NCBI RefSeq assembly: GCF_937123705.1 | Contig: NZ_CAKZKO010000091.1 | Location: forward strand, 1-64,000 | Length of the DNA: 64,000 nucleotides | From: an uncultured Paraglaciecola sp. | Lineage (GTDB): Bacteria > Pseudomonadota > Gammaproteobacteria > Enterobacterales > Alteromonadaceae | Direction of reading: 5' to 3' | Shown: positions 1-64,000 of the stretch, one piece after another | How the letters are laid out: each line of letters starts with the position of its first letter | Numbering within the stretch: position 1 is the first letter of the stretch | Program-made: the position numbers and the translations under genes | The notes under the pieces: model-generated | The model's input: only the letters and a program-made list of their open reading frames with translations | The model's database searches: none | What the model was told of the DNA's origin: nothing

Positions 1-63
1 CAGGTGGCTGGACTTGTTCAGCCTGAACTCAAAATTGAAATTAAGTGCATTGCTCATCTTTAG
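1..63 (+). CDS. C-terminal end of a RidA (YjgF/YER057c/UK114) family protein, partial
   Basis: The window opens inside an open frame that reads to a TAG stop at 61-63. The last residues include PELKIEIKCIAHL, which resembles the closing strand of RidA-family enamine/imine deaminases, where a K/V-E-I-E-x-I-A pattern is usual. Only 20 codons are visible, so neither the active-site arginine nor the length can be checked. The family call rests on the C-terminal pattern alone; another small protein with a similar last strand is possible. Confidence 0.5.
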   Translation, partial: QVAGLVQPELKIEIKCIAHL

Positions 64-186
64 AACGGGCATCTAACTATATTTACAGTATTTACAGAGA
101 CAGCCAATGTAACTTCCATCGACAGCGTAGCTGATCTCTTTGTCGGCAACGCCGATGCTTTTGATTTACCCTCGACTCAAAGCTCG
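64..186. other. Intergenic stretch after the RidA-like gene, no gene seen
   Basis: No reading frame with coding character and no clear terminator are visible between the RidA-like stop and the folded repeat at 187. The short ORF-track entries starting just downstream (204-410 and 217-414) lie within the repeat and are best explained by its symmetry. Confidence 0.5.
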
Positions 187-412
187 CCAATTATTAGGTG
201 AATTTAGTAGGGCAATTTGCAGGGATGCAAATTGAGTTCGCCATTGCTGGGAGCAAGTGCGAACGACCTACTAAATTTGCCTAATAATTGGATGAAGAGC
301 ATTGCCCTCGAGCGGCATTTTTTGCTTACTTTTTGCTGCTGTTGGCAAAAAGTAAGTCGAGCGAAAGGGATTTCGTTTGAAAAAAGGCAAGGATGCCGTG
401 TGCGAAGCACAT
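187..412. repeat. Structured non-coding element: cloverleaf plus a chain of small hairpins
   Basis: Seen directly: arms 187-211 and 267-291 are 25 nt each and complementary at 23 positions. They enclose two hairpins, 213-221/226-234 (perfect 9 bp, GGGA loop) and 236-241/259-264 with a further inner stem of 4 bp. A perfect 12-bp hairpin follows at 325-336/345-356. Then come small hairpins at 362-375 (CGAAA-GGGA-TTTCG), 386-397 (GGCA-AGGA-TGCC) and 399-411, which contains GCGAAGC. Dispersed intergenic repeats of this kind are common in marine gammaproteobacteria, so a REP/BIME-like or MITE-like repeat is inferred; copies elsewhere could not be checked. Both ORFs in the track here look like translation artefacts. 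Confidence 0.65.
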
Positions 413-433
413 AAGTGAACGAAGTGAATCATA

Positions 434-464
434 AAAACAAAAAAGGTGAGCCAAAACTCACCTT
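434..464 (-). terminator. Rho-independent terminator of the serS operon
   Basis: On the minus strand an 8-bp stem (AAGGTGAG/CTCACCTT, loop TTTTGG) is followed by a T-rich tract. It sits 23 nt past the serS stop, as expected for the end of the ftsK-lolA-rarA-crcB-serS transcript. Confidence 0.75.
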
Positions 465-487
465 CCCAAATTCAATTTAAATACAAA

Positions 488-1783
<1,296 letters not shown>

Positions 1784-1787
1784 TTAT

Positions 1788-2168
1788 CTAACCTTTTACT
1801 AGTTGAGTGCCTAACCATGCTGCAAATAAACAGCACACTATATTTAACATCACGTTAAGCGCGGCTTTTAGCCACATGCCTTGTTGAAAAAGCATTAACG
1901 TATCGACTGAGAATGTGGAAAATGTGGTGAGTGCACCAAGAAAACCAATTCCGATTGTTGTTCGCCATAAGGTTGCTTCTAATTGACCGTGCTCCAATAA
2001 CGAGTACAAAAAGCCGAGAAAAAATGAACCAACTACATTGACCAGAAGTGTACCAAAAGGAAAGCCTTTGCCAAACCATTGAAGCATCAGTTGCGAAAGA
2101 AAATAGCGTAAACAGGCTCCCGATGCACCGCCAATGGCAATAAAAAGATAAAGAGTGGCGGTGTGCAT
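1788..2168 (-). CDS. crcB: Fluoride ion channel CrcB/Fluc
   Basis: Small inner-membrane protein (126 aa) with four hydrophobic helices. Fluc channels are dual-topology dimers that export fluoride. The family signature is present: NVVGSFFLGF in the second helix and GALTTFSTFSVDT in the third, the TFSTF segment lining the fluoride path. It lies between rarA (1 nt away) and serS within the operon. No fluoride riboswitch is visible because the gene is embedded in the operon and has no leader of its own. Confidence 0.93.
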   Translation of the reverse strand: MHTATLYLFIAIGGASGACLRYFLSQLMLQWFGKGFPFGTLLVNVVGSFFLGFLYSLLEHGQLEATLWRTTIGIGFLGALTTFSTFSVDTLMLFQQGMWLKAALNVMLNIVCCLFAAWLGTQLVKG

Positions 2169-2169
2169 A

Positions 2170-3534
2170 TTATTTATATCTCTGCTTTGGACTTTGTTTA
2201 TCCAAACTTTGTAAATAGTGCAGCTTTTCTTGTAGTTTCTTTTCTAGTCCGCGATTGCTTGGTTGATAATATTGCGTATCACGCAACTCTTCTGGAAAAT
2301 AGTTTTCACCAGCGGCATAGGCGTTATTTTCGTCGTGGGCATAGCGGTATTCTGTGCCATAGCCTAAGTCTTTCATCAGGCTTGTTGGTGCGTTTCTTAA
2401 ATGTTCTGGTACCGCGCTTTCGGGCGTATCTTTGGCGTGTTTTATTGCGGTCTTAAAGGCAACATACACGGCATTACTTTTCGCGGCGCTAGCACAATAC
2501 AAAGTAGCTTGAGCTATGGCTCTTTCGCCTTCTGCAGGTCCGACTCGATGAAATATATCCCAAGCGTTTAAGCATATCTGCATGGCCCTTGGGTCGGCAT
2601 TGCCTATATCTTCGGTCGATATAGCCAATAAGCGCCTAGCCACATAGAGTGGATCGCATCCGGCTACTAACATGCGCGCATACCAATATAACGCCGCATC
2701 AGGCGCAGAGCCTCGTACTGATTTATGAAAAGCCGAAATCAAGTCGTAAAACTGATCGCGGTTTTTATCGTATTGGGCGACTTTTTCTCCCACAGCCAGT
2801 TTTACCATCTCAACTGTTAGGGTTGGCTGTTGTGATCCTGATGGTAAAAAGTCGGCACTAAGCTCTAGATAATTAAGTAAACGCCTAGCATCACCAGCCG
2901 CCATATCAATTAACATCGACTCGGCATTGTCTTCTAATACAATCTGAGATAGCCCTAAACCACGCTCTTGGTCGGTCAGTGCCTGGGTTAGCACTTCACT
3001 TAAATCGTTCTCGCTTAGACTTTTAAGTACATAGACTCTAGCACGAGATAACAGAGCATTATTAAGCTCGAAAGAGGGATTTTCAGTAGTGGCTCCAATA
3101 AAGGTCACAGTGCCATCTTCAATATAGGGTAAAAACGCATCTTGCTGGCTTTTGTTAAAACGGTGAACCTCATCCACAAATAAAATGGTGCGCTGTTTAT
3201 GCTGATTTGCATAATGTTTGGCGTTGTCTATGGCTAAGCGAATATCCTTTACGCCACTGCTGACCGCCGATAACCGTTCGATATGGGCATCACAATGTCT
3301 AGCAACTAGTTCGGCCAAGGTTGTTTTACCTGTGCCTGGAGGCCCCCATAAAATCATTGAGTGACATTGTCCACGTAATAATGCTGCGCGCAATGGTTTG
3401 TCTGGGCCTATGATGTGTTGCTGACCAAAATATTGGTCAATCACTTGAGGGCGCATACGCGCCGCTAAAGGAGCAAACTCGGCAACTGTATGGGGTGAGT
3501 CTTGGGTGTCTGCAAAGTCAAATTCTGCGGTCAT
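2170..3534 (-). CDS. rarA: Replication-associated recombination protein A (AAA+ ATPase)
   Basis: RarA (MgsA) is a tetrameric AAA+ ATPase related to clamp loaders and WRNIP1 that acts at stalled replication forks. The 454-residue protein has Walker [10 protein letters not shown], Walker [10 protein letters not shown], and a sensor region with [21 protein letters not shown]-terminal tetramerisation part contains [18 protein letters not shown]. Its ATG is 2 nt past the lolA stop and its stop is 1 nt before crcB, so translation is probably coupled along the operon. The lolA-rarA-crcB-serS order is widely conserved in gammaproteobacteria. Confidence 0.95.
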
Positions 3535-3536
3535 GG

Positions 3537-4166
3537 CTATCTTTGGTCGTCCAACTCATAACCTTCAGGCATCTCAAAGACAAAAGTGCCCGCTGCGATA
3601 GGATTATTTTGCTGTATTTCAGAGAAGGTCAACAGGCTCTTCTGTTGTTGCCCGTCTTGGCTTTCAAGCTCAACTAAGCGGTCACCTTTAAACGTTAGCC
3701 GCAATGACTCTATGCCGCCGTTTGGCGCAATGGCGCTAATAAAAAATTGCTGTTTAGAATGGCTCACTTTAAATTCATCCCACTTTTCGCTATTGGGATC
3801 GGTTAACAAAATCAAAGGATTGTTTTTAAGGGTGGTGTCGGCTTTATAGGCAACGACTTGCTCTAAAAAAGGGTCGATACTCCAAATACTCTGACCATCG
3901 GCCAACAGTACACTTTCGTTAGGTGCAAATAGCTCCCAATACAGTTTATTGGGTTGTTGCATTACAATACGGCCAGTGGCTTGTTGTAATACGCTATTTT
4001 CAATATCCACTACTGTTTGGCTAAAATTGGCTTGGTAAGACACCAACAATGCCAGCTTGGCTTGCAACTGTTGTTTCGCATCCAGCTCTGTGGCTAATGA
4101 TAATGTACTGCTAATCATTAATATGATAAATAAAAATAGTGGTTTTAAATAAGCTAATTTTTGCAT
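3537..4166 (-). CDS. lolA: Outer-membrane lipoprotein carrier protein LolA
   Basis: Periplasmic chaperone that accepts lipoproteins released by LolCDE and hands them to LolB at the outer membrane. The 209-residue precursor starts with a clear signal peptide (hydrophobic [16 protein letters not shown], about residues 10-25). The mature part is the open beta-barrel type, with [20 protein letters not shown] typical of the family. It sits between ftsK (21 nt) and rarA (2 nt). Length and context agree with LolA; no odd feature was noticed. Confidence 0.93.
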
Positions 4167-4187
4167 CTAATACAACTTCTTGTGGGG

Positions 4188-6587
4188 TTAATCTCTAGGG
4201 GCGGCGGCAGCTAATACTTCGCGATTGCCATTATGCCCAGGTGAAGTTACGACGCCGCTTTGTTCCATTTGTTCCACTAATCTTGCGGCGCGATTGTAAC
4301 CAATTCTGAATTTGCGCTGCACACTGGATACCGAGGCGCGTCTGGTTTCGGTAACAAAAGCTACGGCTTCATCGTAAAACACATCAAATTCTTGATCCGC
4401 GCCTTCGGGTTGTTCGCCTGGCAATAAAATTTCGGCACTGGCATCGCCGTTAAGAATTTCGTCAATATATTGCGGCGCACCGCGTTTTTTCCAATCGGCA
4501 ACCACGGCGTGCACTTCGTGATCGTCAACAAAAGCCCCGTGAATTCGGGTAGGTACACCTGTACCTGGTGGTAAATACAACATGTCCCCTGCCCCTAATA
4601 ATGCTTCTGCGCCGCCTTGATCGAGAATAGTACGAGAGTCAATTTTTGAGGACACTTGAAATGCAATACGAGTAGGAATGTTAGCTTTAATCAAACCGGT
4701 AATCACATCAACAGAAGGTCTTTGAGTCGCCAACACTAAATGGATGCCAGCAGCACGAGCTTTTTGTGCAATACGCGCAATTAACTCTTCTACTTTTTTG
4801 CCAACTATCATCATCATGTCAGCAAATTCATCGACAACCACCACTATGTTAGGCAGTTTTTCTAGGAAAGGGGCTTCGGTTTCCATGCTTTCTTCCGACT
4901 TCCACAATGGGTCGCGAATAGGCTCACCGGCTTCAATCGCTTTGAGCACTTTAGTGTTATAACCTTTAAGGTTTCTGACCCCAAGTGCCGACATCAATTT
5001 ATAGCGTCGCTCCATCTCCCCTACGCACCAACGCAATGCATTGGCGGCTTCTTTCATATCCGTAACCACTTCAGATAACAAGTGAGGAATACCTTCATAT
5101 ACGGATAATTCCAACATTTTTGGATCGATCATGATCATCCGTACATCTTCAGGCGTGGATTTGTACAACAAACTTAAAATCATCACATTGACGCCCACTG
5201 ACTTACCCGAGCCAGTAGTACCTGCCACTAATAAGTGGGGCATTTTTGCTAAATCCACCACCACTGGCTTACCCGAAATATCCGCGCCTAACACCATAGT
5301 CAAAGGAGAATCTGAGGATTGAAATACATCATTGCTGATCACTTCACTTAAACGCACCATCTCACGATTTTTATTAGGTAACTCTAGGCCAATCACTGAC
5401 TTGCCTGGAATCACTTCTACTACTCGCACGGAAATAGCCGACATAGAGCGGGCTAAATCTTTAGATAAAGTAGTAATTTTGCTGACTTTAACCCCTGGTG
5501 CTAAGTCCATTTCAAAGCGGGTGATCACTGGCCCCGGATACACCCCCACCACTTTGGCCTCGATATTAAAATCGGCAAGCTTGGCTTCAAGCAAACGAGA
5601 AACCATGTCTAATTCTTCTGGGGTAATAGGATTTTTGATTTTATCTGCACGCTCAAGCAAATCAAAAGACGGCATGGGCCCCTGTTCAGTGTCTATGCTC
5701 AGGTCAGCATTATTATCATTGGCTGGCTCTGGGGCTGAGATTACAGGTTCAACCTTCTTAGCTCCTCTGGAAATACTGATTTTTTTCTTTAATTCACTAA
5801 GTGAAACTGGACTTTTCTCCACTGGCTCAGGATCATCTAAAATACTCTGCGGTACTATTGGTTCTACTGGAGATTCGGGGGCAAGATGTGATCCACCCTC
5901 ATCATATTCTCTGCCCCAAAAAGCATTGTCGGCTGCTGGTATTGCAGCAGGCTCTTGCTCTGCCTTTTTTAAGGCTAATAGTTTAGTTGACGCGCCCTTA
6001 ATTTTAGCGGGTGAATGGTATATTAGCCGGCTGATGCCTATTGCTAACTCACCAATTTTATCCACAATGGCCACCCAAGAAATACCGCTTAACAGAGTAA
6101 AACCTGTACAGAAAAAACATAGCAGTAATAATGTGGTGCCTATCAAACTAAAATACGGAATAAGAGATGAGCTCAATACGTCACCCACCATACCGCCAGA
6201 AGTGTAATTATGGATATCTTCCATATTTAAACTTAGTAATCCTGTGGCACCTAGTACAAATAAAATGCCGCCAATGAGCCTAAGACCAATGGTGAGGTAG
6301 TCTATTTCTAATAAGGTTTTGGTTTGTTGAAATAAAAACCAACCTAAAAATGCACAACAAAATGGCAAGCTATAAGCAAAAGAACCGAGGATAAAAAATA
6401 GGATATCAGCAAACCAAGCCCCAATTGGCCCTACCCAGTTGTTTACGTCGTTTTGTAATCCAGCTTGACTCCAACCGGGATCCGCAGGATGAAAAGACGC
6501 CATGGCCAATAATAGGAAGAAGGCAAAGACACAACTGATAATCATGCCTACTTCCATAATTCTTTGAATGCCTGTGAGTCGCGCCAT
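4188..6587 (-). CDS. ftsK: DNA translocase FtsK
   Basis: Septum-anchored DNA pump that clears chromosome dimers and activates XerCD at dif. The N-terminal ~180 residues carry four transmembrane helices. A short acidic/proline-rich linker (~200-310) follows, then the RecA-type motor with Walker [14 protein letters not shown] and a DEFADMMM Walker B. The C-terminal gamma winged helix (last ~65 residues, including [18 protein letters not shown]) reads KOPS. At 799 aa it is much shorter than the E. coli protein because the linker is short, which is normal outside Enterobacteria. It is the first gene of the operon leading to serS; the 137-nt gap to lrp probably holds the promoter. Confidence 0.96.
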
Positions 6588-6724
6588 AGTGTTTATTTTC
6601 GTTATGAGTAATTAGGATCTAGGTCCTATTAAAATTTAGATGTATAAGATACCAGTGCTGCAAAAGAAATCCTAGTTAGCATAGGGCTTTCGCTCGGTTA
6701 TTAAACAATACCCGTAAACTAATT

Positions 6725-7210
6725 TTATTTAAGACTAATTTTAACTTGTGTTGATTCTTTTACCTCTTCCATTACCACGTAGGTTCGAGATTCACTTACT
6801 CCAGGCAAGCGTAATAAGGTATCACCTAGCAACTTACGGTAACTGGACATATCGGCAACCCGCGCTTTGAGTAAAAAATCAAAATTGCCAGAAACAAGAT
6901 GGCACTCTTGGATATCTTCATGCTTACGTACAGCCGCAGAAAATTCTTCAAATATATCTACCGATGTTTTTGTAAGGGTGATTTCCACAAACACCAACAT
7001 CGCCGCTCCTAACATACTGGGATCAACTCTAGCATGATAACCTGTAATATAGCCTTGTCCTTCTAGCCTTTTAACTCTTTCTAAACAAGGGCTTGCGCTA
7101 AGCCCTACTTTATTGGCAAGTTCAGAATTTGTAATTTTTCCATTTTTTTGCAACTCTATAAGAATATTTCTATCGATCCTATCAAGGTGCTTAGGCGTCT
7201 TTATTAGCAT
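6725..7210 (-). CDS. lrp: Leucine-responsive regulatory protein, Lrp/AsnC family
   Basis: Small DNA-binding regulator (161 aa) with an N-terminal helix-turn-helix (ITNSELANKVGLSASPCLERV, about residues 27-48) and a C-terminal RAM/ligand domain. The strong match in length and sequence to enterobacterial Lrp suggests the global regulator rather than a minor paralogue. It is divergent from ald across 126 nt, a common pairing: Lrp-type proteins control alanine dehydrogenase in many bacteria. A candidate Lrp box lies in the shared spacer at 7238-7252. Confidence 0.9.
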   Translation of the reverse strand: MLIKTPKHLDRIDRNILIELQKNGKITNSELANKVGLSASPCLERVKRLEGQGYITGYHARVDPSMLGAAMLVFVEITLTKTSVDIFEEFSAAVRKHEDIQECHLVSGNFDFLLKARVADMSSYRKLLGDTLLRLPGVSESRTYVVMEEVKESTQVKISLK

Positions 7211-7237
7211 ATTTTATTTTGCATTTTTAAAATTTTA

Positions 7238-7252
7238 CAAAATATTATACTT
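7238..7252. promoter_or_regulatory. Candidate Lrp-binding site between lrp and ald
   Basis: CAAAATATTATACTT agrees with the E. coli Lrp consensus YAGHAWATTWTDCTR at 13 of 15 positions. It is centred in the divergent lrp-ald spacer. The AT-rich background makes chance matches fairly likely, so position is the main support. Confidence 0.4.
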
Positions 7253-7336
7253 TTGAAGCACAAATTACCAAATAACTTACTTTAAATATTCACTTATACT
7301 TCCGCCGATAAAATCCCCTTATTATTGGAGCGAGTT

Positions 7337-8470
7337 ATGTTAATCGGTGTACCAAAAGAAATTAAAAATCATGAATACAGAGTGGGCCTAACCCCAGCTG
7401 CCGTTAAAGAGTTTGTACATCATTCACATCAAGTGTGGGTAGAAACCCTAGCAGGTCACTCCATTGGCTTTACTGATGAGCAATATATTGCCGCAGGTGC
7501 TGAAATTATTGCTACCCCTGAAGCCATTTTTGCGAAAGCCGATATGATCGTGAAAGTGAAAGAGCCGCAACCCAATGAATGCAAAATGTTGCGACCTGGG
7601 CAAACTCTTTATACTTACTTGCATTTGGCGCCCGATCCTACTCAAACTCAATTGTTGGTGGAATCTGGGGCAACATGTATTGCTTATGAAACTGTTACAG
7701 ACAACAGAAATACCTTGCCACTGCTTGCGCCCATGAGTGAAGTAGCGGGCAGAATGTCGGTTCAAGCCGGCGCTCATTATTTAGAGAAAGCGCAGGGTGG
7801 AAGCGGCACATTATTAGGCGGCGTACCTGGCGTAGCACCCGGTAGAGTATTAGTCATTGGTGGTGGAGTGGTTGGTTTGAATGCGGCCAAAATGGCCCGT
7901 GGTTTAGGTGCAGATGTTGCCATACTCGATCGCTCATTAAATCGATTACGTGAACTAGATGATATCTTTGAAGGCAGATTAGCCACAGTATTCTCAACTA
8001 ACGAAGCCATTGAGTACTATTCGTCAAGAGCTGATCTGGTTATTGGTGCAGTATTAGTGCCGGGAGCGGCAGCGCCTAAATTACTGAACCGAGAACACAT
8101 CAAAAACATGAAACCTGGTTCAGTATTAGTGGATGTGGCGATTGATCAGGGGGGATGTTTTGAAACGTCTAAGGCTACCACCCATCAAGATCCCGTTTAT
8201 GTGATTGATGATGTAGTGCATTATTGTGTGGCTAATATGCCAGGTGGCGTTGCTCGTACGGCCACTATGGCACTGAATAACGCAACCTTGCCATTTGGGC
8301 TTGCTCTAGCGAACAAAGGTCCTAAACAAGCTATGTTAGAGGATGCTCATTTACTGAATGGTTTAAATGTACATAAAGGTAAGGTCACCTATAAAGCTGT
8401 TGTCGATGCCTTAGGCCAAGAGCTTGACCTAGAGTATCTAGATGCTAAAACGGCTCTAGAGACCTTGTGA
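7337..8470 (+). CDS. ald: Alanine dehydrogenase
   Basis: Catalyses reversible NAD-dependent deamination of L-alanine to pyruvate and ammonia in the cytoplasm. Family landmarks are the N-terminal [17 protein letters not shown] and the Rossmann motif [15 protein letters not shown] (about residues 170-184), plus [13 protein letters not shown] near the C-terminus. The ORF track starts at a TTG (7325). The ATG at 7337 is preferred because GGAG at 7327-7330 sits 6 nt upstream and it gives the usual N-terminus MLIGVPKE and 377 aa. The last 15 nt overlap the 3' end of pyrF on the other strand. Confidence 0.95.
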
Positions 8471-9190
8471 GACAATTGAGTTATTAATCTCCATCAAAGC
8501 GCTAAGTGGGTCGGCTGATTGAGTAATCGGTCGACCAATAACCAAATAATCAGAGCCAGCTTGAATGGCTTGTTTGGGTGTCATAATTCTTAGCTGATCC
8601 CCTTGAGCAGCCCCTTCTGGACGAATTCCTGGTGTCACGAGTTGAAAATCTGTAGCAACCTCAGCTTTAAGCAATGAAGATTCTTGGGCAGAGCACACTA
8701 CCCCGTCTAAACCGCAACTGTGAGTCAATTTAGCCAACTTTAATACTTGTTGTGCGGGCGTGGAGTCAATACCAATTGCGGCTAATTGTTGCTGATCCAT
8801 ACTGGTTAATACAGTTACAGCAATCAAAAATGGCCTGTTGGCTCCATAACTTTCTAAGCTCTCCATTGCATGGGCCATCATTTTTGGACCGCCTGAGGCA
8901 TGCACATTTACCATCCACACCCCTAAATCAGCCGCTGCTTGGCAAGCTTTGGCGACTGTGTTTGGAATATCGTGAAATTTTAAATCGAGAAAAACATCGA
9001 AATTTCTATCCACCAGAGTTTTTACAAAGCTAGGACCAAAGTGGGTAAACATTTCTTTGCCCACTTTTAACTTACACAAAGCAGGATCGAGCTTATCAGC
9101 AAAGGATTGGGCGTTATGTACTCGGTCAAAATCTAGGGCCACGACTACTTTTGGATCTGCGTTACTACTTACCACACCACTATTAATCAA
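8456..9190 (-). CDS. pyrF: Orotidine 5'-phosphate decarboxylase
   Basis: Last step of de novo UMP synthesis. The catalytic lysine/aspartate segment is seen as [14 protein letters not shown], and the phosphate-binding region near the C-terminus as [10 protein letters not shown]. At 244 aa it is full length. The start is TTG at 9190, supported by GGAG six nt upstream inside the last codons of lapB, whose TAG stop is at 9192-9194. The lapA-lapB-pyrF order is the usual gammaproteobacterial one. The gene runs into ald tail to tail with a 15-nt overlap. Confidence 0.95.
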
Positions 9191-9191
9191 A

Positions 9192-10361
9192 CTACTCTCC
9201 GTCTAAACCTTTAATTGGCCGCACCACACCCCATTTTTTACAAGATGGACATAACCAATGAATTTTACTACCAGCAAAGCCACAGCTATGACATTTATAT
9301 TTAGGCCTTTGTTTTATTTGTTCTTCAACTAGTTCTTTCAACAGCAGCAAACTATTAGTCGATTGCTCGTGATCTTGTAAATCAACATATAAACCCATTA
9401 AGGTTTTAAACCCCTTCATAGTGGGATGTTTTTTCAATTGCTCTAGTAATACTTCTGCGGCATTGGCTATTTCACCATCTTTTGCCATCAACTTCACTTT
9501 GGCTAAATAGGCAGTCGCACACTGCTGCCAGTATTCATCTAATACTTTGTTAAGCTTGGTATGGTCTTGTAGCTGCTCTGCACACTCTTCTATTAACGGC
9601 ACAGCCTCGCTTAACCAACTGACGTCTCGACTGGGGATCTCCATCAAACAATCAATTGCATGGTTATATTTTTGTTGTCGCATAGCTATTTCGCCGGACA
9701 ATAACCACGGGCGTACCGCCTTTTCATCGGCAACTATGGCTTTTTGTAGATTCGCTTCAGCCTCGATAAAATGGTTGTCTTTTATTTCAATACTGGCTTG
9801 TTCACAGTAAAAGTGGGCGACGCGTAAACATAATTCATCACTGTCACCACCCGCACCTATCATTTGTTCGGCTAATTCAATGGCTCTTGGCCATTCTTTA
9901 GTGGTTTGGTAAATATTAAATAACTGTACTTGGGCATTCAGGAAGTGATTCTTGCTATTGAGCAATTGCAAAAAAGCATTTTCAGCACGCTCTAAAAAGC
10001 CCGCTAGAATGTAGTCGCGGCCGAGTTCGTATAAAGCAGATTCTCGTTGCAAGGCAGAGATCTGCTCTTTGCTAACTAAATTTTGATGGACCCGAATGGC
10101 GCGATCAAGTTCGCCTCTGTGACGAAAGAATTTCCCCATGGCGATGTGAGTCTCGACAGTATCACTATCTAAGTCGATCATTTTAATCAGAGTATCGACC
10201 GCTTTATCAGGCTCATCAGATAACAGAAAATTTAAACCGCGGTAATAGTGCTTAGCTAATATACTGGAGTGCTTTTGTTGCGCTTGTCTGGCGCTGTTGC
10301 GCCCCATCACCCAGCCATATCCAGCGGCAACTGGTAATAGTAGAAAAAGGAGTTCTAACAT
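9192..10361 (-). CDS. lapB: Lipopolysaccharide assembly protein B (TPR, rubredoxin-type zinc module)
   Basis: LapB (YciM) is anchored to the inner membrane by one N-terminal helix. It controls LPS level by recruiting LpxC to FtsH. The 389-residue protein has the N-terminal anchor (about 1-20), then a TPR solenoid across roughly residues 35-345, then a rubredoxin-like metal module with CHSCGF and CPSCKKWG. All four cysteines are present. Its ATG overlaps the lapA TAA by one base (TAATG), indicating coupled translation. Confidence 0.95.
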
Positions 10362-10633
10362 TATGGTTTAAGAGTAGGTGCTGAGAGTTTTTTATTTTTT
10401 CTCTCTAAACTGCCAATCCGCCATTTTAATCCCAAGATATAACTTATCAGCAATAATAGTGAGAAAACAACGCCTAAAGAAAATGTCACAGCCAATAAGA
10501 GTGACATCCGCATTTCAGTTTCGGCTAATATATAGTTAATTAGTACGAGGTGACTATTTTGCGAGCCAATAAAACCCGCCACAATTAGCACTAACAACAC
10601 CATCAATAATAACAAAAATCCTTTAACTTTCAT
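10361..10633 (-). CDS. lapA: Lipopolysaccharide assembly protein A
   Basis: Small inner-membrane protein (90 aa) of the LapA/YciS family with two hydrophobic helices (about 5-25 and 42-66) and a short basic cytoplasmic tail. It works with LapB in LPS homeostasis. A strong ribosome site (GGGGAT) lies just upstream of the ATG. Its stop is fused to the lapB start. The preceding ihfB terminator (10756-10787) implies it has its own promoter in 10640-10755. Confidence 0.88.
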   Translation of the reverse strand: MKVKGFLLLLMVLLVLIVAGFIGSQNSHLVLINYILAETEMRMSLLLAVTFSLGVVFSLLLLISYILGLKWRIGSLERKNKKLSAPTLKP

Positions 10634-10755
10634 TTATCCCCCTTTGGGATGCCTAATTTAAAATGGTATTGATAACTAAGGTGATCTTGATTATAGCTTT
10701 GATGATCCAATGTGGTCTACAAAATGAAGTGAAACAATATTAAAACAACTCTAAC

Positions 10756-10787
10756 AAAAACGGCACCCTAATTGGAGTGCCGTTTTT
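10756..10787 (-). terminator. Terminator after ihfB
   Basis: Inverted repeat AAAAACGGCAC ... GTGCCGTTTTT with a 10-nt loop. It has A and T tracts on both sides, so it can act in either direction. It lies 18 nt past the ihfB stop and separates it from lapA. Confidence 0.8.
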
Positions 10788-10805
10788 AAAAATTTTACTA
10801 AAAAA

Positions 10806-11096
10806 TCAACTAACTAGGGTCTCGTTAACCCTTTCTCGTAATTCTTTACCTGGTTTAAAATGTGGAACGTACTTGCCGTCAAGTTTCACAGTTTCACCGG
10901 TTTTAGGATTACGACCAACACGTGGAGCGCGATAATGTAATGAGAAACTACCAAAACCTCTGATTTCTATACGCTCACCTTTTTGTAAGGTTTGCGCCAT
11001 TTGTTCTAGCATTTCTTTTATTGACGTTTCCACTTCCTTGGCAGGAACCTGACGCATTTTATCGGCTAGTCTTTCTATTAATTCTGACTTGGTCAT
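10806..11096 (-). CDS. ihfB: Integration host factor subunit beta
   Basis: Nucleoid-associated DNA-bending protein that works as a heterodimer with IhfA. The 96 residues are full length. The DNA-intercalating beta arm GRNPKTGE and the preceding [16 protein letters not shown] mark the HU/IHF family. The N-terminal [11 protein letters not shown] and its position after rpsA (cmk-rpsA-ihfB-lapA-lapB-pyrF) identify the beta subunit rather than HU or IhfA. It is transcribed separately from rpsA or by read-through of a 116-nt spacer. Confidence 0.95.
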
Positions 11097-11212
11097 TGTT
11101 TAAACTCTCTGTCATTCAAAAAACTGTTATTACCGATAATAAGCGCGTTAAGATATTTGTCAAAATTATTCATCTTAAAAAATATAGTTAACACGCTTAC
11201 CTAAAACGTCAA

Positions 11213-12883
11213 TTAGTCGTTTTTAGCTGCTTTAAATGCATCAGCAAATGCGTTAGAGAAGCTTACTTCTTCTTGCTGATTCACTTTATCTAGCGCGTCT
11301 TTCTCGTCTGCATGGTCTTTCGCCTTAACTGATAAGTTAACAGTGCGGTTCTTACGATCTACACCCATAAACTTCGCTTCGATTTCAGTATCAACACTAA
11401 CAACAGTAGAAGCGTCTTCGATACGGTCACGTGATAAATCAGCAACACGTACATAACCTTCAACTTCTTCTGCAAGCTTAACAGTTACGCCTTTAGCATC
11501 AACAGCCGTTACCATACCAGTTACGATAGCGCCTTTCTTAGTATCAGTGATGTACTGATTGAAAGGGTCTTCTTCGATTTGTTTAACACCAAGAGAGATA
11601 CGTTCACGCTCTGGATCAACTTGAAGAACAACAGCAGAGATTTCGTCGCCTTTCTTATATTCACGAACCGCTTCTTCGCCAGTTTTGTTCCAAGAGATGT
11701 CAGACAAGTGAACTAGACCATCTATGCCGCCATCAAGACCGATGAAGATACCGAAATCAGTGATAGATTTGATCTTACCACTAACTTTGTCGCCTTTGCT
11801 CTGTGCTTTAGCGAACTCTTCCCAAGGGTTAGGGATACATTGCTTAAGACCAAGAGAAATACGACGACGCTCTTCGTCAATTTCAAGTACCATAACTTCA
11901 CATACGTCACCAAGGTTAACTACCTTAGATGGGTGAATGTTTTTGTTAGTCCAATCCATTTCTGAAACGTGAACTAGACCTTCAACACCGTCTTCGATTT
12001 CTACGAAACAACCGTAGTCAGTTAGGTTAGTTACTGCACCGCTTAATTTAGCGCCTTCAGGGTAACGGTTAGCAATTTCTTGCCAAGGATCGTTGCCCAT
12101 TTGCTTCATACCAAGAGAAACACGAGACTTCTCTTTGTCGAATTTCAATACTTTAACGTTAATTTCGTCACCAACGTTTACGATTTCACTTGGGTGCTTA
12201 ACACGTTTCCAAGCCATATCTGTGATGTGTAGAAGACCATCTACGCCACCTAAGTCAACAAACGCACCGTAATCGGTAAGGTTTTTAACTATACCTTTCA
12301 CTTCATGACCTTCTTCAAGGTTAGCAAGAAGTGTATCGCGCTCTGCACTGCTTTCTGCTTCGATAACAGCACGACGAGAAACTACTACGTTGTTACGCTT
12401 AGCGTCTAATTTGATAACTTTAAATTCTAACTCTTTACCTTCAAGGTGAGTCGTATCGCGTACTGGGCGAACGTCTACTAATGAACCAGGTAAGAATGCA
12501 CGCACTGTGTTCACTTCAACCGTAAAGCCACCTTTAACTTTACCGTTAATCACACCTATGATGGTTTCTTTTTCAGTGTAAGCTTTTTCTAATTCAACCC
12601 ACGCTTCGTGACGTTTCGCTTTTTCACGAGATAAAATCGTTTCACCGAATCCATCTTCAATGGCATCTAGAGCAACGTCAATTTGATCACCAACAGCAAC
12701 ATCTAGTCCGCCTTCGGCGTTTCTAAATTGTTCTGCAGGGATAGCGCTTTCAGATTTAAGACCGGCGTCAACAAGTACTATATCTTTATCAATTGATACG
12801 ATAGTACCTTTAACGATAGAACCAGGGCGGGTTTCAATTACTTTTAAACTTTCTTCGAATAGATCAGCAAAATTTTCAATCAT
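11213..12883 (-). CDS. rpsA: 30S ribosomal protein S1
   Basis: Ribosomal protein that captures mRNA leaders on the 30S subunit. It is 556 aa, essentially the E. coli length, with six S1 (OB-fold) repeats; repeats 3-6 carry the [22 protein letters not shown] type of sequence. Codon use in this gene looks strongly biased, as expected for a highly expressed protein. It lies between cmk and ihfB as in most gammaproteobacteria. Confidence 0.97.
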
Positions 12884-12984
12884 AGTGTTTTAATATATTT
12901 CATTTAGACATCCACGTTACAATCCAGTGAGCGCGGGGTTGTTATTCATAACCAATTCATCCGTAATTTGGCAAGTTTTACTTC

Positions 12985-13683
12985 TTAATCATTTACTGAA
13001 GTAGATTGTCTAGTTAATTTCTCTTCAACAAATAATTCAATTTTTTCAAGTACTTGTTCAATATTCAACGCTGTTGAATCAAGTACTAATGCATCTTCGG
13101 CTGGCACTAAAGGAGCCACGGTTCGATTCGCATCTCGCTCATCACGGGCCCTTATGTCATCCAAAAGGCGCGGTATGCTAACATCATGGCCCTTATCTTT
13201 CAACTGCTTATAGCGTCTATCGGCACGTTCTTCTGCGCTTGCGGTTAGAAATATTTTGACCTGAGCCTCCGGGAAAACCACAGTGCCCATATCTCGGCCA
13301 TCTGCCACTAAACCTGGGGCTTGTTTAAACCCTCTTTGGCGTCTAAGCAAGGCTTCTCGAATTGTCGGTAATGAAGCAATTTTTGATGCAGTCGCGCCCA
13401 CTTCTTCAGTGCGAATAGTATCGCTAACATCCTCACCTTCTAAGATCACTCTAACGCCATTGGAACCGGCTTCAAAGTTAACATCTAAACCTGATGCAAG
13501 AGGTAATAGGCCGGTTTCGTCATCAGCAGGAATTTGGTGATGCAATGATGCTACAGCTAAAACTCGATAAATGGCGCCACTGTCTAAAAAGTGCCACCCT
13601 AATTTTTTTGCCAGTAAAGTACTAGCCGTTCCTTTACCTGCGCCGCTTGGACCGTCTATGGTGATGACAGGTTCTAAATACAT
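12985..13683 (-). CDS. cmk: Cytidylate kinase
   Basis: Phosphorylates CMP and dCMP with ATP. The P-loop [14 protein letters not shown] lies at the N-terminus, and the CMP-binding region holds [15 protein letters not shown], which is diagnostic. The ORF track starts at a TTG 33 nt upstream. ATG 13683 is preferred because GGAGA sits 4-5 nt ahead of it and it gives 232 aa beginning [14 protein letters not shown], close to the E. coli length. Confidence 0.95.
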
Positions 13684-13744
13684 GCGCTCTCCTAAGCGTA
13701 TTAAAATCGGGCGCAATTATACGGATAGATATTAGATAAGCAAT

Positions 13745-13810
13745 GACACTTTGGTTACAATTTATTAACCTCAAAAGCAACTTGGCTTAAGTCATATGAT
13801 CCAAAGTGTC
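13745..13810. repeat. 10-bp inverted repeat between aroA and cmk
   Basis: GACACTTTGG at 13745-13754 and CCAAAGTGTC at 13801-13810 are perfect complements separated by 46 nt. There is no T tract, so it does not look like a terminator. It may be a processing or operator structure; its function is not visible. Confidence 0.4.
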
Positions 13811-13818
13811 GGGATGCA

Positions 13819-15102
13819 TTATTGGTGACAAATGGTTGCAAACCGTTCGAAATAATCAGGAAAGGTTTTCGCAGTGCAACGTGGATCGTTAATAGTGACC
13901 GCGGTATCGCTTAAGGCCACCAATGAAAAACACATTGCGACTCGATGATCGTTGTACGTATCAATTGCTGCATGCTGCAACTGTTGTGGCGGGGTGATAC
14001 GAATAAAGTCATGCCCTTCTTCTACTGTTGCCCCCACTTTACGCAGCTCACAACTCATAGCGGCGAGTCGGTCTGTTTCTTTTACGCGCCAATTATAGAT
14101 ATTTCTGATTGACGTAGTGCCTGATGCAAAAAGTGCCGTGGTGGCAATAGTCATGGCGGCGTCGGGTATGTGATTCATATCTAAATCGACGGCCTTTAAC
14201 GGGGCACTAGTGACTTCAATAAAGTCATCTTGCCAATTTACTTTGGCCCCCATCTTTTCTAACACTTCAGCAAAACGAATATCCCCTTGAATACTATTTT
14301 TACCTATGCCAGTGACTTTAACGGTACCGCCTTTTATGGCCCCTGCCGCCAAGAAATAGGAGGCCGACGAGGCATCACCTTCTACCATAAAGTGTCCAGG
14401 AGACTGATATTGCTGCGTCCCTTTAACAATAAATTGCTGATAGTTTTGATTGTCAACCTCAATACCAAACTGCGCCATAGTGTGCAGGGTAATATCGATA
14501 TAAGGTTTAGATACTAGCTCGCCACTAATAACAATAGTGGTATCTTGTTCAAATAACGGCGCACTCATCAGCAATGCGGTAAGAAATTGGCTCGAGACAC
14601 TACCATCAACAGTTACAGTGCCACCTTGTAAGGCATCCCCTTTAATTGACAAAGGCGGATAATCGGCATTTTTTAGATAAGCAATTGAGGCTCCAGCTTG
14701 GTGCAAAGAGTCCACTAAAGCCCCAATAGGACGCTCTTCCATGCGAGGTTCACCCGTTAGTTCAAACTCCCCTTTACTACAAGCTAAAGCGGCACATAAC
14801 GGGCGCATGGCTGTACCAGCATTGCCTAAAAATAAACTCACAGGCTCAGTGACATTAAATACCCCAGCATTACCTGTTACCCAGCACTGGGTTTTACAGT
14901 CAGACAAGCGATAATGCACATTCAACTTAGTGAGTGCATTTAACATATGATGAATATCTTCACTGTCTAGCAAGTTTGTTAAATGGGTTTCCCCCTTCGC
15001 TAGTGCCGCCAGTAATAATGCGCGGTTAGACAAACTTTTTGAACCTGGGACATTGACGGTGCCATTAACCTGACGAATGGGCGTAAGATGCAATTGATCC
15101 AT
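13819..15102 (-). CDS. aroA: 3-phosphoshikimate 1-carboxyvinyltransferase (EPSP synthase)
   Basis: Shikimate-pathway enzyme joining PEP to shikimate 3-phosphate. It is 427 aa, the E. coli length. Landmarks are [43 protein letters not shown] and [12 protein letters not shown]. The Gly in LGNAGTA and the Pro in TAMRPL indicate the ordinary class I enzyme. Its ATG overlaps the serC stop by one base (TAATG), so the two are translationally coupled; the serC-aroA pair is conserved in gammaproteobacteria. Confidence 0.96.
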
Positions 15103-16187
15103 TATTTGTGTCTCCTCGCGAAATCTCGCATAAATTGGGTAAGTGCCAGCACCCCTTCAATGGGCATAGCATTATAAATGCTGGCTCGCATGCCACCGAC
15201 ATTTCGATGACCTTGCAGTGCGGCTAAGCCTGCACGCTCTGATCCAGCAAGAAAACTAGCGTCTAATTCTGTATTAGGAAGTTGAAAGGTGATGTTCATT
15301 TTTGAACGAAAATCTGGGTGTACATTATTTACATAAAAGCCACTTTGATCGATGCATTCATATAAAAGTGTCGCTTTTTCACTATTTTGTTGTGCAATAC
15401 TTTCAACCCCGCCTTGAGATTTTAACCATTTAAACACTAACCCAGCTAAGTACCATGAGTAAGTGGGCGGTGTATTATACATAGAGCCATGCTTAGCCAT
15501 GGTTTTGTAGTGCATAAAAGTTGGGGTTTCAGGCATAGCAAAATCTAAAAGATCGTCACGTACTATCACTACCGATAAACCAGAAGGTCCGATGTTTTTT
15601 TGGGCTCCCGCATAAATCGCCCCAAACTTGGATACATCTATTGGCTTAGATAAAATATTAGACGACATATCTACCACTATAGGCACATCACCACTTTGTG
15701 GAATGTGGTTGATTTCAATTCCATCCACGGTTTCATTGGCGCAGTAATGAAAATAGGCACTGTTTGGCGATATTTGTGCTGCGGTGATGGGCGGCACTGT
15801 GCTTAATCCGTCTTGTATCGTCACATCTGCAACAACATTGGTTTTTAAATATTTATTAGCTTCAGCAATGGCACTTTTAGACCAAGAGCCGGTCAGTAAG
15901 AAGTCCGCTGAATCGCCTCTTTTTTGAAGATTCATGGGAACGGCTGAAAACTGACCACGACCACCGCCATGGGCAAACAACACTTTGTAGTTATCAGGAA
16001 CGGCCAATAATTCTCGAAGATCTTGCTCAGCGCTTTCGGCCATCGCAATATACTCTTTGCTGCGATGGCTGATCTCCATCACAGAGCGGCCCATGCCTTG
16101 CCAATTTAAAAACTCCTCTTTGGCCTTTACCATCACTTCTTTAGGTAACATGGCGGGACCTGCACAGAAATTAAAAATATTTGTCAT
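15102..16187 (-). CDS. serC: Phosphoserine aminotransferase
   Basis: PLP enzyme of serine and pyridoxine synthesis. The PLP lysine lies in [12 protein letters not shown]. Start [15 protein letters not shown] matches the family, so ATG 16187 (361 aa) is preferred over the upstream TTG of the ORF track. The start region is unusual: the eight-T run of a terminator-like hairpin ends only about 10 nt before the ATG and no good Shine-Dalgarno is seen. This implies read-through or attenuation control. Confidence 0.95.
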
Positions 16188-16197
16188 TTTTTTTACC

Positions 16198-16227
16198 AAA
16201 AAAAACGAGCGGCATTAGCCACTCGTT
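16198..16227 (-). terminator. Terminator-like hairpin immediately upstream of serC
   Basis: Minus strand AACGAGTGGC-TAAT-GCCGCTCGTT forms a 10-bp stem (one G-U pair as RNA) followed by eight T. It stands 219 nt past the gyrA stop and 10 nt before the serC ATG. It could end gyrA transcripts or act as an attenuator in the serC leader. Confidence 0.7.
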
Positions 16228-16236
16228 ATTGTTTCT

Positions 16237-16372
16237 AATTTATACCTTTCATCCTTGAAACTGCACCTTTGTTGACTGCATTCATTGGCCCCAATCACTT
16301 AGTTAACTAAGCTCATGGGGTCTCATTCATTTGCCGCCGCCGTGCAATTCTAATGATTTTGGGTAAACAAGG
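16237..16372. repeat. Probable dispersed intergenic repeat with internal palindromes
   Basis: Between gyrA and serC there is a non-coding block containing the perfect palindrome CTTAGTTAACTAAG (16298-16311) nested inside CCCCA/TGGGG arms (16289-16293 and 16316-16320). On the minus strand it reads towards GCAGTTTCAAGGATGAAAGG and then TATAAAT. It resembles intergenic repeats known to me from Alteromonadales and Pseudoalteromonas, but copy number cannot be tested here. The terminal TATAAAT could serve as a -10 element for serC. Confidence 0.5.
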
Positions 16373-16445
16373 GGTCGCTGCCCAAATATTAACACCCATA
16401 AATCAGTGAGATCCCATATCTTTCAATATAAAAATTTGAACTCTC

Positions 16446-19133
16446 TTATTCGTCTTGGTTTTCTTCAGCATCATCTGCGGTGTTTTCAGTAACGTCCACT
16501 GTGGTTACTTCAGACGTTTCAGCTTCGACCTGTTGCACTTCAAGCTCTTCTATTTCGTCGATACGTTGTAAACCTACAACGTGTTCGCCTTCAATAGTTC
16601 GAATTAGGCGCACACCCTGAGTATTACGGCCCACAGTTGAGACTTCTTCAACTCGGGTTCTCACTAAGGTGCCTTGGTCGCTGATAAGCATAATTTCATC
16701 GCTATCATTAACCTGTACAGCGCCTACTACTTTACCATTGCGTTCAGACACTTTGATAGACACCACACCTTGAGTAGCACGACTCTTAGCAGGATAATCT
16801 ACAACAGGCGTTCGTTTTCCAAAGCCGTTCTCGGTAGCGGTTAGGATCGCACCTTCACCTTTAGGCACAATCAAAGACACCACTTTCTGCCCTTCTTGTA
16901 AACGTATACCACGTACACCTGTGGCCGTTCTACCCATAGGTCGTAAGGCTAACAACTCTTCACCGGTTTCAGGATCCAGTTTCACATTGCCTGTTTCTGC
17001 GTCTCGTTGTTTTTCGTTAAAACGTACCACTTTGCCTGCGTCAGAGAACAACATAATATCATCATCACCGTGAGTGATGTCTACACCTATCAACTCATCG
17101 CCTTCATTTAAGTTAACCGCAATAATGCCGTTCGCTCTTGGACGCGAATAAGAGGTAAGTGCCGTTTTCTTCACCGTGCCGTTTGCAGTGGCCATTAATA
17201 CATATTTACCTTCTTCAAATTCTTGAATTGGTAATATAGCCGTAATTCGTTCACCATCTTCAAGAGGAAGAATATTCACTATAGGTCGGCCACGGGCGTT
17301 TCTGCTGGCAAGGGGCAATTGATACACTTTGAGCCAGTACAAACGACCTCGTGTCGAGAAGCACAAAATATGATCATGGGTATTGGCCACCAGTAACTTT
17401 TCAATGAAATCTTCGTTCTTCATCTTAGTGGCTGACTTACCACGACCACCACGACGCTGGGATTCATAATCATTGAGTTTTTGATATTTCACGTAGCCTT
17501 CACGAGACAAGGTCACTACTACTTCTTCGCGCTCAATCAAGTCTTCAATATCAATATCATGGGAGGCGGCAGTGATCACAGTACGGCGTTCATCACCGTA
17601 TTCCTCACGAATTTTTTCTAGCTCTTCGCGGATCACTTCCATTAAACGCTCTGGGCTACCTAAGATATGCAATAGTTCCGCAATAACATCTAGTAACTCT
17701 TTGTATTCGGCTAAAATTTTGTCGTGCTCTAAACCTGTTAGTTTGTTTAAACGCAGGTCAAGAATAGCTTGAGATTGTTGTTCGGTTAGATAATACAAGC
17801 CGTCACGAATACCATACTGCGGCTCTAACCAATCTGGTCGTGCGGCATCGTTACCGGCACGCTCTAACATCTCAGCTACATCACCTAATGCCCAACCTTG
17901 AGCGGTTAAGGTCACTTTCGCTTCAGCGGGACTCTTAGACGCCTTGATCATCGCAATGATAGGGTCGATATTAGCCAGCGCGATAGCTAATCCTTCAAGA
18001 ATATGGGCTCGCTCACGGGCTTTTTTCAGTTCAAACACCGTGCGTCGTGTCACTACTTCGCGGCGATGCAACACAAATGCTTTTAAGATATCCAGTAAAT
18101 TAAATATCTTAGGCTGGGTTTTATCTAGGGCCACCATATTAATACCAAACACAGTTTGCATTTGGGTTTGGGCGTACAACTGGTTTAACAATACTTCTGC
18201 AGATTCGTTGCGTTTTACTTCAACCACAATACGCATGCCGTCCTTATCAGACTCGTCACGTAGTGCAGAAATTCCTTCAATTTTTTTCTCTTTAACCAAT
18301 TCGGCAATTTTTTCAATCAATCGCGCCTTGTTCACTTGATAAGGTATTTCGTGAACAATAATGGTTTCTTTACCGCTATCTTCGGTTTCTATTTCGGCAC
18401 GAGCACGCATATAAATTTTGCCACGACCAGTGCGATAAGCTTCTTCGATGCCTTTTCTGCCACTTATAAAGGCGGCAGTTGGGAAATCTGGTCCAGGAAT
18501 GTGTTCAATCAGCTCTTCAATGGTTAAGTCAGGATTATCCACCAAAGCAATACAACCATTGACTACTTCTGTAAGGTTATGAGGCGGTATATTGGTTGCC
18601 ATACCTACTGCAATACCTGAAGAGCCATTAACTAACAAATGTGGCACTCGAGTAGGCAATACGTTGGGAATATATTCTGACTCGTCGTAGTTTGGTACAA
18701 AATCGACGGTTTCTTTTTCTAAATCAGATAATAATTCGTGGGCAATTTTTGCCATACGAATTTCGGTATAACGCATAGCGGCCGCTGAGTCACCGTCAAC
18801 CGAACCAAAGTTACCTTGGCCATCAACTAGCATGTACCTAAGTGAAAAAGGTTGGGCCATACGTACTATAGTATAGTATACAGCGGAGTCACCGTGGGGG
18901 TGATATTTACCTATTACGTCACCTACTACACGGGCAGATTTCTTATAAGGTTTATTAAAATCATTTTTTAATTCGTTCATGGCAAATAAAACCCGGCGAT
19001 GCACCGGTTTTAAGCCATCTCGTACATCAGGCAGCGCCCTGCCAACAATAACGCTCATCGCATAGTCGAGATAAGAGTTTTTAAGTTCTTCTTCTATATT
19101 AATTGGAAGAATTTCATGGGCGTGATCAGTCAT
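16446..19133 (-). CDS. gyrA: DNA gyrase subunit A
   Basis: Breakage-reunion subunit of gyrase, 895 aa. Catalytic Tyr122 is in AAAMRYTEI; the GyrA box [10 protein letters not shown] starts the C-terminal DNA-wrapping propeller, and the tail is acidic. The quinolone-determining region is numbered exactly as in E. coli. It reads [13 protein letters not shown]: Ser83 is present, but residue 87 is Tyr instead of Asp (codon TAT at 18873-18875). Tyr87 is a known quinolone-resistance substitution in enterobacteria; here it may simply be the native residue. Divergent from ubiG across 271 nt. Confidence 0.97.
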
Positions 19134-19404
19134 ATACAGCCTTGTCCCTAGTCGTTATTATTGGAGTATCAATGTAGTAAAATGCGTATTTCAACAATAG
19201 GCTAATACCTATAATTGAGTTCACCTTTTCACCGATATTTATCTTTATTTTGAACCCTGCGATTCTAGCATCTACTAATTCAAATAAATAGCCACTAGTC
19301 GCTCATATAGTGTGCAAATGGACCTCAAAACCTCATATAGACGATTTTATTTGTTTAGATACTGGTATAAGCTAACGCCATAATAACAATCACAAACGCC
19401 TTAC

Positions 19405-20160
19405 ATGACCCAAACCATGACTAAATCCGTGAATCAATCGCAAAATGTTGACCATAATGAAATCCAAAAGTTTTCAGAATTAGCCTCAAGGTGGTGGGAT
19501 CTTTCTGGAGAATTCAAGCCTTTACATCAGATTAACCCTTTACGAACCGACTTTATTCAGCAACACAGTGGTGGACTTGAAGGTAAAAATGTTCTTGATG
19601 TTGGATGTGGCGGCGGCATTCTAGCTGAGAGTATGGCCCGACATGGTGCCCAAGTCACCGGAATAGATATGGGAGAAGCTCCCCTAGAAATAGCCAAGTT
19701 ACATGGCTTAGAGTCAGGTGTTAGAGTAGATTATCAGCAAACTACAGCAGAGCAATTTGCCGATGCTCATTCAGCCCAGTTTGATGTCGTAACCTGTATG
19801 GAGATGTTAGAGCATGTGCCTAACCCAAGTTCAGTGGTTGACGCCTGTTATCGCTTAGTTAAGCCAGGTGGTCATGTGTTTTTTTCTACTTTAAATAGAA
19901 ATATTAAGTCTTATTTAATGGCCATAGTCGGTGCTGAATATGTACTAGGTTTAGTCCCTAAAGGTACCCATCAACACGATAAATTTATCAAACCTTCTGA
20001 ATTGATATCTTGGATTGACAATACCCAGTTGTTAGTGAAAAGAATGACAGGCTTACATATGAATCCCATCAGCCAAGAATATTACTTATCGACACAAAAT
20101 GTTGACGTTAACTATATTATTCATTGTGTTAACAGTGATAGCCCAAATGGCAGTGTGTAG
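19405..20160 (+). CDS. ubiG: Ubiquinone biosynthesis O-methyltransferase UbiG
   Basis: SAM-dependent enzyme catalysing both O-methylations in ubiquinone synthesis. It is 251 aa. The N-terminal [26 protein letters not shown] is a family hallmark, and SAM motif I is [17 protein letters not shown]. No strong ribosome site is visible before ATG 19405; an alternative start at the second Met (MTKSVN) is possible. Its TAG stop directly abuts the ATG of the HAD phosphatase gene. The gyrA|ubiG divergence is conserved. Confidence 0.95.
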
Positions 20161-20817
20161 ATGTTAACAAATCCTGATGCAATATTGTTTGATCTCGATG
20201 GCACTTTATTAGATACCGCCAAAGACTTAGGTAACGCCCTTAACCATATTCTCAGTTCCCTGCAGCGTCCTACTGTGGCTTACGATACCTATCGCAATAT
20301 AGCCTCTGATGGGGCGAAAGGGTTACTCGAATTAGGTTTTGGGGAAGATCTCGAATCCTTTGATTTTGCAATGTTGCGTCAGCAGTTCTTGGATTATTAC
20401 GAAAACAATATCTGTGTGGATACTGAATATTTTACTGGGATTGAAACTGTGTTATTAACGCTCAATCAACAAAATATTCCTTGGGGCATAGTGACCAACA
20501 AACCTGAATTTTTGACCTTACAACTGCTAGAGTCGTTTCCCCTATTAAAAAATTGCTCGGTGATCGTCAGTGGCGATTCATTAAACAAACGTAAACCTCA
20601 TCCTTTACCTTTATTACATGCCGAACAAGCACTTGGCCTGTCATCACCAACGACTTGGTATATAGGTGATGCTCAAAGAGATATTCAAGCAGCTAATGCG
20701 GCCAATATGGTCAGTGTTATTGCCGAATATGGATACATCTCAGAAAGTCAACAAACGGACATATGGCATGCCGACCTGAGCATTGCTAAGCCTGACGATT
20801 TATTAGCCTATCTTTAG
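20161..20817 (+). CDS. HAD-superfamily phosphatase, MupP/Gph-like
   Basis: A 218-aa phosphatase of the HAD subfamily IA with motif I FDLDGTLLDT (nucleophile Asp), motif II VTNKP, the conserved lysine in KRKPHP, and motif IV IGDAQRDIQAA. It starts on the base after the ubiG stop. Two annotations fit: phosphoglycolate phosphatase (Gph), or MupP, the N-acetylmuramic acid 6-phosphate phosphatase whose gene follows ubiG in Pseudomonas. The segment ASDGAKGLLELGF and the placement favour a MupP-like protein, but substrate cannot be read from sequence. Confidence 0.85.
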   Translation: MLTNPDAILFDLDGTLLDTAKDLGNALNHILSSLQRPTVAYDTYRNIASDGAKGLLELGFGEDLESFDFAMLRQQFLDYYENNICVDTEYFTGIETVLLTLNQQNIPWGIVTNKPEFLTLQLLESFPLLKNCSVIVSGDSLNKRKPHPLPLLHAEQALGLSSPTTWYIGDAQRDIQAANAANMVSVIAEYGYISESQQTDIWHADLSIAKPDDLLAYL

Positions 20818-21259
20818 TTCAACATATCCACAGTGATTTTAAATAACCACGACATATAGTATCTATTGTCTATTTTTACCCCTATATATCGATAAATGAT
20901 AACCAAGTTTTTTTTACATTAAAAAAGTTTAATAGAAAAAATAAACTGATTTTCTGCTTGCATTCCCTTTAAACGAAACTCAAAAGGCGATTTTAGGTGA
21001 GTCACTACTAACCTATAAAAAACTCTATGCTAAACGCCCACAAAACCACCATATATTGGGTTGCATTACTTCAAAAACCTCACTATCTTGTGTTCCGTTG
21101 ATTGTGACAACACTATTTATACTAAAATAAAAAAAAACGAAAAGTGTGTTGCATTTAGCAAACTAATTGGGGCTTAGGGGAAAGCAGCGCTAACGATGCA
21201 TTTCACGCTAAATAAACGTCATCTATACGACTTAAAATAATAAAATTACGGCAAAAAAT
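20818..21259. other. 442-nt nrdA upstream region
   Basis: No ORF or RNA gene is seen. The stretch is AT-rich and probably carries the nrdA promoter. Two NrdR-box-like sequences are present (21045-21060 and 21110-21125). No terminator for the ubiG-HAD transcript was recognised. Confidence 0.5.
21045..21125. promoter_or_regulatory. Possible NrdR boxes upstream of nrdA
   Basis: ACCACCATATATTGGG (21045-21060) and ACACTATTTATACTAA (21110-21125) resemble the NrdR consensus ACACWATATATWGTGT. NrdR represses ribonucleotide reductase genes by binding paired boxes. The 65-nt offset is about twice the usual spacing, so the pairing is not canonical. A half-matching CACTAT at 21081-21086 lies 30 nt from the second box. 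Confidence 0.35.
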
Positions 21260-23575
21260 ATGAATAATAATTTATACGTCACTAAACGTACTGGCGAGCG
21301 TGAGAATATTGACTTGGAAAAAATCCATAAAGTCATTGAATGGGCGGCCAAAGGGCTCAATAACGTTTCAGTTTCTCAAGTAGAAATAAAGGCTCACATT
21401 CAATTCTACGATGGCATTAAAACCGCCGATATTCACGAAACCCTAATACGCTCGGCCGCCGATCTTATCTCTACCGACTGCCCAGATTATCAATATTTAG
21501 CCGCACGATTAGCCATATTTCATTTACGTAAAAAAGCCTATGGCCGTTTTGAGCCACCGGTATTGAAAGATCATGTTAAAAGCATGGTGAACAAAGGCAA
21601 ATACGACCAACATATATTGCAAGATTATACTGAAGCCGAATTTGACGAAATGAATGACTATATCGACCATTGGCGAGATATGGACTTTAGTTATGCGGCG
21701 GTTAAACAATTAGAAGGTAAATACCTAGTTCAAAACCGTGTCACCGGCGAAATTTACGAAAGTGCGCAATTTTTATATATTTTGGTAGCCGCTTGTTTGT
21801 TTGCTAACTATGAAAAAGACGTGCGCATGGACTACATCAAACGTTTTTATGATGCTACGTCTAAGTTTAAAATTTCCTTACCCACACCTATTATGGCGGG
21901 TGTTCGAACCCCTACCCGTCAATTTAGCTCTTGTGTATTAATTGAAGCAGGTGACAGTCTAGACTCGATTAACGCCACAACCAGCGCCATAGTAAAATAT
22001 GTAAGCCAACGTGCCGGTATTGGTATTAACGCAGGGCGGATTCGTGCATTAGGTAGCCCTATTAGAGGTGGCGAAGCCTTCCACACTGGCTGTATTCCTT
22101 TTTATAAACACTTTCAAACGGCAGTGAAAAGCTGCTCCCAAGGTGGTGTGCGTGGTGGTGCAGCTACTTTGTTTTACCCACTTTGGCATTTAGAAGTTGA
22201 GTCACTACTGGTACTAAAAAATAACCGTGGTGTAGAGGAAAATCGGGTGCGCCACTTAGACTACGGTGTGCAATTTAATAAATTGATGTACACCCGCTTG
22301 ATCAAAGATCAACACATTACCTTATTTAGTCCATCAGACACCCCAGGGCTGTACGACGCATTTTTTGCCGATCAAGATGAATTTGAGCGTTTGTATGTGC
22401 AATACGAGCAAGATGAAAGCATCCGTAAAAAACAAATCAAAGCGATCGAATTGTTTAGTTTGTTTATGCAAGAGCGCGCCAGTACCGGGCGTATTTATTT
22501 ACAGAACGTCGATCACTGTAATACTCACAGCCCATTTAACCCAAAACTTGCGCCGGTTCGCCAAAGTAATCTGTGTTTAGAAATCGCCTTACCCACTAAA
22601 CCACTAGACAATGTCAATGATGAGAGCGGCGAAATTGCCTTATGTACCTTGTCTGCGTTTAACTTAGGTGCCATTGAGAGTGTCGATGAATTTGCAGAGT
22701 TATCTGATTTGGCGGTACGGGCTCTCGATAGCTTACTCGATTACCAAGATTACCCCGTTCCAGCTGCACTAAATGCCACTATGGGCCGCCGCACGTTAGG
22801 CATAGGCGTGATCAACTTCGCCTATTACCTTGCCAAAAACGGCGTGAAATATTCTGACGGCAGCGCCAACGGTCTAGTACATAAAACCTTTGAAGCCATG
22901 CAATACCACTTGATGCAAGCCTCCTGTAATTTGGCCAAAGAAAAAGGCGCCTGTCCTAAATTTGATGAAACCACCTATTTCCAAGGTTTAATGCCAATCG
23001 ATACCTATAAAAAGGATCTCGATAAAATTTGTGACGAGCCGCTGCACTGCGACTGGGATGCACTAAGAGCAGACATTAAACAATACGGCTTACGTAACTC
23101 TACCCTGTCGGCGTTAATGCCTTCAGAAACATCGTCGCAAATTTCTAATGCTACCAATGGCATTGAACCACCTCGTGGACATATCAGTATTAAGTCCAGT
23201 AAAGATGGTGTCTTAAAACAAGTGGTACCTGAATACGAAAGACTTAAAGACAAATACGAATTGTTATGGGATTTACCATCAAACGACGGGTATCTGCAAT
23301 TAGCAGGCATTATGCAGAAATTTGTGGATCAAACCATTTCTGCTAACACCAGTTACGATCCCAATAAGTATGAGGGCGGAAAAGTCCCAATGAAGCTGCT
23401 TATTCAAGACCTATTAACCAGCTACAAACTCGGCGTAAAAACCTTGTACTACCACAACACTCGTGATGGCGCAGACGATGCCACCCAGCAAGAGCTCACC
23501 AGTCAAAAATTTGTTCCACAAGAAGTCATAGTGGAAGAAGACGACGATTGCGCCGGTGGCGCGTGTAAAATTTAA
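21260..23575 (+). CDS. nrdA: Class Ia ribonucleoside-diphosphate reductase, alpha subunit
   Basis: Catalytic subunit of aerobic ribonucleotide reductase (771 aa). The N-terminal ATP cone (about 1-95) is the allosteric activity site. Active-site residues are visible: redox cysteines in QFSSCVLIE and IALCTLSAF, the radical Cys with Asn and Glu in SNLCLEIA, the Tyr pair in KTLYYHNTRDG, and the mobile C-terminal pair in DDDCAGGACKI. Followed by a hairpin and nrdB. Confidence 0.97.
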   Translation: MNNNLYVTKRTGERENIDLEKIHKVIEWAAKGLNNVSVSQVEIKAHIQFYDGIKTADIHETLIRSAADLISTDCPDYQYLAARLAIFHLRKKAYGRFEPPVLKDHVKSMVNKGKYDQHILQDYTEAEFDEMNDYIDHWRDMDFSYAAVKQLEGKYLVQNRVTGEIYESAQFLYILVAACLFANYEKDVRMDYIKRFYDATSKFKISLPTPIMAGVRTPTRQFSSCVLIEAGDSLDSINATTSAIVKYVSQRAGIGINAGRIRALGSPIRGGEAFHTGCIPFYKHFQTAVKSCSQGGVRGGAATLFYPLWHLEVESLLVLKNNRGVEENRVRHLDYGVQFNKLMYTRLIKDQHITLFSPSDTPGLYDAFFADQDEFERLYVQYEQDESIRKKQIKAIELFSLFMQERASTGRIYLQNVDHCNTHSPFNPKLAPVRQSNLCLEIALPTKPLDNVNDESGEIALCTLSAFNLGAIESVDEFAELSDLAVRALDSLLDYQDYPVPAALNATMGRRTLGIGVINFAYYLAKNGVKYSDGSANGLVHKTFEAMQYHLMQASCNLAKEKGACPKFDETTYFQGLMPIDTYKKDLDKICDEPLHCDWDALRADIKQYGLRNSTLSALMPSETSSQISNATNGIEPPRGHISIKSSKDGVLKQVVPEYERLKDKYELLWDLPSNDGYLQLAGIMQKFVDQTISANTSYDPNKYEGGKVPMKLLIQDLLTSYKLGVKTLYYHNTRDGADDATQQELTSQKFVPQEVIVEEDDDCAGGACKI

Positions 23576-23582
23576 ATTCATT

Positions 23583-23607
23583 CAGCTGCCTTGGCAGCTG
23601 TTTTTTT
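23583..23607 (+). terminator. Terminator-like hairpin between nrdA and nrdB
   Basis: CAGCTGCC/GGCAGCTG followed by seven T, starting 8 nt past the nrdA stop and ending 34 nt before the nrdB ATG. It has the form of a rho-independent terminator inside an operon, so partial termination could set the NrdA:NrdB ratio. Confidence 0.75.
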
Positions 23608-23641
23608 GCATAACTTGAATTATTAATGGCAACCACAGTTA

Positions 23642-24772
23642 ATGAAATATACAACTTTTAATCAAATAAGTAACAACCCTATGACCGAACCGATGTTCTT
23701 CGGTAACCCTGTCAATGTGGCCCGTTACGACCAACAAAAACACCCGATTTTTGAAAAATTGATTGAAAAACAAATCAGTTTTTTCTGGCGTCCCGAGGAA
23801 GTGGACGTCAGTAAAGACCGAGTGGATTTTCAAAAACTAAGTGACCCAGAAAAACACATTTTTACGTCTAACTTAAAATATCAAACTCTACTGGATTCGA
23901 TTCAAGGTAGAAGTCCCAACATCGCGTTTTTACCGATAATTTCAACCCCAGAACTCGAAACTTGGGTTGAAACATGGTCCTTTTTCGAAACCATTCATTC
24001 GCGCTCATACACCCATATTTTGCGTAATCTTTTCGGCGATCCCAGTAGCATTTTTGAAGACATTGTTGAAAATGAAGAAATCAAAAAGCGCGCAGCCGAT
24101 ATATCCAAATATTATGATGAACTCATTTTTGCCACACAGTTATGGCAAACCTTAGGCGAAGGCACTCATGTGATAAAAGGTGAAACTCACGTTATCACTA
24201 TGCGTGAACTTAAAAAGAAACTTTACCTGTGTATGAACTCGGTTAACGCCTTAGAAGCCATTCGATTTTATGTGTCTTTTGCTTGTACTTTTGCTTTTGC
24301 AGAGCGCGAGTTGATGGAGGGTAACTCTAAGATTATTCGCCTTATCGCCCGGGATGAAAACTTACACCTAACCTCGACTCAGCATGTACTCAATCTTTGG
24401 GCTAAAGGCAAAGACGATCCAGAAATGGCCGAAATTGCCGAAGAATGTAAAGAGCAAGCCACACAGATATTTTTGCATGCCGTTGAGCAAGAAAAACAAT
24501 GGGCAGGATTTTTATTTCAGCAAGGCTCTATGATAGGTCTGAATGAAGAAATTTTATGCCAATATGTGGAGTTTATTGCCAATCATCGCATGTCGGCTAT
24601 AGGGTTAGGCCAACCCTTTGACGTTAAAAGCAACCCACTACCTTGGATGAATAACTATTTAAGCTCTGACAACGTACAAGTGGCGCCTCAAGAGTCTGAA
24701 ATCAGCTCTTATTTAGTGGGTCAAATTGATTCAGAAGTGAGCTCTGATGATTTTGGTGACTTTGATTTATAA
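23642..24772 (+). CDS. nrdB: Class Ia ribonucleoside-diphosphate reductase, beta subunit
   Basis: Radical-generating subunit (376 aa) holding the diferric centre and tyrosyl radical. The segment [13 protein letters not shown] contains iron ligands Glu and His and the radical Tyr equivalent to E. coli Tyr122; further ligands lie in [10 protein letters not shown] and RDENLHLT. The C-terminal tail [21 protein letters not shown] is the peptide that docks onto NrdA. The start MKYTTFNQ matches E. coli MAYTTFSQ although the ribosome site is weak. Confidence 0.97.
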
Positions 24773-24791
24773 ACACTGATCTATCAAACAA

Positions 24792-25061
24792 ATGAACAAA
24801 AACAACGACAGTTTTATGGTAACCATAAAAGATCATAAAACTGTCCAACACTCCCCCCCAAACAGCCTATTAGAAAGCATTGAGCAACATAACATTGAAG
24901 TGCAATTTCATTGCCGTGAAGGATACTGCGGCGCCTGTAGAAGCAAACTAATTTGCGGTGAAGTTGAATACACCACCGATCCTTTAGCGTTTATCGACGA
25001 TGATGAAATATTACCTTGTTGCTGTGTACCTATTGGTGATATTGAAATAGCGCTTGGCTAG
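24792..25061 (+). CDS. yfaE: 2Fe-2S ferredoxin YfaE-type (NrdB cofactor maintenance)
   Basis: Small plant-type ferredoxin of 89 aa with cluster ligands in CREGYCGACRSKL and a distal Cys in LPCCCVPIG. YfaE supplies electrons for repair of the NrdB diferric-tyrosyl cofactor, and the gene follows nrdB by 19 nt here as in E. coli. Three consecutive cysteines at the fourth ligand position make the exact ligand uncertain. The start at ATG 24792 has only a weak ribosome site. Confidence 0.88.
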   Translation: MNKNNDSFMVTIKDHKTVQHSPPNSLLESIEQHNIEVQFHCREGYCGACRSKLICGEVEYTTDPLAFIDDDEILPCCCVPIGDIEIALG

Positions 25062-25271
25062 CATTGAACTTCAACCTGACTTTAAGTCACAAATCCTCCA
25101 CTTTAATTGTACGGTCTAATAACACTATGTCGACTTAGTCGACGCTCTTTAACCTTTTGTTGTACCCTCGACTGAATACCTACCTATGACGTAGAAAAAC
25201 AGTAACTAGATTTTCATTACACAGCAAAAAACATGCTTAAATTTAAACACAATAATTCAAGTTTGGTAAAA

Positions 25272-25291
25272 ATTGTCAACTTTATTTACAC
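25272..25291 (+). promoter_or_regulatory. Putative upstream activator element of PEP-CTERM gene 1
   Basis: ATTGTCAACTTTATTTACAC matches the element at 27170-27189 (minus strand) at 16 of 20 positions. Its end is 53 nt upstream of the -24 GG, against 52 nt at the other gene. This is the distance at which enhancer-binding proteins often sit for sigma-54 promoters. The identity of the activator is not encoded nearby. Confidence 0.5.
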
Positions 25292-25342
25292 CATGAATAA
25301 TTTGAAATAATTAACGTTATGATATTAATCAATAATTTACAA

Positions 25343-25358
25343 TGGCTTGATTTATGCA
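25343..25358 (+). promoter_or_regulatory. Sigma-54-like -24/-12 promoter of PEP-CTERM gene 1
   Basis: TGGCTTGATTTATGCA has the invariant GG and GC at the correct spacing for TGGCACG-N4-TTGCW. The predicted start of transcription is near 25369, giving a ~100-nt leader. Sigma-54 control of PEP-CTERM genes through PrsK/PrsR is known in other bacteria. Confidence 0.6.
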
Positions 25359-25472
25359 CTTTAAATGGATTATGCAAATACTATTCGATCTTGTTAGCCC
25401 CTGCTGTTCGCATAATGATTGAGGTATAACGCACTAGGACGATTAATAATTAATTAACTATTAGGAAAAATA

Positions 25473-26114
25473 ATGAATAATTTAGTTAAACAATATTTTC
25501 GCACTAAACTTGTCCCTTTGATTTCGGTACTGCTGTTTAGTCTGTCATTGGCGGCGCCAGCGTCGGCCACCTTAATTCAATTCGATTTCGGTGGCACGAT
25601 GAATAATAGCTCTCCTATTATCAATGATTACATTCCGGTTGGAACCATGGTAAATGGTAGCGCCATTGTGGATATTAGTGGCTCGGGTTTTACTCCAATG
25701 TTATCTTTGGTCAGCGCCTCGTTTGACTGGAACGATGGCACCCCTTATTCAGTCGATCTTATGGATGTTAGTATTGGTGGTTGGACTTCTGTAGGAACCA
25801 CTTATTTAGAGTATCGATTAAGATTTTCTACAGGGGCTTTTCCTACTATTAATGGGATTACAGGTAACTTTTTTGAATTTAGTGTTTCAATAAATCAAGA
25901 AGACGGTGATCTATGGAGTGACAGTTTCCTAAATGGCGCTATTGCTAGCAGCGGTTTTAGTGCTGGGTCGGGCAATATTGGGGTTCAATGCGGGCCTTGC
26001 ATAAGCACAACGTCACAATCCATTTCCTTAGTGCCAACCAACATACCGGAACCGAGTAGCCTCGCACTGTTGGCAATTGCTGTGTTGGGAATGATTAGAC
26101 TACGAAAAGCCTAA
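25473..26114 (+). CDS. PEP-CTERM sorting domain protein
   Basis: Exported protein of 213 aa. It has a signal peptide (about residues 1-33, hydrophobic LVPLISVLLFSLSLAAPASA) and a C-terminal sorting signal: IPEPSSL, a hydrophobic helix, then RLRKA. Such proteins are cut by an exosortase, often in exopolysaccharide-producing bacteria. The mature part is Ser/Thr/Gly/Asn-rich with beta-type composition and one Cys pair (QCGPC). Its function is not recognised. AGGA lies 7 nt before the ATG. It is followed by a strong terminator and faces another PEP-CTERM gene. Confidence 0.9.
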   Translation: MNNLVKQYFRTKLVPLISVLLFSLSLAAPASATLIQFDFGGTMNNSSPIINDYIPVGTMVNGSAIVDISGSGFTPMLSLVSASFDWNDGTPYSVDLMDVSIGGWTSVGTTYLEYRLRFSTGAFPTINGITGNFFEFSVSINQEDGDLWSDSFLNGAIASSGFSAGSGNIGVQCGPCISTTSQSISLVPTNIPEPSSLALLAIAVLGMIRLRKA

Positions 26115-26134
26115 TCAAACATAATTTATATTGG

Positions 26135-26156
26135 AGCCGGCCATCGCCGGCTTTTT
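26135..26156 (+). terminator. Terminator of PEP-CTERM gene 1
   Basis: AGCCGGC-CATC-GCCGGCT, a perfect 7-bp GC-rich stem, followed by a T run, 21 nt after the stop. On the minus strand no T run follows, so it serves the plus-strand gene. Confidence 0.85.
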
Positions 26157-26264
26157 AATGCCTAAATGTTGAACTTTTCCCAATATTTCCCATGAAAATA
26201 TAGATGTTGTGTAATTTAATTGCAAAATGGGTTCATCTTATTCTGCACAGATGATTTGTCTAAA

Positions 26265-26999
26265 CTACGTGAGCCGGATGGCGTTATGTTGTCTTCTTTT
26301 TGCTCGCCTTGCGACTAAAATCAGCAAACCCAAACTGGCTAAGCTAAGCATATTGGGCTCAGAAACATCGGTTGGATCTGTGGTTTCTGTTACTGTGGCA
26401 AAACTGCCCACAATATTCCTACCCACGTCGAAACTATTGGGGTCAAACACATTCAACCGATTGGTATCGTTGAACATATCTAATAGCGAATCGTACAAGA
26501 CATATTGCGCCGTTTGTGAAGATTCCTCTTCGATATTAAACAGGCTCCAGTAGCTTGAACCATCTGAGCCACTGCCCACAATATTTCTACCCACGTCGAA
26601 ACTATTGGGGTCATAAACATTCAGTCGATTAGTGTCATTGAGTAAATCATTAAGTGTGTTGTAAGTGACATATTGCGCCGTTTGTGAAGATTCGCCTTCA
26701 ATATTAAACAGGTTCCAGTAGTTGGAACCATCTGAACCACCGCCAACAACATTGTTACCCACGCTAAAGTTATTGGGATCATAGACATCTAAGCGATTGG
26801 TGTCATTCAACATATCTATTTGGGTAGCGTAAGTAACATATTGCGCAGTTTGTGAGGATTCATCTTCGATATTGAACAGGCTAATATACTCTGCTGCTGC
26901 ACTAAAGCAGAAAATGGATGCAAAGCACAGACTTTTAATACCATTAAGCATGTAGGTTGTGGCTGATTGCACAAAAGGTTGCATATTTTGCTGTTGCAT
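26265..26999 (-). CDS. PEP-CTERM-like protein with three 56-residue tandem repeats
   Basis: Exported protein of 244 aa if started at ATG 26999, which has GGGGGA seven nt upstream; the ORF track begins five codons earlier. After a signal peptide ending near SAAAEY there are two full and one shortened 56-residue repeats (ESSQTAQYV, then NDTNRL, then DPNSFDVGRNIVG). The C-terminus has VSEPNMLSLASLGLLILVARRAKRR: a sorting signal with SEP in place of PEP and a longer basic tail. The repeat family is not one I recognise. Its promoter mirrors that of the PEP-CTERM gene facing it. Confidence 0.82.
   Translation of the reverse strand: MQQQNMQPFVQSATTYMLNGIKSLCFASIFCFSAAAEYISLFNIEDESSQTAQYVTYATQIDMLNDTNRLDVYDPNNFSVGNNVVGGGSDGSNYWNLFNIEGESSQTAQYVTYNTLNDLLNDTNRLNVYDPNSFDVGRNIVGSGSDGSSYWSLFNIEEESSQTAQYVLYDSLLDMFNDTNRLNVFDPNSFDVGRNIVGSFATVTETTDPTDVSEPNMLSLASLGLLILVARRAKRRQHNAIRLT
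26403..26879 (-). repeat. Three coding tandem repeats (168-nt unit)
   Basis: In the PEP-CTERM-like gene the unit recurs at 26712-26879, 26544-26711 and, shortened, 26403-26543. The DNA repeats also agree closely (for example ATATTGCGCCGTTTGTGAAG recurs), which suggests recent duplication or ongoing homogenisation. Confidence 0.85.
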
Positions 27000-27103
27000 A
27001 ATTTTATCCCCCATTAAGTGTTGATTTGAAACTCACAAAATAAATGGGCGAACAACAAACATCATAAATATTGGATTAAATATTTAACACCCTTTAAAGG
27101 CGA

Positions 27104-27119
27104 AGCATAAATCACACCA
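27104..27119 (-). promoter_or_regulatory. Sigma-54-like -24/-12 promoter of PEP-CTERM gene 2
   Basis: Minus strand TGGTGTGATTTATGCT shares TGG and TGATTTATGC with the element before PEP-CTERM gene 1 and has GG and GC at the right spacing. The predicted leader is about 95 nt. Confidence 0.58.
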
Positions 27120-27169
27120 CAAACTAACCAGTTGATTAGTATGCATTTTGCTAAAGGTAAATATTCTAA

Positions 27170-27189
27170 GTGTAAAATAAGCCGACAAT
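27170..27189 (-). promoter_or_regulatory. Putative upstream activator element of PEP-CTERM gene 2
   Basis: Minus strand ATTGTCGGCTTATTTTACAC agrees with 25272-25291 at 16 of 20 positions, at 52 nt from its -24 GG. The shared GAATA four nt downstream of both elements extends the similarity. Confidence 0.5.
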
Positions 27190-27303
27190 AAAGGAATACT
27201 AGACAACTATACTCTTTAGCCCCTCAAATTCTGGATTTTTTGTGGTGCCGCCTAAGCCCATGTAAATCAATTTGACTTAGCCATATTGATAAGTTTAGTG
27301 ACT

Positions 27304-27317
27304 TTGATTTATATCAA
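27304..27317. promoter_or_regulatory. FNR/Anr-type palindrome
   Basis: TTGATTTATATCAA matches the FNR consensus TTGAT-N4-ATCAA at all ten fixed positions. It lies about 305 nt upstream of PEP-CTERM gene 2 and just past the 3' end of the response-regulator gene. The target is therefore unclear, and it may be a chance palindrome in AT-rich DNA. Confidence 0.35.
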
Positions 27318-27356
27318 AGTACACCCCTCCCATTTAAGGCCATGGGCTAGTTAACC

Positions 27357-27791
27357 CTACTTTTTAATCACTGGCAATTCTACAAGTCGCCAATAGTGAT
27401 CAAGTAACTGGACCAAATCATGAAATCCAGTGTCCAGTGTCGACTTTAAAATATAGCCCGCTATATGCTCTTGATATGCTTTCATCCTATCCTCATCATC
27501 TTTTGATGTGGTTAATACAAAAATGACACTCTGTGTTAGTAACGGGTCTTTACGCACTTCCTTCAACATCTCATACCCGCCCATACGCGGCATATTTAAA
27601 TCGAGTAAGACGAGAAAAGGCTTGTTGAGTAGTTGACTACGCATCATTTCCAATCCTTCTATACCATCTCTGGCGCGAAGAAATGGGTTTGCGACTTTTA
27701 TTTTTCTTAACGCTCTTTGTATACCTTCTGCATCTATATCGTCATCTTCAACGATCAAGATAGATACTTCTTTATAAGTTGGATTATCCAT
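27357..27791 (-). CDS. Single-domain response regulator (Rcp1-like receiver)
   Basis: A 144-aa protein consisting only of a receiver domain. The acidic pair lies in VEDDDIDAE, the phosphoacceptor Asp in LLDLNMPRMGG, Thr in VLTTSKDD and Lys in YILKST. It lacks an output domain, as in Rcp1-like partners of phytochrome-type kinases. Its ATG lies inside the last codons of the histidine kinase gene (8-nt overlap), so it is very likely the kinase's partner. It is the last gene of a four-gene signalling operon. Confidence 0.9.
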   Translation of the reverse strand: MDNPTYKEVSILIVEDDDIDAEGIQRALRKIKVANPFLRARDGIEGLEMMRSQLLNKPFLVLLDLNMPRMGGYEMLKEVRKDPLLTQSVIFVLTTSKDDEDRMKAYQEHIAGYILKSTLDTGFHDLVQLLDHYWRLVELPVIKK

Positions 27792-30369
27792 TAATGTGTT
27801 TCCTTAAATTTCGTTCATTTGGCCAAGTAAAAGTGATACAGGTTCCAGAATGGCCATCTGACTCAATAACTATATCGGTGTAATAAAAGTCGATTAATTT
27901 TTTAATAATGGCCAATCCCATGCCACTTCCTTCTACTTCATCTCTGGGTTTTAAGGTTTGAAATATGCCAAACACTTTTTGATGATATTCAGGCGCAATA
28001 CCTGGTCCATCATCACAAACACTAAACCTATATCCAGCAGATACAGAACGACATGAGATACTTATGGTGCCTTGATCTTTATGATGATGCTTAATGGCAT
28101 TATTGATCAAATTTCTCATGATTAATTCAAAAGGGGTTTTTAAGGTCACTATAGTGGGTAAATTATTTTCACACTTTAAGCTAAACCCAGGTGGTGGATT
28201 TAATAATGTAAATACATCTTTAGCAAACGCTGTCACATCTACGTCGGCAAAATCACCATGTTGACGACCGACTCTAGAGTAGGCTAATAAATCATCCAAC
28301 AGCTTTTCTAAGCGCGAAATTCGGTTTTGTAATAAATCTAGGTAACCATTTACCTTCCCTTCAAAATGATGTTCCTCTAAGTCTTCTTTTATCCATGTTG
28401 ATAATTGCATTATACCGCGCAAAGGTGCCTTTAAATCATGGGACGCCACGTAAGCAAAATCGGTTAACTCTTGGTTGCTGCGTTCGAGTTCTCGGGTGTA
28501 TTGGGCAAGGGCTAATTCAGTGGCCTTTTGCTGGCTAATATCGCGAATTACAGCAGAGTAATAGACTTCATTTTCAAGCATCATCTCAGCCACAGAAAGC
28601 TGGATCGGGAAGTGTTTTCCTATTTTGGTAATCCCACTTGCTTCTAGGCGCTTGCTCTCTAGTTTGACAAATTGCAGCATAAAATGATCTTGCTTATGTT
28701 CTTGGGAGTCGACAAATAGCATATCTATACAGCGCTCTAAGATTTCGTTCTCTGCATAACCAAAGATACTGGTCGCCGATTGATTAAAACTTAGTATTTC
28801 CCCTTTTGAGTTGGTGAGTATCACCGCATCTGCCATGGTTTTTAACGTAGTTTTAAGTCTAGAGCCTTCAAATAGAAGTTTATTTTTGGTGACTTTGTGC
28901 AAAGCCACTTCCCGCTCTAATTTATTGGTTTTTTGCTGATCGGCGCGCCATAGTCTTAATATCACTAAGGTAACCAATATAAATAAGATCCCCAAAAAAA
29001 GTATTGCTTCGGGCCAATATGAGTTAAATTCTGTCACTTTTTGGGTGGTAAAGTGAACCTTTAAGCGCCAGTTGACGGGGTCTAAATTAACATCCTTTGT
29101 GGACTCAAACTCAGAACTAATCTGGAAATCCTGATTATTAACCGCCAGTAAATGACCATCTTCGTATAGTTCGAGGCCAAAATCGTTAATGGGAGATGAC
29201 TGGGTTAATAATTGCAGTAGCGCGTCATATTTTATGACACCAAGAATGAATCCACGATTTTCTTTATTGATAATAATAGGAACAGAAATAATAAAACCTT
29301 CACCACCTTGTATCAGGTTTATATGCTCAGAAATGGCCACATGCTTGGAGTCCCGTGCTTTGATTAACGTCTCCTTGCGCTTTGGGTCTTTGGATAAATC
29401 AAAATTGAGTACGGCTTCATTGCCCGTTAAAGGCACGATCCATTTAACCAATAATTCATTATTGGCCCAAGCTAAGGCTGTAAATTCTGTAAAGTCGGAT
29501 AAATAGTTCAGACTATCGGTTTCCCACTTTTGTCTCTCGAGACCTTGTTCATACTGCCAACGTTTAGCCATCCGCTCTAAGGCCGATGTACGTGAATCAA
29601 TCAATAAATTTAGGGAGCTTGCAAGACCTATTGCGCGGTTATCTAATTTTCCCTGAGTCTGTTGATTTTGCCACCCACTCAATGCTTGTGATAATACAAT
29701 GACAAAAATGATTAAGGTAATGCTAAATGTGCTTTCCTTCCAATGTTGCCCAAAATGTAATACCTCATTTTGTGCCTCGGATTTCAATAATATTAGCCCA
29801 AGCCCTAGCAGTATAAAACACAAAGCCGTATGCAGCGCCATACCAGAAAGATTACCTAGGCTGTATGCCGTTTCAATGTTAAACAGATAGCCGACAACGG
29901 CCACCAGCCCCATGGCCATGATGATGGCACCGAGTAACTTAGTAAATGAAAAGACCTGCAATAAGCGGTGGCTAACAAGTGCAGCCCCGCTAAGTAAGAA
30001 ACACACTGCGCTACTTACCGACATCCGCCCCGGGTGAGTCGTTTTGGCCGTCATAAAGGGCTCGAACAATATTTGGTCGATATATAAGTCAATATCTGCC
30101 ATATATTCTAGCAAGGTCATTGAGCTGATCAGCAAAACTAGAAAACCCAAAAAAGCCGATAACCGTTGTGTATTGAACAGAGCAAAAAACAGGCTTATAC
30201 CACTGAGCCCAAAACATAGTGCTGTGTTGAATTGCATAACAAAAAAGCTGGGGTGGATTTGCACTAACGTTTGAGCTTGAGCATACCAGCCCCATAACAC
30301 CATAGCGCTAACAAAACTGATGGCGAGGACTATGGCTAAGGCTAATTTTTCTGTGGGAGTACGCAACAT
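27784..30369 (-). CDS. Membrane sensor histidine kinase with CHASE-like and PAS domains
   Basis: 861 aa. Six or so N-terminal membrane helices occupy residues 8-200. A further helix (~215-232) leads into an extracytoplasmic CHASE-like sensor (~235-445, with GFIISVPI and GFILGVIKYD) that is closed by a helix at ~453-473. A PAS domain follows (~505-615), then HisKA with phosphoacceptor His644 in VASHDLKAPLRG, and an ATPase domain with NLINNAIKH, DDGPGIAP and GSGMGLAI. The input signal is unknown. It carries no receiver of its own; the adjacent single-domain regulator overlaps it. Confidence 0.9.
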   Translation of the reverse strand: MLRTPTEKLALAIVLAISFVSAMVLWGWYAQAQTLVQIHPSFFVMQFNTALCFGLSGISLFFALFNTQRLSAFLGFLVLLISSMTLLEYMADIDLYIDQILFEPFMTAKTTHPGRMSVSSAVCFLLSGAALVSHRLLQVFSFTKLLGAIIMAMGLVAVVGYLFNIETAYSLGNLSGMALHTALCFILLGLGLILLKSEAQNEVLHFGQHWKESTFSITLIIFVIVLSQALSGWQNQQTQGKLDNRAIGLASSLNLLIDSRTSALERMAKRWQYEQGLERQKWETDSLNYLSDFTEFTALAWANNELLVKWIVPLTGNEAVLNFDLSKDPKRKETLIKARDSKHVAISEHINLIQGGEGFIISVPIIINKENRGFILGVIKYDALLQLLTQSSPINDFGLELYEDGHLLAVNNQDFQISSEFESTKDVNLDPVNWRLKVHFTTQKVTEFNSYWPEAILFLGILFILVTLVILRLWRADQQKTNKLEREVALHKVTKNKLLFEGSRLKTTLKTMADAVILTNSKGEILSFNQSATSIFGYAENEILERCIDMLFVDSQEHKQDHFMLQFVKLESKRLEASGITKIGKHFPIQLSVAEMMLENEVYYSAVIRDISQQKATELALAQYTRELERSNQELTDFAYVASHDLKAPLRGIMQLSTWIKEDLEEHHFEGKVNGYLDLLQNRISRLEKLLDDLLAYSRVGRQHGDFADVDVTAFAKDVFTLLNPPPGFSLKCENNLPTIVTLKTPFELIMRNLINNAIKHHHKDQGTISISCRSVSAGYRFSVCDDGPGIAPEYHQKVFGIFQTLKPRDEVEGSGMGLAIIKKLIDFYYTDIVIESDGHSGTCITFTWPNERNLRKHING

Positions 30370-30464
30370 AAGTCGTTTCCTGCTTAATTTATCAATCCAT
30401 TTGATGAGTTATGATGAGAATGCCCTATAAGTAAATTGGGCAATAACATCGGCAAATCCCTTTT

Positions 30465-33400
30465 TCATCCGTTTGTTTGCAAAAACAAGTTGGTCTTCTT
30501 GTGGATGATTGTGTAATTAATACTGCGCTGGATAAGTGCAGGTGTGACTTCGTCTTTACTTAGCACATCATACACCCCTAATTTAAACGCCTTTTGGCGT
30601 AACTCTTGGGTCAACACCCCAGATAAAAGAATAAATGCATGATTTTTATCGCTGCTATTGGCTTGCTCTATTAGCGTCAGCCCGTCTTGATCGGCTAAAA
30701 CATAATCAATAATGCACACATCGAAATCATTTTTTGCTAACTGTGCAAGACCCTCTTTATATGTGGCTGCCGTAGTAATATTAAATTGATAATTATCAGC
30801 ACTTTTTCCTTGGATATGGCGGGTAATCGCCTCAAGATCGACTTTATCGTCATCTACCACTAGCACATTAATGTCACTTTCTTTTTGCAAAAATAACGCA
30901 GCGCTTTGGGTTTCTTCAAGGGCTTCCCATGATTGAACTAATTGTTTTTTTAATCCGGCTATTTCGGTGATATCTGTAATGCTGATGACGCAACCTAATG
31001 AGACACTGTGTTGGTCATGATAAGGAAATATTTTGATCAAGCGCTGGCTTGTGCCATTGCTATGCCTAATCTGTCGTCTGCATTCTTTATCGGTGCGGAT
31101 TACATCGGCAATATCGTTCAACAGCTCATTGTAGTCGAGGGAGTGCGATATATGATGGAAGGGACGCCCAATATCAGTGTCCAATAAATTAATGTCACTC
31201 ACCACTGAGGGAGAAAACTTCCTAATTAATAAGGCTTCGTCTAAAAATATAAAACCAATATCGGCCGAACGAATTATATTTTCGGTATCCATGATACTTT
31301 GTGCAGTGGCTTCCATCTTTTCTTGATACTCAAAGTTAACCGTATAAAGCTCTTCGTTGACCGACTGTAATTCCTCATTGGTGCTTTGTAACTCTTCATT
31401 AGCAGCCATAAGCTCTTCATTGGAGCTTTGTAATTCTTCATTAGTAGTTTGTAGCTCTTCTACTGTTACTTGTAAGTGTTCTTGTTTGGTTCTTAGGGCA
31501 TCTTCTAAATCAGCAATTAGCTGGCGGCTATGCTCCCCACCAACAGTTTGTTCTTTTACTACTTCACCTGTGGAAGGACTCACTTCATCCTGTTCAAACA
31601 AAACCACAAAATAGTTACTGTTTAGTTTTGTATAATCTAAGTACAACACCCTTAAATTAACGCTGCTTGAACTGCCATCTTCATTTTGAGTCAGGATCTT
31701 TTCATAATGAATATTGGTATTGAGAGATTGCGCGCGATATAAGGCGGTAGATACCGCCACACTAAGGCTTTCTATAATGTAGTCGGAGATTAAAGAGCTA
31801 AACTGACCTTGCCCCAGCTTTTTAGTATAAGGACTGACATCACCAAACACATGTATCACATTTTGATCTTCTGACAATATAATGGCTGGTGGAGAATATT
31901 CTTCAATTATTCGCTCTAATACTGGGGTGTAATTATTGTTTTTGGCCGATTGTTGGAAGCTGGATAACAATTGCCCAATAGAAGGACTCTTGCTTTCTTT
32001 ATTGGTTTTGTTGCCTTGCTGTGGGATGGACTCGATCATCATCTTGGTATTATCGAACTTCCGGTAGATCCTATGGCGTTCATCTTCAGTATGAAAATGC
32101 TGCTTCATATCCCCCAATGACTCAGAAGATCCTAAAAACAAAAAGCCGTCTTTATTCAATGAAAAGTGCAATAAGGAAAGCACGCGTTTTTGGGCTTTAG
32201 GCTGAAAATAAATAAGTGCATTTCGACACACAGCTAACTGACAATTAGAGAAAGGCGGATCGGTTAAAACATTGTGAGTGGCAAAGATTACCATCTTACG
32301 AATATAAGGTTTTACTTGATAATAGTCATCGTGCAGATCAAAGTATTTTTGTAATAAATCGATACTAAGATCATCTTCGATATTACGTGAATAACGGCCT
32401 AATCCAGCATCGGCAATGGCATCGGCATCTACATCAGTAGCAAATACCCGCACATTTCGGCGAAGGTTGTTTTCTACTAAATATTCTTCAATCAATATGG
32501 CTAAGGTATAGGCTTCTTCACCCGTAGAGCAACAGGCACTCCACACACGAACCATATCATCTGGCCCCGTTTTTTCGACTATTTTCGGTATAACAATTTT
32601 CTTCAGGCTTTCAAAGGCGTCTTCATCCCTTACAAAGCGGGTCACACCTATCAGCATATCTTTGGCTAAAGTTTGTAGTTCTTTAGGATTTTTAAGCAAC
32701 AGCGCGTAATACTCAGTGATGGTTTCTAAACTATTAATGCCCATCCTACGTTCAATACGCCTTACTATGGTCTTGCCTTTGTAATGACTAAAGTCGATAT
32801 CGCTTTTAGCCCTAAGTAATCCATAGATATCTGACAAGGACTGATCTATTTCAGTTTCTGAATCGAAAACCGGTTTAACCCCTGAGACAACCGTATGATT
32901 AGTATACTGAATAATTTTAGTCATCATGCCTTCGGCCGTTTCGACGATATCGGCAAAACCTGTCTTTACGGCGTTAAACGGCATGCCATCGAAAGAGGCA
33001 TCTGAAGGGTCTTGCACAACCACTAGGCCACCGACTTCTTTGATTGCCTGTATTCCGCGCGACCCGTCGCTGCCTGTACCTGATAATACAATGGCAATGG
33101 CATGGTTATGCTGGTCTTCAGCCAGCGAGCGGAAAAAGGCATCAATAGGAAAACTGCCACCTGGGCTTTGCATTTGATCGACCAATAATGTATTGCCCTC
33201 GGCTAACATCACATTTTTTCGAGGCGGCGTTAAATAGATATGATCGGCCTGGATCACCATGCCATCTTCAAGGGTTTCTATTGGCAATTCAGTATGACGA
33301 GAAAGCAGTTCTGACATCATACTCTTAAAGTCGGGGGATAAATGTTGCACTATGATGTAAGCATGACCTGTGTCTTTGGCAATTCCCTGCACAAAAGATT

Positions 33401-33482
33401 GCAGTGCTTCTAATCCTCCGGCAGAGGCGCCAATTCCAATATAAAAGTTGGGAGAATTATCATTATTTTTCGCGCTATCCAT
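30465..33482 (-). CDS. CheB-CheR fusion with coiled coil, PAS and receiver domains
   Basis: 1005 aa, cytoplasmic. The CheB methylesterase domain (12-190) has its triad in GASAGG (Ser20), VQHLSP (His47) and GTGSDG (Asp138). The CheR methyltransferase domain (~215-475) has the SAM segment [16 protein letters not shown] heptad coiled coil (650-722, repeated EELQSTN) follows, then PAS (~725-850) and a receiver (~868-1000, Asp in CIIDYVLAD). Such CheB/CheR-PAS fusions occur outside classical chemotaxis operons, and no MCP or CheA gene is in this window. It starts 17 nt after the GGDEF-EAL gene. Confidence 0.92.
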
Positions 33483-33499
33483 GTTTGCTTCCTAATTAT

Positions 33500-36136
33500 T
33501 TACTTTGTGCTATTTCTTTTATATTCAACCAGCAAGGTCGATAGCTCTGCTGCGGGTAAGGGACGATTGAATAAGTACCCTTGTCCACTTATACAGTTGA
33601 GGCGTTTTAATTCATCACGTATCTCATTAGTCTCTATACCTTCTGCCACCACATTTATTTTCAATGAGTGGGCTAAGGCAATAATTGCTTTCGCTATTTC
33701 GTGATCGTACGTGTCGGTTAACAGGTTACTAATAAAACTGCGATCAATTTTGATTTCTGATATGGGATATTTTTTAATATGACTTAGCGAAGAGTATCCC
33801 GTACCAAAATCATCGAGTGAAATTTTAATGCCATTATTAGAAAACTTCTCTAATATTTCATTCACTTCCTTACTGTCTTGCAGCAACATTGTTTCTGTAA
33901 TTTCCAAAGTTAAATTTTCGCCATTCAGGTCATTATCTTTGAGACATTGCATTATATGTTTTAATAAAACCGGATCCCGAAATTGTTTAGGGCTTAAATT
34001 AATAGCCATGACTACTTTGCTATCAAGTACACCTTCATCTATCCAATACCGTAATTGTTTTAAAGCCTTCTTAATTACACGCCGACTAACCGGAATAATT
34101 AGCCCGTTTTCTTCTAAAAATGGAATAAAATGGTCAGGTGTGACTAGGGTATTATCTGCTTTGCGCCAGCGCATTAGGGCCTCAAGACCCAAAATTTGAT
34201 TGTTATGTATATTCAATTGCAGCTGATAAAATACTTCAAATTCATCTTGGCCGATAGCTTTGTGTAAATTATTACCCATAATCAGCTTTTCCCTAGACGA
34301 TTTATCTAAGCTAGGGGAATAGTATTCAATGGTATTGCGCCCCATTTCTTTTGCATGATACATGGCAAGATCGGCTTGCTTCATTAATAACGTACTTGAG
34401 CATTTATGCCCCGCCACGGCAAAACAAACACCGATACTGGAAGATATAAATATTTCTTCATTCTCAATTTTAAAAGGCCTATTTAATTCCGCTAAGACTT
34501 TATGAGCCACTGAGGAGGCAATTTGAGCATCTGAGATTTGCTCGAGTAAAATAATAAATTCATCGCCCCCTAAACGGGCGAAAAAGTCTTCTTCACGCAA
34601 CACCTTAGTAATACGCGTTGCCACCAATATCAATAATTGGTCTCCGGCCCCGTGTCCTAAGGTGTCATTTACATTTTTAAAGCCATCAAGGTCTAAGCTT
34701 AACATCGCCATTGCGCCGCGGCGCTCCACTCGTTTGAGAGAGGTTTCAAGTCTAGACATCAATGCAAGGCGGTTAGGCAATTTTGTAAGCGGGTCTGTCT
34801 CTGCAATATTACGCAATTTAGCAGCGGTATTATGATGGTCGGTATTATCTGAAATAGTCGCAATAAAACCAGAGAGATTACCTTGCACATCAAACAAAGG
34901 CTGGGCTTCAAATTGGATCCACAGCTTTTCTTCGGATTGGGTATAAATATGCCCGATATACTTAAAACTTTGATGAGCATGTAATGAAGCATATAAATCC
35001 GATAAAATTTGCTCCGCTTCTTCGGGGTTAAACAAGTGAGTCCAAAATAAATTATCGACTTCTTTTTTTTCTACTCCCAAGATTTTAAGCCATTGACTAT
35101 TAACGTAACAGGTATGCCACTTTTCATCGGTTTGCAAGATGCCTATGGGTGCCAACTCAGACAATGCTTTAAACCTAGCCAACTCTAATTCATATCTATT
35201 TTGAATTAACTCATTGGCTGAATGATCAAATACAAATATCAGAATATGCTGTTGGCCATTTTCGCGGATATTAAAGGTAATAGTTGACAGCGTCACTTCT
35301 AACCCTTCACGGGTTATCGCTAGTAAGTTCTTTTTACAGTCTCGGGCGCTATCTTTTTTATTTTCATAAAAGAATAAATTATTAAACTTATTGATTTTGT
35401 CTGGAATGATGTTAACAACGTCTTGGTCGCACAGTTCACCTATTTCATAGCCTAGTAGCAAGTGAAGCGCAGGGTTTGCTCGGATAATTTTAAATTTACT
35501 ATCTAAAATAAGCATGGGGCTAGGCGATATCGTCTCGAGCGTAGCGATATTATGTTTATAATCCAACACATCTTCGAGTGATACATCTTCACATTCTTGC
35601 TTATTTTTTAACACTCTGCAGGTATGGCTCAGCGCATTAAATAAGGGCGCAAATCTTCTAGTTTGTTGAATATGGTAAGGTGTTGGCGCGCCGTACAATG
35701 CAAATATTGCCACGGTTTTTTGGTTAGCCTGAACAGGCATTATTAAGATGGGACTACTGGCGTTGTCATCGGCCACGAACAATTCTATGATTTTCTTATC
35801 GTTAAAAACCGCCGGGGAATTGGCAATACAATTTTTATAGAGCGTTTTTATCTCATTGTCGATTGGAATGTCTGCTACATCCTGCCTTACATGAGTTTCA
35901 TTATTGTTTTTTTCAATTTTATGGATGTTTTTGAAGTAGGGCCTTCTATTTTCATTAAACTCAAGACTAAAAGACACCACTGTTGATGAATCAGTGAGAT
36001 CACACAGTAATTCTGTTGCCAGTTCGATAAGTTCATTGGCAGATTCAGCGTTTCTAAATTTGTTGTAAATCCTATCAACGGCAATACGCAGAGAAGTATC
36101 TTTTCTTCTGGAACTATTACTTATTAAGTCTGACAT
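33500..36136 (-). CDS. GAF-PAS-PAS-GGDEF-EAL c-di-GMP protein
   Basis: 878 aa, no membrane helix seen. It has a GAF-like N-terminus (1-175), PAS domains at ~200-310 and ~320-435, GGDEF at 445-605 and EAL at 620-870. The cyclase motif is intact (RLGGDEF, 521-527) with an RxxD inhibitory site (REED) just before. EAL residues are also complete: LEALMRW, INLSPKQF, LEITET, DDFGTGYSS, IKIDRSF and EGIET. It could therefore both make and break c-di-GMP. It heads the signalling operon. Confidence 0.92.
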   Translation of the reverse strand: MSDLISNSSRRKDTSLRIAVDRIYNKFRNAESANELIELATELLCDLTDSSTVVSFSLEFNENRRPYFKNIHKIEKNNNETHVRQDVADIPIDNEIKTLYKNCIANSPAVFNDKKIIELFVADDNASSPILIMPVQANQKTVAIFALYGAPTPYHIQQTRRFAPLFNALSHTCRVLKNKQECEDVSLEDVLDYKHNIATLETISPSPMLILDSKFKIIRANPALHLLLGYEIGELCDQDVVNIIPDKINKFNNLFFYENKKDSARDCKKNLLAITREGLEVTLSTITFNIRENGQQHILIFVFDHSANELIQNRYELELARFKALSELAPIGILQTDEKWHTCYVNSQWLKILGVEKKEVDNLFWTHLFNPEEAEQILSDLYASLHAHQSFKYIGHIYTQSEEKLWIQFEAQPLFDVQGNLSGFIATISDNTDHHNTAAKLRNIAETDPLTKLPNRLALMSRLETSLKRVERRGAMAMLSLDLDGFKNVNDTLGHGAGDQLLILVATRITKVLREEDFFARLGGDEFIILLEQISDAQIASSVAHKVLAELNRPFKIENEEIFISSSIGVCFAVAGHKCSSTLLMKQADLAMYHAKEMGRNTIEYYSPSLDKSSREKLIMGNNLHKAIGQDEFEVFYQLQLNIHNNQILGLEALMRWRKADNTLVTPDHFIPFLEENGLIIPVSRRVIKKALKQLRYWIDEGVLDSKVVMAINLSPKQFRDPVLLKHIMQCLKDNDLNGENLTLEITETMLLQDSKEVNEILEKFSNNGIKISLDDFGTGYSSLSHIKKYPISEIKIDRSFISNLLTDTYDHEIAKAIIALAHSLKINVVAEGIETNEIRDELKRLNCISGQGYLFNRPLPAAELSTLLVEYKRNSTK

Positions 36137-36523
36137 TGATTATTGCCAACCTTATCATTCGATAGGATAAAATGTCCTAAGTGTAGTGAGCTAAAAAACG
36201 CCAGCAAAATGCCCTTTAATATTGCAATAAATTTTACCGCCAAAAAAATAATTAGAAAAAAATGCATGTTGAGTAGACATTAAATACCATAGACTTTCAA
36301 GTGTTAAATAGCCTCTTATGGCTTTAGTTATCAGTTGATTGTCTAATGGATTGTGATACCCCCTAGTACACTAGGAACAAGCCATTTTAACTTGTTGCTG
36401 TGTACCCGATAGCGATTTAGAAATAGAGATTCGGCGAGTTTCGAGTTTCGAGTTTCGAGTTTCGAGTTTCGAGTTTCGAGTTTCGAGTTTCGAGTAAAAA
36501 CACCCTAGTGTATTAGAAGCAAT
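36137..36523. other. 387-nt region between purC and the signalling operon
   Basis: No gene seen. It probably contains the promoter of the GGDEF-EAL operon. It holds a heptamer array (36435-36495), the palindrome CCTAGTACACTAGG (36362-36375), and a related CCCTAGTGTATTAG (36504-36517) on the other side of the array. No clear purC terminator was recognised. Confidence 0.55.
36435..36495. repeat. Tandem heptamer array, CGAGTTT x 8.7
   Basis: Eight perfect copies of CGAGTTT followed by CGAGT, with no mismatch. It is intergenic, 29 nt past the purC stop. Perfect copies suggest recent slippage. Confidence 0.95.
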
Positions 36524-37627
36524 TTAATCAATTAATTGATATTGCTCTGTTAATATCTGAATGATTTCTGCTTTTGGGCTTTCACTCAACACTAGAGGTT
36601 TACCTGTAATTTTTTCTGCTATATCGATATAAGTCTTAGACACCTGCATCAATACGTCACTCGGTAAGGCGTTGTCTTTGGCTAATGCTTGGCGCTCTTC
36701 CATGCGTTCTTTGTTCAGCAAAATATCGGGATCAGGGAAATGTTTTAACAATAATTGCCTAAATCCTTCTTTGGAATTTTCGACTACCCTACCCTCGGCA
36801 TATTCTTTAGCATCCCAAATTCTGGATGAATCTGGGGTGCCGACTTCGTCCATGTAAATCAATTTGTTTTGGCCATTTAAGTCTTTGACGTAACCAAATT
36901 CAAACTTAGTGTCCACAAACACTTGGCCATTGTGTTGCAATGCATGGCTTATCAATGCAAAGCCTTCAGTGAGCAGTTTTTCATACAAGGCCACATCGTC
37001 TTGTTTTTCAAAGTTAAAGGCTGAAAAGCTATTCAGAATATCCTGACGGCTGATATTCACATCATCCGCTTCTGGCACATTGGGAATGCCTTTTAAAATA
37101 CCTTTGGTAGAGGGAGTCATAAGTAAATGAGTTAACTTACCGTCTTGTTGTAGCCCTTCTTCAAGCTCAATGCCACAAAAGTTTCGCTCGCCCTTTTTGT
37201 AAGCACGCCACATTGAGCCGGTAATATATTGGCGACAAATCGCTTCAATCATCACAGGTTTGGCTTTTTGCACTATCCACACAAAAGGATGGGGAATATC
37301 GAGGATATGGCTGTCGGCTAACCCTTGTTGTTTAAATAAATCAAACCAGTGATTAGAAATGGCATTTAATGCCGCGCCTTTTCCCGGCACACCTAACATG
37401 CCGTCTTCGCCGTGCCAAATACAGTCGAAGGCGGATATACGGTCGCTTATCACCATAATGGCTAAAGGCGTATCAGCGGGAACAGCATAGGATTTTTCGG
37501 CAATTAGACGACGGCTATCTTGTTCAGTTAACCAATACACAGAGCGTACTTTTCCACTATGCACCGGTAATTCAGTGCGAATAGGCAAGTCATTGTTAAC
37601 CGACAAAATTGAATCTGCAATCGACAT
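36524..37627 (-). CDS. purC: Phosphoribosylaminoimidazole-succinocarboxamide (SAICAR) synthase
   Basis: De novo purine enzyme condensing CAIR with aspartate. This is the long form (367 aa) found in Alteromonadales and Vibrio rather than the ~237-aa E. coli form. Visible motifs are [54 protein letters not shown] and [14 protein letters not shown]. The ORF track starts at a TTG; ATG 37627 (MSIADSIL) is preferred, with AAGGAG 10 nt upstream. Neighbour order purC-bamC-dapA matches E. coli. Confidence 0.95.
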
Positions 37628-37727
37628 AATATGCCAACTCCTTAATGGCAAGAGAGTGAAAGTCTCGCGTAATGGTTATTGTAATCGGATTCGCCTCTAT
37701 TCTTGCAATAAACAGAGGCTAAAAGAT

Positions 37728-38834
37728 CTATATATCTAAGTTGTCATCGGACATGGTTTTTGAAAATGTAGGAAATAAGTCGGTAAGTTTATCCATTGGG
37801 AAAGGTGTATTTTCTTCATCTAACAATGTGATAGAGGTTTTATTACCAAGACTTGCTACTTTGAGGCGATATTCTTCAAATTCTAAGTCGAACTCATTCT
37901 TGTCATTTGACCAAATGTTACTCCACCAGCTATCGCTTGCACCATTGTACTTAACAAACAATAAACCGTTTGATTTATCGTAGTCTTTAACATCAAAACC
38001 TAACTGCCTTAATACTAATAATAGCCTAGGCCAAGTTACATCGTAGTCTGCATTTACCACAAAAGCCGGCACTTGGTCATTATCAACATCCAATTCCATA
38101 TCTAATCCTTCGCGAATTTTTCGATAGCGTTTAACATTGGCCAGTGTTGTTTCAAACTCGTAGTACTTTACAACACTATTGAGAATTTCAACTTCGTTGC
38201 GCCTTTTATCTTTAGATTCCGTAATTTCTGTACTTTGGGTATCTACTTTTTCCTTATAATCAACCAAAGCAACACTCAAACCAGCCGTTCTACCATGGGG
38301 CTTTTTATCTAAAGAAAACTCGAACCTTTGAGCTATCGTACGTTCAGATGAAGACCAGCTATACCATTTACTTTCTTCACTTTCATCCTTAACTAGCCAG
38401 CTTGTCACTAAGCGTTGTTTATCTTTGTCAAAAGATTCAATCGCCACACCTTCACTTTCCAAAAAGCCCTTGAGGGTATTCCACACAGCGGTTTCTAAAG
38501 GCAAGCTATCATCTACTTGATCAAACCATACCGTAGCATTTTTTGATCCCTCTTCAATGTGAGATCCGGCCACAACGGGCAATACCAATGAAGGTGACAA
38601 CACACTTAAATCTTTACCCAATGATTCAGTTTGGGCGTTAGCCCCTAGTTCAGGAAGTTTGTAGGCATCACTAAATTTAGGTGAGTCAACGCCAGTAGGT
38701 AATTGTATTTTTTGGCCCGGTTGCTGTTTGATATAATCAAATGAACCACTGGCTAATTCTCTTTCTTCTAATGAACTACAAGCGCTTAACAACGAAGCCG
38801 TTATCACGCTAATGAGTTGAAATTTATAGGTCAT
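37728..38834 (-). CDS. bamC: Outer membrane assembly lipoprotein BamC
   Basis: Lipoprotein of the BAM complex that inserts beta-barrel proteins. The signal peptide ends in a lipobox (LLSAC, Cys19). The rest is a 350-residue soluble part with two helix-grip domains. Position between dapA (9 nt) and purC supports the call, since sequence conservation in BamC is low. A good AAGGAG site precedes the ATG. It is probably co-transcribed with dapA. Confidence 0.88.
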   Translation of the reverse strand: MTYKFQLISVITASLLSACSSLEERELASGSFDYIKQQPGQKIQLPTGVDSPKFSDAYKLPELGANAQTESLGKDLSVLSPSLVLPVVAGSHIEEGSKNATVWFDQVDDSLPLETAVWNTLKGFLESEGVAIESFDKDKQRLVTSWLVKDESEESKWYSWSSSERTIAQRFEFSLDKKPHGRTAGLSVALVDYKEKVDTQSTEITESKDKRRNEVEILNSVVKYYEFETTLANVKRYRKIREGLDMELDVDNDQVPAFVVNADYDVTWPRLLLVLRQLGFDVKDYDKSNGLLFVKYNGASDSWWSNIWSNDKNEFDLEFEEYRLKVASLGNKTSITLLDEENTPFPMDKLTDLFPTFSKTMSDDNLDI

Positions 38835-38843
38835 GCTATCTCC

Positions 38844-39725
38844 TTAAGATAATACGCCTGAACTGCGCATGACTTGTTCGATATGTTTTTGACTCGCTAG
38901 TTCAGATTCGACTAAAGGTAATCGTAAAAAAGCTGAAGTAGTCAGTCCCATTTTGAGTAACGCCCACTTAGGCAGTACAGGATTAGGTTCAACAAATAAC
39001 GCACTATGTAAACCCGCTATTTGCTTATCTATTTGTTTCGCCAATTGGAAGTCTTTGACTAAAGCGGCATTACACATCTCAGCCATTTGTTTAGGAGCAA
39101 CATTAGCCGTCACCGAAATAACACCATGACCACCGTTTTCTAGAAACGCACATCCACTGAGATCATCACCACTTAGCAATACAAAATCATCTGGCACAAG
39201 TTTTTGGGTTGCTGCTAAACGTGTTAAATCACCGGTCGCGTCTTTTAAACCTACAATTTTCGGATGATTGGCTAACTCAGCTACAGTCTCTGGTAACATA
39301 TCCGCAACTGTTCGGCTAGGTACATTGTATAACAACACTGGTAAATCGGTGGCATCTGCTACCGCCTTGAAGTGCGCTATCATGCCTTTTTGTTGGGGCT
39401 TATTGTAATAAGGCACCACGCTTAAAAAGCCTGCAATACCAAGACCAGACATTTGTTCGCTTAGAAATATTGCTTCAGAAGTTGAATTTGCGCCGCTTCC
39501 TGCAATGACGGGGATCTTTCCTTGCGCATATTCTACTGTATGTTTGACTACTTCGATATGTTCCTGAAAAGGTAAAGTCGCAGACTCACCAGTAGTACCA
39601 ACAGACACAATGCCATGGGTGCCATTTTGAACGTGATATTCAACTAAGACCTTTAATGACGGATAATCGATTTGCCCGTTATCGTGCATTGGCGTAACTA
39701 ACGCCACATAACTACCAGTAAACAT
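38844..39725 (-). CDS. dapA: 4-hydroxy-tetrahydrodipicolinate synthase
   Basis: First enzyme of the lysine/diaminopimelate branch, an aldolase-type Schiff-base barrel. Conserved parts include GTTGESATL, the Tyr in LYNVPSRT and the lysine in IVGLKDATGD. The ORF track begins 30 codons upstream. ATG 39725 is chosen because GGGAG lies 6 nt ahead and the resulting 293-aa protein begins MFTGSYVALVTPM like its relatives. Confidence 0.95.
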   Translation of the reverse strand: MFTGSYVALVTPMHDNGQIDYPSLKVLVEYHVQNGTHGIVSVGTTGESATLPFQEHIEVVKHTVEYAQGKIPVIAGSGANSTSEAIFLSEQMSGLGIAGFLSVVPYYNKPQQKGMIAHFKAVADATDLPVLLYNVPSRTVADMLPETVAELANHPKIVGLKDATGDLTRLAATQKLVPDDFVLLSGDDLSGCAFLENGGHGVISVTANVAPKQMAEMCNAALVKDFQLAKQIDKQIAGLHSALFVEPNPVLPKWALLKMGLTTSAFLRLPLVESELASQKHIEQVMRSSGVLS

Positions 39726-40008
39726 GTTTTCTCCCAAAAAATTAGCGGCTAATGGTAAAGATCTGGTCTGGTAAAAACAAGCACTGAATAACCTATTAGC
39801 TTGGATTAGAATCAAAATGCGATCAACCTTGCTAAGTTAAAATATTTCAAAATCAATTTGGCGACAAAAAACGCTTAAAATGACTACATACAGCTAGCAA
39901 TTACATTGAGTAAACGCCTATTGGGCTGATTGCTTGGCACTTTTTCTATTAGGTAATGTGGTATATTGCATATCGCTACATTTACTTAATATATTAAGGA
40001 TACCCATT

Positions 40009-40473
40009 ATGCAAACCCTCAAGGCGGGTGATCTTGCACCGCAATTTTGTTTACCTGATCAAGATAATAAAACTGTTTCACTAAGTGACTTATCAGGTAA
40101 AAAAGTATTAGTTTATTTTTATCCAAAGGCTATGACGCCCGGCTGTACTATACAGGCGCAAGGTTTGCGCGACAGCCAAACATCATTGACTGCATTAAAT
40201 GTAGTAGTTTTAGGTATCAGCCCAGATGCGGTAAAAAGATTGCCGAAGTTCATAGAAAAAGAACATCTTAATTTTACGCTGTTATCAGATGAAGATCATG
40301 GGGTAGCCGAGGCCTTTGGTGTGTGGGGATTAAAGAAGTTTATGGGCAGAGAGTACGATGGGATCCACCGCATCACCTTTTTAATTGATGAACAAGGTAA
40401 GATAGAGCAGGTATTTGATAAGTTTAAAACTAAGAACCACCACCAAGTGGTTTTAGACTATTTACAAAATTAG
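40009..40473 (+). CDS. bcp: Peroxiredoxin Bcp/PrxQ, resolving cysteine absent
   Basis: Thiol peroxidase of the BCP family, 154 aa from ATG 40009 (AAGGA eight nt upstream; the track starts 75 nt earlier). The peroxidatic Cys46 is in YPKAMTPGCTIQ. The resolving Cys five residues later in E. coli (QACGLRD) is replaced by Gln (QAQGLRD), and the only other Cys is Cys14 in PQFCLPD. It may therefore work as a 1-Cys enzyme. Divergent from dapA. Confidence 0.93.
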   Translation: MQTLKAGDLAPQFCLPDQDNKTVSLSDLSGKKVLVYFYPKAMTPGCTIQAQGLRDSQTSLTALNVVVLGISPDAVKRLPKFIEKEHLNFTLLSDEDHGVAEAFGVWGLKKFMGREYDGIHRITFLIDEQGKIEQVFDKFKTKNHHQVVLDYLQN

Positions 40474-40504
40474 TATGGGATGCCGAACCTAGTTCGGCGT
40501 CACG

Positions 40505-41572
40505 TTAAGCCTCTGGCTCTAACTCTTTAGGACTAGACCAAGCATTAGCAACAGCCTTAACTAAGGTAGCCAAAGGGATCGCAAAGAACACGCCCCAAAA
40601 ACCCCATAATCCACCAAAGAACAACACCGCAATAATAATATACACAGGATGTAAACTCACCGCCTCCGAGAACAATATCGGCACTAATGCATTGCCATCC
40701 AATGCTTGGATGATCCCGTAAGCCACCATCAGATACCAAAACGCTGGTGAAATGCCCCATTGAAACAAAGCAACAATAGCGATGGGGATAGTGACAACCG
40801 CTGCACCTATGTAGGGTATAAGCACCGAAAAGCCAACCAAAACACCAAGTAGCACTGAATAACGTAAATCCATAAATGCAAAGGTGAGTGCCGACACTGT
40901 ACCAACAATAATGATTTCAATCACCTTACCCCGAATATAGTTAGCAATTTGCGAATTCATTTCTCTGCCTACCTGCTTAATTAAGCGGCGCTCGCTGGGT
41001 AAAAGTGCGGAAAGGTGTGACACTAGAAGCTCTTTATCTTTCACCATAAAAAACACCATCAATGGCACTAAAATCATATAAATGAGTAACGCCCCAAGGC
41101 CGCCTAAGGAACTAAAAGACGCCGATAATAACTGTTCAGCCAAACCGACAACTCTATCGTTTATCCCATCTAATACATCTTGAATTTGGTTTAATTGCAC
41201 TAATTCAGGGTAGGTTTCGGGTAGCCTTAATAGCCACCCTTGCCCCTCTTCCCATATCTGGGGCATTTCTTTAATCAAATTAATACTTTGCTGCGTTACA
41301 ACAGGCACCAGCCCCACTAAGGTTAATATCGAGACACTAATAAAGCCTAACACCACCAACATAGTAGTATAGCCTCGAGATAATCCTAACTTGGCCAACT
41401 GTGCGACCGGCCAATCTAATAAATAGGCGATAACGGCTGCAACAATAACGGGCATCAAAATTCCCCCCCAAATTGCCAACAGTAATGAACTGAAAACTAA
41501 CATCAGCAGCAGCATCATTGAATCGGGATCTGAAAATTTTCGCTTATACCAACGTTCAAAAACGTTTAACAT
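40505..41572 (-). CDS. perM: AI-2E/PerM family transporter
   Basis: Inner-membrane protein of 355 aa with about seven or eight hydrophobic helices. The family landmarks are an early pair of helices with AAVIAYLLDWPV and the C-terminal LFFGGLWGFWGVFFAIPLAT. PerM-type members are predicted permeases of unclear substrate; sister proteins export AI-2 or act as Na+/H+ antiporters. Synteny bcp-perM-bepA matches E. coli. A GCCGAA/TTCGGC hairpin without a T tract lies between bcp and this gene (40483-40499). Confidence 0.85.
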   Translation of the reverse strand: MLNVFERWYKRKFSDPDSMMLLLMLVFSSLLLAIWGGILMPVIVAAVIAYLLDWPVAQLAKLGLSRGYTTMLVVLGFISVSILTLVGLVPVVTQQSINLIKEMPQIWEEGQGWLLRLPETYPELVQLNQIQDVLDGINDRVVGLAEQLLSASFSSLGGLGALLIYMILVPLMVFFMVKDKELLVSHLSALLPSERRLIKQVGREMNSQIANYIRGKVIEIIIVGTVSALTFAFMDLRYSVLLGVLVGFSVLIPYIGAAVVTIPIAIVALFQWGISPAFWYLMVAYGIIQALDGNALVPILFSEAVSLHPVYIIIAVLFFGGLWGFWGVFFAIPLATLVKAVANAWSSPKELEPEA

Positions 41573-41723
41573 CTAATGTCCTTGCTTAACTTATGAGAGT
41601 CACCAGCTATTGGGTAAGTGGTGATCCTAGAAACTCTTATATATGATGGTGCCAATATTACACAACCCCCACATGATTAAATAGGGGGTAACACTGATCC
41701 CAAAAAATAAAGGGAGGCTATTT

Positions 41724-42305
41724 TTGCAATTAGATTGGACATGCCGTTTTGGCAACGCAAAGGCGATTTTGCAATTGAAAAAATCGCTTAATTTGGGCGA
41801 AGTTCCGCACCATTTTCAGATAATCGCGAATAAACTATTAGAACTAGAAGGCACCTTCAGCGACGGTTTTGATAGTAACATTACGTATTTACTCAATAAG
41901 AAAAACTGGAACCTTACTAATTGCACAGATGGGAAACCGCCGGTAATACTAAAAAAGCACTGCCATCAATATGCTTTCGATTTGCATTGTTTCCCTGTCA
42001 TTAACGACGAACCTCAAGCCCAAATCAAACCTTTTGCGGCAAATTCACCATTTAAAGAATACAACCCCGCAAGTCTTGGCCCCGTACTAAGTATCCCAAA
42101 GCTTCAGGATTTTATTGCTATAACCATTCGTTGCGGTGATGAAGCAGACATAGAGCTCCTTAAATATGCGCATATGTTGATAGAGCAGTTGTTACAATTA
42201 CTTCAAGCATCATTGCAGGTTATTGAAAGTAGTGGTCAATCGATTCAGGGGCTGTTTTTGTCAGTTGAACAAGAAATAAAAGATATGAAAACTATGGGAG
42301 CTTAA
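41724..42305 (+). CDS. Uncharacterised protein, possible TusA-like N-terminus
   Basis: 193 aa, not recognised with confidence. The start is TTG at 41724, supported by GGGAGG six nt upstream; no in-frame ATG precedes. The first ~25 residues (LDWTCRFGNAKAILQLKKSL) have the strand-Cys-helix pattern of TusA/SirA sulfur carriers, but the usual CP pair is missing. The rest lacks recognisable motifs; the C-terminus is helical and Gln/Leu-rich. No signal peptide is seen. It sits divergent from perM and 105 nt before bepA. Confidence 0.7.
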   Translation: MQLDWTCRFGNAKAILQLKKSLNLGEVPHHFQIIANKLLELEGTFSDGFDSNITYLLNKKNWNLTNCTDGKPPVILKKHCHQYAFDLHCFPVINDEPQAQIKPFAANSPFKEYNPASLGPVLSIPKLQDFIAITIRCGDEADIELLKYAHMLIEQLLQLLQASLQVIESSGQSIQGLFLSVEQEIKDMKTMGA

Positions 42306-42410
42306 GTGTAGTATTGAACTAATGTCCGCTAATCAACCCATATAATATACGCAAGTCCTGAATAATCACTTTGTATTAAAGCTAAGAGACACTTAAATTA
42401 GACCTAATCT

Positions 42411-43859
42411 ATGATAAAAACTATTGCTAAGATTGTTGTTTTTACCTTTTTTTTACTAGGTAAATTATCCGTTAGCGCGGCAAATAAGAAAAATGATTTA
42501 CCCGAAATAGGCGTTGTTGCCTCTAGTGCTATTACCTTAGATAAAGAGGTGCTGATTGGCGATGCGCTAATGCGGCAACTAAGGGGGCAAGCTCCAATCA
42601 TTAATGACCCTTTATTAGACGAGTATATTCAGGACATAGGTAATCGCTTGGTCGCACAAGCAGACAATGTAAAATTTCCTTATAAATTTTTTATCCTAAA
42701 CAGCCCAGATATAAACGCTTTTGCGTTTTTCGGTGGACATATAGGTATTCATACTGGGCTTATATTTAACGCCAGAAACGAGTCTGAATTAGCATCGGTA
42801 TTAGCCCATGAAGTCAGTCACGTGACGCAAAGACATATAGCTAGAGGGATTGAAGCCAGACAAAAATCATCACCTTTACAAATCGCCAGTCTGTTGGGAA
42901 GCATACTATTAGCCGCAGCTAATCCAGAAGCGGGTATGGCAGCTATATCAGTGAGCAACGCCGCTTCTGCCCAATCTTCCATTAATTACACTAGGCAGAA
43001 TGAAAAAGAAGCCGACCGCGTGGGGATCAATATTTTAGCCGAGGCCGGTTTTGACCCAAACGGCGCGAGTAGTTTTTTCGGCATACTAGCGGAAAAAACC
43101 CGACATAAATCAAAAATGTCAGCATTTTTACAGACTCACCCATTGCCTGAATCGAGGATTTCTGACGCCCGCACTCGCGCCGCGACCTATAGGTCACGAA
43201 ATGTTCCACCTAGTCTCAATTTTCATTTAGCAAAATCAAGGGTACTGGCACGTTACTACGCTAGTCCCAAGCGAAACATTGAATATTTTTCAAATATATT
43301 ACAGAAACAACAATACGTATTTAAACAAGCCGCAGAATACGGTTTAGCATTATCTTTACTAGCTAATGAAGATCCTAGCGCCGCACTTTCATTAATAGAA
43401 GGGTTATTGCAACAAGATCCCGATAACCTATTTTACTTGGATACCTACACTGACGTTGCTATAGAAATGAAACAATATCAAAGGGCCAAGGAGATGTTAT
43501 CGGCGCAATTGGTACATACACCTTACAATCGTGTATTAACGTTAAACTTAGCCAACTTATTAATTAAAATGGAAGAATTTGAAACTGCAACAACGCTATT
43601 AAAAGATTACTTATTAATCAACCCCAACAACATGTTGGCTTATGAGTTGCTTTCTAATGGTTATCAAGCAAGCGAACAAAAGCTCGAAATGCATCAAATA
43701 AAAGCCGAAATATTTGCGTTAGTGGCCGCCTACCCGAGAGCTATAGATGAGTTACATACGGCCTACAATTATGCAAGCGAACGCAATATTGAAAAAAAAC
43801 GCATCCGAGCTAGGATAGACCAATTCAGAACCGCACAAGAACGCTTACAAGCTCTTTAA
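42411..43859 (+). CDS. bepA: M48 metalloprotease with TPR domain, BepA
   Basis: Periplasmic protease/chaperone (482 aa) that assists LptD and BAM assembly and degrades stalled outer-membrane proteins. It has a signal peptide (about 1-23), the zinc site HEVSH near residue 141 with the third ligand Glu in NEKEADRVG, and a C-terminal TPR part (~290-470). Context perM-bepA-arsC-like-hda matches E. coli yfgO-yfgC-yfgD-hda. The last 15 nt overlap a TlpA-like gene on the other strand. Confidence 0.92.
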   Translation: MIKTIAKIVVFTFFLLGKLSVSAANKKNDLPEIGVVASSAITLDKEVLIGDALMRQLRGQAPIINDPLLDEYIQDIGNRLVAQADNVKFPYKFFILNSPDINAFAFFGGHIGIHTGLIFNARNESELASVLAHEVSHVTQRHIARGIEARQKSSPLQIASLLGSILLAAANPEAGMAAISVSNAASAQSSINYTRQNEKEADRVGINILAEAGFDPNGASSFFGILAEKTRHKSKMSAFLQTHPLPESRISDARTRAATYRSRNVPPSLNFHLAKSRVLARYYASPKRNIEYFSNILQKQQYVFKQAAEYGLALSLLANEDPSAALSLIEGLLQQDPDNLFYLDTYTDVAIEMKQYQRAKEMLSAQLVHTPYNRVLTLNLANLLIKMEEFETATTLLKDYLLINPNNMLAYELLSNGYQASEQKLEMHQIKAEIFALVAAYPRAIDELHTAYNYASERNIEKKRIRARIDQFRTAQERLQAL

Positions 43860-44312
43860 TACTGCAATTGTGCGTTTTAATTTTTCGGCACTTTGTTCAC
43901 CTTTCAATTGCTTTTGTACTTTGCCAACTTCATTGAGAATATAGGTAGTGGGTAAACTACTGGGTGGTTGAGTCCAAGGCAGGTTATGTATTTTTTCGAC
44001 TATTGGAAACTGAATATCGTAGGTTTGTTGCAACGTCAAAAGTTGTTCATTGCTAAGAGGATCAAAACTAACAGCGATAATATCTATATCGCCCTTATTT
44101 TGCTGATAAAATTTATTTAACTCGGGTATTTCCCGCAAGCAAGGGGCACACCACTGGGCAAAATAATTAACTACAGTCCATTTTTCCTGAGTATTACTCC
44201 AACGATGTGTCTGTCCATCTATAGTGCTAAAATCAACTTTTAGCTGTTGCTGAGTCCACAGTCCAACAAACAAAGCTAGGATTGCAATCAAAATAAGTGT
44301 GGCATTTTTCAA
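43845..44312 (-). CDS. TlpA-like thioredoxin-fold protein
   Basis: 155 aa with an N-terminal membrane anchor or signal (residues 5-20) and a thioredoxin fold carrying the redox motif AQWCAPCLREIPELN. The cis-Pro segment is SSLPTTYIL. Such proteins reduce or shuffle thiols in the periplasm. The start is TTG at 44312 with a poor ribosome site, so the exact N-terminus is uncertain. It is convergent with bepA (15-nt overlap) and divergent from the arsC-like gene. Confidence 0.85.
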   Translation of the reverse strand: MKNATLILIAILALFVGLWTQQQLKVDFSTIDGQTHRWSNTQEKWTVVNYFAQWCAPCLREIPELNKFYQQNKGDIDIIAVSFDPLSNEQLLTLQQTYDIQFPIVEKIHNLPWTQPPSSLPTTYILNEVGKVQKQLKGEQSAEKLKRTIAVLKSL

Positions 44313-44409
44313 AATATCTGTGTCCTAATGACTGGTTACGCTCGTAACAAAAAGAATAAAATGTAGAATACTAGGTATCAATACCCTATTTTATCTAAAG
44401 TGAAAATTT

Positions 44410-44763
44410 ATGTCTGAATTAAAAATATTCCACAATCCTAGATGTTCAAAAAGTCGCCAAACATTACAGTTACTACAAGAGCGTGGCTATAAACCGACTA
44501 TTGTAGAATATCTAAAAACACCGGTAAGCGCTCGCGAACTAACCGCCATTATTGAACAGTTAGGGTTTACGTCAGCAAGGCAACTAATGCGAAAAGGAGA
44601 AGATTCGTACAAAGAACAAAACTTAGCCGATCCAGACTTAGACGAAAATACTTTAATACAGGCAATGGTTAACACTCCTAAACTTATTGAACGTCCTATA
44701 GTTCTCAACCAAGGTAACGCCGCTATAGGTCGCCCGCCTGAAGCGGTATTGGACATTCTATGA
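44410..44763 (+). CDS. ArsC/YfgD family thioredoxin-fold reductase
   Basis: 117 aa, glutaredoxin-type arsenate reductase family. The catalytic Cys is in HNPRCSKSRQTL, and the ArsC-type arginine segments (RQLMRKGE and LIERPIV) are present. Position between bepA and hda identifies the YfgD branch, whose real substrate is not established; no other ars genes are near. The stop overlaps the next start (ATGA), so it is coupled to the WrbA-like gene. Confidence 0.88.
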   Translation: MSELKIFHNPRCSKSRQTLQLLQERGYKPTIVEYLKTPVSARELTAIIEQLGFTSARQLMRKGEDSYKEQNLADPDLDENTLIQAMVNTPKLIERPIVLNQGNAAIGRPPEAVLDIL

Positions 44764-45353
44764 GCCAAGTAGTACTGATTTTATATTACAGTCGCCACGG
44801 GGCAACACAGGCGATGGCAAATGCGATTGCCTTAGGCGTCGAAAAATCTGGACTTGAAGCCCGTTTGCGTTGTGTACCTGAAGTCAGTAATAATTTAGAT
44901 CACCAACAAAGTACGGTTCCCAGTGTTGGCGACCCTTATGTTAGCAAACACGACTTGGACGATTGCTGTGCTTTAGCGCTGGGTAGTCCTACCCGCTTTG
45001 GCAATATGGCCGCACCATTAAAATATTTTTTAGACGACACCAGTGCCCAATGGTTAGCAGGCACCCTAGAAAATAAACCCGCTTGTGTATTTACTTCTAC
45101 ATCCAGTATGCATGGCGGCCAAGAATCGACCTTGCTTACTATGATGATCCCTTTATTGCATCACGGCATGGTGTTATGTGGTTTGCCCTACTCTACCCCA
45201 GAGCTTCATACAACAACGTCTGGCGGTGGGCCTTATGGTGTTTCCCATCTTGCTCAAGGTGAAAACAAAAACAAACTCACTAGCGATGAGCAAACATTGT
45301 GTATCGAACAAGGCAGAAGACTCGCAAAGTTTGCGGCGAAACTGCTTGATTAA
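44760..45353 (+). CDS. wrbA: NAD(P)H:quinone oxidoreductase, WrbA family flavoprotein
   Basis: 197-aa flavodoxin-like protein. FMN-binding loops are visible: YYSRHGATQAMA (phosphate loop), GSPTRFGNMAAPLKYFLDDT and STSSMHGGQESTL. WrbA enzymes reduce quinones by two electrons and protect against redox cycling. It is coupled to the ArsC-like gene by a 4-nt overlap and followed by a DUF2069 gene 21 nt downstream, suggesting a three-gene unit. Confidence 0.9.
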   Translation: MSQVVLILYYSRHGATQAMANAIALGVEKSGLEARLRCVPEVSNNLDHQQSTVPSVGDPYVSKHDLDDCCALALGSPTRFGNMAAPLKYFLDDTSAQWLAGTLENKPACVFTSTSSMHGGQESTLLTMMIPLLHHGMVLCGLPYSTPELHTTTSGGGPYGVSHLAQGENKNKLTSDEQTLCIEQGRRLAKFAAKLLD

Positions 45354-45374
45354 TCAAAATACGGACTTAATAAC

Positions 45375-45803
45375 ATGACATTCAACAGTACATTTTTTCG
45401 AAGATTAACCCTAAGCAGCTATCTGTTATTGATTGTTTGGTTAATCCTTTGGCATTTTGTGTTAACACTCGACAAAACCACATCAACCTTGTTCACCATT
45501 CTATTTTGGATTATGCCTATTTTGTTACCCGCCAAAGGGCTGTTACAGGGTAAGCCATATACCCATGCATGGACTAATTTTATCGTGATGTATTATTTAT
45601 TACACGGGTTAACGGCTGTTTATGCCGTTGCAGGAGAACGAGTCTATGCGCTGATCGAAATTATTTTGTGTAGCACGTTATTTATCGGTTGTAGTTTTTA
45701 TGCTCGGATAAGAGGACGGGAATTGGGTTTGGGAATTCGTAAACTCAAAGATGAACTATTAGAAGAAAAACAAGCCTTTGAAGGCCAGCAAAACCACAAA
45801 TAA
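45375..45803 (+). CDS. DUF2069 inner-membrane protein
   Basis: 142 aa with four hydrophobic helices and a basic/acidic C-terminal tail. It matches the DUF2069 pattern (TLDKTTSTLFTILFWIMPIL, GLLQGKPYTHAW). Function is unknown. The family is regularly found beside wrbA and hda in gammaproteobacteria. Convergent with hda, 6 nt apart. Confidence 0.8.
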   Translation: MTFNSTFFRRLTLSSYLLLIVWLILWHFVLTLDKTTSTLFTILFWIMPILLPAKGLLQGKPYTHAWTNFIVMYYLLHGLTAVYAVAGERVYALIEIILCSTLFIGCSFYARIRGRELGLGIRKLKDELLEEKQAFEGQQNHK

Positions 45804-45809
45804 GCGGGT

Positions 45810-46529
45810 CTAAAGCGCTAAGATAGCTTTCACAAAAGGTATGCTGAGCTTGCGTTGCTGTTGTAAGGATTGTTCATCAAGAATATCCAAAGACGCAATT
45901 AGCGCCGGCATATCTCGTTGCCAATGATTTACCAGAAACTTGGCGACCTCTTTAGACATGTTCAATCCACGATGTTGGGCCTTTACAATTAACGCTTGTT
46001 GCCGCTGCTCGTCTGTTAACGAAAAAAGTTGGAAATTAGTTCCCCAAGATAATCTAGAAATCAGATCGGGTAATTCTAAGGACAACTGTTTTGGGGGTTG
46101 ATTACCGGTGATCACCAAACTGCACTTAGCCTGTTCTTTCACTCTATTAATTAAATCAAATACCGCAACTTGCCATTCCCGTTCACCTTGAAGTTTTTCA
46201 ATATCGTCGAGACAAATTAATCGATAATCTTCAAGCCCAAGTAACATATCGGGAGACATATAAGGTTTTTCATTAAAACTAAAATAGATGCAGGACGCAT
46301 CCATAAGCTCAGCTTGTTGGCATGTTGCATACAATAAATGGCTCTTACCCAAACCTGAATCAGAAAACAAATAAGTCAGCCAATTATTAGTTTGTTCACC
46401 TTCATTTTGTGAAAATAGTGCGTTCAAGTGGCTACATGCTTGAACATTTTGCCCCGCAATAAAACTAGCAAATGATTCAGTATCTTTTAAGCCAACGGGC
46501 AGCGTGAGTTGGTTATTTACTTGACCCAA
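45810..46529 (-). CDS. hda: DnaA regulatory inactivator Hda
   Basis: AAA+ protein (239 aa) that, with the sliding clamp, triggers DnaA-ATP hydrolysis. The N-terminal QLTLPVGLKD holds the clamp-binding motif (QL[ST]LP). It has Walker A DSGLGKSHL and Walker B ICLDDIEKL. The start is TTG at 46529 with GGAG five nt upstream, inside the 3' end of the DUF2066 gene (13-nt overlap). E. coli hda also uses a non-ATG start, so low expression by a weak start may be conserved. Confidence 0.93.
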   Translation of the reverse strand: MGQVNNQLTLPVGLKDTESFASFIAGQNVQACSHLNALFSQNEGEQTNNWLTYLFSDSGLGKSHLLYATCQQAELMDASCIYFSFNEKPYMSPDMLLGLEDYRLICLDDIEKLQGEREWQVAVFDLINRVKEQAKCSLVITGNQPPKQLSLELPDLISRLSWGTNFQLFSLTDEQRQQALIVKAQHRGLNMSKEVAKFLVNHWQRDMPALIASLDILDEQSLQQQRKLSIPFVKAILAL

Positions 46530-47623
46530 AAGAACTCCAAATCAGAAATTCGTTGCCCAAAGTCATCAACAACGGGTCTAATTTTGTTATCTAACCTAAA
46601 AGCGTTATTCAAATCTTCAACATCACCTAATAAATCTAACTCAAATGTTGCACGAGGGCCCTGTTGTTTAACTAAAGTCGCATCGTTTACAATGCTCATA
46701 TTCGCCAAAAAGCTCGATGCTTGGGTGTAATAATTAAGTGAGTCCATATTATTTATTACAATCTGAATCTTAGAGTTTGCTCTATCAACTTTAGACAAAT
46801 CAATAGCATATTTAGAAGATAACTGATCTGCCAAGCCATCTACCAAGGCTTTTGCAATCAAGGTAGGATTGTCCCCTTGCACCTGCCCCGTTAAAATATC
46901 GCCGCCTTCCATCAGAAGCCAATCGGCAAGCCATATTTGAGAAGTGGCTGTATTCTCTGGCGTCGCGACATCAGTTATAAGCGCATTCTTCTGATAAATT
47001 CTCGCAGATAGAACCGATGAAGCAGCGTAACGCTCACTTGCCTGTAGTATTTGGTTGTTAAACTCACCCCAGATATCATACACACCAAGGGATTCTACAT
47101 CCCCCAGGTCCCACAATGGCAAAGTCAAACTTAGTCCTCTATGAGCCGCGCTTGAACGCATTTGTTGGTATATCTCTGGATATTGTGAGGCCGTAACTAT
47201 CTGCCTTGATAACGCATCTGTTGTTTGAATGGCTAACCACAGAATAGAATCAGGACGCCTTTTATCCCATACAGGAAAACCTGCACTACGAATCAAATTT
47301 TGTACGGGATTGGGATCAAAACTAATCACCAAATACAACTGTGATCCTTGCCTGTCATAACTATAAGCTCGCACAAAACGGGTGGCTTTAGGCAAAGTGC
47401 TTGTTATTTTTTGATCGTTTAAGAGGTCACTATTACCTCTTACTTTAAGTAGCACTTGCTTAAATGCAAGACTAAAAGCCTTAACTTGCGCTTGCTTTGA
47501 TTGATTATCTACGGCAATTCTCGCCTCGTATAAATCCTCAATAACCGCCGCTTTAACGCTCTGCCAGCCATTTAGCCACACAAGTAAAAGCATCAGTACT
47601 ACAGGCTTTAAATTTATTGGCAT
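46517..47623 (-). CDS. DUF2066 domain protein
   Basis: 368 aa from ATG 47623 (GGAG 11 nt upstream; the track starts three codons earlier at TTG). It has a signal peptide (about 1-26) and then the DUF2066 body (ARIAVDNQSKQAQVKAF, DPNPVQNLIRSAGFPVWDKRRP). Periplasmic, function unknown. The gene commonly precedes hda and is divergent from purM, as here; its 3' end overlaps hda by 13 nt. Confidence 0.85.
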   Translation of the reverse strand: MPINLKPVVLMLLLVWLNGWQSVKAAVIEDLYEARIAVDNQSKQAQVKAFSLAFKQVLLKVRGNSDLLNDQKITSTLPKATRFVRAYSYDRQGSQLYLVISFDPNPVQNLIRSAGFPVWDKRRPDSILWLAIQTTDALSRQIVTASQYPEIYQQMRSSAAHRGLSLTLPLWDLGDVESLGVYDIWGEFNNQILQASERYAASSVLSARIYQKNALITDVATPENTATSQIWLADWLLMEGGDILTGQVQGDNPTLIAKALVDGLADQLSSKYAIDLSKVDRANSKIQIVINNMDSLNYYTQASSFLANMSIVNDATLVKQQGPRATFELDLLGDVEDLNNAFRLDNKIRPVVDDFGQRISDLEFFWVK

Positions 47624-47858
47624 TGGGGCCAATTCTCCTCAACACATATTTTCGAAATACTTCTGGACGGGTATTGTCATTTATTTGTCAGCAAAATTCA
47701 TCATTTGTTTACCAAACAAATCTAATCTGGAATTAAAATAGCGCCATTACAAGTGTTTCTTATCCACGGTTTAGGTTATTTAAATAAGATGAATTGGTAT
47801 TACTTGTTCAAGCTGCTAAAATCTGCGCTCTTTTTTGCGGCCATATTGAGGAAAGTAC

Positions 47859-48896
47859 GTGAGCGATAAAAATTCATCACTAAGTTACAAAGACGCTGGG
47901 GTTGATATAGATGCAGGTAACCAGTTAGTCGAAAGAATTAAATCGGTCACAAAAAAAACCCATAGACCTGAAGTCAAAGGTGGTTTAGGTGGATTTGGTG
48001 CATTGTGTTCATTACCAGAAAAATACCAAAAGCCTTTGTTAGTCTCTGGAACAGATGGTGTCGGTACCAAACTTAGACTAGCCATGGACCTAAAACAACA
48101 TGCTGGGATAGGTATAGATTTAGTGGCAATGTGTGTCAATGACTTAATCGTGCAAGGCGCAGAGCCTTTATTTTTCCTCGATTACTACGCCACAGGTAAA
48201 TTAAATGTCGATACAGCCACAGAAGTCGTCACTGGCATTGGTAAAGGCTGCGAGTTATCTGGTTGTGCCCTAATTGGCGGTGAAACCGCAGAAATGCCAG
48301 GCATGTATCACGGTGAAGATTACGACGTTGCTGGCTTTTGTGTAGGGGTAGTTGAGGCAGATGATGTAATTGATGGGTCACGCGTAACCCATGGTGATGC
48401 CTTAATTGCACTGGCTTCTTCAGGTCCTCACTCTAATGGTTATTCATTAATACGTAAAATAATCGAAGTATCCGAAAGTGATACCAGTGATACCCTTGAA
48501 GGCAAGACGTTATCTGAGCATTTACTCGAGCCTACGCGTATTTATGTCAAAAATGTACTGTCGCTATTAGAGCAAGTTCAAGTGAATGCGATATCTCATA
48601 TTACCGGTGGCGGGTTTTGGGAAAATATTCCAAGAGTACTGCCACAAGATACTAAAGCTGTTATCGATGGCAATTCTTGGCAATGGCCGGCTATTTTTAA
48701 TTGGTTACAACAACAAGGTAATGTAACGACCCATGAAATGTACCGTACCTTTAATTGTGGTGTAGGTTTAATTATTGCCTTACCCAATGATAAGGTGGCA
48801 CAAGCACTAGAGATCCTAAATGGTTTAGGCGAAAACGCTTGGCAGATTGGGCACGTTGAGAACACAGATTCACCAGAACAGGTCGAGATTAAATAA
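47859..48896 (+). CDS. purM: Phosphoribosylformylglycinamidine cyclo-ligase
   Basis: AIR synthetase of purine synthesis, 345 aa. Motifs are [53 protein letters not shown] and [11 protein letters not shown]. The start is GTG with AGGA upstream. Its TAA stop is followed without a gap by the GTG start of purN. No clear PurR operator was recognised in the 235-nt upstream spacer. Confidence 0.96.
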
Positions 48897-49553
48897 GTGA
48901 CTAAGCAATCAGCAACAAAGTCTATAGTGGTCTTGGTGTCCGGAAATGGTTCTAACTTACAGGCGATTATTGATAATATCTCTGAAAATAGAATTAACGC
49001 TAAAATTGCAGCTGTTGTCGCTAATCAAGCTGACGCTTATGCTTTAGTACGAGCGGAGAATGCGGCTATTCCCGCCATTTTCATTGATCACACAAGCTTT
49101 GCAACTCGTGAAGAATATGATGCCAAAATGATAAGTTGTATTGACGAGTTTGCACCGGATTTGATTGTATTAGCCGGTTTTATGCGTATTCTTACTCCTG
49201 CTTTTGTTGAACATTATAAAGGTAGAATGTTGAACATTCATCCATCGTTGTTGCCAAAGTACAAAGGATTAGACACCCACCAACGAGCAATTGACGCTGG
49301 AGACACGGTGCACGGCGCGTCGGTGCATTTTGTTACACCAGAGTTAGATGGCGGTCCTGTGGTGTTACAATCAAAAGTACCGATATTTGAACAACAAGAT
49401 CCACAAGAGCTAGCGCAACGGGTTCAGCAACAAGAACGTCAAATGTATCCATTGGTTATAAAATGGTTTTGTGAAGATAGGCTTAAAATGTTTGATAATA
49501 AAGCGACATTAGACAGCGAAATATTAACTGAAGAGGGTTATGCAATTGGGTAA
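48897..49553 (+). CDS. purN: Phosphoribosylglycinamide formyltransferase
   Basis: Formyl-THF-dependent GAR transformylase, 218 aa. It has LVSGNGSNLQAIID (GAR binding) and the catalytic residues Asn, His and Asp in NIHPSLLPKYKGLDTH and GASVHFVTPELDGGPV. The start is GTG on the base after the purM stop. The 3' end overlaps the DUF3108 gene by 14 nt. Confidence 0.95.
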   Translation: MTKQSATKSIVVLVSGNGSNLQAIIDNISENRINAKIAAVVANQADAYALVRAENAAIPAIFIDHTSFATREEYDAKMISCIDEFAPDLIVLAGFMRILTPAFVEHYKGRMLNIHPSLLPKYKGLDTHQRAIDAGDTVHGASVHFVTPELDGGPVVLQSKVPIFEQQDPQELAQRVQQQERQMYPLVIKWFCEDRLKMFDNKATLDSEILTEEGYAIG

Positions 49554-50292
49554 ATCACTAGCGTTTTTATCAGTATGTTTACTATTTTTAACGTTAAGTG
49601 CACAGCCCACTGCTTTTGCTCAAACCGATGCAACATCCGAAGAATTAACAGGATTTGAAGCAGAATACATAGTTTATCGATTTGGTCGAAGTCTAGGCAG
49701 AGCAAGGCTAAGTTTAAAAACCGACCAAAACGATCTCTATCGATTAGACTACTACTCAAAGGTTTCCGCGTTCTTTTTATCTGACGTACGCTCTGAAACC
49801 AGTTTTTTCACCTTTGAAAATTCACAATTACAGCCCAAAACTTATGCTTACAGTCGCAGTGGCACAGGTTCAAATAAGAGCACTAAAATATTATTTGACG
49901 CAGAAAAATCAACCTTCACTGTTAATCAAGCAAAGCCCAAAGCATGGATGGGGCAATTAGATAGCCAACTTTATCGTTTAGATGTGCAGTTAAAATTAGC
50001 CTCAGGACAACGTGAATTTGTATATGACGTTATTAATAATAGAGGTGAAATTCGCCACTATGAATTAAAAGTTGTGGGGACAGAACAACTCGACTTACCT
50101 TTCGGAATGATTGAGGGGATCAAAATCAAAATACAAAGAACCAATTCATCACGTGAGACCCTAGCTTGGTTTTCACCGCAACTTAACTATCAATTAGTCA
50201 AGTTGAAACAATTTAAAAATGGCGATGAACAAGGTGAGATCCGTTTAAAACGTTTCCAATCAACAATATCTAAACTCGCGGCACAACCTTAG
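49540..50292 (+). CDS. DUF3108 domain protein
   Basis: 250 aa with a signal peptide (about 1-27, ending QPTAFA) and a beta-rich body: FEAEYIVYRFGRSLGRARLSL and later YELKVVGTEQLDLPFG. This agrees with DUF3108, an uncharacterised periplasmic family often placed after purN in gammaproteobacteria. Its ATG lies within the last codons of purN, suggesting coupled expression. Confidence 0.85.
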   Translation: MQLGKSLAFLSVCLLFLTLSAQPTAFAQTDATSEELTGFEAEYIVYRFGRSLGRARLSLKTDQNDLYRLDYYSKVSAFFLSDVRSETSFFTFENSQLQPKTYAYSRSGTGSNKSTKILFDAEKSTFTVNQAKPKAWMGQLDSQLYRLDVQLKLASGQREFVYDVINNRGEIRHYELKVVGTEQLDLPFGMIEGIKIKIQRTNSSRETLAWFSPQLNYQLVKLKQFKNGDEQGEIRLKRFQSTISKLAAQP

Positions 50293-50435
50293 TTTTCTTT
50301 ATCCCGTTAAGCCCTTTATCCTCACTATTGTTTTACTGCAACTGTATATTGGCAAGATGCAATGCTTAGCTATAATACTAAGCCACATAAATAAGTGACC
50401 TTGATTTTTCAGTTTCGAAAATATAAGGTTGAATT

Positions 50436-50450
50436 TCTGGTCTGACCTCT
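50436..50450. promoter_or_regulatory. Candidate FadR operator before fadE
   Basis: TCTGGTCTGACCTCT contains TGGTCTGACC, the core of the FadR palindrome (TGGTCNGACCA). It ends 16 nt before the fadE ATG. FadR represses fad genes in E. coli and related gammaproteobacteria, so the position suits repression relieved by acyl-CoA. Confidence 0.55.
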
Positions 50451-50466
50451 ATTAATTGGAGTTATT

Positions 50467-52932
50467 ATGCAAACCCTATTTTGGTTGTTATATGTGCTAG
50501 CCGCGTTAGGCATCGTAAGCTATTTTCGAATGAAATTGTTTAACGGGACAGTCGCCGTTTTTGTTTTGTTTGTATTAGGAAGTATATTGGGCTTGATAGG
50601 TGAACTCACTTGGTTAGCCTTTTTAATTGTCGCTTTGCCCCTGAATATCGACTCAATACGTAAACAATATATCAGCGAACCTATTCTAAGCATGTACAAA
50701 AAAATCATGCCTGAAATGTCGAGCACCGAAAAAGACGCCATTGATGCTGGCACAGTATGGTGGGATGGAGAAATTTTTAGTGGAAACCCCAACTGGCAAA
50801 CCTTGCATAATATTCCCCAAGCTCGCCTGACGTCAGATGAACAAGCTTTTTTAGATGGACCGGTAGAAGTAGTATGTAGTATGTGCAATGACTGGGAAGT
50901 TACCCACAAAAATGCCGATTTATCTGCTGAAATCTGGCAGTACTTAAAAGATCATAAATTCTTCGCAATGATCATCAAAAAGGAATATGGAGGCTTAGAT
51001 TTTTCTGCCTATTGTCAATCAAGGGTGCTTCAAAAATTATCTAGTGTCAGCGCAGTGTTATCTACTACAGTCGGTGTACCTAATTCGTTAGGACCTGGTG
51101 AACTATTACAACACTACGGAACAGAAGACCAAAAAAATAACTATTTACCTAGATTAGCCGTGGGCGACGAAATACCATGCTTTGCCCTAACGGGCCCTGA
51201 AGCGGGTTCAGATGCCGGCTCTTTACCCGATAGCGGCATAGTATGCAAAGGGCAATGGCAAGGTGAAGAAGTAATAGGTATGCGCCTAACGTTTAATAAG
51301 CGATACATTACCCTAGCGCCTGTTGCCACTGTAATTGGTTTAGCATTTAAAATGTATGATCCTGATGGTTTATTAGGAAATGAAAAAGAATTGGGTATAA
51401 CCTGTGCTTTATTGCCAAGAGACACGGCTGGAATGGAAATTGGTCATCGCCATTTACCATTGAATATTCCTTTCCAAAATGGACCTATTGTAGGCCAAGA
51501 TATTTTCGTACCTCTAGACTTCATTATTGGTGGTACCGATATGATCGGTCAAGGCTGGCGCATGCTAGTAGAGTGTCTATCTGTGGGTCGAGTGATCACC
51601 TTACCTTCAAACTCCGCAGGAGGAGCAAAAAGCATCGCTTTGGCAACGGGTGCATATGCGCGTATTCGTCGACAATTCAAAATGCCGGTAGGACATATGG
51701 AAGGCATAGAAGAAATGTTAGGCAGAATTGGGGGAAACGCTTATTTGATGGATGCGGTCACTTCGTTTTCGACCAAAGGGGTAGATCTAGGTGAAAAACC
51801 CTCTGTTATTTCAGCTATCTGTAAATACCATTTAACTGAAAAGATGCGGCAACTTATCAATGACGCTATGGACGTACATGGTGGAAAAGGCATTATGTTA
51901 GGCCCAAACAATTATTTAGGCCGTGCTTATCAAGGTGCGCCTATTGCGATCACTGTAGAAGGAGCCAACATTCTTACCCGTAATATGATGATATATGGTC
52001 AAGGTGCTATGCGTAGTCATCCTTATGTTTTAACTGAGTTACTCGCTGCTAACAATCCAGATACAGATCAGGGTCTAGAGCAGTTTGATCAAGCAGTATT
52101 TGCCCATATTGGTTTTGCCATCAGTAACTTTTTCCGTAGTGCATGGTTTTCATTTACGCGCACACGTTTTACCCACGCACCTTTTAAGGATGAAACTGCT
52201 GGCTACTATCGCGCCATGCAAGGTTATAGCACCAATATGGCTTTTCTTTCAGATGTTGCCATGGCGGCTTTAGGTGGTGAATTAAAACGCCGCGAGCGGA
52301 TTTCAGCCCGTTTAGGTGACATATTGAGTTATCTATACCTTGGCTCTTGTGTATTAAAGCGTTTCGATGATGAGGGACGAAAAGCTGAAGATCTGCCCTT
52401 AATGCACTGGGCCATGCAAGACAGCCTACACAAGCTAGAAACAGCCTTAGAGGAACTGCTCGACAACTTCCCTTCTATGCTAATGGGCAAAACACTAAAG
52501 TGTATCATTATGCCATTTGGGAAAAAGTATAAACGCCCTAGCGACCAATTAGAGCATGAGGTTGCGACTTTACTACAAACCCCCAGTGAAGCTCGTAATA
52601 GACTCGGTGCAGGCCAGTATTTGTCTCGAATAGAAGGCAGTTTAATGGGCGATTTAGAGCAAACTCTTGAGAACGTCATTGCTGCCGAGCCTATTTATCG
52701 CACTGTATGTAAAGCGGCAAATCAGCATTTGCCTTTTACCGAGCTAGATAAAATCGCCGATATGGGACTTAAATTAGCGGTAATATCTGAAGAGCAAGCC
52801 ACATTACTTAGAGAAACCGAACAGGGGCGCCTACGTACCATAAATGTAGATGAATTCGACCATAGTGAGCTTGTACAAAGCACCGCAAAAGCCAAAGCTA
52901 AAAGAAAGCCGAGGGCGAAAAAACCAGCTTAA
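50467..52932 (+). CDS. fadE: Acyl-CoA dehydrogenase, FadE type
   Basis: First step of fatty acid beta-oxidation, 821 aa like E. coli FadE (814) and much longer than soluble acyl-CoA dehydrogenases. Two N-terminal hydrophobic helices (residues 3-21 and 26-60) suggest membrane association. The FAD/acyl-CoA core covers ~75-560, with [28 protein letters not shown] and [17 protein letters not shown]. The C-terminus is a lysine-rich tail. A FadR-like site lies just upstream and a terminator follows. Confidence 0.95.
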
Positions 52933-52952
52933 AAAATCATGTGGTTTGGTAT

Positions 52953-52976
52953 AAAGCCCTGATCCCAGGGCTTTTT
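52953..52976. terminator. Bidirectional terminator between fadE and add
   Basis: AAAGCCCTG-ATCC-CAGGGCTTT is a perfect 9-bp stem followed by T residues on the plus strand and preceded by an AT-rich tract. It lies between the convergent fadE and add genes. Confidence 0.85.
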
Positions 52977-52986
52977 ATTAACTTTT

Positions 52987-53991
52987 TTAACTGACGCCAG
53001 TATAACAATCTAACAGCATTTTCTTAAAAGAGCCTGTCGCAAAGGAGGCATTCACGCCATTTAATTGTATGCCCAACAATTGTTTAGGCGTTAACCCAAC
53101 GCTGTCTTTGGCTAGTTGATATTCATCCGCTATTTCGATTCCCGAAACCCCAGGATCATCTGTATTTAAAGTAACCAACATACCTCTTTCTAAAAACATT
53201 TTAACTGGATGTTCGTCAATATTGGTACAGGCGCCAGTTTGGAAGTTTGAGGTTAAGCAGCATTCAACTGCAATTTCATTCCTAGCCATAAAGTCCATCA
53301 GCTTTTCATCTTGCGCAGCAGTCACCCCATGACCAATTCGTGTTGCACCCAGTAAATCAATGGCTTGATGAATACTATCGGGGCCGTCTGCTTCACCGGC
53401 ATGAACCGTAATTTGCCAACCAGCATCTCTAGCAAGGGTAAAATGCTCGACAAAACGTTTGGCTGGAAATGCTTTTTCATCTCCCGCAAGATCTAGTCCG
53501 CAGATGTGATCCTTCGTCGTTAACAAGGCCTGTAACTCTTGCATACAACTTTGTTCGCCGTAAGTACGACTTAAAACACCGATGAGATTCATTGGAATAG
53601 CAAAAGCCTGGCTACCCGCTTTACACCCAGCCACCACCGCTTCTACCACCTGTTGTATATCTAAGCCGAAAGCCTTGGCCATAAACACCGGTGAAAAGCG
53701 TAGTTCAACATAACTAAGTCCCGCACGTTTAGCATCTTCCACATTTTCATATGCCACCCTATAACAGGCCTGCTCAGAAGCCAATACCGAAACCCCTAAT
53801 TCCATTTTCTGCAAAAAGGCTAGTAAGTCTGTGGTTTTCTGCTGGATCTGTACTTTAGATTTGAGTGACGCTAAGTTTTCTGCAGGCAAGGCAATTGAAT
53901 ATTGCTCTGCCAATTGCCAAATAGTAGACAAACGAATATTACCATCAAGATGCCGATGTAAATCAGTAAGGGGGTAACTAGGGTTTATCAC
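52987..53991 (-). CDS. add: Adenosine deaminase
   Basis: Zinc amidohydrolase converting adenosine to inosine, 334 aa. Metal and catalytic residues are seen in LTDLHRHLDG (HxH), TVHAGEADG, the conserved IGHG and LNTDDPGVSG. The start is GTG at 53991, 6 nt after the response-regulator stop, so the two are probably co-transcribed. Close relatives include adenine deaminases, but the GLDLAGDE segment favours adenosine deaminase. Confidence 0.92.
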   Translation of the reverse strand: MINPSYPLTDLHRHLDGNIRLSTIWQLAEQYSIALPAENLASLKSKVQIQQKTTDLLAFLQKMELGVSVLASEQACYRVAYENVEDAKRAGLSYVELRFSPVFMAKAFGLDIQQVVEAVVAGCKAGSQAFAIPMNLIGVLSRTYGEQSCMQELQALLTTKDHICGLDLAGDEKAFPAKRFVEHFTLARDAGWQITVHAGEADGPDSIHQAIDLLGATRIGHGVTAAQDEKLMDFMARNEIAVECCLTSNFQTGACTNIDEHPVKMFLERGMLVTLNTDDPGVSGIEIADEYQLAKDSVGLTPKQLLGIQLNGVNASFATGSFKKMLLDCYTGVS

Positions 53992-53997
53992 AGGTGC

Positions 53998-54633
53998 TTA
54001 CTCAACAATATCCAATTTCTTTAATAACACTACGGCTTGAGTACGTGTATTTACGTCAAGCTTTCTAAACACCGCACTGATATGAGCTTTAACCGTTGCT
54101 TCGGTAATATTTAGATCAAACGCAATTTGCTTATTCAGTAAACCATCTTGCAGTAATTTCAATACTTGGAACTGTTTAGGTGTTAACTCACCTACCCGCT
54201 TGGCAACATCGCTGACAGGCTCTTGATGTAAAGTTTCGGCTTTAATACCCTCGGGTAACCAAGTATTGCCTTTCATTATATATTTTAATGCGTCAGCCAA
54301 AGTCGCAGTAGTGGTTGCTTTTGGGATAAATGCTTTGGCACCAAGGCTCATCACTTTAGAAATAACCTCAACTGAGTCACTTGCAGAAACGACCGCTATG
54401 GGTATTTGAGGAAAATCTTGGGAGACTCTAATGACACCATAAAACTTATCACAATCTGGCATATTTAAATCTAACAACACCAAATCAATATCTTTATTAT
54501 TAGTCAATGCCTCAAGGGTTGAATCTAAGTCATCGGATTGAATAATTTTAACTTTGTCAAACAATGGCTGCAGCGCCGACACCAAGGCCTCTCTGTAAAG
54601 AGGATGATCATCTGCAATTAGAAACTTCGGCAC
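53998..54633 (-). CDS. LuxR-family (NarL-type) response regulator, CrbR/ErdR-like
   Basis: 211 aa: receiver domain 1-120 (ADDHPLYREAL, phosphoacceptor in VLLDLNMPD, Lys in FIPKAT) and a LuxR helix-turn-helix at ~145-205 (LTPKQFQVLKLLQDGLLNKQIA, TEATVKAHISAVFRKL). The start is GTG. It lies downstream of acs. In Vibrio and Pseudomonas the CrbS/CrbR (MxtR/ErdR) system activates acs, so this is a likely counterpart; no cognate kinase gene is in the window. Confidence 0.88.
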   Translation of the reverse strand: MPKFLIADDHPLYREALVSALQPLFDKVKIIQSDDLDSTLEALTNNKDIDLVLLDLNMPDCDKFYGVIRVSQDFPQIPIAVVSASDSVEVISKVMSLGAKAFIPKATTTATLADALKYIMKGNTWLPEGIKAETLHQEPVSDVAKRVGELTPKQFQVLKLLQDGLLNKQIAFDLNITEATVKAHISAVFRKLDVNTRTQAVVLLKKLDIVE

Positions 54634-54696
54634 TGAATTAGCCCTTTTTTACTTTGAATAATTTACAGAAGATTAATACTTTAGTAGCAACTAATG

Positions 54697-54725
54697 AAGG
54701 CATTATTGATTTTAATGCCTTTTTT
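54697..54725 (+). terminator. Terminator-like hairpin facing against the acs transcript
   Basis: AAGGCATTA ... TAATGCCTT (perfect 9 bp, 7-nt loop) is followed by a T run on the plus strand only. The flanking genes (acs and the regulator) are on the minus strand, where an A tract precedes the hairpin and no T run follows. It may block antisense transcription or be a weak acs end. Confidence 0.4.
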
Positions 54726-54756
54726 CATAAGAAATGTCTACTTTATTACCTAAGAT

Positions 54757-56700
54757 CTATTTGTTTAGTCTATTTTCAATGAGTAAATCCACCACACTAG
54801 GATCGGTCAGGGTCGAAGTATCTCCTAGTTGCTGATGTTCATTTGCGGCAATTTTTCGCAATATTCTACGCATTATTTTTCCCGAACGTGTCTTAGGTAA
54901 ACCGCCTGTCCATTGAATGAGATCGGGGCTGGCAATAGGGCTTAGATCGTCTCTTACCCATTTTCGTACTTCCTGACTTAATTCGTCCGTTATTTCCACA
55001 CCATCGGTGGGTAACAAATACACATAGATACCCTGCCCTTTAATATCGTGAGGATAACCCACCACAGCAGCCTCAGCTACAGACGGGTGCGCCACTAAGG
55101 CACTCTCAATTTCTGCTGTGCCCAAACGATGTCCCGATACGTTTAGTACATCGTCAACCCGGCCGGTGATCCAATAATACCCGTCTTCATCGCGTTTGGC
55201 GCCATCGCCGGTAAAATAGAGATTTTTGTAAGTGCTGAAATAAGTTTGAATAAAGCGAGGATGATCACCCCATATGGTTCGCGCTTGCCCTGGCCAAGAC
55301 TGAGTAATAACCAAGTTGCCTTCGTTCGCTCCTTCTATGATCTCTCCTTGATTAGACACTAATGCAGGTTTAACACCAAAAAACGGCAAACTGGCCGAAC
55401 CGGGTTTTAGATCAATGGCACCAGGAAGAGGTGTTATCATTGCAGCCCCTGTTTCGGTTTGCCACCAAGTATCCACAATTGGACATTGGGCATTGCCAAT
55501 TTGTTGGTAATACCAATGCCAGGCTTCAGGATTAATAGGTTCACCTACACTGCCCAACAACCGTAAGCTGTCTCGTGTTGAGCCCTTTGATGGCTCGTCA
55601 CCTTTTGCCATCAGGGCCCGAATAGCGGTGGGCGCGGTATACAAAATAGACACCTGATGTTTGTCAACAATTTGCCCTATACGCCGAACATCGGGATAGG
55701 TGGGCACACCTTCAAACATCAAAGTAGTTGCTCCGTTGGCCAATGGTCCATACACGATATAAGTATGCCCAGTGACCCAGCCCACATCTGCGGCGCACCA
55801 ATATATATCGGATGGTTTGTGATCAAATATATAATGATGGGTTAACGAGGCAAAAAGCAAATAGCCCCCCGTAGTATGTACTACACCTTTGGGTTTGCCT
55901 GTAGAGCCTGATGTATACAAGATAAATAGCGGATCTTCTGCATTCATGACTTCTGGTTCAAAGCTATTGGCACAATTAGCCACTAAATCATGCCACCAGA
56001 TATCTCGCGAATTATCCCAACCACATGGGCTTGCTGTAAGTTGAAAGGTAATCACTTTTGAGATGCAAGCTGTCGACTCTTTTAGCAAAGCTTTATCGAC
56101 ATTGTCCTTCAATGAGATGCGCCCGCCACCTCTTCTACCTTGATCGGCTGTAATAACAATTTTAGCCTGACAATCTTCTATTCTATCGGCAATTGCATTA
56201 GGAGAAAATCCAGCAAAAATCACCGAATGTACCGCCCCTACTCTCGCGCAAGCCAACATAGCGTAAGCGGCTTCTGGGATCATCGGCATATAGATAATCA
56301 CCCTATCGCCTTTTTCCACCCCTAACTTCTTTAAACCATTGGATAATCGGCACACTTCATCATGTAACTCTTGATAACTGATATATTTTTGAGTATCCGG
56401 CTCATCCCCCTCCCAAATAATGGCTGTCCGTTGTGGATCTTGCTTAACATGTCTATCGATGCAGCTATAGGTAGCATTAAGTTGCCCATCTGCAAACCAC
56501 TTAATATCAATATTATCTGAAGAAAAATCGCTATTACAAACCTGAGTATAGGGCTTTATCCATTCAATGGTTTTGCCTTGCTCTGCCCAAAATCCCTCGG
56601 GATCCTCCACCGACCATTGATAAAGCCGCTGGTACTCAGCTTTATCTGCATGAGTATTGGTTTTAATAGCTTCAGTTACAGGATATACATTTACAGGCAT
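54757..56700 (-). CDS. acs: Acetyl-CoA synthetase
   Basis: AMP-forming acetate-CoA ligase, 647 aa. It has the P-loop [14 protein letters not shown], the signature [16 protein letters not shown], and the C-terminal lysine in [13 protein letters not shown], the usual acetylation site. The track starts at ATG 56709, which directly abuts AAGGA. ATG 56700 (MPVNVYP) is preferred because the site is then 9 nt away. A response regulator likely to control it lies downstream. Confidence 0.95.
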
Positions 56701-56838
56701 GATGGTCATTCCTTGTCAAAAAACGAGTCTTCTAGTTATACGTTATAAGAGCCGTCTCCAGTTAGCAAGAAAGGAAATTGCTTGCTTGAGATTGCGCAGG
56801 TAGAATTGCCCGATATTTTGATTAAAAAACTTGGCAAT

Positions 56839-57570
56839 ATGCAAGACGTAAAAGACACTATTTATTCCAAACCACAACAAGTTGCTGAATTTCGGTTTGA
56901 CCAATCGGTGGCAGAAGTATTCCCCGATATGATACAGCGCTCAGTGCCAGGATATAGCACTATAGTGGATACTATTGGGCAGATTTGTGGCCGATATGCA
57001 CAGCCTAACACCCATATTTACGACTTAGGGTGTTCCTTAGGTGCCGCCAGTCTAGCAGCAAGTAAATATATTGATAAAGACGACTGTCACATCATCGCTA
57101 TTGATAATTCTGCCGCCATGGCACAGCGCTGTGAGTTACATGTACAAGCGTACAAAGCGGCTACACCAATTAAAGTTATATGTGATGATATCCAAAATAT
57201 TAATATTGAAAATGCATCCTGCGTGGTGATGAATTTCACCTTACAATTTATACCACCCGCGCAACGTATAGAAATTATCAAAAAAATACATGCCGGACTC
57301 AATTCTGGTGGCGTGTTACTGTTGTCTGAGAAATTGAGCCACGATACCGAACAAGGCAATGAATTACTGATTGATTTGCATCACGAGTTTAAACGCAGAA
57401 ATGGCTATAGTGAGCTCGAAATCAGTCAAAAACGCAGCGCTTTAGAAGACGTAATGCGCACTGAAACTTTCGAACAACATAAAAATCGTTTGCTACAAGT
57501 AGGTTTCTCGGACGTTGTACGCTGGTTTACCTGCTTTAACTTCGCATCTATTGTGGCGATAAAGGGCTGA
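56839..57570 (+). CDS. cmoA: Carboxy-S-adenosyl-L-methionine synthase
   Basis: Converts SAM and prephenate into carboxy-SAM for wobble-uridine modification of tRNA. It is 243 aa from ATG 56839, giving MQDVKDTIYSKP, which aligns with the start of E. coli CmoA; the track begins at a TTG 57 nt upstream. Motifs are AEVFPDMIQRSVPGYS, YDLGCSLGAASLA, VVMNFTLQFIPP and RRNGYSELEISQKR. It is followed by cmoB after a short heptamer repeat. Divergent from acs. Confidence 0.94.
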   Translation: MQDVKDTIYSKPQQVAEFRFDQSVAEVFPDMIQRSVPGYSTIVDTIGQICGRYAQPNTHIYDLGCSLGAASLAASKYIDKDDCHIIAIDNSAAMAQRCELHVQAYKAATPIKVICDDIQNINIENASCVVMNFTLQFIPPAQRIEIIKKIHAGLNSGGVLLLSEKLSHDTEQGNELLIDLHHEFKRRNGYSELEISQKRSALEDVMRTETFEQHKNRLLQVGFSDVVRWFTCFNFASIVAIKG

Positions 57571-57572
57571 GG

Positions 57573-57598
57573 CTACAAACTACAAGCTACAAGCTAAG
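57573..57598. repeat. Short heptamer tandem repeat between cmoA and cmoB
   Basis: CTACAAA-CTACAAG-CTACAAG-CTA, three 7-nt units with one mismatch, begins 2 nt after the cmoA stop. It has the same unit length as the CGAGTTT array at 36435 but a different sequence. Confidence 0.8.
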
Positions 57599-57711
57599 AA
57601 AATGATTATTGATAAGCTTTTTCTGTCTAATAAAAATGCCTTTTTTTAATTTTTGTTTCACACTATTTTGCGCGCAGCGCTATGCTCGAAGCTGCTTTTA
57701 TAGGAGGCCAC

Positions 57712-58683
57712 TTGGCTGTTAATTGGTTTAATGATTTTTACAAACAAATTGCTGACTCCCCTTTAAGTCATTGGTTAGAAGTGCTGCCCGCACAAATTGC
57801 TCATTGGCAAAAAGAGCAGTTACACGGCGATTTTAATAAATGGGTAAAACTATTAAGTAAACTACCTAAAACGGCTCCTTCAAAAATAGAAATTCAAGAC
57901 AAAGTAGCATTCGGCGAACTTGCCGATATCACTGAATATACCCAAAAACACATTACTGGCTTGTTAATGCAGTTTGCCCCGTGGCGCAAAGGACCATTTT
58001 ATGTGCACGGCATTCATATTGATACCGAGTGGCGCTCTGATTGGAAGTGGGATCGCGTGCAACCACACATTCATTCCCTCAAAGACCGCTATGTATTAGA
58101 TGTTGGCTGTGGCAGTGGTTACCATATGTGGCGCATGTTAGGTGAACAAGCCAAATTGGTAGTAGGGGCCGATCCTTCGCAGCTGTTCCTAATGCAATTT
58201 CAAGCTATTAAACACTTTAACCCTGACCCTAGTATTCATTTAATGCCAGTTGGGATTGAGCAACTCCCAGAACTTAAAGCCTTTGATACTGTATTTTCTA
58301 TGGGTGTGATGTATCACAGACGTAGTCCCATCGACTTTTTATATCAACTTAAAAATCAATTACGTAAAGGCGGCGAGCTTGTACTTGAAACTTTAGTGGT
58401 AGAAGGCGATGAGCAAAGCGTTTTAATGCCCAAAGAGCGCTATGCACAAATGCGTAATGTGTGGTACCTCCCAAGTACGGCAGCCTTAATTCTTTGGATG
58501 CAAAGAGTCGGATTTAACAATATTCGTGTGGTAGATGTAGCGCCCACAACTTTGCAAGAACAAAGAGCCACAAAGTGGATGGATAGCCAGTCTTTAGTTG
58601 ATTTTCTTGACCCTGAAGATCGCAGCAAAACCATTGAAGGTTACCCTGCCCCTTTAAGGGCGGTCCTAGTGGCTGAAGCCTAA
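57712..58683 (+). CDS. cmoB: tRNA U34 carboxymethyltransferase
   Basis: Transfers the carboxymethyl group of carboxy-SAM to 5-hydroxyuridine 34 in tRNA. Motifs are [46 protein letters not shown] and [11 protein letters not shown]. The TTG at 57712 is chosen as start: AGGAGG lies four nt upstream and the product is 323 aa, exactly the E. coli length. The ATG of the track (57682) would add ten non-conserved residues. Confidence 0.94.
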
Positions 58684-58722
58684 TATTGACTTAAACTTAA
58701 CCCCACTGTCATACAATAGAGG

Positions 58723-59592
58723 CTAATAATTATATTTATTCGCGCTATAAAGTAGTTGGGCAAATTGCCAAATATCCCCCACTGTCCCATTGCCAACTGG
58801 CTGTCCATCGAGCTCAACCACTGGGACGATTTCTTTACTTGAGCTGGTAAGCCAGACTTCATCTGCGTCCCGTACTTCAGTCATATTCACGACTCTTTCT
58901 TGCACCTGCAAACTGCCTTCTTTGCGTAAGATATCCAGTAACATACAACGTGTAATGCCGGGTAATAGTTGATGATCTAAAGCAGGGGTAATCACTACTC
59001 CATTTTTAACCATAAAGACGTTACAGGCACTTGCCTCAGTTAATTCATTACTTTGATTAAATAAAAGAGTTTCCTGAACACCTTTGTTTCGACTCTCTTG
59101 AAAATGCATCACATTACCCAATAAAGAGGTAGATTTAATATTACAACGTTTCCAGCGCAGGTCTTCGGTACTCGTTACCCTAAACTGTTTTACATTTTGC
59201 TTATTGATAAGAGGGACCGCTTCAATCCCAAAAGCATAAGCAAAGACGGTAGCTTGAATGTGCTCAGGGAAGGCATGGGAGCGTTTATTGTCCGCACCTC
59301 GGCTCACATGAAAATACAGCCCTAAATTACCTCCGCCATTTTTATCCATAAGGTTTTGGGCTATTTCACGCCATTCATTTAGCCCCATATATAATTTTAT
59401 ACCTATGGCATCAAGGCCATCTTTCAGCCGTTGAATATGTAATGCAAACCCAACTAATTTTGTATTATAGGAAGGTACGACTTCGTATATACCATCACCA
59501 AATAAAAACCCTCGATCCATAGGTGATATTTTAGCTTCAGATAGCGGCATATACTGCCCATTTAAAAATACAATATTGTTAGCGTCAGTCAT
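58723..59592 (-). CDS. Class IV aminotransferase, D-amino-acid transaminase-like
   Basis: PLP enzyme of fold type IV, 289 aa from ATG 59592 (an ATG four codons earlier is also possible). The N-terminal IVFLNGQYMPLSEAKISPMDRGFLFGDGIYE is typical of D-alanine aminotransferase relatives. The PLP lysine probably lies in RCNIKSTSLLGN, with the phosphate loop region in SSSKEIVPV. Branched-chain aminotransferase or aminodeoxychorismate lyase activity cannot be excluded. Convergent with cmoB. Confidence 0.85.
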   Translation of the reverse strand: MTDANNIVFLNGQYMPLSEAKISPMDRGFLFGDGIYEVVPSYNTKLVGFALHIQRLKDGLDAIGIKLYMGLNEWREIAQNLMDKNGGGNLGLYFHVSRGADNKRSHAFPEHIQATVFAYAFGIEAVPLINKQNVKQFRVTSTEDLRWKRCNIKSTSLLGNVMHFQESRNKGVQETLLFNQSNELTEASACNVFMVKNGVVITPALDHQLLPGITRCMLLDILRKEGSLQVQERVVNMTEVRDADEVWLTSSSKEIVPVVELDGQPVGNGTVGDIWQFAQLLYSANKYNY

Positions 59593-59744
59593 TAAGCACC
59601 ACATAAAAACCCGTTATCATCTAATTTAATTATGCCATGAATAAAACGCCCAATTTAGTAAAAAAAACAGATTGTTTCTATATTTCTTAAGGTATAGCTC
59701 AGTTACAATAAGGCTAATATTTCGTTACAGATAATCGGTCAATC

Positions 59745-60614
59745 ATGTCCCAAGTAGGAAAGTTCAATACCCTAGAAGTTGTTAATGAAGTGCCCTTTGG
59801 ATTCTATTTAGATGCTGGCAATAAAGGGCAAATTTTATTACCTACAAAAAATGCACCTTTGGGTTGCAAACTAGGTGATAGGGTGAACGCGTTTATTTAT
59901 CATGATAGTGATGATCGTCTTATTGCAACCACCAGACGCCCTAAAGTATTTGTGGACCATTGCGCCTATTTAAAAGTGGTAAGCATCACTAAAGTCGGAG
60001 TATTTTTAGATTGGGGATTAGAAAAAGATTTATTAGTCCCCTTTAACGAACAAGACTATCCCATGTCAGAAGGTGTTTCTTATGTGGTTTACGTATTTTG
60101 TGATGAAGAAACCGGTCGCCTCGCCGCTTCTACGAAATTAAAAGACTTTCTATACGAAGAGTCTTGTGAAGAAGGCGGTACTTTTGAGCCAAAACAAGAA
60201 GTAGAGTTACTTATATGTGGTAAAACAGATATGGGTTACAAGGCCATTATTAATGGTTCACATTTAGGTTTGATTTTTAAAGACGAAATATTTCACCCCA
60301 TTAAAGTGGGTCACTCTTTAAAAGGTTATATTAAGCGCATTCGAGAAGACGGTAAGATTGACTTATGTTTTCAGTTTCATGATCCCACTGCACGAAACAC
60401 TTTAGAAGAACAAATAATTGCAGATCTTATTGCCCACGATGGTTTATCGACCTTGACCGATAAAAGTGCTGCAAATGAAATTTCTCAACGCTTTAACGTC
60501 AGCAAAAACGTGTATAAAAAGGCGTTAGGCTCTTTATACAAACAAAAACGGATCTTGTTAGACAAAACTAAAATTACGCTCATTGCACAAGATAACAGGA
60601 AAATCGATGGCTGA
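59745..60614 (+). CDS. CvfB/YitL-like S1-domain RNA-binding protein
   Basis: 289 aa. Tandem S1-type OB folds cover ~1-215 (GFYLDAGNKGQILLP, GVFLDWGLEKDLLVP, GYIKRIREDGKIDL), followed by a winged-helix C-terminus (~225-285, EISQRFNVSKNVYKKALGSLYKQ). This is the CvfB/YitL architecture, an RNA-binding protein linked to virulence-factor expression in Staphylococcus; its role in gammaproteobacteria is unclear. The stop overlaps the start of the next gene by 8 nt. Confidence 0.88.
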   Translation: MSQVGKFNTLEVVNEVPFGFYLDAGNKGQILLPTKNAPLGCKLGDRVNAFIYHDSDDRLIATTRRPKVFVDHCAYLKVVSITKVGVFLDWGLEKDLLVPFNEQDYPMSEGVSYVVYVFCDEETGRLAASTKLKDFLYEESCEEGGTFEPKQEVELLICGKTDMGYKAIINGSHLGLIFKDEIFHPIKVGHSLKGYIKRIREDGKIDLCFQFHDPTARNTLEEQIIADLIAHDGLSTLTDKSAANEISQRFNVSKNVYKKALGSLYKQKRILLDKTKITLIAQDNRKIDG

Positions 60615-61038
60615 GATTTTGGTGCGTTACATACATTTTGTCGGCATCATAGTGCTAGCTGGTACATTAGTGGCTGAACATATGTTACTGACGGGACAAG
60701 TCTCCCTTGCTCAGATGAAAAAAATTGCCCGCATAGATATGGTTTATGGCGTAAGCGCCTTTGTGGTTTTAATTGCCGGTTTGACACTTTGGCTTGCTGT
60801 GGGAAAACCCGCTGAGTTTTATACGTCAAACCCGGTGTTTCATACCAAATTAACCTTGTTTGTGATAATGGCGTTATTGTCTATATACCCGTCCTTATAT
60901 ATTTTTAAGGCAAGCCGCGGTAAAGAATCGCTAATGACTATTCCCCCAAAAGTCATTAATGCCATTCGGGTTGAGCTAACTTGTTTAGTTTTAATACCTG
61001 TTTTAGCTGTATTTATGGCTAAAGGTTACGGTTTATAA
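60607..61038 (+). CDS. DUF2214-type inner-membrane protein
   Basis: 143 aa with four hydrophobic helices, beginning MAEILVRYIHFVGIIVLAG and containing MVYGVSAFVVLIAGLTLW. Conserved His and Arg near the first helix resemble CopD/DUF2214 membrane proteins. Function is unknown. ATG 60607 is preferred over the TTG of the track because AGGA sits 6 nt upstream; it overlaps the CvfB-like gene by 8 nt. Confidence 0.75.
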   Translation: MAEILVRYIHFVGIIVLAGTLVAEHMLLTGQVSLAQMKKIARIDMVYGVSAFVVLIAGLTLWLAVGKPAEFYTSNPVFHTKLTLFVIMALLSIYPSLYIFKASRGKESLMTIPPKVINAIRVELTCLVLIPVLAVFMAKGYGL

Positions 61039-61066
61039 TGGGTCCAATTACTATAAAGAGGTACTA

Positions 61067-61459
61067 ATGCAAGCTACTGTAAACTGGAAAGAAAATCTAA
61101 AATTCAGCTGTAAAACCGATACCGGTAAATCCATAGAGTTAGACGGCAATGGCGAAACCATGACGCCTATGGAAGCTGTTTTACTCTCTGTGGGCGCTTG
61201 CTCATCTATCGATGTGGTGGATATTCTCAAGAAATCCAGAAAACAAGTTGATGATTGTATATGCCAACTAGATGCGACACGAGCAGAGCAACCACCACGA
61301 TTTTTTACAGCTATTCACGCTCATTACATAGTCACAGGTGAAGGTTTAACTGATAAAAATGTTGCCCGAGCAGTGCAGTTATCTGCTGAAAAATATTGTT
61401 CTGTGATCTTGATGTTAACTGGTAACGTAAATATTACTACCAGCTATGAATTAGCTTGA
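61067..61459 (+). CDS. OsmC family protein
   Basis: 130 aa. Two conserved cysteines of OsmC/Ohr peroxidases are seen in LLSVGACSSIDVV and AEKYCSVILM, and the N-terminus has the swapped beta-sheet pattern. The short form resembles E. coli YhfA rather than Ohr or OsmC proper, so reduction of organic peroxides is a family inference. AGAGG precedes the ATG. It follows the DUF2214 gene by 28 nt. Confidence 0.88.
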   Translation: MQATVNWKENLKFSCKTDTGKSIELDGNGETMTPMEAVLLSVGACSSIDVVDILKKSRKQVDDCICQLDATRAEQPPRFFTAIHAHYIVTGEGLTDKNVARAVQLSAEKYCSVILMLTGNVNITTSYELA

Positions 61460-61493
61460 AATCACAACACCTAGAAGTCAACGGATAAACAAA

Positions 61494-61997
61494 ATTGAAA
61501 ATTTAATTACAACTTGGTTACTTCAAAATCATCAATACGCTCTGTTTGCTGTTTTCCTCATTGCATTTTTAGAAGCATTTGTTGGAGTCGGTTTGTTTAT
61601 CTCTGGGTTGATCCTTTTAACCATTAGTAGCATTTTGTATGCTGAACAAATTCTCACTTTGCAACAAATATTACCCATAGCATTTTGCGGTGCAGCAATG
61701 GGTGATCATAGCGGATATTATATTGGGCGAAGGATGGGACCGCGATTTTTTGAAACTAATTTCGCCAAAAAACGTAAGGTGTTTTTCAAAAGTACTGAGG
61801 TTAAAATCCTTCGATATGGAAATTTTGCAATTGTAATTGGGCGCTTGGTAACAGCTATACGCAGTATTGTTCCGCTGTTAACAGGTGTAAGCGGAATGCC
61901 TCGTTTAAAGTTTTCAATTTACGATAGCTTAGCGTGTGGCATTTGGTCACTTGGTTTAGGTCTACTCATCATCGGTGTTGACAAAATCTGGAGTTGA
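61494..61997 (+). CDS. DedA family membrane protein with no ordinary start codon
   Basis: DedA/SNARE-associated membrane protein with the motifs GDHSGYYIGRRMGPR and GRLVTAIRSIVPLLTGVSG. The ORF track starts at TTG 61593, in the middle of a conserved helix. The frame is open upstream to a TAG at 61452-61454 and encodes a typical DedA N-terminus (LLQNHQYALFAVFLIAFLEA). No ATG, GTG or TTG occurs there, so I place the start at ATT 61494 provisionally (167 aa); ATA 61485 or CTG 61542 are alternatives. The gene may also be degraded. Confidence 0.6.
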   Translation: MENLITTWLLQNHQYALFAVFLIAFLEAFVGVGLFISGLILLTISSILYAEQILTLQQILPIAFCGAAMGDHSGYYIGRRMGPRFFETNFAKKRKVFFKSTEVKILRYGNFAIVIGRLVTAIRSIVPLLTGVSGMPRLKFSIYDSLACGIWSLGLGLLIIGVDKIWS

Positions 61998-62025
61998 TTG
62001 CTTTGAACGAATATCAAGCAAGAGT

Positions 62026-62835
62026 ATGTTGATTAAAAATTTTATCAGTTGCGCGTCTGCACTATGGGTTGTAGCCAATCTTCTCGTTGGTTTTGCTGTA
62101 TTACTGCCTGTGGCAATTGTAAGTTGGCTTCTACCTTTTTCTGTAATCAATCGTGGCAGTATATTTATAGCCGAGCATATTTATCGTACAGCTGTAAGGG
62201 TAGATTCTTTTTGGATGCAGCACATATTAGGTATCAACCTAGTAATCAAAGGTAAAACCAATACTCAACAAACCCCTATTATAATTTGCAACCATCAATC
62301 CTGGTTCGACATTCCATTAGTGCAGCATGTAATTACTAGTAATGGTCCTATTACCAAATTTTTAATCAAACGAGAGATAGTGTGGGTGCCTATTATTGGC
62401 TGGATATGTTTGGTACTAAATTTTCCTCGATTAAAGCGTGGGAAAAATAAGGACCGTGGCAAAAGTGACTTTTCGGTTATTCAAAAGGCTTCAAAAACTC
62501 ATGGTAATGGATCGGGAGCATTGCTTATTTTTCCAGAAGGCTCTCGCTATTCTGAGACCAAAAAGGTCAATCAAAAAGCGCCGTATAAGCATTTATTAAT
62601 CCCCAAGTTAGGGGGATTAAAAATGATAAAACAACACGTTAAATTAGGCACTAGCATAATCGACATTACCATTGACTATCACCAAAAAAATGTAAATATT
62701 TGGAATTGTCTACATGCCAATCCAAGAAAAATCACTATTACCCTTGAACACTTTAATTTAGATGAAATAAGTGACATAGACACTTGGTTACAAAACCGCT
62801 GGTTAGAAAAAGATAAACTTTTAACTAGTCACTAG
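62026..62835 (+). CDS. YihG-like 1-acyl-glycerol-3-phosphate acyltransferase family protein
   Basis: 269 aa from ATG 62026; the track starts at GTG 61975, inside the DedA gene. An N-terminal membrane helix pair lies at ~5-45. The acyltransferase motif HX4D is seen in CNHQSWFD, the second block in VWVPIIGWICLVLNFP, and block III in FPEGSR. Sequence blocks resemble E. coli YihG (poly-A-independent acyltransferase) more than PlsC. The ribosome site is weak. Probably co-transcribed with the DedA gene. Confidence 0.82.
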   Translation: MLIKNFISCASALWVVANLLVGFAVLLPVAIVSWLLPFSVINRGSIFIAEHIYRTAVRVDSFWMQHILGINLVIKGKTNTQQTPIIICNHQSWFDIPLVQHVITSNGPITKFLIKREIVWVPIIGWICLVLNFPRLKRGKNKDRGKSDFSVIQKASKTHGNGSGALLIFPEGSRYSETKKVNQKAPYKHLLIPKLGGLKMIKQHVKLGTSIIDITIDYHQKNVNIWNCLHANPRKITITLEHFNLDEISDIDTWLQNRWLEKDKLLTSH

Positions 62836-62864
62836 GCTTTGATTATTCACAGCTTTTTATTCTA

Positions 62865-64000
62865 TTAGAATTTCGCAAAGGCCTGTTCAAAATCAGCCAC
62901 AAGATCATCAATATCTTCAATTCCAATCGACATTCTTATCATATTGTCATTAACCCCCATTTCTTGTCTTTGCTGAGCACTGTTTTCAAAATATATTGTT
63001 GAAGCTACAGGCAAAGCCAATGTGCGAGTATCGCCCAGATGAGTGGCGCAGATCACTAAGTTTAAGGCGTTTAAAAAAAGAATAGGGTCGATATTATCAG
63101 CCAAATCCAAACTTAAAACGCCGCCATAGCCCTTAAAGTGCTCTCGGGCTAAAAAGTGCTGAGGATGGTCCGCAAGGCCCGGATAATATACGGCCAAAAC
63201 TTTATCGTGAGTATGGAGGTAGGAGGCCAAGCGCGTAGCATTTTCACAAATTTTATGAGTGCGGAGCACAAGGGTTTCTAAGCCAATCGATATGCCATGA
63301 GCTGCCTCTGAGGATAAGGTGCCTCCCATGTCTCGTAAACCTCTTTTGCGGATCTGTGTTAGTCCCCATTGGGACTTATCTGGACCGCGGTACATAGGCA
63401 AAATATTATCGAAACCCGTCCAATCAAACAAACCTGTGTCAGTGACAGCGCCGCCAAGTACATTGCCATGTCCTGCAATATATTTTGTAAGAGAACTAAC
63501 AGTTATTGATGCCAAAACTGACTTAGCATCGAACATATTTGGCGGTGTCATTGTATTGTCTACTATGAACAAGGCATTTTTAGTTTCACACAATTGGCCT
63601 ATTGCTCTTAAATCTGCCACTTGGGTTACTGGATTAGCAATGGTTTCTAAATAAACGGCCTTAGTATTACTTTTAAATGCCGCCTTCACATGCCGAACAT
63701 CTGTAACGTCTACAAAGCTCAATTCAATATTGAGTGATTGTAATGTTTCACAAAAGCTTCGAGTATTGCCAAACAGAAAATGGCTTACAATTAGATGGTC
63801 ACCCGATTTAAGTAAACTCAACATAGTAGCAGTTATAGCCGCCATGCCAGTCGCAAAAGTAACAGCCCCTACTCCATCCTCTAAATGGGTTAAAATATTC
63901 TGTAAGGCTGCATTCGATCCAGAAGATGAGCGTGAATACACATGACCCGCTTTTTTGCCCTGAAAGACATCCACCAACTCTTGTGCATCTTTATACTCGA
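62865..64000 (-). CDS. Cys/Met metabolism PLP enzyme (cystathionine gamma-synthase family), 5' end cut
   Basis: The frame is open to the window edge, past the TTG used by the track (63977), reading EYKDAQELVDVFQG, so the gene is truncated at its 5' end. The PLP lysine is in SSLTKYIAGHGNVLGG, and the N-terminal AGHVYSRSSSGSN and TFATGMAAITA are family blocks. Cystathionine gamma-synthase, O-succinylhomoserine sulfhydrylase and methionine gamma-lyase share these motifs; I cannot choose between them. Convergent with the acyltransferase gene. Confidence 0.88.
   Translation of the reverse strand, partial: EYKDAQELVDVFQGKKAGHVYSRSSSGSNAALQNILTHLEDGVGAVTFATGMAAITATMLSLLKSGDHLIVSHFLFGNTRSFCETLQSLNIELSFVDVTDVRHVKAAFKSNTKAVYLETIANPVTQVADLRAIGQLCETKNALFIVDNTMTPPNMFDAKSVLASITVSSLTKYIAGHGNVLGGAVTDTGLFDWTGFDNILPMYRGPDKSQWGLTQIRKRGLRDMGGTLSSEAAHGISIGLETLVLRTHKICENATRLASYLHTHDKVLAVYYPGLADHPQHFLAREHFKGYGGVLSLDLADNIDPILFLNALNLVICATHLGDTRTLALPVASTIYFENSAQQRQEMGVNDNMIRMSIGIEDIDDLVADFEQAFAKF

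Follow-up and report, generated by a model that had tools for sequence, protein, structure and literature searches.

We found that two facing genes of an uncultured Paraglaciecola sp. are preceded by the same arrangement of promoter elements: a PrsR-box-like activator site, a sigma-54-type -24/-12 element and, between them, a perfect match to the consensus of integration host factor (IHF). It is nearly certain that both genes carry PrsR-sigma-54 promoter units, and very probable, judging from sequence, that each has its own copy of the kind of promoter that serves most PEP-CTERM genes in this genome, bent by IHF and held in helical phase. The genes lie in a stretch of 64,000 nucleotides (contig NZ_CAKZKO010000091.1, positions 1 to 64,000), hereafter the window, in which we assigned the following features:

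25274..25290, plus strand: PrsR-box-like activator site (Haft motif 1) of the plus gene, TGTCAACTTTATTTACA, assigned by sequence and genome-wide PEP-CTERM association
25327..25339, plus strand: IHF consensus AATCAATAATTTA, a perfect match to WATCAANNNNTTR, ending 3 nt before the -24 TGG
25343..25358, plus strand: sigma-54-type -24/-12 element (Haft motif 2) of the plus gene, TGGCTTGATTTATGCA, GG-N10-GC
25473..26114, plus strand: PEP-CTERM protein of 213 aa with a signal peptide-like N-terminus and a IPEPSSLALLAIAVLGMIRLRKA C-terminus; PF07589, TIGR02595
26265..26999, minus strand: PEP-CTERM-like protein with SEP for PEP and three tandem repeats of ~50 aa; promoter unit upstream
27104..27119, minus strand (27119-27104): sigma-54-type -24/-12 element of the minus gene, TGGTGTGATTTATGCT
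27125..27137, minus strand (27137-27125): IHF consensus AATCAACTGGTTA, a perfect match to WATCAANNNNTTR, ending 5 nt before the -24 TGG
27171..27187, minus strand (27187-27171): PrsR-box-like activator site of the minus gene, TGTCGGCTTATTTTACA, assigned by sequence and genome-wide association

The two genes and their promoter elements

The two element pairs described in an earlier note on this DNA, with their coordinates, were verified in the sequence on both strands. Haft et al. (2006) reported a 17-nt motif ending in TTTACA (motif 1) and, downstream, a sigma-54 motif (motif 2) upstream of Proteobacteria PEP-CTERM genes, with a mean spacer of 62.8 nt (SD 10.6, range 32-92), and phylogenetic profiling connected the pair with PrsR, PrsK and PrsT (TIGR02917) (PMC1569441). 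Both window sites contain the 17-nt motif with its TTTACA end, and at both promoters -24 GG and -12 GC follow within 32-92 nt. The promoter design of the window pair is already known in kind since 2006, and the proposal that the upstream element is the activator site equals the published prediction, in which PrsR is predicted from phylogenetic profiling to be the motif 1-binding factor. Of the 20-nt element described earlier, which is present at both genes, the core is a 17-mer, TGTC...TTTACA (TGTC-N7-TTTACA). The spacer from motif 1 to motif 2 measures 52 nt for the plus gene and 51 nt for the minus gene, so that both promoters fall into a short 52-bp class, and TGATTTATGC is common to both; the fixed distance of 52 nt claimed before is true of this pair, but is merely one among several spacer classes. 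The heptamer TGTTCGC found in both leaders is a chance likeness: of 26 regions upstream of PEP-CTERM genes in the genome, one contains it, and the leaders share two 7-mers against a mean of 1.3 for shuffled leaders.

The plus gene encodes a bona fide PEP-CTERM protein, scoring 24.8 bits with PF07589 (cut-off 20.7) and 19.9 bits with TIGR02595 (cut-off 16) in a genome that encodes an exosortase. A close paralog (MNNLVKQYFRTKL...) is the contig-end gene L015 (G000:C200), whose promoter is lost at the contig end. The earlier description of both genes as PEP-CTERM genes holds for the plus gene, but not by protein models for the minus gene, whose product ends in SEP, a transmembrane segment and RRAKRR, scores 15.0 bits with PF07589 against the cut-off of 20.7 and has no reported TIGR02595 match. 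We call it PEP-CTERM-like because of this layout and its promoter, and the promoter is the best evidence for its probable membership in the regulon. Since GGGGGA closely precedes it, ATG 26999 is the favoured start rather than 27014, and the leader of ~95 nt proposed before agrees with this start. The protein (26265-26999) contains a repeat, YWxLFNIExESSQTAQYV...NxFDVGRNIVGS, in three tandem copies of ~50 aa. It is almost confined to this genome: a partial match (L321, 52% identity) was found in only one of 21 other genus genomes, which yields no alignment. Adjoining the pair, at 27357-33482 on the minus strand, lie genes for a receiver-only response regulator, a CHASE-PAS histidine kinase and a CheB-CheR-PAS-receiver fusion; these are not PrsK and PrsR, which are encoded on another contig.

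The paired motif marks a regulon

A scan of the whole 5.57-Mb genome with TGTC-N7-TTNACA-N45-75-GG-N9-TGC returned 22 matches, against none for the reversed control pattern, and 20 of the 22 stand before PEP-CTERM-type genes, as identified by their C-termini. In the converse count, the unit was found upstream of ~19 of the 24 PEP-CTERM genes detected by PF07589 that have upstream sequence, excluding the contig-end gene L015 and a match judged spurious, L026 (a 95-aa frame containing a long hydrophobic stretch). Drifted signals, of the types PAP, PTP and AAP, are also seen in further regulon members, both here and in other genomes. Profile searches showed that the genome encodes PrsR (TIGR02915, 696 bits, cut-off 503), PrsK directly upstream of it (TIGR02916, 588 bits, cut-off 300), RpoN (510 bits, above the curated cut-off) and a single exosortase (TIGR02602, 216 bits). 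The scan, which the earlier note had proposed as a check, and these encoded proteins support its suggestion that both genes belong to one RpoN regulon.

Some loci of this genome merit a separate description. The match L041, which lacks a downstream gene and whose spacer of 58 is off-phase, was judged to be chance. The unit L038 is flanked by the two members of a tandem gene duplication, which appears to have orphaned it. At this locus (G000:C37:168.8-172 kb, L038 and L007), the tandem paralogs encode a periplasmic binding-protein-like protein that has no NCBIfam match; one copy is without its N-terminus, a PrsR-sigma-54 unit follows each copy, and a PEP-CTERM gene follows the second unit only. 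Another convergent pair of PEP-CTERM genes, similar to each other, is found at G000:C205:77.7-80.8 kb (L001, L004), one of them with an 85-bp spacer.

Could the likeness of the two promoters have arisen without a shared regulator? Each element alone, when loosely defined, is no commoner in the window than in its shuffles, as expected if the resemblance were fortuitous within A/T-rich intergenic DNA; the paired pattern, with its empty control and its placement almost exclusively before PEP-CTERM-type genes, refutes this explanation, to which we assign practically no weight. It is also most improbable that the two promoters are alike because one gene was recently duplicated locally together with its promoter. 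The genes do adjoin, and the 52-bp class and TGATTTATGC are common to both, but the two proteins are without sequence relation, the spacers have diverged, and the unit precedes ~20 genes scattered over this genome and recurs across Pseudomonadota.

Spacers fall into classes ~11 bp apart

We scanned 22 genus genomes and 120 stretches from GTDB species, nearly all Pseudomonadota. Paired-motif matches occurred in all 22 genus genomes, with a single match overall for the reversed control. The spacers of 263 promoters cluster at 49-53, 60-66 and 72-75 bp, with rarer classes at 85-86, 93-95 and 106 and few values between, and the three main clusters recur in the own-genome, genus and GTDB sets alike. 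The class centres lie ~11 bp apart, and within this span the best-fitting period is 11-12 bp, a step slightly above 10.5 bp. At this period the resultant was R = 0.74 for the 263 promoters, among which orthologous promoters of the genus are not independent, whereas it reached at most 0.29 in 2000 uniform sets and 0.21 in 2000 normal sets.

A separate search of the 22 genomes for longer spacers gave eight matches, seven of them before CTERM genes (85, 86, 93, 94, 95, 106 and 106), which fit a lattice of 10.8-bp steps within ~2 bp; the eighth (97) sits inside coding sequence and has no CTERM gene downstream. Below 45 bp, no genuine spacer was found in the 22 genus genomes: six matches at 22, 32 and 38 bp, four of which are one orthologous site, look like coding sequence or chance. 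In the GTDB set, a CTERM gene lies downstream of 73 of the 96 scorable in-phase matches, compared to one of the eight off-phase matches (six lack one, one was not scorable; Fisher p = 0.002), and the off-phase matches are mostly chance. Since the spacer classes are narrow and ~11 bp apart, the activator site appears to keep helical phase, and we consider such a rule for the PrsR site relative to the promoter highly likely. The standard deviation of 10.6 nt reported by Haft et al. probably reflects these spacer classes (PMC1569441).

An IHF consensus at a fixed place in the spacer

Both window genes show the layout of an IHF-assisted sigma-54 promoter, with the consensus between activator site and promoter. 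Both matches are in forward orientation; the site of the minus gene is at the modal place, and that of the plus gene lies 2 nt off the usual 5-6 nt. The genome encodes both IHF subunits, IhfA and IhfB, and the window includes, besides the gene pair, the gene for one of the two subunits of this putative bending protein:

10806..11096, minus strand: ihfB, IHF subunit beta (TIGR00988, 160 bits, cut-off 120), adjoining rpsA (11213-12883)

Is the IHF consensus a common element of these promoters? The sequence WATCAANNNNTTR is much commoner in the spacers than in shuffled spacers, and permuted consensuses never reached the observed counts in any of the three spacer classes. When at most one mismatch was allowed, 115 of 245 spacers had the consensus where predicted and pointing the predicted way, compared with 10 in the orientation-swapped control (p ~2e-30); the GTDB set alone gave 43 of 113 against 4 of 113. 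The motif was first noticed in the genus output, and its two positions were taken from the GTDB set before the larger count. Because the search windows were chosen after a first look at part of the data, both sets retain some dependence on that choice, a weakness not entirely shared by the orientation-swapped and permuted controls. With at most two mismatches, the count rose to 198 of 245 (swapped control 54). The orientation preference depends on the spacer class, being forward in the 52 class and reverse in the 63 and 74 classes. The gap between the end of the site and the -24 TGG is 4-8 nt for forward and 17-20 nt for reverse sites.

Classical IHF sites have an A/T-rich tract on the WATCAA side, and the centre of the site lies just 5' of WATCAA, as in the lambda H' complex. 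Here, an A/T-rich tract lies 9-17 nt to the WATCAA side whichever way the site points, and with the centre so placed the predicted bend falls ~18-20 bp before the -24 element for forward and reverse sites alike. We think it likely that the consensus represents an IHF site in the promoters of this regulon.

The alternative is that the window genes are ordinary members of the PrsR regulon of Haft et al. (2006), in which the IHF-like sequence is some other conserved element, such as an intrinsic A/T-rich bend or the site of a second protein. In its favour, the spacers are A/T-rich, and about half of them have no IHF match at one mismatch or fewer. Such an element would, however, have to mimic an A-tract that is properly placed whichever way the match points and a match whose centre barely moves when it is inverted, as is predicted for a pseudo-symmetric bending protein, and to account for the roughly tenfold lower count of the orientation-swapped control in a genome that encodes ihfA and ihfB. 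We therefore regard a non-IHF element as unlikely and retain IHF as the predicted bending protein.

Proposed mechanism

We infer binding, bending, phosphorylation and the dependence on RpoN and PrsR from this arrangement and propose the following model. RpoN holoenzyme would wait on the -24/-12 element as a closed complex. Once phosphorylated by PrsK, the response regulator PrsR would occupy TGTC-N7-TTTACA ~50-75 bp (rarely to 106 bp) upstream, and IHF between the two sites would bend the DNA sharply, such that the AAA+ hexamer of PrsR could reach and remodel RpoN. The bend would keep its position ~18-20 bp upstream of -24 whichever way round the IHF site lies. On this model, only whole-turn spacers (~52, 63, 74, 85, 95 and 106 bp) are found because the short loop would confine the PrsR site to one face of the helix.

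Relation to known systems

Our observations resemble those of Haft et al. (2006) in that motif 1 and motif 2 precede single PEP-CTERM genes and PrsR and PrsK co-occur, but that study describes one broad spacer distribution, with IHF and helical phase unmentioned, where we observed steps of ~11 bp and an IHF consensus (PMC1569441); the 52-bp class of the window pair is one turn below the commonest class. RpoN1 dependence has been established experimentally for pepA of Aquincola tertiaricarbonis, with a mapped sigma-54 promoter (TGGCAC / CTGCTT), whereas the window genes are known from sequence alone; the same paper points out the upstream enhancer predicted by Haft et al. and reports that complementation with prsK or prsK-prsR failed (PMC9850573).

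An IHF site between enhancer and sigma-54 promoter is a classical arrangement (PMC7057263, PMC6296734), and the finding is therefore a new property of a regulon, not a new mechanism. The IHF-assisted promoters of NifA and CbrB targets described there share the order of activator site, IHF site and GG-N10-GC, and the NifA site TGT-N10-ACA is similar to the TGT-N11-ACA found here; spacers quantised throughout a regulon, and IHF sites lying either way round one centre, are not described in the passages of these reports covered here (PMC6296734, PMC7057263). A literature search for PEP-CTERM together with integration host factor, mostly outside subscription journals, returned only three papers with passing co-mentions, as judged by titles and counts, and within this literature the regulon-wide geometry of spacer phasing and IHF is apparently undescribed for PEP-CTERM promoters.

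Implications

With the window pair, a known regulon gains two members. The loose succession of motif 1, spacer and motif 2 becomes a rule of geometry, open to reporter tests, that predicts a third protein, IHF. As a filter, the promoter rule is sharper for PEP-CTERM-type genes that protein models of the sorting signal miss. Hundreds of natural promoters offer an unusually clean look at the helical-phase constraint in sigma-54 activation, a constraint reported to be flexible for NtrC at glnA (PMC7408454). On balance, we lean toward viewing the PrsR regulon of Pseudomonadota as a quantised, IHF-bent enhancer system, in which how strongly each PEP-CTERM gene is expressed may depend on its spacer class and IHF strength, and in which phase and promoter may pick out likely exosortase substrates with drifted signals (SEP, PAP, PTP, AAP).
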